Shown here piece after piece: positions 1 through 64,000 of a DNA stretch of 64,000 nt. The stretch is from Corylus avellana. Taxonomy: Eukaryota > Streptophyta > Magnoliopsida > Fagales > Betulaceae. The translations under genes were made by a program, and so were the position numbers. A model generated the notes under the pieces. That model saw only the letters and a list, made by a program, of their open reading frames with translations, had not been told where the DNA came from and searched no databases. The stretch's first letter is position 1, and every line of letters starts with the position of its first letter. The stretch spans positions 36,824,590-36,888,589 of the forward strand of contig NC_081543.1 of NCBI RefSeq assembly GCF_901000735.1, read 5' to 3'.

Positions 1-895
1 CCATTATCACAACATACAAGGAGGCATGCATAAAGGCAGTGATAGAGAGTGAGAGAGAAGTGAATATATATATATATATATATATAAAATAATATATAAA
101 GAAAGTAAATAGTGAAATACTTAAATTCTTATTTAAAAATAATAAAAAAAAATTTATTTAAGACCCTTGAATTACTACATATTTTGAGAAGATCTTATTA
201 AATTTTTTAAAAATTCAATTTTATATAATGAATTTTCAATTTGACACAATATACCTATATCCTTCAAATTTTAAACGTTAAAAGTGATTAAATGACCTTT
301 ATACTCTTAATTTTTTTTATAAAATTTTAAATTTATCATTAATTTTAAATTAAAAAAAAATTAAAGGGTAATTTAGTTATTTTATTCATTTCAGTTAAAA
401 ATTAATGGCTGAATCTGATGAGGAGAGTAATTTGAATCAAATTAAAAGTTTACGAGATTAAATTAAAAATTTTTAAAAATAATTTAAAAATACGTAAGAG
501 TTCAAGAATTTAAAGTAAAGTTTTATATTAAAAATAAATAAGCAAAATAAAAATGGTAGGTTTTGAGTAGTTAGTCATCATTGCTCTGTGTAGATAAAGT
601 TCTTCCATCAATCACTTTTTCACACAAAACAATGAACTATATATATATATAACACAAAAAATCTAAAAGGAAACTCACCTTAATGCTATTAATGGCGGTG
701 CAGTAAATCACATCAACAGATATATGAGCATCAACGCATTAAAACGGAAGTGACTTGTACAACTTTCGTTTGTCTTCACAAACCTCCCGCCCGCCCAAAT
801 TTTCAAAGAGATCAACCGACGCAATGCTTTGCCGAAACCCAAACACCGCAACGGTTTCCTGCTCGCAACGCTTCAGGCATCATCATCATCACCAC
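1..895. other. AT-rich upstream region of the F-box gene
   Basis: There is no gene here. The stretch is AT-rich, with an (AT)n run near 65-87 and another near 640-652. Bases from about 1 to 240 match about 6300-6500, the upstream part of the second tandem copy, so this is the left part of a duplicated unit that may extend beyond the window edge. The last 150 bases become C-rich, as expected of a core promoter. Confidence 0.6.
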
Positions 896-902
896 TATAA
901 AA
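896..902 (+). promoter_or_regulatory. Putative TATA box of the F-box gene
   Basis: TATAAAA in a C-rich setting lies 95 bases before the ATG at 991, which would place transcription start near 925-935. The 5' leader would contain a short (AT)n run just before the ATG. This promoter is absent from the second tandem copy. Confidence 0.5.
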
Positions 903-990
903 CCCCACCATCTGCTTCCTTCAAATCCCAGGCTTTTTTCGAACAAAACTCACAGACGACACAGACATACATATATATATATATACAGAG

Positions 991-3860
991 ATGGCCAGGA
1001 ATTCGGACATGTTCAACAAGTTGACAGACTACCTTCTCTTCATCATCGTCTCTCTGTTGCCCTTCAAAGAGGCGGCAAGAACCAGCGTTCTCTCCAAGCG
1101 TTGGCGCCATGTCTGGCGCGCAACGAAGAACATTGACTTCAATGAGAGATTCTTTGTGAGAGCCGGCGAACCGGACGAAATCCAAGAGTCCCAGAGACTT
1201 TTTTTCGTCCATTTTGTCCGGCAATGGATGGAAAACTACCAAGAACCGCTTGTAGAAAACTTTCAACTCACCTTCACGAAGCCCGGAAGCTTCCGTGACG
1301 ATATGGACCGCTGCATTGCATTTGCCGTCAACCGTAGCGTGAGATTTTTAGCCGTTGATTTCTCTGACCCGACATGGGGGGAAGACGATCTCGACGACCA
1401 TGCAGCGTTGTTTGACTTGCCGTTGACCGTGTACGGACACGCAGTTCTCGAGTCTCTAAAGTTGTTCTCTTGCAGTTTTCGGATGTCTGAGTTTGTCAAC
1501 TTCGGATTGCTTAAGGATGTCTCATTGGGTTGGGTTGAATTAAGGATGTCTGCCATTGAAGCAATCTTAGTGAACTGTCCCCTGCTACAGAGTTTGAGTT
1601 TGAAGAAGTGTTGGAACATTGAGCACCTTGATATCAAGGTGCCAAATTTGCAGCTGAGAAATTTGTTCATCGACAAGTGCAAATTTCTTCAAGATTGGTA
1701 TGGGATTGAAGCACCAAATTTAAGGTTGTTCAAGTATTCTGGGGCTGTGGGGTTTTTTGAGGTTGAGATAAACAGGGAGGTTATGGAAGAGGCTGATCTT
1801 GATTTTGGGCTTGAGTTTGAGTTTGATGCAGCAGCAGGTCATATTCTCTATCAACTCCTTGAACAAATTTACCCCATCAGGATTTTGACCGTTTGCAGTT
1901 ACATGCTTCAGGTATATATCATTAATTCCTTTAACTTTTTACCAATTCAACTTCTTTTTATATATATCAGATTTTTTTTTTGGTTTTTGGTAAGCATATG
2001 GTGCCTGGTTTAACATTTGGAGTACTTTACTTGTATATATTTGTACAACATTTCTAGGCACCATGAATTCGAGTGAATTTCCTCCAAATTTTGATTTTAT
2101 GTGAAGATTGATTTCAAATGCATAAAGATCTTCTCTTGAAGGAATCAGTAATTTTGATGTGGGGGAAAAATTATAAAAATATTTTGTTGTGGGGAAAACA
2201 ATGTACTCGCTTGGTAATGCTTTTTAGATTGAGCTTTCTGTTTTTTTTTTTTTTTTGGTTGTAATGTGATATATAAAAATAAAAGCTATTTTGAGTGTTT
2301 TATATTTTGTTGTGGACAAATATTCAACATTATATATTTGAGAAAGAATAATATTGTTCACACGTATTTTAATTGATTTTTCATGTTAATTATTTTTTTT
2401 TAAAAAAAAATTTGATAGCATTTCTGAAAAAAGCTGGTTTCACTTGTTTCATGAGGTGGGCTTCTTTTGCATTAGTGTCCACCTTAAAGAGTTATACTTA
2501 TGAGTGACAATTTGTGTTCGCTTGTCATAGGTCGTGTTAAGACATACGTGAATGATGGCTATGTTTGGTAACAGACCGGGCTAGCACTGTAGCTGGAACG
2601 GTACTGTTTCAGCTACAGTGCCAGCAGCAAAAATTAATTTTTTACTTCATTTTTTTTTTAAAGCAAAGAAAAAAAAAATGAGGAGAAAGATGGGGTGGTT
2701 CCAGCCACCCCTTGGCCAAAATGGGGTGGCCGGACCACCCCATTTTTGGCCAAGGGGGTGGCTCCTGGCCTATCTGGGGTATGGGGTGGCCGAAACCACA
2801 CCTAGCCCGGACCACCCCCAAATGCACCTGATCCCTCCTTTTTTTTTTGGCCGGCCACCCCCTTGGCCATGGGGGTGGTCGAACCACCCCCAGATCGGTC
2901 AGGGGGTGGCTGGAATCACCCCATCTTTCTCCTCATTTTTTTTTTTTTNNNNNNNNNNNNNNNNNNNNNNNNNNNNNNNNNNNNNNNNNNNNNNNNNNNN
3001 NNNNNNNGCTGGCACTGTAGCTGGAACGGTACTGTTCCAGCTACAGTGCCGGCCCGGTCTGTTGCCAAACATAGCCGATATAAGTCAATCCTCACTTAAA
3101 TTTTTTTAATTAAACGGGTTAAACTCTTTTAACTTTAATTTTTCAGTTTCATGTTAAGTTGTTGTCTGCCTAAATTTCCACCCCCCATATTGAAAGAAGC
3201 CAAAGAAAAAGAAAAGTAGAAGCTTGAAAGTGGGAACTAACAACTATTCTCCTTGTCTTCACAATTTGTAGGTTATTCCCTGTGGAGATGAACCATTCAA
3301 GATGGATTTTCCCCTGAACTTAACGCACTTAACATTGAAGGCTGCTCTGCATGAACATGAATTTTTTGGAATGTGCTTCTTCCTGCGCAGTAGTCCTTGT
3401 TTGGAGACTCTCACAATCCAAATAGGCCCCGGAAGAGTGTTTCCTGTGAGTATTATTATTAGCAAGGGTTTTTCAAAAAACACATACACTTTTGCCTTGA
3501 AAGTAAAAACCCCAGGTATGATTTTTCCTTATTTTGTTTGTTTTATAGGATTACGCGCCCCCATTTCCGCTGGCGCCTGATAACTTCTGGGAGCAGAAGT
3601 TCCCCCCCTTCAACTCCTTGCCCTTCGAGTGCTTCAACACTCTTACTGTTGTGGAGGTTGAAGGCTTCAGGGGAACAAGGCATGAACTTCCCTTCCTGCG
3701 CTATTTGATCCGCTCTGGCCATGTCCTGGAACACCTACACATTACTGTTTCAAAGGAAGGTGAAGAAAACGGTGGAAATGTCCAAGCATACCATGAGAGA
3801 GCTCAAGTGCTGCAGACGTTCCAAAAAGCCTCACCAAATCTGCAGATATCCATCTATTAA
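991..3860 (+). CDS. F-box/LRR (FBD-like) protein, three exons
   Basis: Exons 991-1911, 3272-3445 and 3549-3860 join in phase 0 with GT-AG introns and give 468 residues. An F-box lies at about residues 7-50 (LTDYLLFIIVSLLPFKEAAR, then SVLSKRWRHVW). Degenerate leucine-rich repeats follow at about 180-245, and the C-terminal half resembles the FBD region of plant F-box/LRR proteins (FNTLTVVEVEGFRGTRHEL). By family, it should be the substrate-receptor subunit of an SCF ubiquitin ligase that binds a SKP1/ASK protein; the target is unknown. Intron 1 (1912-3271) holds a palindromic element and an N gap. A second copy of exons 2-3 lies 3.8 kb downstream. The longer reading through 1911 into intron 1 is not the real protein end. 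Confidence 0.85.
2557..3076. mobile_element. Foldback/MITE-type element in F-box intron 1, interrupted by N gap
   Basis: The ends are near-perfect inverted repeats of about 68 bases starting GGCTATGTTTGG(T/C)AACAG. Each arm also contains an inner palindrome, GGCACTGTAGCTGGAAC and its complement. The body is full of GGGGTGG/CCACCCC palindromes. Flanking GAT at 2554-2556 and 3077-3079 is a candidate 3 bp target duplication. The corresponding intron of the second copy (about 6865-6875) has the empty site. No transposase is visible, and 59 N lie inside at 2949-3007. TIR style and a 3 bp target are compatible with PIF/Harbinger or CACTA-like non-autonomous elements; I cannot choose. Confidence 0.75.
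2949..3007. other. Assembly gap (59 N)
   Basis: The run of N lies inside the palindromic element, next to a poly-T stretch. Strong foldback plus a homopolymer probably defeated sequencing. Confidence 0.99.
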
Positions 3861-4533
3861 AACAGAGGACCCTGCTGCTCCTATTGGCTACTAGATTTTA
3901 ATAAATGGAGCAGCCCCTATTAGCTATTTGCATAAGAGAAATTTGAAATAAGAACACAATAATCTCTGTTAATTTCTCGTAAAACTTTTGAATTTGCTGG
4001 CTTTCAAACATTTAGCCAGTTGCTTTAACTGGTCAACTTTCTATAAACAGAGGGAACCTTTTATCCTACTTCCTGTCTAAATCTTTGGTGTGAGCATTAG
4101 CATGTTTGTTTATAAATTGTTGCATGCCTTTCAAGTACATATAGACCGAATTATTCTTTGTTTTTTTCTCTTTAATTTCCTTTAGATTTATCAACAAGAT
4201 ATTTGTTCTTGTTTTTATGTTCTTATGGCATTGGGTGCCCCCTCCACTAGGAAAAGAAGATGTAAAAGCATTCTCTGATCTTTGTATTTCTCTGCACGTA
4301 AAAAGCATATGTACTGCTACAACCATTGATAGAATTAGTACTGTTAGAGGGGACAAATATCTCATTCCATTCCTTTCTTACACTGTAGAACTAGAAACTA
4401 GAATTTTTTAAAAAACATAAAAGAAAACCAGAAAATGGAGTCAATCTGCTGGGATCAAACGCATTTTTAAAATATTTTTATTTTCTTCAGCTTTGTACAC
4501 GTGAATAAGAAATCAGTGTTAAAAAAAAACACC

Positions 4534-4698
4534 TCAGAAGTCAGTGATGGGCTCTCCAGCAGTCAGATTTCTCTCTACCGTCCACGGCAAGTTAAACAGC
4601 TTTGCCATGATGAATTTGAAGATCTTGTTCACATTTATGTTGTGGGTGGCGTTCGAGAAGAACAGGGTCGCTTTCATTGCCCTTGCATATGCCCTAGC
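4534..4698 (-). pseudogene. Orphan terminal exon of SGP1-like GTPase gene
   Basis: This 165-base block, with an acceptor-like CAG immediately upstream on the minus strand and a TGA at its end, encodes 54 residues that match the last exon of the complete SGP1-like gene at 8348-8512. There are two changes (S to N in the LFFS motif, I to T three residues from the end). The frame is fully open. No other SGP1 exon accompanies it in this copy, so alone it is a fragment. It lies 3.8 kb downstream of the complete gene on the same strand and could in principle be spliced as an alternative last exon. Confidence 0.8.
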
Positions 4699-4739
4699 CT
4701 GCATGCGTGCAGAAGTAGACTCGATAAATGAATTGAATT

Positions 4740-6300
4740 ATAATTGATATATATAATTTTATATACATGTTTCGATATAATTTGAATTTGACATAAGTTA
4801 AATATAAAATTAAAATATTAGAGTTCCGTTTAACTAAGTTAGTGAGATTATACCTAAATAGTCTTATATTCATACCTTAACACGACTTAAACTCGGTACA
4901 CGAACACAAATTAACATCCCTGATTTATAATCTATCATCTCCGTAAAAGACGGAGATTTATATAAATATATTAAAATTTACCAGTCAATATATACAACCC
5001 AAGTCTAGGTCCAACAAATAAAAATCTTTTTTTTTTGTTTTTTATCTCAAAATGTTATCCTTAAATTCTATTCCAGGCTTTGACAAACATGTGGCCCCTG
5101 TGCCCTCTCTCTAACGCGGTGAGAGAATTATCTAGGATTTTGGCACATGTCCATTTTCAAAGATTGACAGAGGAAGACTTTAAAGTCCTCATAAATTATC
5201 CTTGATATTCTTCAACTTGCTGCATATGCCAGCAAGGCCCAGCAACGATATAGATTACGAGGTGAACATATTATCCCATAATATTAAAGGGGTTCTATTG
5301 TTTGGTTGACACTATTATAATGAATTCTTTCATTAACACGTGAAATATTTAATTAAAATAATTAGTAAATTGAGGAGACAGAGGTTAAACTCAAAACATC
5401 TGTTCCAAATACCATGTTAAATTATTTTTTATCTGAAAAAAAAAACAAAAACAAACAATGGTAGAAAATAGTTCAAATAGAGATCATCGATCCATGACTA
5501 CACTTATTATACATACAAACTCCCATAAGCAATCACAATGCGCTGACTCCACTTCCACTTATAATAAAAACATATCTAAAGCCAAGTGTGACTCGTGTTA
5601 GAGTTAGCCTTTAGCAAAAGAATTTGGTAGTCTTCTCCACTCTCGGAACATAACTTGAGCTGAACCTCGGCAAAGTGCGATGTCGGCGGCGTGAGAAAGA
5701 GAGGGGGAGAGCGGCAGAGTGCGACGTCGGCAACGGGTGGAGACAGAGAGCGATGTGCGAAGAGAGAGAGAGAGTGGCGAGGGGCAAGCGAAGATAGTGA
5801 GTCATCGAGAGGGAGAAAGAGGGGAAAATCAAAGAGTGATGGAGAAAGAAGAGGGGTGGGCACGGCTTGAGAGTGTGAGGAGAGCTGGAGAGGGAAAAAT
5901 GTTTTAGGTTTAGGAGGTCCTCCGTCCTTTAGTTTTTTTTTTTTTTTTAATAATTATAAACGTGTCTGGTGGGTCACTTACAGATTGATCTACCACACAC
6001 AAAATAAACGGGTTGACCCGTTTATGACCCAAACCCTTTTAGGGTAAACTCAAACTCGGTAACTTTATGTCGTGTTTGTGTCGAGTTCGTGGGTCATATC
6101 AAAATTGTCAGCCCTAGGTCCCTTCGATAAATAAACCTGAGATAAATAAAAAATACATAAAAATATAAAAAATAAAAAAATAAAAAGAAGAAAAAAAAAG
6201 AAGAAGTAGTAGATTGAAGATCTAAGCTCATGGCATCGTGCGTCACCTCCATGTAGTACCACTTGATCGCGTTGAAAGCTCATGATCAAGGCCATATCCC
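4740..6300. other. AT-rich spacer between tandem copies, dispersed repeats
   Basis: No gene is supported. Up to about 5445 it belongs to the duplicated unit. From 5450 to about 6290 it is unique within the window and contains a GA-rich block (5690-5895) with only low-complexity reading frames. Near 6005-6115 is a repeat of the 'gggttgacccgtttatgacccaa' and 'tcgtgggtcatatcaaaat' kind. Relatives of this repeat occur at 4850-4910 and 14925-15265. Confidence 0.5.
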
Positions 6301-6504
6301 ACCAAAAGAAGAATCACAACATAAGGTGGAGGTATGCAAAAAATGATTAAAAATAATATTTAAAGAAAATAGAAAGTGAAATAGACAACATACTTAAATT
6401 CGTATTTAAAAATAGAAAAAACTTTATTTTAAACTCTTGAATTACTACAAATTTTAAGAAGACCTTCTCAAATTTAAAAATTTTTCAATTTTACCTCTTG
6501 AACT

Positions 6505-6564
6505 TTCAGTTACATGCTTCAGGTATATATCATTAATTCCTTTAACTTTTTACCAATTCAACTT

Positions 6565-6604
<40 letters not shown>

Positions 6605-7666
6605 TTTTTTTTTTTTTTTTTATTAATCAGCATTTGGAGTACTTGACTTGTATATATGCACAACATTTCTAGGCACCATGAATTCGAGTGAATTTCCTCC
6701 AAATTTTGATTTTATGTGAAGATTGAATTCAAATGCATAAACATCTTCTCCTGAAGGAATCAGGAATTTTGATGCGGGGGAAAAGTTATAAAAATATTTT
6801 GATATACATTTCCAAGAGGTACTTCAATCGGCTGGTCTTCATACTACTTCTTAACATAGGCGAATGATGTAAGTCAACCCTAACATGACTTATTTAATTA
6901 AACGGGTCAAACTCCTTAATCTTAATTCTTCAATTTCATGTTGAGTTTTTGTCGAAAAATTACGAGGCCTAAATTTCCACCCCCCATATTAAAAGAAGCC
7001 AAAGAAAAAGATAAACAGAAACTTGAAAGTGGAAAGTGGAAACTAACAACTATTCTCCTTATCTTCACAATTTGTAGGTTATTCCCTGTGGAGATGAACC
7101 ATTCAAGATGGATTTTCCCCTGAACTTAACGCACTTAACATTGAAGGCTGCTCTGCATGAACATGAATTTTTTGGAATATGCTTCTTCCTGCGCAGTAGT
7201 CCTTGTTTGGAGACTCTCACAATCCAAATAGGCCCCGGAAGAGTGTTTCCTGTGAGTATTATTATTAGCGAGGGTTTTTCAAAAAACACATACACTTTTG
7301 CCTTGAAAGTAAAAACCCCAGATATGATTTTTCCTTATTTTGTTTGTTTTATAGGATTACGCGCCCCCATTTCCGCTGGGGCCCGATAACTTCTGGGAGA
7401 AGAAGTTCCCCCCCTTCAACTCCTTACCCTTCGAGTGCTTCAACACTCTTACTGTTGTGGAGGTTGAAGGCTTCAGGGGAACAAGGCATGAACTTCCCTT
7501 CCTGCGCTATTTGATCCGCTCTGGTCATGTCCTGGAACACCTACACATTACTGTATCAAAGGAAGGTGAAGAAAATGGTGGAAATGTCCAAGCATACCAT
7601 GAGAGAGCTCAAGTGCTGCAGACGTTCCCAAAAGCCTCACCAAATCTGCAGATATCTATCTATTAA
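6505..7666 (+). pseudogene. Headless F-box/LRR gene copy (exons 2-3 only)
   Basis: Exon 2 (7078-7251) and exon 3 (7355-7666) are the same lengths as in the intact gene. They keep their splice signals and open frames, with only a few substitutions (for example M to I, A to G, Q to K, Q to P). Exon 1, which encodes the F-box, and the promoter are deleted; the residual match begins in the last bases of exon 1 near 6505 (TTTCAGTTACATGCTTCAGG). It cannot encode an F-box protein unless fused to an upstream exon. The open frames suggest recent duplication. Confidence 0.8.
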
Positions 7667-8347
7667 AACAGAGGACTCTCTGCTTCTTCTGCTGCTCCTA
7701 TTGGCTACTACATTTTAATAAATGGAGCAGCCCCTATTAGCTATTTGTATAAGAGAAATTTGAAATAAGAACACAATAATCTCTATTAATTTCTCGTAAA
7801 ACTTTTGAATTTGCTGGCTTTCAAACATTTAGCCAGTTGCTTTAACTGGTCAACTTTCTATAAACAGAGGGAACCTTTTATCCTACTTCCTGTCTTAATC
7901 TTTTGTGTGAGCATTAGTATGTTTGTTTATAAATTGTTGCATGCCTTTCAAGTACATATAGATCGAATTATTCCTTGTTTTTTTCTCTTTAATTTCCTTT
8001 AGATTTATCAAGATATTTGTTCTTGTTTTTATGTTCTTATGGCATTGGGTGCCCCCTCCACTAGGAAAAGAAGATGTAAAAAGCATTCTCTGATCTTTGT
8101 ATTTCTCTGCATGTAAAAGCATGTGTACTGCTACAACCATTGATAGAATCAGTACTGTTAGAGGGAACAAATATCTCATTCCATTCCTTTCTTACACTGT
8201 AGAAGTAGAAACTAGAATTTTTTAAAAAACATAAAAGAAAACCAGAAAATGGAGTCAATCTGCTGGGATCAAACGCATTTTTAAAATATTTTTATTTTCT
8301 TCAGCTTTGTACACGTGAATAAGAAATCAGTGGAGAAAAAAAACACC

Positions 8348-11300
8348 TCAGAAGTCAATGATGGGCTCTCCAGCAGTCAGATTTCTCTCTACCGTCCACG
8401 GCAAGTTAAACAGCTTGGCCATGATGAATTTGAAAATCTTGTTCACATTTATGTTGTGGGTGGCGCTCGAGAAGAACAGGGTCGCTTTCATTGCCCTTGC
8501 ATATGCCCTAGCCTGCATGCGTGCAGAAGTAGACTCCATAAATAAATTGAGTTATAATTAACATATATAATTTTATATACATATTTTCATATAATTTGAA
8601 TTCGACACATAATATAATATAAATTCAACACAAACTTAATATAAAATTAAAAAGTTAAAGTTTCGTTCAATTAAGTTGATCAAGTTATAATTGACCTATA
8701 TAGTCTTATATCCATACTTTAACACGACTTAAATTCAATACACAAACACAAATTAATACTCATAATTTATAATTTATCATCTCCGTAAAAGACGGAAATT
8801 TATATAAATATATTAAAATTTACCAGTCAATATATACAACCCAAGTCTAGGTCCAACAAATAAAAATCTTCTTTTTTTTCTCAAAATGTTATCCTTAAAT
8901 TCTATTCCAGCCTTTGACAAACATGTGGCCCCCTGTGCTCTCTCTTTAACGCGGAGAGAGAATTATTTAGGATTTTGGCACATGTCCATTTTCAAAGATT
9001 GACAGAGGAAGACTTTAAAGTCCCCATAAATTATCCTCGACATTCTTCAACTTGCTGCATATGCCAGCGAGGCCCAGCAACGATATAGATTATGAGGTGA
9101 ACATATTATCTGCCATAATATTAAAGCTGTTCTATTGTTTGGTTAACACTATTATATGGAATTCTTCCTTTAATCCATTAAATATTTAATTGAAATAATA
9201 AATAAATTTGTGAGGGTAAAGATATTCACCACGCCTGGCGTGCATCAACAGTGATGCACGCCAGGCACAAAATTTTGTGAAGACAGAAGTCAAACTCAAA
9301 ACATCTGTTCTAAATACCATGTTAAATTATTCTTTATCTGAAAGAGTTTAAGTGGGGAAAAATAATTAAATAAGTGAACTTAAAGTCCATTTGGTCGTGT
9401 AGTTTTTAAGGCAAAAGTGTGTTTTTAAACTAATAATTACAAAAGTGTCTTATTTGGGAGTGTGTATTTTTCAAAATCGTATAATTTAAAGGCTAAAATG
9501 TTATTATAAAGGTCAAATCGTGATTTTATCAAAAGTCCAAACAATATTTTTTTAAATTTATATTTTTTAAGTCGTCCATTTAAAAATAAAAAAAAATCAC
9601 AAAATCAAACTAAGCCTTAAGCATTTAATTAATATTCTAACAAAACAATCTCTTTCTTCTTCTTTTTTTTCTTCCATTTTTTATCAAATTCAATTCAAGA
9701 GAAACATGATGGGTGGAGTCACTTATAATTACCTGAGTCACGATCGTCCATTGCAAATCCGGGGGAAGTCTAACAAAATCATCAAATTTTGTTCCTATTA
9801 TTATGGGAATTGCCGTCTACATATAACAAAAATAAATTAATAAATTAGATAAGAGAAAACCTTTTATCAAGACCATCCTAATAAGTTAATAACACCTATT
9901 TTACAGCCATCGATTAATAACCGACACATAAGCAAAAACATAAAAAGTCCACAAAAATAATTTGGACCAAAATACACTAGATTTTAAGGTGATAAAATTC
10001 CTAAAAGATGAACGTTCCACTTCTTAGTTTTAGTTTTGAATCAAAAAACGAATTTCGAGGTATTAGAAATATGTTTTGAGGCATTAGAAATGGGTTTTTG
10101 AGCATTATAAATAAGTTTTGAGACATTATAAGCTGGTTTTGAGGCGGGTCACGGCATGCGGGCTTTGAGGTGTTCACCGCCAACTAGACCCGTGAGTTCG
10201 GCGAGACCCACGGCATGGGTCTAACCTGGGTCTTACTGCTACGGATTTTTTTTTCTCTGATTTGGTGTGATTGTTCTCACTTTTATTTTTTACATTTTTT
10301 TAAAATTGATGATGTGTCATATAGTAATTAAAGGCTACAAAAAGAGTATTATCATAGTAGGGTCGCTCATTAGATAAATATAATATCATTGGGGCTCCAC
10401 TCACTCAAGAAAAAGGAAGCTGGATAAATCATACCAACATATTTTGCAGGGCAAGAATCAAGTTTGAAATCAATTAATGTTCTTAATGGGAAAAATATGA
10501 ATTTGACATGACATAAAATAAATGATAATTATTATATGTCTTTTACTTAAACAGTCACTTTATTCATAATAAAATTTCAATTATTAGCATAAAACATAAA
10601 TCAATGAATGCCTCATCAACATCAATGGAGTAACTGTGCTAATTAAAAGCATTTGCATCAAATTTTAATAACTGATAGTAACAGCTTATTTAGAATTAAT
10701 TGCAATTAATTAATTAATTAGTACCTGATTCCACTTTCTTGCTTGACTATACCACCCAATAACACTGCAAAATAAAATGCACAGAAATTAAAAACCCGAT
10801 TAAGTTTCAATAAATATAAACATGATTCATTATTCAAATAATATACAGAAATTAAAAACCACACCTGTTTAGTGTACTCCGACTTGTAAGATCAAACATA
10901 AACAAAATTGCTACTGCATCTTTACAAGCAACAGGAACATGGTCGAGTGATCCATGGTCGCCTATGGAAGAATTTACCCATAAATTTCTTATATAATCGG
11001 AGGAAAAATTAAATTAATTATAATTAATTACCAAAATTAATATAAACCCACCTCCCACATCCCATATGTTAAATGAAATCCTGGCACCTTGAACAGATAA
11101 AGTCTTATCCATCAAGTTTAATCCTGCCATCTGCAAGCTTCTCTTCTCCTGCTCATCTCCTACATATTTTATCTTCAAAAAAAAAAAAAATAAATAAATA
11201 AATAAATGAATTATTAATTGCAGAAAAAATCAGAATAAAATAATAAAATTTCATGTACCACAAAGCTTGTTTTTCCAATCTGGCAATCACCCAACAAGCT

Positions 11301-11609
11301 GATCTTCAAGGTGACCAAATCGGAATCCGAGTCATACCCACTACAAGCCGATGATGACTCATCATCCAAAGATCCCATGGCTGCCTCTATCGCCTCCGGC
11401 GGCAGAAACGACCGGCGGCGGGACAACCTCCGGTACCGGGTTGAGTCTCCTACGGAACAGACAAGAATCCTGTCCCAAATGAATCGAAAAAACTTTCGAA
11501 TAATCGACACCCTTTGGAGTATGCTCCACCGGACGTTGATGCGAACAACTTTTCTGCAAAGCTTGTTCATATTTCTAGCAGCTTGGTGAAGAAACTTGGC
11601 CATGATCAT
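8348..11609 (-). CDS. SGP1-like Ras-type small GTPase, six exons
   Basis: Exons on the minus strand: 11609-11259, 11172-11052, 10961-10865, 10764-10725, 9816-9733 and 8512-8348. All phases agree and the product is 285 residues, or 272 if translation begins at the ATG at 11570 (MNKLCRKVV), which may be the true start. The P-loop GDCQIGKT lies at residues 107-114, followed by a WDVGG switch-II region and a GTKFD guanine-specificity motif. The family resembles yeast Spg1/Tem1 and plant SGP1, implicated in cytokinesis signalling with MAP4K-type kinases; the role here is inferred. The gene converges on the F-box gene, and its last exon lies inside the right duplication copy. The last intron (8513-9732) contains the right duplication boundary. 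A basic N-terminal extension precedes the GTPase domain, as in other plant members. Confidence 0.88.
9214..9273. mobile_element. 60 bp hairpin mini-insertion
   Basis: A perfect inverted repeat with 15-base arms (GCCTGGCGTGCATCA at 9233-9247, complement at 9252-9266) and a 4-base loop sits in a segment missing from the left copy at about 5360. TTTGTGA at 9207-9213 and 9274-9280 looks like a 7 bp target duplication. Similar GC-rich arms occur at 13772-13905. No coding capacity. Confidence 0.6.
10050..10145. repeat. Degenerate tandem repeat, about 21 bp unit
   Basis: Four imperfect units of the form GTTTTGAGGCATTAGAAATGG follow one another in intron 4 of the SGP1-like gene. No function is evident. 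Confidence 0.45.
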
Positions 11610-13771
11610 GGAAGCTGGAAGCTTCTAATGGTTTTCTCATCGTCTTTCTTTGTGAAATGTGAGCAACTTTTTTGGTATATATGTTTGGTGGTCTTAACTA
11701 ACAGGGAGGCGACTGGAGAGACGGTTGACCGGTATTTTATTTAATTAGGATTTACCGAAACAGTCCAGATTGCCGGCTTCTTGGGCTCTAGGTAGAATTG
11801 GACAGTTTAGTCAGCGTGGAGGGCAGTTCGGTCATGTTGTGTATAAGGGGTAGTTTTGGGAGTTTGTCGAGAAGAAAGCATCTTGTGAGGTGTTTTAGAT
11901 AGGATAAGAATAAGGAGGATTTTAAGATTGTAATCCAATGGTTAGAATATAAAGAAGGAATCTTTAGGTGTAAATCTACAGCACTGAAAGTTGGTCCAAT
12001 ATTGCAATGATAATTGGAAAATCTTGCCTCCCTTTTGGATATGAAAACTTGTTTGCTAAGTTTGTATTTAAATTTCCAATTGGAAATTATTTTGTTTGTA
12101 AGACAAATATAGACAATGGGACATAAGGGTCAAAAAATTGTTGATGAATTTGGGTTTGGATTGGATTCAATTCCAATTGGAACTGAATTAGTTGGGATTG
12201 AAACATATATTCCTGACCATTTAGTCCTGATTTATTTCATATTGAAAAGCTAATTGATCGCCCCGAGAAAAAAATAAAAATCTGTGTACTCTTTTTAAAG
12301 TACCACTCAATTGATAATCTTTTCAAACGATGACAACGTATCAACAAACTACTCAAAATTTGTCAAGATCCCAAAAAATACCTTTAATAAAAAAAAATCT
12401 AAAAAATGACTATTAAAAAAAAAAAAAACAAATATAGGGCCCTTGGCCAGGGACACAAATTTCTTCTAAGCTGGTTTGGAGGAAATTTCTTTCAACCTAC
12501 TCTAATAAGTAACAAATGTCTTTCAACATTATTGAGTCTCTAAAAAATTAATATTTGAGTTCCTAAATAAATGTTGCTTAAAATATTAAAAAAAACATGT
12601 GAGAGATGACGCTTGTGAGTGAGTTGAAAGTTTTTATTTCAAATTTATGGGACTATTTTGTCTTATTGAAAGTTTTTTAAGATCATTTTTGTTTTTTTGT
12701 TTTACTGTCAACGTGGACAAGTTGACAATTTTTAAGTAATTTGAAAGAAACATTGTAAGAATCTAAAATTTAAGGAGAATATTGTCGATTATGATATAGT
12801 TTGAAGGGGGTATAAAAAAAATAAAAAAATAAAAAAGAAAAGGAAAAAAGTTAATTAGGGGCATGATTAAGGAGATAACTTTGATAAAAAGGTGAGGTTT
12901 GATTGGTGGATCTAGATCAAGGGAATTTTAACTCTTTTGGAATAAAAAAGGCAAAAGCAGCAAAACACGTCTAATAACAGTATTAAACATTTCTCCACTT
13001 AAAAAAAAAGTAGATGAGAGAAAAAGAATTCGTTAAAATTGATTGATTAGGATGAAATCTTCTTCTTCACTCAACGTATATAATTCTTCTTTTGCTCTTA
13101 TCCCCTTCCACTTACTTCAACCTCTATAGAATATGAATATCCCACCTCACTCTTTCTTTCTCACATGTTATTATTACTTGCACCCATGAGTAAGTTTTAG
13201 GGCCTTTCTTTATGGAAAGTTTTTTTTTTTTTTTTGTTAGCCATATATAAAGGGTGTTTACTTTTGCTTTAGTCGGCATACTACAAGTTTTAGTCCAAAT
13301 TTGGTTAGAAAATTGTTTTCGGATTCGTTTATTACATTGATGTGTGTTCAAAGTGTATGAGATTGTCACATGTAATTTTCACATGTATTTTAAATACATA
13401 TCAATTTAAAGGAAAATTACGTCCTTAATATAACCTAGTCTCCAATATTACCCTCATTAGTGCTCTCTCTCTCTCTCTCTCTCTCATACATGACATATTA
13501 AAAGTCACGTATCTTAAATTACTATGTGTATACATTCTTTTTCCCTATAATGATTTGTTGAGATGCTTCCATCACGTCTGGGCCGCCACCTGAAGCCGGA
13601 GTAAGAGTAAGAGTTGCCTTAAGTCCTATGTCTCGTAGACCCGTGTGCAATTAATACGGAAAGACTCGACATACTGTAACATATGTTCTGCGAGCAATCA
13701 GGTCAAACAATGGTTCAGAGAAGCAAGAGCAAATGAAACAATTAGCTATGCTTAACTTTTTCGGGTGATGT

Positions 13772-13910
13772 TAAACATCACGCCCGGCATGATGCACGCC
13801 GGGGTAAATTGATATTTTAAAATAATAAAATAAAATATTTTATTATTATAATTATTAAAAAAAAAAATAACCTGACGTGCATGAACGGTCATGCATGCCT
13901 GCGTTCTTAG
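13772..13910. repeat. GC-rich-arm repeat related to the 60 bp hairpin
   Basis: The block begins GGGTGATGTTAAACATCACG and contains GGCATGATGCACGCC near its start and GACGTGCATGAACGGTCATG near its end. An AT-only core separates these parts. The arms resemble the hairpin at 9214-9273, suggesting one family of miniature elements. Boundaries are approximate. Confidence 0.4.
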
Positions 13911-14924
13911 TATCATGGCCTAACTTCTTTACTTTCCTTTTCCTTAACAAAGAATTTTTAATTGTAAGAAATTTTGGTCCTTATATTTGGTGGAGGAGGA
14001 GCCTAGGGAGGTACAAAGGGACACCTAGACTAAAACCACCTAACCCAACTGATTTTGGTATGCCGTTTTGTTTGCAAAGGTGGGTAATGGCGGTTGGTAT
14101 GAAAAGGTTGTACCAAGCAGCAGCCATTAAATTAAGAATGCAGCTTAATCATATAATATATCAAAGTCATGCATAATTATGATTATGCCTACAATCTAAG
14201 AGTTCAATTAAACAAGTATTATGAGTAGCCCTAGGTCTTGATATTGGTTTTGTTAGCCTACGTGTTGCCACATCGAAAGAGACTGATGATGGTGGCATGC
14301 ACGTGGCATGCAAGTGGGTCTGATGGGTCCTCCTTGGTTTGAAAACTATCAAACGTCAAATTTGAATGCCCCATAACTTGTTTCTTTTTTGGGGTTAGGT
14401 GGGATGGGGAAGAAGTGTTGCAAAAGAATTCTCATTTCTCTTTCGTCCAATATTGCATGTATGTATCATAGTTAGCAAGTGGACCAAATGTTCCCAAAGA
14501 CAATAATATCATTAATCCCATCAAAGTTTGTTGGTTAATGATGCAATCCAACTTACTTACACGTGCAATTTAATTTGCAAAGACACAGATTTTCTGTGAC
14601 CTTCATTGAATAGACACAAATTTGTTCGACCCGATAGACATGGATCCTCTCCATTTGACCCTTGTATAAAGAAAGATCGGATCTTTTTAAAACCATTATA
14701 CCCTTATTTTGTTGTGTTATTGACTTGAAACAACATGAACTTGTTGAAATGGAGATGAATTAACCATTCATTTTATGGTCTAAATTAATGGTGTATATGT
14801 TGTCTAAATTGCCTGGTCATTTAATTATTTTTTTATTTTTTATTTTTTTAAAAAAAAATTATGTGAGATATTATATACATCGTTAAATTTTTTGTGGGTT
14901 ATCTCAGTATAAAGTATTAAGGCT

Positions 14925-15270
14925 AACAATTTTTGACATAATCTACGAACTCGACATGAATCCAATACGAAATTACATGAACCCAATACAAAATTAAATG
15001 GTTAGGGTTGAGGAGTTTGACATGTTTAATGAGTTAGGTTAGAGTTGATCTATATAATCTTATACTCATGATTCGACACAACTTAAAGTTGACACGTGAC
15101 ATAATGATTGACAATTTTTGACATGACTCGCGAAACCGATACGAACCCAATACAAAATTAGAATGTTAAGGTTGAGGGGTCGGTTTGACTCATTTAATTA
15201 AATAGGTGGGTTATAATTGATCTATAGAGTCATATATTCATGCATTGACATAACCCGAAATAGCACCCAC
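14925..15270. repeat. Two tandem copies of a dispersed repeat, about 180 bp each
   Basis: Both halves start (A/G)ACAATTTTTGACAT, continue through 'aacccaatacaaaatta', 'ggttgagg' and 'tttgac', and end near 'catgattcgaca' or 'catgcattgaca'. Related sequence occurs at 4750-4910, 8570-8760 and 6005-6115. It is non-coding and of unknown class. Confidence 0.5.
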
Positions 15271-15689
15271 AAAGAAAAAAAAAAAAAAAATTATGGCTGT
15301 AATTTGAGAGAATTATTTAACTTTTCCTTCTTGTGTTCGTTTTGGACTGTACTTGCTCTTTTGTTGCGTTTATCTGAACTTAATTTTCTAATTAATGTCA
15401 TCGTTTGTTGTCCATATATGGGTTGCAACCATTTGAAGTAGGTTGTTGGAACTTTACTTGGATGTAAACAATTTCGATTTTGCTTTTGACAGTATATATA
15501 AATTATAGGAAGAAAAAAAACTATTAAATTGGCCATTCGGATTTGAAATTGTGACAAATAATTCTAGCTTTAAGGTTACAAAAAAACCATGTTTTTTTTT
15601 TTTTTTTTTTTAAGATATAAGATGATAAAAAAAATTAAAAATATGTTAAACTTTTAAAGACTTAAGCCCAAAATCCGCTTGATTGAATG

Positions 15690-16778
15690 CAATGGTGGAG
15701 CCAAAATTTTAGTTAAGAGGGGTAAAAAAAAAAAATTTATTAGGAAAAAACAAAATTGAACAAAAATCAATTAAAAATATAACTAATAAAATAAATAAAC
15801 AATTCGACAATATTTAATTATTGTTTAAAATATATAAATATAATTTACAATTTATTTTGTCACGTCTGGATTAAAATGACAGTATCTTTTTTCCAAATTG
15901 TGTTGTGGAAAATCGTGGTTAATAGGTTGACAAGGTCATTTTTGTAGATATGCTTTTTGAATTTGTCCTCTATATTATGATGGTAATCATATTTTTTTTT
16001 CTTAAGCAATAATTTACTGGCATATTTGCTAAATCTAGCTCGATAAGTTTAAGGAAATGATTGATGTTCTTTATAATCTCATGTAACTATAATTATATAT
16101 TTTATATAATTTAAATATATAGTAAAAGATAAATATTATTTAGTAGAATGAGATAATGTGCCGTGAAAATTAATTAATTATTTTTATTTTTATTTTTATA
16201 AGCCCTTATTGATTCAAAGGTTAATTTTCACGGCCAAATCATATAAGTTGCATGTCGTATAACAATTTACTAAATTTGACTAAGCTAAAAAAATACACTA
16301 ATCACAAATTGTACTTAGACAAGTTAGGCCTCGATTTTTTTTTTCTTAAAATAATAATAATAATAATAATAATTTTAATCTTATAAGTTATCATGGTCTC
16401 TTAAGAGTCAAGGTCTGAACAAACTTTCAAAAAAAAACAAAAAAGTCCAAACAAAACAAGTGTTTCTCAACCTGATTCAAACGGTGCGTGTCTCTTTACC
16501 TAAACGTTGCGTTTTGCCAAAAACTAAAAGCCTCTTCTTTCTTCAACCTTCGTGACCTATCTTCTAACCCTAAACACTAAGAGTTACAGAAGAAAAGAAA
16601 AAAACGTTGGCGGTTGAGCATAAATCCCCACCTATCCTCTCTTGATCGATGCCCCTTGATGAAAGCTGAGAGTGGGCAACGAGGGTATCCAGAAAATTTA
16701 CACCGAGGTAATTAGGTGGATTTTTTTGGGAGGTGAGGGGGGCATTTGACCCCTCTCAACCCCCTCCCTCCGCCCCTG
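15690..16778. mobile_element. Non-autonomous hAT-like element
   Basis: The ends are CAATGGTGGAG and CTCCGCCCCTG, an imperfect 11 bp inverted pair. They are flanked by the 8 bp direct repeat ATTGAATG at 15682-15689 and 16779-16786, as expected of hAT elements. The 1089 bp interior has no transposase frame. Its right half (about 16490-16700) is richer in GC and resembles a 5' leader. The element ends 145 bases before the ATG of the NEPRO-like gene and so lies in, or supplies, its promoter region. Confidence 0.6.
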
Positions 16779-16923
16779 ATTGAATGCCCGAGAGAACTGT
16801 TGCTTTTTAATATGTAATCGTTCTCACCCTTGCTCAAGTTTCATATACTATTGAGATTTTGGGTTTTTGTTGCAATACTGAACCGTGCATGTGTATGGTC
16901 AGAATCACGAAGAGAGAGTTTGT

Positions 16924-18169
16924 ATGGGTTCAGAAGTTGAAACACTCGAGGAGAGGTTAACGTCTATGCTTGGTCAGCTTCAAACAGAGTGCGGCATTCT
17001 TGAAAGAATGGTGTACAAGAACAAGAACCAGCATCGACGTTGCTCGTATTTCCAGTATCTTATGAAGGTTCATATTTCTTATTTCTTATTTCTTACTTTC
17101 CATTGAAGAAGAAGCTTACTCTTTGTTCGGTTTGTGGAAAAACTGATGAAAAGACAAGAAAAGAGAAGAAATTTGTCATTACGATGTGCTAAATATGCAA
17201 AAATCTTTGATTCTAGTTTGCCCAATAGCTGTAAATTAGCTAAGTTTACTGGTGGTTTTTATTGGATAGCATATAATGAGCTGTTTTGGAATTTTTTTTT
17301 TTTTTTTTTTTTTTTGTTTTTGTTTCCTAGATTGTTACTTCTATGTGTATATTCCAGATTTTTTTTGGGCTTCTGCACTTCACCTTATCTGTTTGGGATG
17401 TCAGGTGAGGAGGGATTTAAGGCTGCTGCAATCAGCTAAGTTGGAGGAGTTAGTAGATTCTTGCTTTTTAATTATCACTGGGAAGAGACCTAAGCAAAAG
17501 GTGCATCTTTTAGAAAGGTACAAGTTCTCATGGCTCGAATTGTGCCTAATCATTAAATTGATGGATTGTGCTATGTGAATGTTTAAATACTTGTATGTAA
17601 ATGCGAAGTGAGCTTACCATAGAAAATCAAGAATGGCTGACACGCAGGTTTTACATTATAAAACGGCATGATTAAATCTTATGTTATTGATACTTCAGTG
17701 AAATTCCAACACTTGTTGCAGAATCTGCTATAAGATTATTTCTTTTATTTGAATGCTAACTCCCGACACATGCTAAGAAGCAAGTTTGGCAATGGTTTTT
17801 TTTTGCTGTTTGACTTGAGCATCATGAGCTTGCTTGTGCATATGCTTTAACAAGTATTTATTTCCTGTGAAACGCAATGCATGTGCACATGACAATATAT
17901 GGTTTTCTTTGCCTTATTCTGAGTTCACACAATATTAATTAGACTTGGTCCAAAAATACATAAATGAAACTGACTTCCCTGCTGATTGCATTCAAGACAA
18001 CCTAAACCAACTGATCACACACTCGATAGTAACTTATTGCATTAACAAGTTATACAAAGTGTACAAAAAGTTGATGTGCAAAAATAAAATTTTAATGTAG
18101 TTTGGTTAATATTGATGCCTAGCAAATTCAAAAGAACACTAACAACTACCTTTTGTCCAATATTTGGCC

Positions 18170-18200
<31 letters not shown>

Positions 18201-21200
18201 CTGTAAAAGAAAATTTTGTCATAGAGCGACAAAAGCACTACAAATTATATATGATTAGCTCACAACCACAACGTAACCCTCAAGTTGATCTCAGATACAA
18301 GGTGAACGTTGTTATTATTACTTTCTGCCTAAGGTGAGCTATTGAGTATGAACATTTTGAACAACTTTCTTTATAGAACATAACATTTGTGGATGGATGA
18401 AGTCATTTTGTTTTTATAATTCTTGAACATGCTGTTGACTCATTTTTTCAATGTTAAACTTGCCATTTAACAGAAAATTTTAATAGAGGGGTGACATTGC
18501 AAAATTTTTAAACATAGAAAACTTGACATTGCAAATTTTTAAACTTTGAAGATATGATTGCAAAAGTGCCGAAACATTAGTGGAGTAAGTGAAGTTTCCC
18601 TAAAAAGAAACACCTTTCTCTGCCATCTGAACTATAATTGCATTTTCAATTTGTTATGGGTAGTATCTTTTGAAGTCAGAGAAGGGAAATAAAGAGACGA
18701 GCTTTGACTCTCTTTCTATCTGGATATGTTATGCGTGACGCCATTTCCCCAAGTATTGATGTGATACCTTCATTTTTAAATTTTGAATATGTACTTTGCA
18801 ATGAGGAATGTTCATATGCTTGCTCATATAGGTAGTATGCTTAGTTTCTAGTTATTGACTATTTTTTCACAGTTTAAAGAGGAGAAAATGTGATGGTGGA
18901 AAACATAATTTTATGGAGCGACTTTTGGGATCTGCGCGCCTACTATCACAGGTTTGATCTTGCTTTTCACTGACAATTTTTCTTTGCTGTTATTGTTCAT
19001 GCCGGCAGGGTCATTTTGACTCAACATGGTTAGAAATCTCTCCTCTCTTTGAGCTACTGAAAAGAGATTTCATGCCAGATGTTTGTTCTTCATTTTTAAT
19101 TAAATACCCAATCTGATACTAGTTTTTTGTTTGGAAAGATCTTAAATTATTTTCCTTCATTTTAACTGACAAAGATGTGTGGTCTTTATTACTCCATGCA
19201 GTTTAACTGATAAGCAACTCTATTAAAAAGTAAAATCAATAGTACTCCGAGCTGGGCATTTTTCATTAAATTTAGAGTGGTAAAAAAAAAAAAAAACTTA
19301 TGATTTAGCCCTTGTCAAAGTAATTATGGTGTTTAATAGAAGTTTTGATATGCAAGTAACGGTTTTAAGGTGCCAAATCTGAAACAAACTCAACTTAACT
19401 GAAATCCAAACTCAATTGAGGCCAGCTCCATGGCTTTCTAACTAATCTGGAGCAGCCAAATTGAATACTGCTTCTATAGGACTTCATGTTACAATGAGGC
19501 ATATGATTTTGTTGAGGGCATCACCAGAGCATTTCAGTGTGGATTTCTTACTTGAGTTTGATATAGTAATATATGGTGTGTTTTCTTGCAGATGGTTGGG
19601 CCCATGTTGATGGCAGCTACGTATCCTTTATTTATTTGTTAAATACTCAGTTGTCCATATTATTTATATGATAGAAAATAATTTTTTGGAAGTTGGACAC
19701 TTTTATATGCGGTTGGGCTGCTAATGAGCTTTAGCTCAAATGGTACTTCCTCCCCTTTGTAGCAAAAGAAGGTGGGGNNNNNNNNNNNNNNNNNNNNGGG
19801 GGGGGGCAAATGAGGTCGTGGCTTCAATGCCCAACGGGTGCGTGTAACTTGCCAATCAAAAGAAGAAGAAAAAAACCAGTTGGGCCTTTTTGGCTGTTAT
19901 TTCAAGCAACAAACACAGAACTTCCCTTTCTTATACTTGGCACAAAAGAGAAATATTCTCCCTTTCTTATATTTAACCACCTTTAGTTGCACCTGGCTTT
20001 TTTACCAATAAGAAAGAGAAATACTAGCCCTCTCTTATATTTGGATGATGCAAGAATAGATTTTCAAACTTGCATCATGTGATATTTATTAAAAAGAAAA
20101 AGAAAAAGTGTCATGCAATGTTTTCACCCTTGACCATTCCACAGTGAGATATCTATCTTGCTTGCTCGATCCTTTTTCATGGGATTTTCTCTGACAATTT
20201 TGGGTCTGCTTGCACGCCTTCGAGTTTTGGTTCAACAGGTAAGTTCCTTTCCTTCTTGTAATACTGTTAAAGAGTTGACATTTCTACTGTAGATTTTGGG
20301 CCAAGTTGTGTTGGTTTGAGGCATATAACTTCGTTAATCAAGTTGGCCTATGTAATAGTCCCATCTTAAATACCCATATTCCTAAAGGCTGAAATTTCGA
20401 TGCTATATGTGAAGAACAAAGACAGATGCCTGAGATGGGTACACAGAGCATCTTCCAGCAGCAGTTAGAAAATGAAATCAAATGAAACTAGATTGGAGTG
20501 TCAGGCAAGGATCTTAGCTACCCAACTAAGAAAGAACATTATTACTTTAGACATAAATGTTACCCATATGTAGATGGCCTCTTTTATGAAAATGATGGCA
20601 ATATCCTTGTGATCCTTTAGGAATATGTGATTTTAGACATTTGCGTCTATAATCTTTTAAATGAATATAGGTTGTTATTGTGGAGTCTTAAGTTCTTAGA
20701 TTTGTATATGAGCTGCCTGCTGTAAGCATGGAACTCTGTGTCTTCCAGTAAAACTTTATCTGTGTTTCTTGTACAGATATTACTTGATGTTGTTTCAGTA
20801 TTCAACATGGTTTCTTCTCTCTCCCAGAAGAAGCAATATATAAAGATAAACCAAGAAGGAATTGAGGTTGGTCTGCACCTCTGTAGGTTCTAGTAATTCT
20901 TCTGGTCAATATTTTACTCTTTTAGATGCCTTTTTGCTTATAAGTTGGTTTTTTCATGTTTTTTTCATTTGTCCCCTCTTGTCTTGCTATGATCCATGCA
21001 GGTCTTCAGGGAGTTTTATCCAACCAATGAGGACTTTGTAACCCTAGATTGTGTGTGGAAATCAGATAAGTTTGTGTTACTTGAGAGGATGCATAACAGC
21101 AAGACTGGAAGTCAAGATGAGGATCTTAAAGAAGATTCTTCTTTAGGAGCATTGGCCGTAAAGTATCAAAGTATTGAGTCTTTTCTTGGAGGTAAGCATT

Positions 21201-22227
21201 TTCATGATCTTCTTCTCGTCCTGACCTGACACTGAGCATAACTAAGATTGTTCTGTCAGCGTATGATAGCAACATAAACTAAGAATTGAAGATTGAAAAC
21301 GAAATTTAAGAAAAGAAAAAATAACAAATAGGGAAGATAAAGACCCTAATTATCACAAATAAACAAACAGAAAAATAATTCTGAAAAACTAAACTAATGT
21401 ATAAATAATAAATCCACACTAATCTTCTTTCTTCTCATGCATCATGATTGATCCAAATCCCCATGCATATGTTGAACTCTGCCCAATTTCATTGCTGAAG
21501 AGCGAAGTCATGGCTTTGATAAATTGTGTCCAAGAATCAAGGGAATTCCTTATGCCTGGGGATTACAATTCCCTATATCCCCCCCACCCACAGGGGTTTA
21601 TTTGGTTGAGGTCCTAGGTTGGGTTCAATTGGACCGATATCAGATTGAAAACCCTATCTTCATAAGTAAACGTGCACCATAATATAGTCTATCATAAGTA
21701 TAGTACTGCATAGTAAAGATGCACCATAATATAATCTATCACTGCCTTAACCACTGGTTTTCTGCTGTCTGCTGTTCTATGGGGCCTTGGCGATTTTACT
21801 TTTTACGAGTGATGACTCTTTTGTAGATGATGAACTTGTTCCCGAGAGGGTGGATGCAGACCAAATGGCTGAAAAAGGTCCATCTCACATCCAGGAGGAC
21901 AGGACTGATTTGCTGGCAGACCCTTCCATGGAGAGTGGCAATGGTTGTGCAGAAGTAGGAGATGGTTCAGTCGTTGCAACAATTCATAGCAAGAAACTCC
22001 TGCAGGAAGGTGGTTTGCTTGAAGACATAAAGTTGTCTCCAAGTTCAAATTCTTTTAAACCCAAGTCTGGATCAAGAAAAGTAGCTTTTGTCTCCGTGAA
22101 AAATCCTCCACTATCAACCACAAACGTCATGGCCAGCTTCAAGGAAAATGAAACCAATGGTGGTGACAAGGAAGATCCATTTTTCAGTTTACTTACTAGT
22201 GGAAATGTAAAAAACAGTCTCTTCTAG
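16924..22227 (+). CDS. NEPRO-domain protein, eight exons
   Basis: Exons 16924-17067, 17405-17517, 18873-18951, 19592-19620, 20145-20238, 20777-20866, 21002-21191 and 21827-22227 join with consistent phases into 379 residues. The start is the ATG at 16924 (MGSEVETLEERL); no in-frame ATG lies between it and the preceding stop. The first about 190 residues are helical (RLTSMLGQLQTECGILERM, then RRDLRLLQSAKLEELVDSCF) and match my memory of the 'nucleolus and neural progenitor protein' N-terminal domain. Human NEPRO has been linked to RNase MRP/pre-rRNA processing; transfer of that role to plants is inference. The C-terminal third is acidic and low in structure. Exon 4 is only 29 bases. Intron 4 contains a SINE and a 20 N gap. 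Confidence 0.78.
19712..19872 (+). mobile_element. tRNA-derived SINE in NEPRO intron 4
   Basis: An A-box-like TTTAGCTCAAATGG (near 19729) and a B-box-like GTGGCTTCAATGCCC (near 19819) are followed by GGGTGCGTGTAACTTGCC and an A-rich tail. The flanks (G)GTTGGGC at 19711 and (A)GTTGGGC near 19880 may be the target duplication. The 20-N gap at 19778-19797 sits inside. It is not a functional tRNA. Confidence 0.6.
19778..19797. other. Assembly gap (20 N)
   Basis: The gap falls within a G-rich run inside the SINE in intron 4 of the NEPRO-like gene; it does not touch an exon. Confidence 0.99.
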
Positions 22228-23667
22228 TTTTTATATTTTTTTTGGTCAAATGAATAAAAAAGATCTCCATTGTGAAAATGGAAAATATTTGGGGTAACAA
22301 GAATCACAGTTGTATTATCTGGGGATGGGTCATGTTAAATCCAGGAAATCAGGTCATTTGGCCAACCAATTAATTAACATCTTGAAGCTTTCAGCGACCA
22401 ATTAAATTAATGGATAAATTCACATGCGCCTGTTGAACGTTGTAGATTTTAACTTCATCCTTGTCCTAGAAGGGACAGAACAAATTCTTAGCTGAAAACA
22501 GTATTGGACAACACAATGCCAAAAACTGGTTATTATGTTCATTGAGTAATGTTATAAGTCTCTCTTGTGATGTGGTTCTTAAAATTATCATTGGGCTTAT
22601 GATTGATTACTATTGAATTTTGATCAAATGGTAATTTTAAAAGTGGCATAATTTTTTTAGTGACACAAAATGAATTGCTAAAATTACTCGTTAGGTACAT
22701 ATACTGTTTTCTCTCATAATCAACAAATTTCACGCCTTCGTATGACCCTCACTCGGCTGCAAGTCGCTCTCATGCACATTCGTGAGGCCCCACGCTCCAC
22801 CATGGCCAGCAATTTTTTTGGGTGTTTTGTTTGAAGAGCTGTTTTTGGTATTTTAGTTTTTTCAGATCCAGATTTAAGCTTCAACAAAATCTGGTCTAGT
22901 TGGGCTTTGGATTAGCAGGCATAGAAGGAGATCTCGTTATGGTATATTAGTATATGGGGTTAAACATAATTTTTAGTTTTATTTTTTAAATTATTGTATA
23001 TTAGTATTTTTATGTTGTGAATAAAAATTACATATGCCAGAGAATGTTTTCACCGTAAAACATTTTCTTGTAAAATGACTTCGTTAAAAATATTTTACGC
23101 CAAAATAAATGAGCCTTAGTCTCCAATTTTTTTGGAAGCTGATAAGAACTAAGTTCTATGGGGTTCTTTTACTCCTAATAGTTTTATCCATATCATATTG
23201 GGCCACAACCATCATTGGCCATTCGCGCTCGACTTCTACCTTCTCGATTTTCCTTGGTTGAGTGAGGTTCTCTATGCTAGTTATCTGTTTAATTTTGGTT
23301 TAGATGTTGATCTGCTTGTGTTTAATTCGAATTTTGTTTTTTGGTTTTTTTTGTGGTTGTTGTTGTCTGTAGATCCTGATATACTTAATTAAACAAAACA
23401 AAACAAAAACCAACTCTTTTTCGCACGGCCATAGAAAATGGTCGAAATACCAAGCAAGAGACTTTGAAGGCATTGTGCGACAGTGTTAATCTAAACTTAC
23501 ACACGACACGAGACCTCAGATGATGACTTTTCGACTCTCGTGAGAATTTTTTTTTTCTTCTAGAATCTCGTAGAAGAGACAGAGTGGATGACACTGAAGC
23601 TCTGAACCAACCCAAAAACAAAACAGAAAGAAAAGAAAGACTGAAGCTTTGGAAAGGCGGCAAAGAA
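22228..23667. other. Intergenic region, 3' and 5' flanks
   Basis: This is the 3' flank of the NEPRO-like gene, AT-rich sequence, then the promoter and leader of the lipocalin gene. I see no additional gene or clear mobile element. Confidence 0.6.
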
Positions 23668-26600
23668 ATGGTACAGATTCTTCAAACATCACCAGTGCTC
23701 CTTCTATGTTGTTCCTCTTCTCCTCCCAATCCCAGGTTGATCTATGACTTTTGCTAAATGCTTTCTCTTTATTTTGTGGGTTTTGTTTAGTTACTCTAAT
23801 ACTCCTTTGGTTGCTAAGGAAGCATTGAAAACTTGAATTGGATTGCCTGTTCATTTTGTATTGTAATGTTGGAGATGTTGTAACATTTGATATGAGGAAA
23901 TTAAGAAATGGGAGAATTTATTTTTAAAAAATAAGCAAAAGAGTTAATGCAGACACATGAAGTTGAATTTTGTAAATTCTACACACTTATTGGTTGAGGA
24001 TGGTGATATGTGCGATGGGTAAACATCTTTTAGAAAAGCGGGTTTAGTAAACCTGGGAAACGCCTTTCTGGGTATTGATTCATTGTAAGGCGTTTCTCTG
24101 TTGGAAACCGTTAATGGCAGTATTCTTGAGTACTAAAGCGCTTGGAAAATGATGATCAGTGAATATTTTATATGTTCAATGTGTCACTGAAGAACTCCAA
24201 AACTTGTCTACTAAAAACATTATTCTACTCCATGCTAATAATTGCAATTCTCATGTGACACTGAAGAACTCCAACCATGATGCTTTGCCATCATAATGTA
24301 ATTCTAAGTATGCAAGTACATGTATTGTATTTCCACTTCCTGACTGATGAACAATCATGATATATGCTTAGCACTTATTCCTAGGATTTTTTCGTTTAGC
24401 AAGTTGGTTTGTTTCTTTGTCTATTCCCACGGAATTTATAGAATGACAAGTTGTTTGCTGCCATACAGGGGAATGGGAGGAAAAATGATGTTCAAGTGCT
24501 CTTCTGAGCACACTATATTAAGTAAGCTTGTGACCAAACATGTAATATCTGGGATTGCTGCTTCCTTAATATTTCTCTCTCAGACAAACCAGGTCAGTAT
24601 TCTAGCTACTGCAGGTGCGAGCATTCAATGGTTTAAGTTCTAATGTAGAGCACTCAACTTTAAATGAAACCTAAGATTTTTGTCACTAGTCGGTATGTGG
24701 TAAGTTGCGTTATGCACAGAACATAGGCATAGAGGTAAGAACAATCATTATAATGGGATTCTTATTACAGGATTATAGGCTAAAAGTCCTGATAAAATTA
24801 TTTTTATTCTTTCCCATGCCAAATATTTAGAAGCTTGTTAAAAGATTTACTACGGTTTTATGTTTGGTTTAAGATCTAGCTCAACAATGGGTAGTTACAT
24901 TCCTTCACAGAACCCTGCTTGTATTGTTATTTTTCTGTACTGTTTGCATAGAAACCTTACAATTTGAACACACTCTAGCTTGGGTTGATTCCACAATGAT
25001 AGGGAATCTCATCCAAAATTACATGTTTTAGTGAAGTTGTAGGAGCTGGAGGATAGAAGATTATTGCAATAAACTAGGCAGATAACTCTGTATGATGAAC
25101 ATAAGTTGTTTCTAAATCAGCCTTTCATTTCTTGGGCAGGCTATTGCTGCAAATCCATCTCATCAACCCAATATATGCCAGCTTGCTAGTGCCCCAGATG
25201 GTACACCAACTCTTCCACTTGCTGAGGGTTCTGATGAAAGAAGTGGGAAGCGAATGATGATGAGAGCTATGACAGCCAAGGATTTTGACCCTGTTAGATA
25301 TTCTGGAAGATGGTTTGAAGTTGCTTCACTTAAAGGTGGATTTGCCGGATCAGGTCAGGAAGACTGTCACTGTACTCAGGTATGCTAAGGGTGGGGATTT
25401 TGACGTGCAATGAAGACATCTATCTATTGGGAAGTGGTTTGTGTAACGAAAGGAACCTATTTTCTTTCCCACTTCATACTGCATTCTACATTGCATTCTA
25501 CATTGTGTTAGAACAGTTTTCCTCGTGCCAAAATACCAATCGATCAGTGCCTACAAAAGAGAAAGAAATTAGAAAAAGAGCTTGCCCGCGGAGGATAGCT
25601 CTGATACTTAAGTCAGCAAAATGGCTTAATGAGATAAAACATGGCAAAGAAATGGTTAAGGCTAGAGGAAGGAGATGAAGGTTTCTATGACCTAATGTTG
25701 GCAGCTTTTTATAATGAATTTCTCCATAACCATTTGCCATGTGCCATGTCTTCATTGGAGCCTTTCCCTGCAGTGAACATTCCGCTTCCCACAACCCTTC
25801 TCATGCATGTGCGGTATCATTAGGGTGTTCTCAGTTTGATGGGTTGATGGATTGGATAATAAGTACACAGCCCCAACACCAATGCCCATCATATCCAAAT
25901 TTACCGTCATTTGAAAGCCTAGAAGACACGGGAAACAATCCAAAGCTACCTTGTTGTTCATCAGAGGTCTTGAACTGCAGCTAGTTCAAGTGGCAACCAC
26001 TTGTTCGTCCTGTGCAATTCAGAGATTATTCTCATGTCACATGTTGTGGATAATACAAGACAATAATTCTATTGGAAACAAAAATTATACATTGGGTTTT
26101 TCAGTCAATGCTTTATGCCCACAAATTTCTGGCTGCTAAACATTCTTATTTATCAAATTGCAGGGTTTATATAGGTTTGATATGGAGATACCCTCTATCC
26201 AGGTTGATACCTTTTGTGTTCATGGGGGCCCCAATGGATATATTACTGGCATTAAGGGAAACGTTCAATGCCTTTCAGAGGAAGATTTGGAGAAAGATGA
26301 GACTCAGCTAGAAAGGCAGGAGATGATAAAAGAGAAATGTTATCTCCGATTTCCAACTCTACCGTTTATCCCCAAGGAGCCTTATGACGTGATTGCTACA
26401 GATTATGAAAATTTTGCTCTTGTTTCGGGAGCAAAAGACAGAAGTTTTATTCAGGTAATTATACAATTGGAGAAGACAACTCCAAAAACTGGTTATCATG
26501 TCCTTTGGTCATGCATCATACTGTTGTCCCTTCTCTCATACTCAATAGGAGCTTTCTTGCTTGTTATGAAGGTTATAAGCCTTTTCAGTAGTTAATGTAA

Positions 26601-27281
26601 AGTTGTGGAGGCAAGAATTCAAATAAAAATGTCTAGCTACTTCAACTATTGCTACTGCTATCATAGGACTGTGATTTAAGAGTACTGTTGACTATCAAAC
26701 ATAAGCAGGTAAAGTAGATTTGTTATGTATACCACTTGATATATGTTAGAATTAGCATTACATTAATGTCGTTTCCCCTGAAGTTATTTTGATGGATATG
26801 GTTTATCCATTTATCTCTTAACTGTCCATAGATAATTTGTCTCTTTTATTTTTTATGATCCAAATATTAATAAACTATACTCAATTGACTAGGGAATGTG
26901 ATTTCATAATATTTAAGTCCCATCTGTTAATGATTGTTATTGGCATTGAATGTTTAAGATCTCTTGATTGAAGGTATATTCTTTGGCACTAATACTTTTC
27001 AGATCTACTCAAGGTCACCTGACCCGGGACCTGCATTCATAGAGAAGTACAAAGCTTATCTGGCAAACTTTGGGTATGATTCAAGCAAAATCAAAGATAC
27101 TCCACAAGATTGTGAAGTAATGTCAACTAGTCAGTTAGCTGCAATGATGTCCATGCCTGGAATGCAACAGGCTCTAATGAACCGATTTCCTGATCTAGGA
27201 TTGAAGGCCGCTGTCGAATTTAATCCATTTTCAAGTGTATTTGATACTTTGAAGAAGCTCTTAGAGCTTTATTTTAAGTAG
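23668..27281 (+). CDS. LCNP: Chloroplastic (thylakoid-lumen) lipocalin
   Basis: Exons 23668-23735, 24469-24592, 25140-25379, 26164-26454 and 27003-27281 join in phase to 333 residues. The N-terminus is a Ser/Pro-rich transit peptide followed by a hydrophobic stretch (HVISGIAASLIFL) and an AIA-AN lumenal cleavage motif near residue 67. The lipocalin signature GRWFEVAS starts at residue 120. Cysteines in DCHCTQ and DTFCVHGG are plausible disulfide partners. The sequence matches plastid lipocalin LCNP/CHL, known in Arabidopsis for protecting thylakoid lipids under stress and for sustained photoprotective quenching (qH). Length agrees with the family. No disruption is seen. Confidence 0.93.
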
Positions 27282-28686
27282 TTATTGTGTCCTATAGATT
27301 GTGGTGTGGTTTTGTAACTTATATAGAGCAACAGAATATACCAGATTATTTTGCTTATCAATGGTAATTGTTCATTGCGTTATAGAGACGTCTACTGTGA
27401 TGAAAGAATGGGTTTATGATCATGTCATGTTCTTGGCTTCACCTGTGGAGGTCACCACCAGCAAGATTAAGGTCATATTATTAATGCATGAACTTCCTCG
27501 GACCAAAACTGTCCAGCAATTTTGAAAAGTTTGCCACGAACAACACACGTGCACCGCACGTGAGCCATTTTCCATAAAAGATGAAAATGGCTAATTGATG
27601 GACGACATTGAGAATTTCGAAAATTTTGTTGAGGCATATTGTCAATTTTTAAATATTAAAAATAAAAATAAAAATTTGGTGAAACTTTTTTGGGGGAATG
27701 TATTTTCCCCTTAAAGTTATAATGATAGTTAAGAAGTAATTTGATGTATAAGCTCAAAATTATGGACAACAATCTTTAATGTTGTTTTCCCGACAAACAA
27801 AAAAAAAAATGTTATGGAATGGGCAAGCAATGATGCACTGAACATTATCATTCTAACTTAGCTCCTTTTGACTATCTAGAAATTAATTTACAAAAGAATT
27901 TAATAAGCTCACTCTAAAAAGTAATCAAGGCATTTCTACTCTAAGCAAGCTGTAAAGGTGTACATGGATAGTATCATCTCCATTTTAAGTGGCATCAAGA
28001 GGATCCATTTCATATTTTATATTATATTTTACAAACTTAACGGTATATATCATATTACATCATTTAAAATTTTAAATGATATAGTATCATATAAGCCATT
28101 AAATGCAACAAAATAAACTTGTGACAGGAAAATAAATCATTTTCATTTCATTTGAAATAAAGAGGATGCTATTTTGGTGCATACATATATCTATCTTGTC
28201 ATCCTATGTATGTTGCAAATATCTGTTAATTTATCTCGACGCTCCTAACCTTAGCAAGCCAAACACATTTCTCAAATGTTTTACCAAAGTAATGTGTAAA
28301 TCTATTTAGATTCCGTTTGTTTCGATGTGAAATGTTTTCCATTAGCGGAAAACATTATCTTAAAAAATGATAAGAAGAATAATAATTATTGTAAGCAGTC
28401 AATTTTCAATCTAACATGCCATGTCTCATTGGAAAAAAAAAAAAAAACAAAAAAGAAAAAAAAAAAAAAAGTAATCAATTGCATTTCTTCCGTATCGTCT
28501 AAATCAATTATGCTTTAAATTAAATTGTATGTCAGATGGAAGTCATTGAAATTTTCACTTCAAGTCATAATAACTTGAATAATCAAACTTCTCACAAGAT
28601 AGTAGGAATATTCCAAAATAAAATAAAATAAAAAATAAAAAATCAGAGGAAAAGAAGATATAGAATTAATAGAAATTTGATCTAAT
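27282..28686. other. Convergent intergenic region
   Basis: This lies between the 3' ends of the lipocalin and LTD genes. It has AT-rich and poly-A tracts (28434-28470) and no supported gene. Two CACGTG-like words occur near 27546-27562 (ACACGTGCACCGCACGTG), probably by chance since no promoter is expected here. Confidence 0.5.
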
Positions 28687-30755
28687 TCATGCCTTCTGAA
28701 CTGAAAAACTAAGAACAAAGTCCTTGATTTCATCACTAGCAGCCCTATCAAGGGCAGTCCGTCCATCCACATCCTTGACAGTGTAATTAGCTCCAGCTCT
28801 CAACAACTCTTCAATTTTGGGTTTGTCACCTTCAGAGGCAGCCATCATCAATAAGATGTCCACAGGGTGGATGTTTTGGCTTAAAAGAGCATTCAGCTTA
28901 TCATATGAACCCTCCACAGCAAGCATTCCCATGTAGTTAAAATACTGTAAAGCAGAACAATGTCAGCAATAAGTTTCCCCTTATGGTTGTGTTTGAGACA
29001 ATTCTTGTTAAGTATAACAAAATCATGGTTAATCAACATAAAGCTTACTTAATTTAAACATATCTAGATAACTTTTATGTAACTAGTTTTGTGGTATAAA
29101 TGAAAGGATAATATTGCCAACAGCAATCAGAATACATCTACGAGTACAGTTATGGTCAGTTTGATTTTGCGAAACCGTGAGAACATAAAGAAACTGTTAC
29201 AATCCCAAGTATCCCACACACGTGTATATAAGCTCTTGCACACCATTTCCATACAAGTCGGTTTTCAAATGTGAGTTCTACCTAAATTTTGTTACAGAAA
29301 CTTAGAATCTCAGGCTACCTAGCAACCCTAACCCAAAACTGTTTATGCAACAGTGGCAAAACTTTTTTATTCCATTAGAGGTCAATGGAAGTGTTAGAAT
29401 ATAGGATATTTTCCATATTGTGTTGATGCCATTTTCCTTGTTTATTTACCATAGATGTTTTCTGTAATTACCTTTCTCAGCTCCCTTCACCTACCCTACT
29501 TTAAACACACACAAAAAAAAATCAAGTCAATAAGATCAAGATGTAGCTCTAAAGGGCACTTCTTAGTAGTGGACGTAGGCCTCTAAGGCTCCAAACTCCT
29601 GTGTTCTTTTATCTCTCCGCTTCCACAGTTTTCTCTTACATTTTGTATTTTCTTATATATTTATGCAGTAAGAAAACCATAATCTCAATAATATATACTT
29701 CTCAGGACCCTTTTGTATTTTTCAGTGGAAAATCACAATTCACACCCGTATTATAAAGCCTGTACCACTTTTGTTCCCACAAATGGTTATATAATATAAA
29801 CTAATACTTAGACACAAGCAACCACAAACATGATTTGATTACTTTCAAACTTCTTTTCAACTTTCACAATATAACACAAGCTAGCATGCTCACTTCCACA
29901 TACCCACACTATAAACTGTACAACTTAATCCTGCTCCCTAATCTTGCCACCTTACTAAGGTACTAAGCCTTCTCTTCTCTTTTGGGTTGGGGGTGTGTTG
30001 ACTGTTGAGTTGAAATATGTTATTCAAGCATTCACTCTGTCAAAGAGATATGGAAGAAATGATCTGCTGCCTACTGGAACTTTTTATAGCAGCAAGTGCT
30101 AATTGGATTCAATATCAATATCATAACATGTCCCTTGATGTCTAATTTTGTCAATTTTGCTCTGTAATTAGGGAATGCATTAAGGTTCATATTGCAGATG
30201 CTAGAACATTTTTTGTGCTCATTCTCATTGCCAAATCTACCATTTTATTTCCCTGGAGAAAAATCTAGAATTTTCATTACAAAATCAGAAAATTGTAACC
30301 CATTATCTCATTAACCCATATCCTCATTTTTTATTGTTCAATTTCCAGACATTCCATTTAATTAACAACCATAATTCTTTCACAGAGCTCTTGAAAAATA
30401 AAATTAATAATCACTGATAGCTAGATACACCCACATACTCAAACAGACCTACAAAAACATATCTGTAAACAGAGAAAGTTGAGAGAGAAAGAACCTGTTC
30501 AACATCATCTCTATCGAAGTCGTCACGGGATTGGCTGCCATAAATGCCAGCACCTTCAGCATCAACACCATTTTTACCAAACTTGAACCAGCATTTGGCT
30601 CTAGAGCCATTGGAGGGTCCAAGTCTAGAGGGTCTGACCCACCCCAGCCTATTTTGCAAACCCAGAAACTGGGTGTTGAATTTGGACAAAGAAGAAGGAG
30701 AAGAGGAGGGTTTGAAGGAAAAGGGTAAGTGGGTAATGCATGGGATTGAAGCCAT
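28687..30755 (-). CDS. LTD: LHCP translocation defect (LTD/GDC1) ankyrin protein, two exons
   Basis: Exons 30755-30495 (87 codons) and 28944-28687 are joined across a 1.55 kb intron in phase 0, giving 172 residues. Exon 1 encodes a Ser/Pro-rich chloroplast transit peptide (MASIPCITHLPFSFKPSSSP) and the linker GIYGSQSRDDFDRDDVEQ. Exon 2 encodes YFNYMGMLA and ankyrin-type helices (DILLMMAASEGDKPKIEELL, then GANYTVKDVDGRTALDRA). The product matches LTD/GDC1, a stromal factor that hands light-harvesting chlorophyll proteins to the cpSRP pathway and is needed for grana. Length is as expected. The exon 1 frame running into the intron is not the true C-terminus. Confidence 0.92.
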
Positions 30756-31509
30756 AGCTGAGTTTCAGAGAAACTGAAAACTGAACTCACACAGTTCTGC
30801 TTTTTCACACTCCCAGTTCTATCCACTCATGCTGGCGGAGGAAGAAATGATACGGTGTGTTGTATTATCTCAGTTGTCATGCAGATATGATATTTGTCGT
30901 CCAATTAGTAGACAATTTGATCAATTTTCTGGCTGTTCAAATTTTATTGACTTTTCTTGGTTTTGTTTAGTTTGGGCCATTTTCAATTCGACCTCTAATG
31001 TTTTAATTTTTGCAATGGAGCTCTCAAACTTTTAAATTTTTGCAAAAATTTAGAAGTTTATGGATGCATTACAAAAGTTGAAATATTAGAGATCGAATTA
31101 AAAATTGCCACAAACTTTAGGAAGTAAAGTGTAATTTACCCAATATTCTTTCTTTATAATTTCTTTTTCCAAGGTCATATTTTGTAAACGGTTAATTTTT
31201 GTTTGTTGAAACAAACGGTTGCATTTTTAGTCTGTCATATTTTTCAATTGATCGCTTTTATAATGGTCATATTTTTCCAACAGCTATATTCTTCGATAGT
31301 CATATTCTTTCAATATAAATAAAGTAATTTTCTCTCTAATTTTTATCCATCTTAACCCACAAACTTATAAGCCATCTTATGCTTGAAGTAGTGTATATAT
31401 ATGGAATGCACATGACCTTCTAAAAGCAAGATTATTGTGCAGGGTGGGAGAAGGAGGAAATATTTGGCCATAGGCCCCTATCTAAAAAAGATCAATTAGT
31501 GTGAATTGG
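30756..31509. other. Upstream flank of LTD, no gene seen
   Basis: This contains the LTD promoter and 5' leader on the minus strand, then AT-rich DNA. No supported gene or repeat. Confidence 0.5.
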
Positions 31510-32340
31510 AACTTTGAGAGTGGATTTTTTTGGTGAAAAGTGCTTACCATTACCACCTTGAAAGTGGAAAGGAGGAAACTCAAAAGCTTCAATTCACAGT
31601 AGATTATGGAAGAGGATTTGGAAGATTAGTGCAAATCCACTTTGTCCTATTTGTGAGTTGGATGTGGAGACCACTAGCCATGTTTTGTAGAGGTGCTCAT
31701 CCTCAAAAGATGTTTGAGCTGAAAGTAATAGAAAAATTCATAAATATTATAGCATCGAAGATGATTTCATAAGCATATTAGAAGGACTAATGGAGAGAGT
31801 AGATGAGAGGAGATTTTGGATTGGTATTTTTTTCAATGGCAAGAAATACAATAGTATTTGGAGGTGATCTTACCCACCCGTACCAAATAGTAAGAAGAGC
31901 AAAAGAGTCAGTGGTGACTTTTCAAAAGCATCACACAGTCTAACATGGGTGTAGGCAAGATTGCTAGGGACCAAGAGGGGAATGAATTCCACAAAACCAT
32001 ATATCTTAGATCCAATTGCAGTAAAAGCTTTGGCAACATGAAAGATTGTAGAATTTAGTAGGGACTTAGAATTCAACATGTCATAGCTAAAGGAGATGCA
32101 CTGAAAATAGTACATACTTTGTGAAAGGAATGACGTTGTTGAGTCGATACAGACAGTTGATTGAGGATATAAAAACAATGTTGATTTAGTTTCCATTCAT
32201 GGTACTTGGGCATATCGAAAGGAAAGTAAATGAGGCAACTCACTGTTTAGCGAAAACGTCGATTCATCAATTTTTAGATCAAGTTTGAATGGAAGATTAT
32301 CTTATATTTATCTCTGAAAATTGTATTTACAAGTTGTTTC
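31510..32340 (+). mobile_element. Decayed LINE 3' end (zinc-knuckle RT tail and RNase H)
   Basis: Reading across frames gives VKSAYH, then NPLCPICELDVETTSHV (the CxxC zf-RVT motif of plant non-LTR elements). An RNase H-like part follows: FFNGKKYNSIWRGDLTHPYQ, then REVNEATHCLAKTSI. Stops and frameshifts are frequent, so this is an old remnant. It ends near a poly-A stretch at 32380-32398. Confidence 0.6.
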
Positions 32341-33057
32341 ATCATGATTTTTTCATTGAAAGTCTAAAGATTAACTTCCCAAAAAAAAAAAAAAAAACAG
32401 GAACCGAAGGAATTAACTCACTTGCTTCCAACCTCACCTCTTTCATCTGTTTTGTAGTTATGATATGTGAACTCATCCACCACCACCAGCCGCCTTAAAT
32501 AAATGGTGGCAGTTGGTTACCAATTACTGAGCTAGTTATTTTCATTGACTATTTTCGCCAAGCAAGTTTAATGAGAACCAAGAACTTTAATGCTCTCAAA
32601 AATCAAAAATCTCACAAGATCATCAGGAGTAATTTTAGGAAGCTTATTTGTATCCTATTAAGAATAACGTGACTATTAAAATCACCATTGAACTTGTGAT
32701 TCATTATTATTGAATTTTGATAAAATGAAATTTTAATAACCACATCATTTTTAATAGAACACAAGTAAGCCTTCTAGAACTATTCCAAGATCATTCCTTG
32801 AAGAGGCATTATAAAGGAACAATTTTGACTCAATTTTTCTCTTATTTTTTATTTTTTTAAAAAATAAATAAATAAAATCTGAAAGAATAACATCCTATTT
32901 GGTTTTTTTTTTTTTTTTTAAAAAAAAATAGTATTTTTCTTCATAAAAATTGATTTTTTTTTAATAAAAAAAATAGTCATTATTATGAAGAAAAATACTT
33001 TTTTTTTTTTTAAAAAAAATATCAAATAAAAAAAGGACCACATAGGACGTTATTGCT

Positions 33058-33088
<31 letters not shown>

Positions 33089-33820
33089 AATGACCACATA
33101 AGATAAAAGTTGGGCCAAAGTTGTGCCAAAAAGTTGTGCGTTTATCATTTATCTACCTTGAATGAACCCCAATCACATATTTCCTATGACAATTTTGAAA
33201 CTGCAAGAAAATGAGACACAGAGATTTTCTAATCTATTAAATTGACATTTGTCCTTTGAGGACAAGATTCTTACACACACTTTCTTAATATTATTAACAT
33301 ATATCAGTTTAATAGCTATATATCACAAACTCTTAAGAATATAGGTCAGTTTAATCCACCCACCCACCCGCTTTCTTTCTACCAGAAAAGCACTCAAAGT
33401 TGCTCCCATTGGCATTGAAGACATGAAAAGAAATAGCAGGCGACTTAAAATGGACATGAAAGGATTTATCTTCCTTTTGAGTGTCACAACATCATAGGAT
33501 ACTGATAGGGCAGTGAGATGGGGTATTAATTTCAAGAGAAATAATAGACCTGTAATGTAATAACTCAACATAAATCACTTTCGAATCCCTGTCAAGTGCT
33601 GATCAGATATTCCAAGTTCAAGACCAGAGTGTATAGTAAACATTGAAATGAAGTCAAGTAGTTAGAAAAAAAAAAGGTGCAGTAGTTGCAAATTTAGTGC
33701 TTTAATTGCAAGCACATGAATACAATGACAGCATCACCACCCAATCCTTCAAGCAGGCCAACGCTCTTCAGTTTAGATAAAGGACCAAAGGTAAAGAATT
33801 CATGAGAAACACCAGGTAAA
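32341..33820. other. AT-rich intergenic region with long T/A homopolymers
   Basis: Runs of T and A with inverted symmetry (32905-33015) and a 22-T run near 33065. No gene is supported. Confidence 0.5.
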
Positions 33821-34312
33821 ATGCAAAGCCAAATGACCACCCAGACTCAGAGCAACTCCCCTACCAAGACAAGAGGAAAATCCACCTCTCTTCATCCACA
33901 ACCACAAGCCTCTTTTTTGACACCAACCAAACAAAACATGGATAAATCCAGCACCATAGCCACAAAAACCCCTGAAGAAATCGCTGCACATAGTCCTCTA
34001 GAAATAGGTACCAAAGGCACAGTTGGATCCCTTGTAATGAAAGAAATCGAGTACTTCAGCCAGCTTGAATTAAGCTGCCAAGGTAGCTCACAGAAGCCTC
34101 AATTCCATAATACAGACATGGCTTCCTCTAGTGCTCGTTCCAGACCCACCTTTGAATCTGTGATAGCAAGCCAAAAGAAGAAAAAGAGAGGCAGCAGGCT
34201 CCTACCAAATATATGTTCTATGGTGGAAGTTGCAGACAACAATCGGCCAACCGGGACTTCTGGTTTCAGTTACAGGAACCTTAAATCTGATCTGAAGAAG
34301 TTGCAGGCCTAG
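33821..34312 (+). CDS. Hypothetical protein, paralogue of the convergent ORF
   Basis: An open frame of 163 codons; an internal ATG at 33938 (MDKSSTIATKTPEEIA) is an alternative start. I do not recognise the family. It shares with the minus-strand neighbour a G-x-x-GT(V/I)-x-SL-x(2)-(K/R)E motif (GTKGTVGSLVMKEIEYF) near residues 63-79. A late VE(V/I) block (SMVEVAD) and a terminal LKKL are also shared. The remainder is polar, with a basic QKKKKRGSR stretch. The stop TAG at 34310-34312 overlaps the neighbour's stop. Similarity between the two ORFs argues for real, related coding sequence, but expression and 5' structure are unknown. Confidence 0.5.
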   Translation: MQSQMTTQTQSNSPTKTRGKSTSLHPQPQASFLTPTKQNMDKSSTIATKTPEEIAAHSPLEIGTKGTVGSLVMKEIEYFSQLELSCQGSSQKPQFHNTDMASSSARSRPTFESVIASQKKKKRGSRLLPNICSMVEVADNNRPTGTSGFSYRNLKSDLKKLQA

Positions 34313-34815
34313 ATAATGCTCTCTGAGAGCTTGGAGAAGCCCAGCTTCTTGAGACGATTTGTTATAGGGCTAGCCCATGCCCTATCCTGGTTCCCACACT
34401 TTATGTCCACAATTTCAACTATGTTAGATCCTTTCTTGTCAGTTTTCTCCCTAATAGGAGTTCTATCTAGAGCAATACCATCAGAGCTGAGCATTGGTAT
34501 CAGATGGGTATTTCTAGTGTAAACTTTTGTTTTCCTGGTAATCTCAGGGCTTCTATGATCAATGCAGCTGCTGCTTGCCTTGTCAGATGACTTTCTTGGT
34601 TGTACTCTTTTTGGAGCTGTAGCACCACAGGGATCTGAAACAGGTACTGCTCGAGGTTTACTTCTCAAAGATACAGGCATCTGAGGTGAAGATTTAATTG
34701 AATCCAATTCCCTTGTCATCAGAGAGCTTATTGTCCCTGTAGCCCCAACTCTGATGGATCCTCCTCCACCCTTGATAGCTTCTAGTGTCTGAACCATGTT
34801 TATTATAGTCTCCAA
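34309..34815 (-). CDS. Hypothetical protein, convergent paralogue
   Basis: A 168-codon open frame starts METIINMVQTLEAIKGGGGS. GATGTISSLMTRELDSIKSS lies at about residues 24-43, a polar basic middle follows, then NIVEIVDIKCG and a terminal NRLKKLGFSKLSES. Motif order matches the plus-strand ORF. Its TAG stop reads from 34311 to 34309. A possible acceptor (tatttag) about 22 bases before the ATG suggests a 5'-UTR intron. No known domain is recognised and no catalytic motif is visible. Confidence 0.55.
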   Translation of the reverse strand: METIINMVQTLEAIKGGGGSIRVGATGTISSLMTRELDSIKSSPQMPVSLRSKPRAVPVSDPCGATAPKRVQPRKSSDKASSSCIDHRSPEITRKTKVYTRNTHLIPMLSSDGIALDRTPIREKTDKKGSNIVEIVDIKCGNQDRAWASPITNRLKKLGFSKLSESII

Positions 34816-37097
34816 GTCTAAATAGAGATATCTTCCAGCAGGGAAGTTCTAAACCTCCAAAGCAGATAACAGCCTGTTATCCACCGCATCTAGATGTCAA
34901 TGGTATGAAATAAAGCTTAATTTCTTTGTGTTGTAGTTATTTTCCCAATATAATTTACAGTTAGGCAGCAAGTAGATAGAAGCATAGCAGATCAGTTAAG
35001 CCAACAAAGCTGCAAACATTAGGCAATCATAAACGCACAAACAAAGAACACATAACAAACATGCCCAAATACTACTGCTGATAGATTCAGCAACCAACTG
35101 CAAGTCCATACTAGAATTCATAAGAGTTTAGCAACAAAGACACATATGTTCCAAGTGATGGAAATCAATGGTGGCTTGAGCCCCAGAAGAAGAGTCCCAA
35201 TACAGTATTCCTCAATTGTGATAGCTAAAAATGGGTAAGGCATGAATTTGACTGATCTGAAAGGGTAAATCCATACTGAATCTTCCTAATCAAACCCAAT
35301 TAAGGAAAAGGTTTCGAGCCTAAGGATTCAGAAATGGCAGTGAGCGCAGCGGAGTTATTGATATTAAACCAAGAAAACATTTATAAAACTTTATTTTTTT
35401 CTTAAAAAAATCCACTACAGATCTTGAAAGACCATAACTTTACAAGTTTGATTTAAATCTTGATCAAACAACATATAAATTTCAAGATTTTCATCAACAT
35501 ATCTCATAAATTGCGTTGAATCACTGAAAAGAACCCACCAACTACCAGTATCCACAGCTAACTATGAAACACTCTGCAGATCATAAAGCATGAGATTTAA
35601 GGCTTACCCCCAGAGCAAAAGGTTATAAAGTTTGCGTTCCCAGTGCTTGGAAGTTGGAGATCTTGCAAGTGTTGGTGCTAGATTTGCACATGTATGACAA
35701 TGTCACCTTCAATAAGGTATCTAAATCTCACTTTTCCACAAACTGTTGTTTATGTGTTATTTGGAACGTTGCAAACCAGTCAACGCACGCCCCAACCCAG
35801 TCGATCTGACACTCATCATTGCATGTTTGTATGACTGGTGGGTGTGGCTTTTTTTATTATTATTAATTTATTAAAATAGTTTGTAAATCAATCATAGTTT
35901 TCCATCTTGCAAGTTTTTTGCCTTGGTTGGACGGTGAAAAGTTAGCACAAGCACTCTCAGCTTTTTTTCCTTTTTAATATGTAAATACGCTTTACATTAA
36001 TCTCTATATCAATTAAGTATTTTTTCAAGTTCTTATTTACCCCCACTTTTTTATAAAATTTTAATAATGGATAGAAAAATTATAGGAAAGTTCTTTTGGT
36101 TCTCTATATATTGGGTAGAACTATAATATTCCCAATGCTTAGAAAACCGATAGAATATCCGCTATTTGTACTTTATTTGTTATTTGTAATTTTTTTTGTT
36201 ATATGTAGGGAAGCGAAGGGACTATAAGGAAGCCGCTGAGAATGCTTTAACTTTTCTCTGTCTTGCTTACAAAAAAAAAGCGGGGACGTAGCTAAACTAA
36301 AAATATTATTTTCCTTTGTCTCTTAGAGACCACGCCTCAATGACGTGGACATCACTAGTTTGAATCATCTTCCCATTTTCCTCCCTTAGTGCGACATGTA
36401 AAAAAAAAAAAAAAAAAAAATTATTATTATTTTCCTTTGCCATGCCATACCTAATCAGAAGGCGACAGATTTTTTTTGCGTCTTATGATTTCACATAAAA
36501 TCTTATCATAAGAGAAACATTACAACTGCAACCATAAATTGATAGAATACATTAACAAAATTGATAGTTTGGAATAATATTACAAATTTATGGGTAAACT
36601 GACAGGGTTAGGCTTAGTTTCCTAAAGCAAATAAACAGCATAGTTGCATACGATTGATTAACAACAATTTCAGTCCACATCATTGTCAAATTTGTAGTTG
36701 ATATGATCTCTAGCTTCTTTGTGAAAACCGAATTGTACAGGAATACCTTAACCAAATGCTAGAAATTGCTAGTATTGTTATCAACTGTTTGTACCCAAAC
36801 TAACTTATATTTGTGTACTTCTAGTAATGGCTTAGATTTTAGATGGCGATTGAATGGAAAACAAAAACAGTATGACAATTCTTTATAGTCCAAACCCTAA
36901 ATCCTGTAAACGAGTTCAAATCTTCCCATTTTGGAAAACAATAGATATAAAAGGATACTTCGACAATGTTAGATTCACTCACTTAACTATGAAAGATAAA
37001 AGGGATAACTTCACTTATCTGTCAATATCATGTTGTTATCTTTCTAAAATTTGCAATGTTAAAATTTTGAGGACGATAAAATTCTCAAAATATCTTC

Positions 37098-37149
<52 letters not shown>

Positions 37150-39951
37150 TTTGAAATGTTGGTTAAGAGTAGAGCACTAGATCACCTAGTGACCTGCATC
37201 GGATCACAAGGTAACCCACAGTGGGTCTAGTGACCCATTGTGGATCAATGGTCATTGTCATGGGTCACAACGTTGGTGACCTATGACAGGTCACAACCCG
37301 CGATTGTTTTTATTTATTTATTTATAATTATTTAATTAGGACAATTTTATAATTATATAAATTTTATAGATGTATATATAAGGCGCATTTCACCTATTAA
37401 CAGTTTGATTTAACTCTATAACCTAACGATAAAAATGACACTGCAAACTTTTGAAGGATGACGATACACCATTAACATTTTTTAAAGTTTAAGGGTATGA
37501 TTATAAGAGTGATGTAAGATTAGAGAGGTAATTGAAGTTTCTACAAGGTAAAACCAACTTATATAAAATTGAACTTTACGCCTCTTGATTGGAAATCTTT
37601 GGTTAAAACTTCAAAATCCAAATTCCAACATGCACCCTTGACCCAAGTTATACTTTATTTGTGATGTTAGTAACTGAGCTAGGTTTTGTCCGCAAGAAGG
37701 AAATAAGATTTTCTCCATTTTCATTTGAAGTGAAATAGAGAATAGTCATTTTATGGTAAATATTAAATTTTTACAGATCTAATGGTGTATGAAAAATCAG
37801 TTGGTCACACTCTAAATCCTAAATCAAGAGAACCTACAAAGGAGGAGGAAGGTCAAGCATGAATTGTCTCGCTGGATTATGGCGTGAGCCATTTCTATGC
37901 TTAAGTTAGTACTAATTGGATTTGGAGAACATCAATAGCTTAAGGAATTTGTAGAGCAAGAGTATTTGACAACAACCGTGTGTATCTTGTAAGCGACCTC
38001 ATTCCCTTCTTATGGAATGTTTTCATATGCTTGGTTGATTAGGGGGGTTCAGAGGATAACTAATTTGACTCAATGGCTCCCACTCTATTATGCGAATGTC
38101 CTAGCCTCTGAGAATAAATGGGCGTTTATGAGTCCAGGTGACATAAGTTGGGATACCCTACACACGATGTCTTTCTTGTGTGCTTGTGTGCCTGTCCATT
38201 TGAACTTGGCCGAGTTCATTCAGTCCACAAGACTCATTCACAATGGGCTTGCTATGGCTAACTTTGGGCTTGGGGGCCCATTTCCTAAGAGCAATTCTCG
38301 AGTAAGCCGGTGTATATATTATTACATCAAAAAATATATTGTCACTCCATTTAAAATTTTTAAAGATACTACTACTACTCAAAAGTTATAATATCTCGAA
38401 CGTTTCATTGATGCAAAGTTAGCTAATGTTGGTTGATGATATGATAGAACGTGAAATTTCATCTTTACATTAATCACTAGTGGGTTTTGGTTTATGCTTC
38501 AAAAGACGGCCTTTCAATGTAGATCCACTGGCTCAAGTAATACCACTGTCGGTTTGTTTGCTGGGCCTAACTTCAAGCCCAATGACTTAGGATCAGGATT
38601 TTTTATAATTTTTTTTTTTAAAAAAAAAAAATTGTAAATTTTAAGATTATTTGAATTCAGGTCGTTCGATGTATTGAAAAATGCTATTGGTTAAAAATGT
38701 GACATGTTTTCGTGACAACCAAAAATAATTTTTCTTTCAAAAGATTTTTTTTTTTACTTTTGAAGAGACTTATTCTTCATACAACTAAAAAGACAGCTTA
38801 ATCCTGAATCGATTAAAAACCTGACTTCAATCGACTTGTCCCCGTCTTCTTTACTGAGCGGGAGCAACATAGACTGAATAGCTCGATCTCCTCCTACTTC
38901 TGTTGCTAAGTACCGGCCATTCAAACAATCTACACTTCCTTTAGCTTTTAAGAAGAAGATTTCATTCCCCCCTTCTCTAACCCTGTTGATCTCATTCCTT
39001 ATTCACATGGTTTTTAGTTCAAAAATTTTCTACAACATAAAGCGCAAGAATCTAATAAAAATATATTCAATTCTTTTCGATAATATGCTACATTTTTCAA
39101 GCGGTTAAATGCAAGAAATGACTTGAATTCATGTAATTTTAAAATTTTATCCAATAACTTTTCCTCACAATCATAACGCGGGTGAGATTCCTTAAAAATA
39201 GGTCATTTAAATTTTATTAAAATTTGAGCAAACAAAACATAAAGCTCACTTGTTTTGAAAAGATTTGATTTAGGTACTATAAAAAGAAATTAAAAAAAAA
39301 ATTGTAATTTTTTTAATGGTGTAAATTTAATTATATTCTATTTCTTGTTAATGAAAACGTTAGAATTAAATATAAAGCATTGCATGTGAGCCAAATTCTT
39401 TCGGAGCAGGTATAGGTCAAAATCCCCTCTCTTAAATTCATGGAATTTGAAATTGGGTGAGCCTAATTTGGACATCCGGGTCCCCCGCCCCAACTACAAC
39501 CATGACCCACCTTAAAAACCCAATTGTAACAAACGCATATATTGAAACCCGGTACCCAACACCTGGCTGATTTTGCAAACTTCTCAATTCCCAACCATCC
39601 GATCGGATGCACTGTCTCACTCTTTATAATTATCACGTCCACACATCCACAGCCCCACATCACACCCTCCAACCCCCCTGAAATGAAGGGTCAGGATCAC
39701 TCTGATCCCCACCATGACCCCACACCACCACCTTCATAATTCTCATTTCATTGGTCCACCTATTCACACAAAACCCAGATCTCGTGTACTTTTCAAAAAC
39801 GCCCAGTTTGCTTCTCTTTCCCTTCCCTCTCTCACTCAGTCACTCACTCACTCGCTCGGCTCTACTGCCAGATCTCTCTCATGTAGCTCCCATTTCACTC
39901 TATCAGGCAAATTCACAAACAGATTCAGCGCATTCACACCCACGAAGCACA
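34816..39951. other. Intergenic region, mostly featureless
   Basis: The 5 kb upstream of the TORTIFOLIA1-like gene holds a probable SINE at 36277-36420, a cluster of short GGTCAC/GTGACC words at 37180-37300, and AT-rich DNA. The final about 250 bases are C/T-rich, as in a plant promoter and leader (CTCACTCAGTCACTCACTCA near 39830). A 124-codon frame at 38017-38391 has no recognisable motif and is not called. Confidence 0.5.
36277..36420 (+). mobile_element. Probable tRNA-derived SINE
   Basis: GGGGACGTAGCTAAACT resembles an A box, and ACTAGTTTGAATCATC resembles a B box (GGTTCGAATC). A 20-A tail ends the block at 36401-36420. No target duplication was confirmed. Confidence 0.4.
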
Positions 39952-42900
39952 ATGAGTTCCCAGGAGCCGAAATCGTCCTCAAAGCCTGCAAAGCTCTCGG
40001 CCCAGTCCTCGAGATCCTCCTCTGTGTCTTCCCACCTGGCAATGGTGGAGCTCAAGCAGAAGATCCTGACCTCCCTCGCCAAGCTCTCGGACCGCGACAC
40101 CCACCAGATCGCCATGGACGACCTCCAGGCCACCGTCAACTCCCTCTCCTCGGACGCCCTCCCCATGCTCCTCAACTCCCTCTACGACGCCGTCTCCTCT
40201 GACCCCAAACCCTCTGCTCGCAAGGACTCTCTCCGCCTCCTCGCCCTCACCTGCGCCGCCCACCCCGACCCCGCATCCGCCCACCTCACCAAGATCATCT
40301 CCCACATCACCAAGCGCCTCAAGGACAACGACTCCGGCGTCCGGGACGCTTGTCGCGACGCCATTGGCTCGCTCTCGGGGCTGTACCTCAAGAACTCTGG
40401 TCATGGTAATGGCAATGAGAGCGTGGTGGGGCTGTTCGTGAGGCCCTTGTTCGAGGCGATGGGGGAGCAGAACAAGGGAGTACAATCCGGTGCGGCGATG
40501 TGCATGGCGAAGATGGTGGAGTGCGCCGCCGACCCGCCACCTGCCTCGGCGTTTCAGAAGCTGTGCCCGAGGATCTGCCGGTTGCTTAACAACCACAACT
40601 TCTTGGCCAAGGCCTCGCTCTTGGCCGTCGTCTCCAGCTTGTCTCAGGTTTTTGCTTTTGCTTCGCTTACACACCTCGTTTTCTCGTTCTATCATCGTTG
40701 GATTCGTGTTAATTGCTATGCACATTGTGCTAATGCGTAGGAAATATGGAGGGAATTTGGGAATATTGGATTGAATTGTGGAACATTTGGTGATTCTAGT
40801 TGGAATTTAGTGTATACATGGAATTTAATTTTTGTTGCTGGATATGTTTTTATTACTATATGCATTATGGTAATCTATAGGGAAAGTAGAGAGAATTTGC
40901 TTTCTTGAATTGAATTGGGGCACATTTGGGGATTTTAGTTGAAATAAATGATGATTGGGTGAATGTGGTTGAAATTGAACATCTGCATGTTTCAATTGCT
41001 AGGACATGTAGGAAATGAGAAGATGATTTTGGGACTTTATTTTTTTTATTTGGTTTAGTATTCTACGGTTTTATAAATATATCGAACAATGTAGTATAGG
41101 TACTACTACCATATCTTTAGATTTTATTTTTCCCTTTTTTTTTGAATTTTTTTTTAAAGGTAGTATGGGATTGACTAAAGTAAGAAGAGACTGATTGCAT
41201 GTACTTGATGTGGCTTCTTAGTTTTGAGAGACCGACTATAGCTAGTTGACCCAAATTTGGATAATTTGTTGAGAAACTAACAACACCACACATAATCTGC
41301 TTTACCTGGAGAGGACTGCATGGCTGGTTATTTGTGTGTATTCGAGTAATTAGCTTAGATAATATAAACAACTGTTTTATATCTATGCTATATCTGCTTT
41401 TAGATTTTCCACTATTTTTAACCCTAGGTGACAACATTTGACTACCAAGTCAAAATATAAATATTGGATTGAATAAGACCTCTATTCAAAACTTAATCAA
41501 TGCCAAGAAAAATATTCAAATTTTGTTCGATTCTTCTTAATTTGCCTCCTCTTTTTACCAACTACGCAGAGGGTGTTATGCTAATTTTACGTTCCCTTTT
41601 CGCAGTTATTCCATTTTTCTTGCATTACTTGTGCCAATGTGTGAGTTTTACAGGGCAGTTATCCACTACTTCAGTTTGTACTAGCCTGCGTAATATCTGT
41701 GCAATTTAAGTGCTTACATACCAAAGAGAATATTAATTAGCGAGAAGGTTTTTGTGTGTTAAAAGAGGAGCAAGCTTAGGAATTCTCAAGTGTTGTGAAT
41801 TTGTTACAGGTGGGGGCAATTGCACCTCAAAGCTTGGAGCATTTGCTGCAAAGTATCCATGAATGCCTTGGGAGTACAGATTGGGCAACACGTAAAGCAG
41901 CTGCTGATGCATTGAGTGCCTTGGCATTGCATTCAAGTGATTTGATTTCAGATAAAGCTGCTTCCACACTGACAGTGCTTGAGTCATGCCGTTTTGACAA
42001 GGTAGCATTTCATTCTTATTTAGACTTTCACCTGTTGTTAGTTTCTGTAATCTGTAGTTGTCTTATTTCGGTCTTTTCTTTTGGAGGTTACTAGGTCTAA
42101 CATCTCCTTTTTAAATGAAGATCGACATGTTTTCGCCTGTGGCATTGTTAGATAATCTTTCTTCAGTGGGCTTCCTTCATTGTATATCCGATGGACAATA
42201 TACCTGCAACTCTTAATGTATTCTTATTGAGATACTTTTGGTCAATTTTGAATTTTATGGGAAAATCAGGGATGGGGGATAGAAGGAGAGTATACTCTCT
42301 TACCAAGTATCAAGTTGGAGTAAATTGCTATGATTTGTGCTTGTCTGGACATTCAACACATGTTTCAAATATTATAAAGTTAAGGACTTGTTTTCATATT
42401 GTCATTCCTTTCCTTAATTCTTTGTTTGTTAGAAGTAACTATCTTCTTGGAAATTTGCAGTCAATGTTTGTCCATATGGAAGGAATGCTGAAGTTGTGAA
42501 ACCAAAACTTACATTGGTTTGAAAATAAACATAATCATGATTAGTTAGTAAAGGTAATCATGATTAATTGGTTTTACAGATAAAACCCGTTAGAGATAGC
42601 ATGGCAGAGGCGTTGCAATTATGGAAAAATATTGCAGGCAAAGGAGGAGATGGGTCTCCAGATGATAAGAAACCCTCTCGTGGTAAGCATGTCACTAATG
42701 TTTTGTTCTTCAAAATATCCTTGGGTTATATATTTGTTTCTCTCACTAGATTGTTTTCACTGTATTCAATGTTTTCAGATGGGGAATCTCCTGTGCTGGC
42801 TGGTTTGTCTGAAAAAAATGGTCAGAAGAATACAAATCCTAGTGATAGCACATCAGAGCAACCAGCTAAGACTTCATCTAATGGTTCTTCCCCTACTTCA

Positions 42901-45427
42901 GATCCTGCTTCTAAAGCCAAAACTGGCGGCATTTTAGAAAAAGCAGTTGTAATATTGAAGAAGAAAGCACCTGCCCTTACTGACAAAGAGCTAAACCCAG
43001 AATTCTTCCATAATCTTGAAACAAGGGGTTCTGATGATTTGCCAGTGGAAGTAGTTGTTCCTCGTAGATGTCTCGGTTCTTCAAACTCAAACAACGAGGA
43101 AGAATCGGAGCCAAATGACACAGAATCAAGGGGAAGGTCAAATCGCATTGGAAATATCCAGTCTGATGATTTCCATGGATCTTTCAACAGTAAATATCAT
43201 AATGTGGAGAGAGGAACTGCTGCTGTATATTCTAAACAGCGAGATCATGATGACCTTGCACGGGATAAATGGCCTGAAGAGAGGATAAATGGAAAAGACC
43301 CAAGAATGAGAGCATTTGATGGTGATGATAGGATTGATATGAATCAGAGGGAGTCATCCAGTAATCGTGTTGGTTTCTCCAAAACTGATGGTCAATCTGA
43401 AGGGTCGTTCATCAATAACAAAGGAAATTGGTTGGCAATTCAGAGGCAGTTATTGCAGCTGGAGAGACAACAAGCTCATCTGATGAACATGCTGCAGGTA
43501 CACTCAATTTAGGCATCAATTAAACAGTTATTATATATGCTTTTCTGAGTGGTGACTTCTTATGTTGTAGGATTTCATGGGTGGCTCTCATGATAGCATG
43601 GTGACTTTAGAGAATAGAGTAAGGGGTCTTGAGAGAGTTGTTGAAGACATGGCACGAGACTTGTCAATATCCTCAGGCAGGAGAGGTGGTAGTTTTGCGA
43701 TGGGGTTTGAGGGATCTTCTAATAGGCCTTTAGGCAAGTACAATGGTTTCCCTGATTACTCGAATGGCAAATTTGGAAGGGGTGGTGATGGGCGGATTCC
43801 TTTCGGAGAAAGAATTGCCCAGTCTGATGGAATTGCTATGGGCATGAGAGGAAGGGGCCCTTCTTGGAGATCTGACATGTCTGAAAATTGGGATTTTCCA
43901 ATATCTGGTGCTTCCAGAAATGGACAAATTGGCTCGAGGAGAGCTCTAGGTGGTGGTAATATAGATGCTAGGTCACCGAGATCAGAAAATGAGAGTGATC
44001 AAGGTGGCAGCAGGAGAGCTTGGAATAAAGGAGCTGGACCTGTTAGGCTTGGTGAGGGGCCTTCTGCAAGAAGTGTCTGGCAAGCTTCAAAGGATGAAGC
44101 CACTTTGGAAGCAATTCGGGTGGCTGGGGAGGACAGTGGAACTTCTCACACAGCAACAGCAGCTATTCCTGAATTGACCGCGGAAGCCTTGGGAGATGAT
44201 TATGTTGGTCATGACCGGGACCCGGTGTGGACTTCTTGGAGTAATGCTATGGATGCCCTTCAAGCAGGTGATATGGATTCCGCCTATGCTGAGGTTTTGT
44301 CTACAGGGGATGATCACTTGCTTGTAAAGCTAATGGACAGATCAGGCCCTGTGGTTGACCAACTCTCAAATGAAGTAGCAAGTGAGCTCTTGAATGCTGT
44401 TGGACAATTTCTACTAGAGCGGAACCTTTTTGACTTGTGTTTGTCTTGGATTCAACAGGTATGTTTTTTTTTTTGGTTTTGTTTTGTTTTGTTTTGTGAT
44501 TTTCACATTTTCTTCAAGCTGCTAATGCAAGCAATTTATCTTTTCTTATTTGTATATCTTGATCTGCTCGGTTGCAGTTATATAATTTTAGTCATGCACC
44601 ATATAGATGTTAACATTTGGCTACTGTAGGCTTAAGAAAAAAAAAAATCTAAAAAGATGAATTTCAACAAATGTTTTTTATTTATTTTTATTGATAAGTT
44701 ACACATTCACCCGGTGGGACTCGAACCCACAAGCTCACCCTCCACCTTGCTCCAGGAATTGTTAACATCCGACCAAGCAAAATTTTCCCCATGATTAACT
44801 AGTTTTTAAGACGTAGTTTGAAGTGCAAATTGTAGTGTTGTAATTAATGAACCCTTTCAGAGAAAAGTGAATATGTCCTGATTTTGAGTTATAATATAAG
44901 GTTTTGTTCCAACATAAAATACAAATAGTTTCTCTATTAGTATAATATAATTGTAGTGTTCATTTTAATAGTTTCTCTATTAGTATAATATAATTGTGTT
45001 AAAAAATGCCAATTTTTCAAGCTTGGTCTCGAGCACTACCCTCACCATGGATGTTCAACTGTGCTACGTTATTTAGTTGTATGGTGCAGCTTCTTATTAC
45101 TTGATGTTAACTTCTTTTTTTAAGCATTGAAATGCCTTACAATCTAATGCATTTATTTTCTTGTGGCTTAAAATTGCCTACTTAAGTTGCTTGGTATCTT
45201 ATCATTCAATTTCATTTCATTATGTTCAGTTGGTGGAAATAGTGTTGGAAAACGGACCTAATGTTTTGAGCATTCCCATGGAAGTGAAGAAGGAGCTTTT
45301 GTTGAATTTACATGATGCTTCTTCAACAATGGATCCTCCTGAGGACTGGGAAGGTGTGATGCCTGACCAACTCTTGTTTCAGTTGGCATCAGCGTGGGGA
45401 ATTGATCTGCGACAGCATGAGAAGTAG
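39952..45427 (+). CDS. TORTIFOLIA1-like (SPIRAL2-family) microtubule-associated protein, six exons
   Basis: Exons 39952-40647, 41810-42001, 42580-42682, 42779-43497, 43571-44458 and 45230-45427 join in phase to 931 residues. An N-terminal HEAT-repeat array spans about residues 25-330 (ELKQKILTSLAKLSDRDTHQ, then DWATRKAAADALSALALHS). A polar linker follows, then a coiled coil at about 550-600 (RQLLQLERQQAHLMNML, then LENRVRGLERVVEDMARDL), and a C-terminal helical domain (about 780-931, ending WGIDLRQHEK). The family binds cortical microtubules and microtubule minus ends and controls helical growth. Exon 1 is very GC-rich, unlike the other exons. Which paralogue (TOR1, SP2L or TOR1L) is unresolved; linkage to LTD favours SP2L. 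Confidence 0.9.
44675..44790 (-). mobile_element. SINE-like fragment in TORTIFOLIA1-like intron 5
   Basis: On the minus strand the block contains a B-box-like GGGTTCGAGTCCCACC followed by GGGTGAATGTGTAACTTATC and an A/T-rich tail, the same 3' layout as the SINE in NEPRO intron 4. The A box is weak and the 5' end uncertain. Confidence 0.5.
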
Positions 45428-46230
45428 TTCCCACTTCCCAGCTTATTGCCTATTGTTAATGGGATTTTGTACTAAATATGAAAACATTTTTTCATTGGGT
45501 GATTCAGTTGATATCATGTAACTTATACAAGTTGAATGAAATTGTGAATGAACAAACAATTAAGCAAATGAAGCTGGAATTATTATGGTTCTTCTTTGTA
45601 GCATGGCCTCATGAAAGATCACACTGGCTGAGTGGTTTACCGTCTCTTCGGCTCTCCTATCATTTCACAGGGTAACCTGTGACCCATCTCCCAAATGAAT
45701 GCACATTCCCTTGTGTAGGTGACAAAAATTACCTGTTTATCTATTCAAAATTCAATGGTAATTTTACGCAGAATGATGCAGCCAATCATTTAAACTCACA
45801 ACAGAAATGAAAAAGGAAGGGGGAGGAGAACATAGGGCCATATAGAGCAATTCAAACAAAAACTGCTTGGAAAATGGGGGCTTTGATTTCTGTGCAGAAA
45901 CATTGAATCCGCCAACACCCAGACAGTTGCAAGGAAACTGACTGACTAAAAATTGTTAAGAATTCCTATGTACAGGGAATGAGAACACTTTTCACTTGTG
46001 CAGCCTCCTTACACCCTCACCCCCGGTCGTACCAGGAACACTGCAACATCAAAGATGGCAAAAAATCTTACATCTGCCCAATATGATGAGGCCTGATTTC
46101 CAGGTTGGTTGCAAATGTATCATCGGCAAAGATAATGCTCATGTTGCTAGCACAGAACTCCATCCTCGATGGGCAAAAGTACCTCACTACAGAGCTTTGA
46201 ACCAAAATCCACCATCATCGTTGCGATAGG
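45428..46230. other. Convergent 3' intergenic region
   Basis: This is the 3' flank of the TORTIFOLIA1-like gene facing the 3' end of the polymerase relic. No gene or clear repeat is seen. Confidence 0.5.
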
Positions 46231-46824
46231 CTACTTGCCAGAATACCAGTTTAGAGCACACTTGGCATCAACTGATAGGTCAACTTGAAGGATGTTCTTG
46301 CCATTGAAAGGTTTAGACATACATTCAACAACTATGGCCTTTGCAACTTCAGCTGTCTCTGTTGGTCCTTCCAAGATTGCTTCATCACGAACCTGTTTTC
46401 CAGTGTGATATCCATCAAGTTTTCAGCAACACATAGTTGTAGTAAGGTTTCATGGAATATCAAATATGGTAAAATTAAGAGGTGGGGGCATATGCAATAT
46501 AAGTCAGAAGCTAACTTTGGACATCCTCAATATGGACATTAAGCTCAGATGGAGAGCACAATAAATTGTAATGAATTCTTCTAGGAAGCAAAACAGGGAG
46601 AAAACACTGGAGGTAAAGATCCAAGGCATGATATTAACCTGTAAAAGTAGCTTCCACCCAAGCTCCTTCAACCATACATTTTTTGATATTTCTAACATGG
46701 CACACATGGCAACATCAGCGGTGCTACCCTGTTGCAATCACCTAAATTAGAAATCACTGTGGAGTGGCCAATCAAGATTTTGAGGTGTGCGTGTGTCCGG
46801 GGAGGGGGGGGGAGGAAAGAGTTC

Positions 46825-46969
46825 TAAACTGCTGTTTTTAAGCAATGCGGTACATAGTTAGAAGGCGGTTTGCATTTTCACCTGTTGAGGACAAGAGTTC
46901 ATGTTATGTTATTTCTGAATTGTTAAACAATGAAATATATTGACAAGCATCTGCTAAAAGCATAGGTCT

Positions 46970-47006
<37 letters not shown>

Positions 47007-47112
47007 TGATGTTTTTAAGCAACGTGGTCAATAGTTAAACAATGAAAAGTTGAGTGTGAAATATATTGACAAGCATCTGCTAAAAGAATAGGTCTCAAAT
47101 ATATATATAATT
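46825..47112. repeat. Imperfect duplication around an (AT)n run
   Basis: The block 'tgtttttaagcaa...gacaagcatctgctaaaag.ataggtctcaaat' occurs at about 46836-46974 and again at about 47010-47100. An (AT)n tract at 46975-47005 separates the copies. It lies in the polymerase intron between exons ending 47309 and starting 46728. Confidence 0.6.
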
Positions 47113-47994
47113 TCCAGATCAGGAGTTTGTGTTGGTATTGTCTGAGTTCTAAATGAAGATACGGTATATAGGTACTATAAAGGATTAGCCAAAATCTTTT
47201 TCCTCGTCTCTTTTCTTTTGTGGACTACAGGATGGGGAGGGGAGCTTATTAAACTGCTAATGGAGAGAGCGTGAGCATGAAACTTTGAGTAAGAAAGAAG
47301 GGAAGAACCTGCACTGAGGTGTTAATAGCAGCTCCCACAATGTGGCCTTTTTGATAGGCGGCAAAATTGGCCTTCGAAGGGAACTGGCAGGCACGTCCTA
47401 GCAATGTGCACACAAACCGTTTATCAAGGGCCTCTTGTTTACACTTTTTTTGCCAGGTCAGCACCTCTTTTCTATCACTGTACCACAGATCAACTGTTTC
47501 CTTTGCTTCCTCAACAGAAACCTTAGAAAGAAGATGAAAAGCATCATGCCTAGGCAATAAAATCATTACGAATGCAAGTACCTCATAATTGTAGCTTCCT
47601 ACTCAACGTACCTTCCAATCCCGGGCAAGCCCCATTGGATTTTTCCCATATGCGATGGAAAAGTTGAGCATTGTAGCTTTCCTTCTTTCAGAAGCAAAGA
47701 CATCCTGAAACCATTTAAAAGTAAAAAAGAAAAAGAAATTGAGGTTGGAAGAATAAATATTTTTCTGACCATTACTAGAACAGATGATAATGTTTTTGCT
47801 AAGATCTGGTTTCACAAATTTCATGTTCTTTAGCAGTGATAGAAGAGCTTCTTAGGGTTAATATTTTACAGAGGTATTTTGGGCTTTGTGAATGTTACAA
47901 TATATATATATATATATATATTATGAGGGGGGAGGTTACGTCAAACATATAGCCTCCTCTTTCCCTATTTTCTTCCTATGCACACCCTAACAAC

Positions 47995-50470
47995 ATGGTA
48001 TCAAAACCTAGGGTTTGACATACCACACCCCCCTACCTGCTTCCGCTCCTCTCTGCCCCTTCTTCCTTTGGTTTCTTTATTTATTTCTTTATGCTCTCTT
48101 TACTGACTGAGGAATGAACGTTGGGCTTCATGCCCATGGTTGGGGGTAGATGGCACCGACATCCGTCTTCAGTGGTGTGATGTCATTGTCATCCCGGCCG
48201 TTAGCATTGTTGTCATTGGTGGCTATGTTGTAAACAACAGAACCGGTCTCGTGGCTGTTGTGGTATGAGTTCTACCCTAAATAGAAGCAATTAATCAGGG
48301 TTATGGATGTGTCAGCGTATTCTGAGGTGGATGGTGAATTATACGGTGGCTGAAGAGTTGTAATGGTCATCGGTCGGAGAGTTTGCTTTGGTGGCTGGTT
48401 GACTTGACGTCGTTGCTTTGTGGCCGAAGGTTGAGTCTGTGGCTACCATAGTTGTTATCGCCAGCGAGGTCTGCCTCTCTCAGGCAAGTTTCTGGCGTGT
48501 TGATGGAGAGAAGGGTCCCTGTTTGGGTTCTGGTAGTGTCTATTCCTTATCAGGGATAAGGGTATCATTATCGTGGTTAAAAAGTTTTCAGACCCTTTCC
48601 TGTTTAGATCCGGTTCCGTCTGGTTTTTAGTGTTCTGCAGCCAGTTCATATTAATACTTAGTGTTTTCGATCGGTCCAATCTGGTTCAGACCAGTTCTCC
48701 CTGTTTATTGGCCAGTTCAGTTAGGTTTCCTGGTTTATTTGCTGGTTCAGGCCTGTTTGCATTGCTTTTTGGGCAGTTCAATAATATTTCAACAGGTTCC
48801 TCTCTCTCTACAATTTTTGGGCTGATTTGCTTCCGTTTGAGCTGTTTTTGGCCTCTTCCAACATTCTTATGGGGGGTTTCTCATTATTTTTGTTTGGATG
48901 TTGAGGGTGATTGTTTGTTGCATTGTTGGCTCCTTTATTGTTGTTGTTGTTGCATTGGTAGGTGAGTTTGATCAACATTATGACGACTAAATCAGATATT
49001 GTTCCTTCGACTTCTCTCGTTAATGCTCTTATGACTACTGTGAAGTTGAATGGAAAGAATTATGTTTATTAGGCACGGTTGGTTGAAGTATTTCTCAAAG
49101 GAAATGGATTGTTTAATCACTTAACCTCAGATAAGCCTAAGGACGAAAATGTCACTAGCCTTTGGGAATAAGAAGATAATCAAAATCTCTCTTATGTTGA
49201 GGGTGATTGTTTGTTGCATTGTTGGCTTCTTTATTGTTGTTGCATTGATAGGCAAGTTTGATCAACATTATGGCCACTAAATCAGATATTGTTCCTTCGA
49301 CTTCTCTCGTTAATGCTCTTATGACTACTGTGAAGCTAAATGGAAAGAATGATGTTCATTAGGCACAGTCGGTTGAAGTATTTCTCAAAGGAAATGTATT
49401 GTTTAATCACTTAACCTCAGATAAGCCTAAGGACGAAAATGTCACTAGCCTTTGGGAATAAGAAGATAATCAAAATCTCTCTTATGTTGAATAGTATTGA
49501 GCCTCACATTGGATCCTCGTGTATTTATCTTCCTACTGCCAAGGATATTTAGGATCATCACAATCATATGTACTCTGGTACCAAGAATATCATCCGAATT
49601 TCTGAGATCTGTAAACAATACTTTGAGCTTGAGCAAGGTGCACAAACTGCAAACGGATACTACAATCAAGTTGTGGTCATTTGTAAGGAGAAGAACAAGT
49701 ATTGGCCGCTCTCCACTGACCTAACCTGACTTGAAGACTATGGAAAGCAACATCAAGATGTGGATGTGGTTCGATTTCTTCTCAGATTAAAATCCAAGTA
49801 TGAGTCTGTTTGTGTGCAGATTTTGGGTGGTTCAGATCTCCCATCTCTTCCGAAAGTCTTTTCTCGGATTTAGGGCGCAATTTTTTATGATACCGGTTCT
49901 TAGTTGAGTTCTAAACATGATGGAGATCGTACAGCTTTTATTGCCGCTTGTGGCAGTACTGGTAGTTCCCGAGGGGGACATGGAGGTAGAGGTGGCCGTG
50001 GTTCTTGAGGTGGTGGCCAGACTGGGAGTCGTGAACCTCACAAATGCACTCATTGTGGCCATAGTAATCATTCTATGGATTATTGTTGAGATTTACATGG
50101 CAAACAATCTGGCTCTGTCAATCAAGTTTTTTCTTAGGAGGATTCGCCAGCCACATCTGGACGACCTGTAGGTTGGGGTCCAGCTTTGGATTCTGATTTG
50201 ATTTCCATATTGAGAGATGAGTATGTGCAGTTCTTATCCATGAGTATGCTCATTGCTTCTGAAGGTTTTTGGTTGTGTCTGTTTTGTTCATAATTTAGGT
50301 CCTAGGTTTAATAAGCTTGATCATCGTGCTACTAAATGTGTCTTTTTTGGTTATTCCACAACACAAAAGGAATATTGTTGCTATAGTCTTGTTCTTCGAC
50401 GCTACTTCACTAGCGCTGATGTCACATTTGTTGAGTCTATAATGATATGTCGCTTCCTAAGATTGTCCAT
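47995..50470 (+). mobile_element. Degenerate Ty1/Copia retrotransposon in polymerase intron
   Basis: A primer-site-like TGGTATCAAAACC at 47997 starts the internal region. Gag follows in broken frames (TTKSDIVPSTSLVNALMTTV, then LNGKNY, then QILGGSDLPSLPKVFS), then a zinc knuckle CTHCGHSNHSMDYC near 50050. The sequence then jumps to the integrase C-terminal region (VFGCVCFVHNLGPRFNKLD, then KCVFFGY). Most of protease, integrase core and RT is deleted. In-frame stops (TAG in place of TGG) are frequent. It is not active. Confidence 0.75.
48899..49487 (+). repeat. Tandem duplication of about 295 bp within the Copia gag
   Basis: Unit 1 starts at 48899 and unit 2 at 49194, both with ATGTTGAGGGTGATTGTTTG. 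They differ by a few substitutions and a 6-base change in a GTT repeat. Both include the start of gag, so the duplication happened inside the element or after insertion. Confidence 0.8.
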
Positions 50471-50479
50471 AGTAAGAAT

Positions 50480-51150
50480 CTTCCCTAGAACTGCCAATCA
50501 AGCAAAAAAAAGTCACTCTCAAAGGAACCTTTGTCCGCCAAATACTCTTCCAAGAAAAATGAATGCCATCATTACAGACAAGGATGCTTTAATACGAGCT
50601 AACATCGAACACCCCTTTGTTTAAAGGGGCCCATCAAACCTTGTCTTCACCTTCCCTTCTCACTCTAAAGGAGTAGAACAAATGAAAAACGAAGCCAAGA
50701 CATCTATCTCCCAATCGTGAGCTGCTCTAATAAAGTTTACGTTCCACTGAAAGGAGCCACTAGAAAGCTCCAAAGAACTGCAACAAAAGCATTCTCCACA
50801 CAAGCAATGCTATATAAATCCAGGACAGCTTCCAAAAGGGCCTTCTCCCCACATCACACATCATGCCAGAATTTAATATTGGAGCCATCTTCCAGCTCAA
50901 ATCTGATACAACTAGAAAACACCCTCTAACCCCTCATAATATTCTTCCATAGCCCAACCCCATATGGCCCAAGGGATCAATAAAACACCACCCACTCCAA
51001 GAAATACCAAATTTGGAATCCACAACAACTCTCTACCATACCTCTTTCTCATACACATAACACCACAACCATTTCCCTAGAAGTGCATGATTGAACATCC
51101 TCAAGTTTCAAACCCCAACCCTCCCTCAGAGATTGGACAACAAACATTGG
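50480..51150 (-). mobile_element. LINE reverse-transcriptase 3' fragment
   Basis: The minus strand translates, with frameshifts, as GLGFENLRMFNHALLGKWLW, then DPLGHMGLGYGRI, then FELEDGSNIKFWHDVWCGEK. These are hallmark phrases of the plant L1 RT C-terminal region. It abuts the Copia relic in the same intron. Truncated and inactive. Confidence 0.65.
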
Positions 51151-51616
51151 ACCAACTAACAAGGTGAAAAATTTGAACTCTTCACATATCCCACCCCATC
51201 AGACAAGCTCGTAATGAGTGTAAACGAGCCGAGCTTGCACAAGCACTACTTGCCCGAGCTTGGCTCATTTACAGCCCTAATTTTTAACATTATTAAAATT
51301 TCTCAATAACAACCAGCTACGCTAGCCTAAGAACACACTCCTAGCAATCTTAGAAACTACTAAACTCAAGACCAAACCAATTTATGCAAATACCCCAGAT
51401 ATATAGTCCGCATGAGTTTAAGAACTCATGAGTTATAAAAAAGAAAAAAAAAGTCTGAATGAGTTTAAGAATTTCCAGTTCTACCATTGTGCACTAATGA
51501 ACCTACAACTCTTAAACTGATGATTTAATTTTTTTTTTCCTTTTTTGATGATAAACCAACGCCTTAAGCCTTAAATTAAAACCCCTTCAACCCTAAATTC
51601 CTTGTGACAACCTCCA

Positions 51617-51852
51617 ATCATCATGAGCCTTGCCTTCGTCATATGCTGTAGGTAGGGCCCACCTCCAAATTCTTTGAGACGTAACAAAACAAACACCAGC
51701 AACTCACTTGTCCTTCAATTTATATGTCAGCCTTATCATCATGAGCCTTGCCTTCATCATATGCTGTAGGTAGGCCCCACCTCCAAATTCTTTGAGGCTT
51801 AACAAAACAAACACCAGCAACTCACTTGTCCTTCAATTTATATGTCAGCCTT
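51617..51852. repeat. Two tandem units of 118 bp
   Basis: Units at 51617-51734 and 51735-51852 both begin ATCATCATGAGCCTTGCCTT and end TATGTCAGCCTT, with only a few differences. Non-coding, in the polymerase intron. Confidence 0.75.
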
Positions 51853-51910
51853 CAGCCACACCACTCAACCATGTGTTGCAGTTCAAGTACACTTCAACGT
51901 CCCTGTCCAC

Positions 51911-52015
51911 TTTTTTTTTTTGATAAGTAATGATGATATAAAAGAGCGTAAAGGGGCGCAACCCATATACACGGGAAGTATAAACAGAGAGCGCCTAGGA
52001 GGGAGAGAAATGAAA
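51911..52015 (-). mobile_element. LINE/SINE 3'-tail fragment
   Basis: The plus strand begins with a T run followed by TTGATAAGTAATGATGATAT, then GGGGCGCAACCCATATACAC and GGAAGTATA. This is the reverse of the LINE tail seen at 58780-58857 and the inserts at 54118 and 58279. Boundaries uncertain. Confidence 0.45.
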
Positions 52016-52929
52016 AAAGGAAGGAGAGATATGAAAAAGAACTCTCTCTCCCTACTTCCTTCTCACACTAAACTGATTTGCTGTTTCGATGTTATGTCTA
52101 TATCTGCTATTACATGCTTTAAACAAAGAGAGGGAGGCATCAAGCATATATCACTTCCTCTCTGGTGGTAAATGTTTCATTTCAGAACTGTGAATAGGAG
52201 AAATGATTCATCTGTTACCATGGAACTTTACAGCTTACCTTTAATAGTGGAACTGGGGGTTTCTCTTCACCGGGTTGAGGATGCCACTCAAGAAGCACTT
52301 GCTTTTTGTCAATTGCTTCACAAATGTGTGGGTACATGTTCATTGCAGTCCTAGAATGGAAATCTCCACCAGCTCTAAAGGCATCCAGCATGCTCTTACA
52401 ACTCGCAAGATGCGCAAGAATCCGAAGTTCCAGCTGTAATATGAATACACAACTCAATCAACACAAGCAATTCAGTTCAACCGCTTTAGGTAGGTAGGTA
52501 ACACAACCACTTACTTGCCCATAATCTGCAACAATAAGTGAATTCCCAGGTGCGGCTATGAATGCCTGACGGATCTTAAACCGGTCCTTCTCTAAGGCAG
52601 GTAGATTCTGATTCACATAAAGTAACAACATTGTACTTGTAAGTCTATTAAATTTGCTCAGGAAAAACAAGTCTCTAAACATTTTCAAAATATGAAGTTA
52701 CAAGATATCTTTCTGTTTTATTGTTTTGTCTAAATGCAAAGGAGATTTTAAACTTGGATGGTTCACACTCATGAGATTTTAGCAATCTAGTATTCAAGCA
52801 ATTATCAGAGCTCAGTTGCAAGCATATGTGGTTTGCCATTATAGTTATAATTTATTCAATGCCATGACTACACAAATTTCATCTCTTGCCAATTTGTATT
52901 TTTATTTTAGTTGTCACATTCCAAGAAAC

Positions 52930-54527
52930 ATAGTATAACACATCTATGGTCAAAATACGAGCCCTTTTATTAGTAAATCAATTATAAGAATATTGACAAA
53001 ATATAAGAGAACCTGTAAATTTGGTCTCCTAGTTGATAAGCGCCCACTTTCTGTGTTGATATTTAACGAACAATGAATACGCCCATTACTGCCTGATCTA
53101 TTACTTCCCTGTGGTAGAAAGAAACCAACATCTTCAGCTAGTTCACACATTGTAAGCGAAAAAAACTGAAGAAAGAAGGAAGAATTGTTAGCTTTAAAAC
53201 AGTTGTCTGTGCTGACTGGTAAATTCTGGGGATTTATCTTTACCCAACACCAGATGTAAACCTCATATACGAGTACAGTATTGCTTTCAGTCAAACCAAA
53301 ATGTGCACATATGGAACCTCTGCAATTCATGATAAATGTAAATAAAAGAAACTAGAGCACAAGCTGCACATAAACAAAAGGAAAAGATGGAGAACTAAAT
53401 AGCATCTATTAGAATATATAAGATATTAATATTTTTTCTTATTAGGTATTTACCATAGTTGTCGGTCTGTATTCAGGATTTGAATACCTTTCCTAGTTCA
53501 ACTTACCTATCATATTTTCCCAATAAATAGAGCCCTGAACACAATTATAATAAACAAGCCATTCAATTAAGATAGTAGCCTTATCGGACACTTCTTACTA
53601 ATGAACTTAGGCCTCTGAGACCGAACCACTAAATCTTGTCTCTCTTTTGCTTTGGCTGTCTAAATTTGTTTTATTATAAATTTCTAATATCAGAACCACT
53701 CTTTTGTAACCTCTTATAGGGTGTTTGGAAACCGCCACTGCAGGGTGTTTATCTGAAATTGGGTACTCTTAAGTATTGTCTTGACTCAAAAACAATACCT
53801 ACAACCTCCACATCAGGGTTTGTCCCATAATTCAATTAGGATGATTCTTTTAGAACAAAAAAAATATCAATATCAAGAAAACATCAAGGTGCTCACCACC
53901 CCCTCGCAGCGTGTAGTGGAAAGACACCCTTGCGATCAACTGCATATGGTTAAATAAAAGATATAGCCACATCTGTTAAAATACACCCAGACACCCTCAC
54001 AATGCAGACGCTGTGGGAGAATAACTCATGTCTCAAACTGGGGCTGTCAAAGGATTCAAAAGGAGCATAACTTTGGCCTTCGCCAATCATACTAGTTGTA
54101 GCACCATCAGGTTCCAACAAAAAATTTTTGATAAGTAATCGAATTATCATTAAAACGTAAGGTGCCCTAGGTACACATGAAGTATACAAGAGAAAACATT
54201 TAGCTAGCTACAAGGGAAAGAAGAATAAGAAAATCATAATAACTAAGCTCCAAAGGGAAACAAATGCAGCAGTTTAAAGATAAAGAGTATAGAAACATCA
54301 GGTTCCAAGAAATGAATTTAAAAGACATAAACAAACTCATATTTGTGCATGTGCATTCGTTGAATCTAATAATTAAAACATGGAACCAATTCTCACCTCA
54401 ATCCCCTTTAACATTATTTAACATTATAAGGATCATAACAAGATAGCATCCACACAAATCCCATAGTTCAGTAGGAATTTGGATCATTAAAGCCTTGACT
54501 ACTTCCATAATGCAGTAGGCAATCACT
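52930..54527. repeat. Segment repeated at 62403-64000 (left copy)
   Basis: The match has a constant offset of 9473 with no indel seen over about 1.6 kb. I count six mismatches, all transitions and all in the first 400 bases. It contains polymerase exon 53108-53013 and the insert at 54118-54295. Confidence 0.95.
54118..54295 (-). mobile_element. SINE/LINE-tail insertion with 13 bp target duplication
   Basis: CATCAGGTTCCAA at 54105-54117 recurs at 54296-54308. The plus strand of the insert starts with an A/T tract and TTTGATAAGTAATCGAATTA, then TAAGGTGCCCTAGGTACACA. This is the reverse of a LINE-type 3' tail, so the element is on the minus strand. The same insert is present in the right copy (63591-63768), so it predates the copying. 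Confidence 0.75.
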
Positions 54528-56809
54528 ACACTGGCTACAAAATTTATCAATGATTGGCCATAGCAGAAAGACATGTTAGTAGCAATCACCTGCAAGGGGA
54601 GAATGAAGTTGGATATCAAGTGGTTAATGGAGCAAACTTCACATAAATCAGCAATGGCATGACAAGCCTCCCTCCCCATTCCATAAGCCGAATTGTCAAC
54701 GTCACTGGTTGATTTTTGTTTTTCTGAAACTTCATTTTCAGAAGCATTTTCAACATTGTCATCTAATTGCTGGTCGGAAGCCTCATCCATAAAATCATAT
54801 TCAGCAGAAACCTTTCCAGCCAGGGTCTTCAAAGCATCACCACTAACTGAGGGCCAACCAGATGCTGTGAATATGTCAGTTGGCAGCGGAGTATCAAGGA
54901 TTCTATGCAGCCTAATATTGCGAAATTTGCTAGGAGTCTTCTTGCCCTCTTCAATCACTTTATCAACATTAGGAACTTTGAAAATCCGCTCCTCGGGAAG
55001 AAACTCATTGGGTTCCTTTCTGTAATAGAAAATCACATGGTTAAAGGGCACAGAGCTTTCTTGGGAACCCATTTGCATGCAGAACCCCACCCACCCCATC
55101 ACTTGGAGTTCTTAAAGATGCTCATAAAGCCGTAAGAGTTCATCGATGGCAGCTGCACTTCCCCACCACCAAAAATAAAGAAAAATGAAAACAAATACAC
55201 CTACATAAATTATAAATAAAGTATACCTGTTTGCAATGCCACCAAAAAAGAGCTGACGTAGTTGTGCATCACGTCCCACATTCATGTACTTGGCATCAGG
55301 GCAATACCTAGACGCCCAGTTGCGAAATCTATTAGCAGCAACCACTTGCTCTGCTTTGGCTACCTTCTCCACCTTAGCGAGATACGCCCGATCAACTAGC
55401 ATTCCCTCGGTTTCCATTTTAATCAAAAGCTCACCAAACGGTTGCCAGTACTCCTTGTAGAACTCAAACATGGATTTTCCATAAACTGCCACTCCATCAA
55501 GTAGCCATGGCACCTTCGATAGTTGGCATTTCAAGCTCTCATAAAGCTCTAGTGTGCTTTTCACATCTAAGACAGAATAACAAATCCATGGTTTCCGCTC
55601 TTCTCTTTGTAGCTGTTCAACCGGAGAAATGGTCATCATTTTGCCTTCAAATCCATCTTTTTTAATTTTTCTCCTACCAAAGATGGTTTTCATTGAGACT
55701 TTACCAAACAACTTTTCTTCATGAAAAAGTTGAGCCCCACACATAACCTTTTCATTGCCGGTAAGTGCTTCAAGACAATACCCCCCCTCAGTTTGTCTCG
55801 ATGAATGCCACAACTGTGCCATATGTATTATGTCAGCATGAAAACCGGAAAGCCTAAGCCCATAGTTCTCAATAACATGGTTATCAAAGCTATAGTTGTG
55901 CCAAACCTACAGAAAGGACAAGCGAAATGTCATTTTCACGTTTGCTTCAAACTTATGGGCCATCCACAAGCTTCTCATAGTAAAAATAATATGTTAAAGA
56001 GTGGGATAGTCAAAATTGTTCAATACAATCAATGGCAATGCTATAACAAGTATATTGCAACATCTAAGGGAATTATTACTATGAGCTTGGTTCAAGGGGT
56101 TTGTTGTCAAGGATAGTAGCCATACAATTGGTGACTTGAATATATTTAAAAAAGCCTTATCCAATTGGCAGAAGTCAACGAGACCCACTTTTCCAGAAAT
56201 TTCCCTACTGGAGCAATTTCATACAAGCACCAACCTCTAAAATTTGCACCAACACGGTCATACTAGATATATTATAATAGTAATAAGGTGGTTGCCACAA
56301 GCTATTTCTCAATACTTATAATTAGCAATCATAGTTACAAAAAGGTACTGCAAATCAAGAGGACCACAGAGACATTTAAAAGAGAAATTGAAGAAGAAAA
56401 AACTTACCTTTTTGATGGATGGGTCTTCAAAGAATGGAGCAAATTCATCCAAAAGATCCCTACCACCACCATCAAGAACATCAACCCACACAATGGACTT
56501 CCCATTTCCGAGATCTGCTTCTGGTCCAGAATATATACTTAAGCATATAATTTCCCCATGATCAACAGGCGTTTCTTGTTTCACATCTATCTTTGCAACT
56601 TGTAAATATAAAATTATCACAAAGTACAACGTAGCGTGCAGAGGTAAGATTTTCAAATAGCTTACCAACCCACATCGTTAAAGTACATAGACATAGATAT
56701 GAACTACAATAGTATGTACTTCTCAATTGCATAACAACCATATATTTTCAAGTGGCTCTTCCCAAGAGCTTCTCTCTCCTCTTTCTCACTCTCTATCTCC
56801 CTCCCTCCA

Positions 56810-58857
56810 CTAGGGGTGCCACGTGAAGGCGCGTCCCGCTAGTTTTCAGTGAGGGCTTGACAGTGACCATTGTTCAGAGGGGACCAAACAGATTCAGCCG
56901 GTTTATGGAGGTGACGGTGTACTCAATGGGTGGCTAGAGAGGTCTCATTTTGATTCCAGAGGTAAGAAAAGGGTGGGGTTGGAGATTATTTGAAGGTCAA
57001 GCTTAGCAATGTTAAGCTATTCTTTGATTTCTCGGTTGGGTCCTCTACCGTGAGCGTTCGTTTGCGGGTTGATATTCCCTTTGCATTGGGGAATCTTGGC
57101 AGAGGGTAAGGTCGTACGCGGAGGTCGCAACTCATCCTGGGACCATGGCAGTGACGTGCTCAATCTCGGAGAAGCATCTTGATGTTACGCTGGACAAGAT
57201 TCAAGTTGAAGCACCCAGAAATCGAGGTCCAAGGCCTCGAGGTTCGGCTACTTCCTTGATTTGCGCCGTTGAGGGTGACGTGACTCTCCTGAATAGGAAG
57301 AAGAAAGACCTGCTTATGCTTCAGTCGTGGATAGCTCAACTAGTTTGTATCAAAGGAGAAATTGATGAGGCCCTAGTGCGAGCTTATGAAGGGTTGAAGG
57401 TTTTTGGGTTGGGACATAGAACTGGGCGGTATTAGGCCCACTGCTGGTCATAAATGCATGGAAGGATTCTTTGTGCGGGCTGGCCATTTCAGGGTTCTGA
57501 AGCGGAAGCCCATCACAAAGAGGGTTGTTTTGCTGGGCACAAAGGAGGGCCCTAGGTCCTTAGCAGGTCTTGAGTTGGATCAAGGTTGCACGATTCCTCT
57601 CGTCTCCACGAAGGCATCGTCGTCAGCAGTCAAGGTTGGTGTATTCCGCTATGAGGGGTCTAATTTGATTAGGTTAAATATGATAGATTACTCTAAGGGT
57701 CATGTCCATTTAATGTCGAGTCCGCCAATTGGCACTATGAACTTGGTGGCAAAAACTACCCAGAACACGCCTAAGCCCATGAAGTGCTATAACCATACTT
57801 ACAAGTCTATGTGGGCTTAGAATTTCGATGTGGGCATTCTTATAGGAGAGGCAGGCAGTATCACCCTTAGGGTGATGTCGTTGGTAGGCAGCCAAAGCAC
57901 GGTTCCAGGTGGGTCTTCTTGGCTTTTTCGGCGTTTGAAACTAAGGGTGTGTCGGTGCTCAATTTGGTGGAGGTCTTGGTCCCTGCCTCGACGACCTCGT
58001 TCGTTGAAGTCTAGCTTGTTGGGTCTTCTCTGGCGAGCCCTGATGATGCCAGAGTGGTCCAAAGTCTCTCTCTGTTAATATTGATACCCAGACTGCGCCG
58101 AAGGTTGCCCAAGTCCCGGCATCGAGTGCTCATGTGGGTTTTCTCCAGTGGGGTTTCTCAAGCCAAGTTCTTCTGCGGTTTGGGGCTATCCTCCTCCAGT
58201 AGCTCTCAATGTTATTAGTTTGTCACATTCTCATACCCAGAAGTATGGATTTGGTCCATCTTTGAAGATGGTGGTTAGTTTTTTTTATAGATAATCAAAG
58301 AAATTTCATTAAAAAGGCACAACGAGCCCCAAAGCATACATGAAGTATGCATAAGACACCAAATAAAAAAATCCCAAAAGACAGAAGAAACACCAAGAGC
58401 CCCACAACAGAAATGGTGGTTAGTGATGGGGAGGTTAGAGATTTTTGGGATGAGGAGGATGGAGAGTTTCCGCACCCTTTGGGTGATTTCCCCCCTGCCA
58501 CCCTTTTAGATTGGGCTTTGTCTGGGGATGAGGGGATCGAAGACTTAATACAGGATACCCCTCGGAAGGTTAAGAGTAGAAGGAAGCTTCTGAATTTGGA
58601 ATGCTCCATTACCTATGATGTGAATGGAGCATCATCTAGGCATGGGAAGGCAAGGCTCACGCTTGTTAGCGTTTGAGGCTTTTGAACTTTGTTGTCTTGT
58701 GGGTTTTGGGGTTGTGGGCCTTTTGGGTTGGTTGGGTTGTGTGTTTTGCTGTTTCTTTTGGGTTTTGGGCTTGTGAGAGCTCCCCGTGTATAAGACATGT
58801 GTACTTAGGGGCGCCTTACGCTTTTTCAATAAAGTTTTACATCACTTATCAAAAAAA
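56810..58857 (+). mobile_element. Truncated LINE with ORF1-like part, in polymerase intron
   Basis: The plus-strand frames at 57145-57435 and 57404-57820 are polar ORF1-like protein. The 3' end reads GTGTACTTAGGGGCGCC, then CTTATCAAAAAAAG, a typical plant LINE tail. No reverse-transcriptase motif is visible, so it is non-autonomous. It sits in the intron between the exons ending 58905 and starting 56598. Its 5' boundary is approximate. Confidence 0.6.
58279..58412 (-). mobile_element. Nested 134 bp LINE/SINE tail with 11 bp target duplication
   Basis: ATGGTGGTTAG at 58268-58278 is repeated at 58413-58423. The insert begins with a T run on the plus strand (reverse poly-A), then ATAGATAATCAAAG and GCACAACGAGCCCC. 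It interrupts the LINE at 56810-58857 and is therefore younger than it. Confidence 0.8.
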
Positions 58858-59283
58858 GTAACTAGAAAAATAGTATGATAAAGACAACCTTACTAGAATA
58901 ATACCTCAGTGCTGCATGAATGGACAAGATGTCTGTGCTTATTCGTTAGCATCCCGACAACCTCTTTTGCTATGGTGAGATTATCAACAATAAGAACACT
59001 GTCATAGATGCTATTAAGCCTCTCGTGAAGATCTGGCTGGAAATATGCCTCATTACTAGTGGAGGTTTTGACTAAACCATAGGCAAGTCCAGAACTTGTT
59101 TCTTTTATTTCCTCCAAGTTCCATGATGTGGATACACTGGGCTGGGCAACCTTTCGTAAATAGTCTGTTGAACATAGACCATGCCTTGACTGATCAAGGT
59201 TGAGACCATTCACATCTTTAAGTCCAGTTGTTTCTTTTATTTCCTCCAAGTTCCTTGATGTGGACACAATGGGCTGGGAAACT

Positions 59284-59335
59284 TTTTTTTTTTTTTTTTT
59301 TTTTTGAAGGGGAACTTTTTTTTTTTTTTAATAAC
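59284..59335 (-). mobile_element. Poly(A)-only retro-insertion in a polymerase exon
   Basis: CACAATGGGCTGGGAAACT at 59265-59283 is duplicated at 59336-59354. Between them lie 52 bases that are almost wholly T on the plus strand, broken only by GAAGGGGAAC and ending TAATAAC. Net gain is 71 bases, which is not a multiple of three. The frame upstream (to 59680) and downstream (to 58905) therefore differ. It looks like target-primed insertion of little more than an mRNA tail. Confidence 0.8.
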
Positions 59336-59823
59336 CACAATGGGCTGGGAAACTATTCTTACATCGTCTGTTGAACATAGACCCCGCCCACCATTCACAT
59401 CTTTCACAGCTATATTTTTGTCTCCTCCACATTTTAGTTCAGCGGAAGCTGGGACAGAAGGAATAGCAGAAGCCAGCTTTGAAGCTGAAACAGATGCAGC
59501 ATGATGAATAGGAGCCATAACATGCCGTCCAACATTTGTAGAAAACATGCTTGCACAACTACTCGTTCTATGTGGTGGATTACTACCATTTTTCACAGCT
59601 TCCCTGATACTTGTCTGCCTTTCACTCTGTTCTTTCCGTTCCCTAAAGACACAAGGCTCAGTACTTTCATCAACAGTCACAACAGCACTAGGTCTTTCAG
59701 GATTACTACCCCGAAACTCCTGAACTGGAGGTGAACTAGAATTTCTTGAAACCTTTTCCCCTTCTTTATCTACATTTCGAGGGTCAATAATTGGATTTTT
59801 TAAGATACTTCCATTAGAATTAT

Positions 59824-60151
59824 TGTAACAGTTCTGTTCTAATAACAGCTGTTATGAATGCCAATATGGAAAGGAAAGAGAGAAAGAATAGAAAGAATGA
59901 ATGAATTGACTATTGAACTAGGTATTTCGAGGATACCTAAACCTCCTTGAGTATTCGAGGACTCCTCCTCCAAGTTCACAATGAACAATTATCTCAAAAG
60001 CTACTGATTACATTCTCATTTAGACTATTTATACATCCTCTCCTAACTAACACTTCAACTAACTCTCAACTAACTAAACTGTATTATAACCTTCCCAACT
60101 AACTAAACTATATTATAACAGTACCTATTACATCTACTTTAACCCATTACA
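59824..60151 (-). repeat. 3' LTR (328 bp)
   Basis: The plus-strand sequence runs from TGTAACAG to CCATTACA, giving TG...CA ends with TGTAA/TTACA inverted termini. Its first 152 bases equal those of the other LTR. The right edge is set by the adjoining polypurine tract and is inferred. Confidence 0.75.
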
Positions 60152-60346
60152 TTACCCGCTCCTTTAAAACACCTTGCCCACAAGGTGTGCAATTGAAAGA
60201 AAGCTGCCTATTACAAGTGAATACAAAGAATATTGAAATACAAATGCAGCCTAGGGTCAAAATGCAGGCCAAAAGCCCAAACCATTGTCTGATATTTGTT
60301 TGCACTTCCCCACCTTCGCACTATTCAGCTTTCCAAGCAAGCCAGC

Positions 60347-62116
60347 TCACGTGAACACACACTGCCCAAGTCTGACTTCCACAATGCCCAATTCCACCAT
60401 TTGCAACACAACCGTGACAGCACACACATCTCTTCTCACATTTTCCTTTTTTTTTCTTTTTTTTTTTTCTTTCTTAGTCTGTCGCACACTAGCACCTTCT
60501 GTTGTATGCCATTGAAAGAAAGCTGCCAAAGAAACACAATGCAGCTCAAGGCCCAATACAGTCCAAAGCCTAAACCTTCCCACATTCTTTTTCTTCCAGC
60601 GCCATCGATGCCTCAAGCCAACCAGATACTTCAGCAACTCAAAATGCTGAGTTGCCCAAGAGATTGATGAATGGACACGCTCACGACAATAGTTTGCAAC
60701 CCGGTCACCGATTAGCATTTGAACAGGAATCTTAAGAAAACGAGGTACCACATCAACTGCATCTTCCATCTCGGGTCTTCTTCCCCACATAGATGTAAAT
60801 CCCCAAAGAGGCACATAATCCACCTCAAAAACACTGCGGCTAAATGTTCCATTCACCGCTCTTTCCAGAGGCAACTGAAGAAGAGCTGCAGATGGCTTTG
60901 GATCAGAGTCATCGCCCATCTCTTCCTCAAGACTCACAGCCACAGCAACAGGATCACTCACAATCTTTGTCTCATCATTTGGTTCCACTGGATTGCCGGC
61001 CTTAGCAACAACATCAACACCGCATAAACTCCGCCCAGTTTCTATGGAACTCTGAGTTCCTACATCAGAATAAGCCTCAAGAAGCAAGATTTCCTCTCCA
61101 CACAAACTATTGTTCTCACTCGTCACTGAAAGAGAACAAGAGCAATCAAGAATCTGATCACCCTCCAATGACAATGAATCATCTTCCTCTCTTCCCGAGG
61201 CTACTATCACATCATCCCCAGAATTTCTGGCAGCATTATTAGAAGGAAGTACATTCCATTGGTGTTTAGTACTCTTTCTGAAATTGAACATATAATCCTC
61301 TTGGATTTTGGCTAAAGAATAAGCATCCACCAAAGTCCTAGGTTTGAACATCTTTACTGCCAATCTAATTTCATCTTTTAACCCCCCCATAAAATAACTC
61401 AGTTTATGTGCTTCAGGCCAATCAGCCACCTTATTGGATAAAACTTCAAACTGTTTTTTATATTCTTCCAAAGATCCTTCTTGTTTCAACTTTGACAATG
61501 TTTCCATAGGATTATCATAAGACCCCATACCAAATCTAGTCTGTAATGCTCTAGCAAAATCATCCCAAGTAGCAAAAGAATTTGATTTATGCAATTCTTG
61601 AAACCAAATTAAGGCTGTACCTTCCATATGAAAAGAAGAAATCTTCAACCTTTGACAATCTGGTGTAGAGTAGTGATCAAAGAACTGCTCAGCCTTGTAA
61701 CACCAATTCAATGGATCCTCCCCATCAAATTTAGGAAACTCCAACCGAATGGACTTAGTGTGAAATCCATCTCCTGCCTGAAACCCTGCACCATTTGTTG
61801 CATAAATCCTTCCTTTTGAGGTTGAACCAAAATTGGCCTCCATAGTGTCAAAAGAGGAACTTTTATCTCTTTGCTCTGGTGCCCTCTGCGATTCCTGAAT
61901 GCCTCTCATCACTTGTGTCAACTGTTCACTCAAGAAAGCAAACTGGTCATCTTGCTTTTTCTCAAAACGATCTTGTCTTGCACTTATGAAAGCAAACTGA
62001 TCATCTTGCTTCTTTTCCAGTCTTGCATTCCTCTCTTCAATATCATCCTTCAACTGCTTAAACTCCTTCCTGAACTGCACCAAATCCGCATTTTGCCCCA
62101 TTGACCTAGTTTCCAT
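60347..62116 (-). CDS. Retrotransposon gag fused to a clade-A PP2C fragment
   Basis: A single uninterrupted 589-codon frame starts 16 bases after the primer site. Residues 1-75 are a coiled-coil-like N-terminus (RLEKKQDDQFAF twice). Residues about 120-280 are Ty3/Gypsy gag (RLEFPKFDGEDPLNWCYKAE, then GMGSYDNPMETLSKLKQ). Residues about 297-483 match the N-terminal and first catalytic portion of HAB1/ABI1-type PP2C (AVSLEEEMGDDSDPKPSA, then FEVDYVPLWGFTSMWGRRPE, then VANYCRER). The PP2C DGHGG metal-binding block is missing, so phosphatase activity is not expected. The last about 100 residues are basic, end in a K/R run and resemble nothing known to me. The fusion could be a chimeric Gag; expression is unknown. 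Confidence 0.85.
   Translation of the reverse strand: METRSMGQNADLVQFRKEFKQLKDDIEERNARLEKKQDDQFAFISARQDRFEKKQDDQFAFLSEQLTQVMRGIQESQRAPEQRDKSSSFDTMEANFGSTSKGRIYATNGAGFQAGDGFHTKSIRLEFPKFDGEDPLNWCYKAEQFFDHYSTPDCQRLKISSFHMEGTALIWFQELHKSNSFATWDDFARALQTRFGMGSYDNPMETLSKLKQEGSLEEYKKQFEVLSNKVADWPEAHKLSYFMGGLKDEIRLAVKMFKPRTLVDAYSLAKIQEDYMFNFRKSTKHQWNVLPSNNAARNSGDDVIVASGREEDDSLSLEGDQILDCSCSLSVTSENNSLCGEEILLLEAYSDVGTQSSIETGRSLCGVDVVAKAGNPVEPNDETKIVSDPVAVAVSLEEEMGDDSDPKPSAALLQLPLERAVNGTFSRSVFEVDYVPLWGFTSMWGRRPEMEDAVDVVPRFLKIPVQMLIGDRVANYCRERVHSSISWATQHFELLKYLVGLRHRWRWKKKNVGRFRLWTVLGLELHCVSLAAFFQWHTTEGASVRQTKKEKKKRKKKENVRRDVCAVTVVLQMVELGIVEVRLGQCVFT
60662..61228 (-). other. Captured PP2C (HAB1-like) segment inside the retrotransposon
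   Basis: Codons about 297-485 of the fusion ORF. Recognisable landmarks are SVTSENNSLCGEE, GRSLCGVDVVAKA, LLQLPLERAVNGTFSRSVFE, GRRPEMEDAV, PRFLKIPVQMLIGDR and VANYCRERVHS. In the host family about 27 residues containing DGHGG separate GDR from VANYCR; here they are joined directly. Boundaries of the capture are approximate, and the match is from memory of clade-A PP2C sequences. Confidence 0.75.
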
Positions 62117-62131
62117 GAAAAGAAAACAAAT

Positions 62132-62144
62132 GGCTCTGATACCA
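62132..62144 (-). promoter_or_regulatory. Primer-binding site, initiator-Met tRNA type
   Basis: The minus strand reads TGGTATCAGAGCC two bases after the 5' LTR edge. This is the standard plant retrotransposon primer site complementary to the 3' end of initiator tRNA-Met. Confidence 0.85.
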
Positions 62145-62146
62145 CT

Positions 62147-62298
62147 TGTAACAGTTCTGTTCTAATAACAGCTGTTATGAATGCCAATATGGAAAGGAAA
62201 GAGAGAAAGAATAGAAAGAATGAATGAATTGACTATTGAACTAGGTATTTCGAGGATACCTAAACCTCCTTGAGTATTCGAGGACTCCTCCTCCAAGT
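62147..62298 (-). repeat. 5' LTR, partial (cut by N gap)
   Basis: 152 bases identical to 59824-59975. The remaining about 176 bases expected of the LTR are hidden by the 100-N gap, and the sequence after the gap is unrelated to the LTR. Confidence 0.85.
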
Positions 62299-62398
62299 NN
62301 NNNNNNNNNNNNNNNNNNNNNNNNNNNNNNNNNNNNNNNNNNNNNNNNNNNNNNNNNNNNNNNNNNNNNNNNNNNNNNNNNNNNNNNNNNNNNNNNNN
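62299..62398. other. Assembly gap (100 N)
   Basis: A standard-length scaffold gap. It lies within the 5' LTR on the left and at the start of a segment copied from 52930 on the right. Confidence 0.99.
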
Positions 62399-62402
62399 TA
62401 GG

Positions 62403-64000
62403 ATAGTATAACACATCTATGGTCAAAACACGAGCCCTTTTATTAGTAAATCAATTATAAGAATATTGACAAAATATAAAAGAACCTGTAAATTTGGTCT
62501 CCTAGTTGATAAGCGCCCACTTTCTGTGTTGATATTTAACGAACAATGAATACGCCCATTACTGCCCGATCTATTACTTCCCTGTGGTAGAAAGAAACCA
62601 ACATCTTCAGCTAGTTCACACATTGTAAGCGAAAAAAACTGAAGAAAGAAGGAAGAATTGTTAGCTTTAAAACAGTTGTCTGTGCTGACTGGTAAATTCT
62701 GGGGATTTATCTTTACCCAATACCAGATGTAAACCTCATATACGAGCACGGTATTGCTTTCAGTCAAACCAAAATGTGCACATATGGAACCTCTGCAATT
62801 CATGATAAATGTAAATAAAAGAAACTAGAGCACAAGCTGCACATAAACAAAAGGAAAAGATGGAGAACTAAATAGCATCTATTAGAATATATAAGATATT
62901 AATATTTTTTCTTATTAGGTATTTACCATAGTTGTCGGTCTGTATTCAGGATTTGAATACCTTTCCTAGTTCAACTTACCTATCATATTTTCCCAATAAA
63001 TAGAGCCCTGAACACAATTATAATAAACAAGCCATTCAATTAAGATAGTAGCCTTATCGGACACTTCTTACTAATGAACTTAGGCCTCTGAGACCGAACC
63101 ACTAAATCTTGTCTCTCTTTTGCTTTGGCTGTCTAAATTTGTTTTATTATAAATTTCTAATATCAGAACCACTCTTTTGTAACCTCTTATAGGGTGTTTG
63201 GAAACCGCCACTGCAGGGTGTTTATCTGAAATTGGGTACTCTTAAGTATTGTCTTGACTCAAAAACAATACCTACAACCTCCACATCAGGGTTTGTCCCA
63301 TAATTCAATTAGGATGATTCTTTTAGAACAAAAAAAATATCAATATCAAGAAAACATCAAGGTGCTCACCACCCCCTCGCAGCGTGTAGTGGAAAGACAC
63401 CCTTGCGATCAACTGCATATGGTTAAATAAAAGATATAGCCACATCTGTTAAAATACACCCAGACACCCTCACAATGCAGACGCTGTGGGAGAATAACTC
63501 ATGTCTCAAACTGGGGCTGTCAAAGGATTCAAAAGGAGCATAACTTTGGCCTTCGCCAATCATACTAGTTGTAGCACCATCAGGTTCCAACAAAAAATTT
63601 TTGATAAGTAATCGAATTATCATTAAAACGTAAGGTGCCCTAGGTACACATGAAGTATACAAGAGAAAACATTTAGCTAGCTACAAGGGAAAGAAGAATA
63701 AGAAAATCATAATAACTAAGCTCCAAAGGGAAACAAATGCAGCAGTTTAAAGATAAAGAGTATAGAAACATCAGGTTCCAAGAAATGAATTTAAAAGACA
63801 TAAACAAACTCATATTTGTGCATGTGCATTCGTTGAATCTAATAATTAAAACATGGAACCAATTCTCACCTCAATCCCCTTTAACATTATTTAACATTAT
63901 AAGGATCATAACAAGATAGCATCCACACAAATCCCATAGTTCAGTAGGAATTTGGATCATTAAAGCCTTGACTACTTCCATAATGCAGTAGGCAATCACT
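62403..64000. repeat. Segment copied from 52930-54527 (right copy)
   Basis: Near-identical to the left copy at offset 9473 and running off the window end. Being gap-flanked and almost identical, it may be an unmerged haplotype contig rather than a true tandem duplication. Confidence 0.95.
62486..62581 (-). pseudogene. Second copy of a polymerase I-type exon (32 codons)
   Basis: Same exon as 53108-53013 (GSNRSGSNGRIHCSLN, then ESGRLSTRRPNLQ), with one silent change (TCA to TCG in the minus-strand frame). Splice borders are intact. The next exon upstream would fall beyond 64000, so I cannot tell whether this copy belongs to an intact gene. Confidence 0.75.

Follow-up and report, generated by a model that had tools for sequence, protein, structure and literature searches.

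Bs1 of maize is a non-autonomous LTR retrotransposon in which gag is joined to spliced pieces of host genes, and TR-GAGs are short non-autonomous LTR elements of plants that retain gag only. Host-gene capture by plant LTR elements is presented as established in the accessible text of several reports (PMC13317346, PMC2774510, PMC3726574, PMC7264820). In these texts, Bs1 is described as holding partial host genes in three fragments (PMC13317346), and genome-wide surveys count 425 intact maize LTR elements with host gene fragments (PMC2774510), as well as 672 rice and 1343 sorghum genes captured by such elements (PMC3726574), the rice pieces being reported as mostly free of purifying selection (PMC2774510, PMC3726574). 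LTR elements also recombine with one another. BARE-2 and Veju are described as recombinant elements and ascribed to abnormal template switching, the exchanged sequence being of element or unknown origin (PMC13317346, PMC1950507).

The element described here lies in a 64,000-nucleotide stretch of the Corylus avellana genome (NC_081543.1, positions 36,824,590 to 36,888,589), hereafter the window. It is a young non-autonomous Ty3/Gypsy LTR retrotransposon, gag-only, in which gag is fused to a fragment of a host protein phosphatase 2C (PP2C). It falls among the TR-GAGs, but differs from them in that a host-gene cassette is fused in frame after gag. Like Bs1 it carries an intron-less host piece; here, however, the piece comes from a clade-A PP2C, and the genome still shows the parent gene, siblings of the element, an allele without it and another LTR family with the cassette. 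The surveys differ in covering many captures; unlike in BARE-2 and Veju, a captured host-gene cassette has apparently been exchanged too. The best overall explanation, to which we assign a probability of about 0.85, is a non-autonomous Ty3/Gypsy derivative whose pol, bar the last codons, was replaced by a cassette opening with a reverse-transcribed piece of spliced host clade-A PP2C mRNA. This explanation builds on the LTR, primer binding site (PBS) and polypurine tract (PPT) anatomy, the intron-less piece and its junction, the parent gene, the siblings, the empty site and the neutrality of the PP2C piece.

A first-pass annotation of the window, made from the sequence letters, had taken a gag-only element with an abscisic acid (ABA)-pathway phosphatase piece to be undescribed. 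As to kind this does not stand, since many LTR elements with pieces of host genes are on record. As to an LTR element with a PP2C, neither such an element nor a host cassette moved between LTR families stood out among the open-access titles and abstract openings listed, and the word ‘phosphatase’ is absent from the main text of the rice and sorghum survey (PMC3726574). Host-gene transduction is known from Bs1, and the present case is a well-resolved variant with an unusual added step, not an ABA regulator.

The coordinates of the window copy are collected in Table 1. The proposed gag-PP2C frame is indeed a single one, open and starting with ATG, and lies on the minus strand, which the first-pass annotation had not given. 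Its gag part matches Retrotrans_gag (PF03732, residues 159-247, E 1.7e-14) and Ty3_capsid (PF19259, residues 145-275, E 1.3e-13), and no PP2C model was among the Pfam matches listed for the frame. The Ty3 type of this gag is further indicated by a relative, L004, in which RNase H is followed by integrase. We take the element to be related to chromovirus-type elements. The LTRs form a near-identical pair with TG...CA ends, accompanied by a PPT-like stretch and a PBS that we take to be of the initiator tRNA-Met type. The 5' LTR is complete in two sibling copies (L009 and L010), and the 3' LTR of the window is identical along its entire length to the 5' LTR of L009. The 152 comparable bases (62147-62298) match the end of the 3' LTR exactly, as had been claimed. 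The internal region measures 1995 bp and holds no pol except a few terminal codons; without its own protease, reverse transcriptase and integrase, the element is non-autonomous. The earlier description of a gag-only element is thus upheld by the LTR, PBS and PPT anatomy, the Pfam gag matches and this short internal region, and its supposed youth by the LTR identity and the survival of an empty site.

Table 1. Features of the window copy and its surroundings (positions within the window).
Feature	Position	Strand	Basis or remark
Exons of a probable DNA-polymerase-I-like gene	52218-59830	-	Weak Pfam matches and one structure match
Target site duplication, ATAAT on the minus strand, on the element's 3' side	59819..59823	.	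Empty-site comparison
3' LTR, 328 bp, TG...CA	59824..60151	-	Sequence
PPT-like AAAGGAGCGGG, directly before the 3' LTR	60155..60165	-	Sequence
Pol-end remnant, codons HLVGKVF-stop	60164..60187	-	Pol-bearing relative ends HLVGKVL (L025 frame ...YPHLVGKVL)
Tail	60188..60670	-	First ~330 bp common to the L012 element, remainder not
Start of captured PP2C exon 2 (VANYCRERVH), lacking intron 1	60671..60698	-	31-bp match, 96.8% to parent exon 2; GT-AG junction
Captured PP2C exon 1 segment, 523 bp	60699..61221	-	95.0% to C6 parent gene; lacks the final 81 nt of exon 1, where DGHGG lies
Gag part of fusion frame, residues ~1-298	61223..62116	-	Pfam; by sliding identity an apparent mosaic of L010-like and L004-like source
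Gag-PP2C-tail frame, 589 codons, starts ATG	60347..62116	-	Open reading frame
PBS TGGTATCAGAGC	62133..62144	-	Sequence
5' LTR, last 152 bp only	62147..62298	-	Remainder falls in assembly gap
Assembly gap, 100 N	62299..62398	.	Followed by an overlapping contig that nearly repeats the window from 52930 on

The host origin of the phosphatase piece rests on both protein and nucleotide similarity. Against PDB chains, the frame matches HAB1 (Protein phosphatase 2C 16; E 2e-13), with its best stretch at residues 423-472 and 50 of the 331 residues of the HAB1 core chain aligned; a Carpinus PP2C, the second-ranked match in the protein database, shows 73% identity over 34% of the query. The parent gene, L013 at C6:7802713, matches the element without gaps in exon 1. 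The proposed HAB1/ABI1-type clade-A similarity therefore holds, as does its extent: about 190 residues had been claimed and about 183 were found, 173 from exon 1 and some 10 from exon 2. A PP2C from Shorea laevis (P0006, on a 46.8-kb contig) is 70% identical to the window sequence, compared with 52% and 50% for the Rubroshorea proteins P0068 and P0080, and lies nearer to the Carpinus and window sequences than these two do; by its sequence it may be a contamination of the dipterocarp assembly.

Relative to the parent, the element lacks 202 nt, made up of 81 nt from the end of exon 1 plus the 121-nt intron. In the element the junction reads GACCGG/GTTGCAAAC, and the piece removed from the gene starts with GTACTT and ends with TTCAG. 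This fits a GT...AG piece delimited by the normal acceptor and a cryptic donor inside exon 1, intron 1 being absent exactly at its acceptor. Because such a removal uses the normal acceptor, the source of the capture was most likely spliced PP2C mRNA. Alternatively, a microhomology deletion and a separate loss of the intron may have produced the same junction; this would agree with the 3-nt ambiguity (GGT) at the GT-AG junction and with the absence of the cryptic junction from host PP2Cs in the 217 related proteins listed (one of the protein searches listed 120 of 385 matches). The missing 81 nt encode FFGVYDGHGG, so that the DGHGG motif stretch of the catalytic domain and nearly everything after it are gone, and the phosphatase piece is presumably dead.

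The search for siblings covered 369.9 Mb in 12 contigs. A protein search of the genome gave at least 77 matches, and 74 of 706 candidates were scored, the counts being lower bounds. Matches to the PP2C part comprise the window copy, four other loci (L009, L010, L011 and L012) and the parent, hence at least five element copies. The expectation of sibling elements sharing the fusion was confirmed by L009 and L010, which both carry gag-PP2C. L009 (C10:4644580-4646346) encodes a protein 100% identical to the window frame and differs from the window copy solely by a 1-nt deletion near the end of the 3' LTR; as assembled, these two copies are not fully independent. L010 (C3:17595713) is complete, with the target site duplication GCGGG, LTRs identical at 325 of 328 positions and the same gag-PP2C junction, and L011 (C10:17867049) is truncated at its 5' end. 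The copies differ in age. A scan of viral contigs returned one pattern match and no relative.

The fifth copy belongs to a different element family. L012 (C9:13652188) holds an element at its positions 3404-5482 (G000:C9), with one LTR of about 386 bp near 3404-3789 and one of about 397 bp near 5086-5482; of 386 positions compared between them, 3 are mismatched, and 11 further columns are gaps. A PBS-like start is present, and the target site duplication ACCAA was read by eye from the flanks. Its LTR shows no meaningful similarity to that of the window element (best match 16 bp), and its gag-like stretch, for which Pfam returned no match to gag, differs by eye from the window gag. Its PP2C piece nonetheless has the same exon junction as the window copy, and its tail matches the window tail at 87% over about 334 bp. 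When four copies (window, L010, L011 and L012) were aligned with the parent, five changes common to the elements were evident: GAGATT>GAGATG, GCAGTT>GCAGCT, ACATCT>ACATTT, TGC>TGG and CCT>CCC. Of the four changes that alter an amino acid, I>M, V>A and C>W can be polarised, as P0002 and P0121 carry the parent residue; for the fourth, S>F, neither of these proteins has F. The fifth nucleotide change is silent, and no direction was assigned to it. Shared derived changes of this kind point to one capture.

The two families retain unequal parts of the cassette. More of exon 2 survives in L012, together with an additional stretch (VKPFDYEAARKEE...) missing from the window copy, which itself retains more of exon 1. 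Since each keeps parts that the other lacks, neither can descend directly from the other, and both must go back to a shared ancestral cassette. An RRP6-like origin of the VKPFDYEAARKEE stretch was rejected, as solved structures gave two insignificant matches (E 0.83 and 0.96). The WCFDPG motif also occurs in the element-like locus L022 on contig C7, so part of this stretch may be element sequence. These comparisons indicate one capture, followed probably by exchange of the cassette between element families. More broadly, we find it rather likely that the spliced PP2C piece and its tail, captured once, circulate among LTR families by template switching, with the carrier gag refreshed from pol-bearing relatives.

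The main rival to such passage between families is that each family independently took up one host transcript that was chimeric beforehand, made for instance from a PP2C mRNA retrocopy in the genome that had been joined to other sequence. The unequal cassette lengths at both ends in L012 and the window element would suit this, as would two further proteins, P0031 and P0126 (from JGI contigs), in which an SMW-type PP2C piece and the joint VKVKPF(D/N)YEAARKEE sit in yet other surroundings. We nevertheless consider it unlikely, as the PP2C-part matches listed (parent, element copies and weaker matches, with the best candidates scored) include no free-standing chimeric locus. Taken by themselves, P0031 and P0126, whose PP2C piece is of the same lineage, may represent an element that combines parts of two host genes in the manner of Bs1. 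P0031 (586 aa) continues into joined ferrochelatase exons, which are separate in the gene of the present genome.

Exchange between elements, as in the single-capture reading favoured here, is also suggested by gag. Overall, the window gag is 88-93% identical at the nucleotide level to that of the relatives L004-L008, among which L004 has a 1592-codon frame and, in its pol piece, RNase H and integrase domains, with a chromodomain match under its cut-off. Identity was followed in 60-column steps (L007 was aligned but not tabulated, and one step offered too few positions for L005 and L006). Counted from the LTR, nt ~170 to ~600 of the window gag share 94-100% identity with L004, L005, L006 and L008 and 70-92% with L010, while nt ~650 to ~883 share 94-98% with L010 and 82-90% with L004, L005, L006 and L008; the next step spans the PP2C junction. 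At the 5' side the border of the patch is weak, because the first steps are near-equal: over the 120 bases next to the LTR, L010 (97 and 92%) is just 2-5 points closer, approximately, than L004 (91 and 90%), and in the third step, at 94% for both, it is not closer. From this pattern the window gag is judged to be a mosaic with pol-bearing relatives. DNA-level recombination or gene conversion could instead have produced the mosaic. The LTRs of L004-L008 are unlike that of the window, with only a weak 62-column match (76%) in three of the five. The terminal pol codons of the window element and of a relative are nearly the same, and at the gag-PP2C switch the string TGGGG is common to the relatives' gag and the PP2C gene, giving a 5' microhomology.

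A route by RNA would run as follows. Reverse transcription would have proceeded inside virus-like particles of a pol-bearing relative, where the enzyme may have left the element RNA for a PP2C mRNA packaged alongside, inside the TGGGG microhomology for the 5' switch, and then returned. Further switches would have transferred the cassette between element families, and others would have swapped part of gag with a pol-bearing relative. Proteins supplied in trans by relatives of the L004 kind would mobilise the element. These patterns are most simply read as co-packaging with RNAs of pol-bearing relatives and switching of the template to them.

Selection is not evident in the captured segment. Over 173 codons, the window piece differs from the parent by 26 nt, 20 nonsynonymous and 6 synonymous (dN 0.052, dS 0.052, dN/dS 1.01). 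When 26 random changes were simulated under neutrality with three transition biases, 10000 trials kept an open frame in 41, 48 and 55% of cases. Openness is thus retained by chance in about half of cases, and together with the dN/dS of 1.01 this indicates no protein function; by these measures the PP2C piece evolves neutrally. The whole frame is open in the window and L009 copies, L010 has longest frames of 215 and 351 codons, and L011 has one stop within its matched part. The first-pass annotation had stressed that the host segment stayed open, and these figures do not support reading a meaning into it. Selection as the cause of the open frame was likewise rejected, as simulated neutral change often leaves it open.

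Two functional proposals bear on the parent gene and its pathway. The element might act as a source of small RNAs that lower expression of the parent PP2C. Exact matches with the parent locus occur at 153 element positions for 21-mers and 124 for 24-mers, so cross-matching siRNAs are possible in principle, and small RNAs on LTR-captured genes are reported in the accessible text for rice and sorghum (PMC3726574). Such a sequence match alone is, however, expected of any recent capture, and we regard this role as improbable. Still less credible is an expressed gag-PP2C fusion that modulates ABA signalling through PYL/SnRK2 binding or as a dominant-negative. The 589-codon frame is open in two near-identical copies and the motif GRRPEMEDA is retained, but DGHGG and the catalytic domain bar about 10 residues are missing, the HAB1 alignment is confined to the short stretch given above, and the neutral substitution pattern, the chance openness and the broken frame of L010 all argue against it. 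The lock tryptophan that contacts PYL lies outside the captured part as well. The suggested action on SnRK2/PYL partners accordingly finds no backing, and the fusion protein most likely neither acts as a phosphatase nor takes part in the ABA pathway.

The insertion itself can be dated relative to its site. Beyond the assembly gap, the sequence from window position 62399 onwards (L014) repeats window 52930-59823 at 98.8%, with 53 mismatches and 28 gaps in 6897 columns, and contains the empty site without the element: GATCAGGATAATTCTAATGG. On this empty allele, the left flank (from L009) and the right flank (from the window) overlap by exactly 5 bp, the ATAAT of the target site duplication. The L009 left flank maps to the insertion site at 96.7% (6 mismatches and 30 gaps in 1080 columns); on its right side, the C10 copy is flanked by a sequence other than that in the window. 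As the left flank both matches the site and overlaps the right flank by ATAAT, it was most likely put on C10 by a repeat-mediated mis-join; L009 2165-5872 (G000:C10) would then combine the left flank of the window insertion with the right flank of another insertion, a probable assembly mis-join. The two versions of the site are probably haplotypes, their mismatches (0.8%) being near the heterozygosity of ~0.92% given for C. mandshurica in the accessible text of PMC7917096. They may instead be a true tandem duplication. In either case, the empty site in one version makes the insertion younger than the split of the two.

The insertion site lies in an open stretch, ...FYSRDQDN/SNGSILKNP..., which gave no Pfam match and which we read as coding. 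Exons further downstream on the same strand match DNA polymerase A and 3'-5' exonuclease, both below Pfam cut-offs; the exon at 52218-52457 matches solved DNA polymerase I chains (E 7.7e-05), and two other exons had no match among solved structures. By these similarities, the element probably interrupts the N-terminal part of a DNA-polymerase-I-like gene, probably a plant organellar polymerase. The polymerase-like exons appear out of order because an overlapping haplotig (or a tandem duplication) was scaffolded in tandem. That the whole picture is an artefact of chimeric contigs with no real fusion is extremely unlikely: the element does adjoin a gap, the contig past it is a near-repeat and the C10 copy carries a left flank belonging to the window insertion, but L010 and L011 share gag-PP2C or PP2C-tail junctions in different flanks and the C10 copy has its own 1-nt 3' LTR deletion and right flank, which confines any artefact to the joining of flanks. 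An assembly error inside the element, which the first-pass annotation had named as a hazard for the frame, was rejected, since the second copy on C10 is 100% identical in protein and L010 has the gag-PP2C junction elsewhere.

One genome thus retains the parent gene, a splice-defined junction, at least five copies, two families sharing the cassette, likely mobilisers and an empty allele, which makes the order of events readable and testable by genotyping. That order would run from mRNA capture, through transfer between families and exchange of gag, to a recent insertion into a gene. The case also illustrates that even a striking, uninterrupted fusion of gag with host sequence can evolve neutrally. 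If the single capture with later passage between families is true, a captured host sequence would be a module common to the retroelement community of one plant genome.
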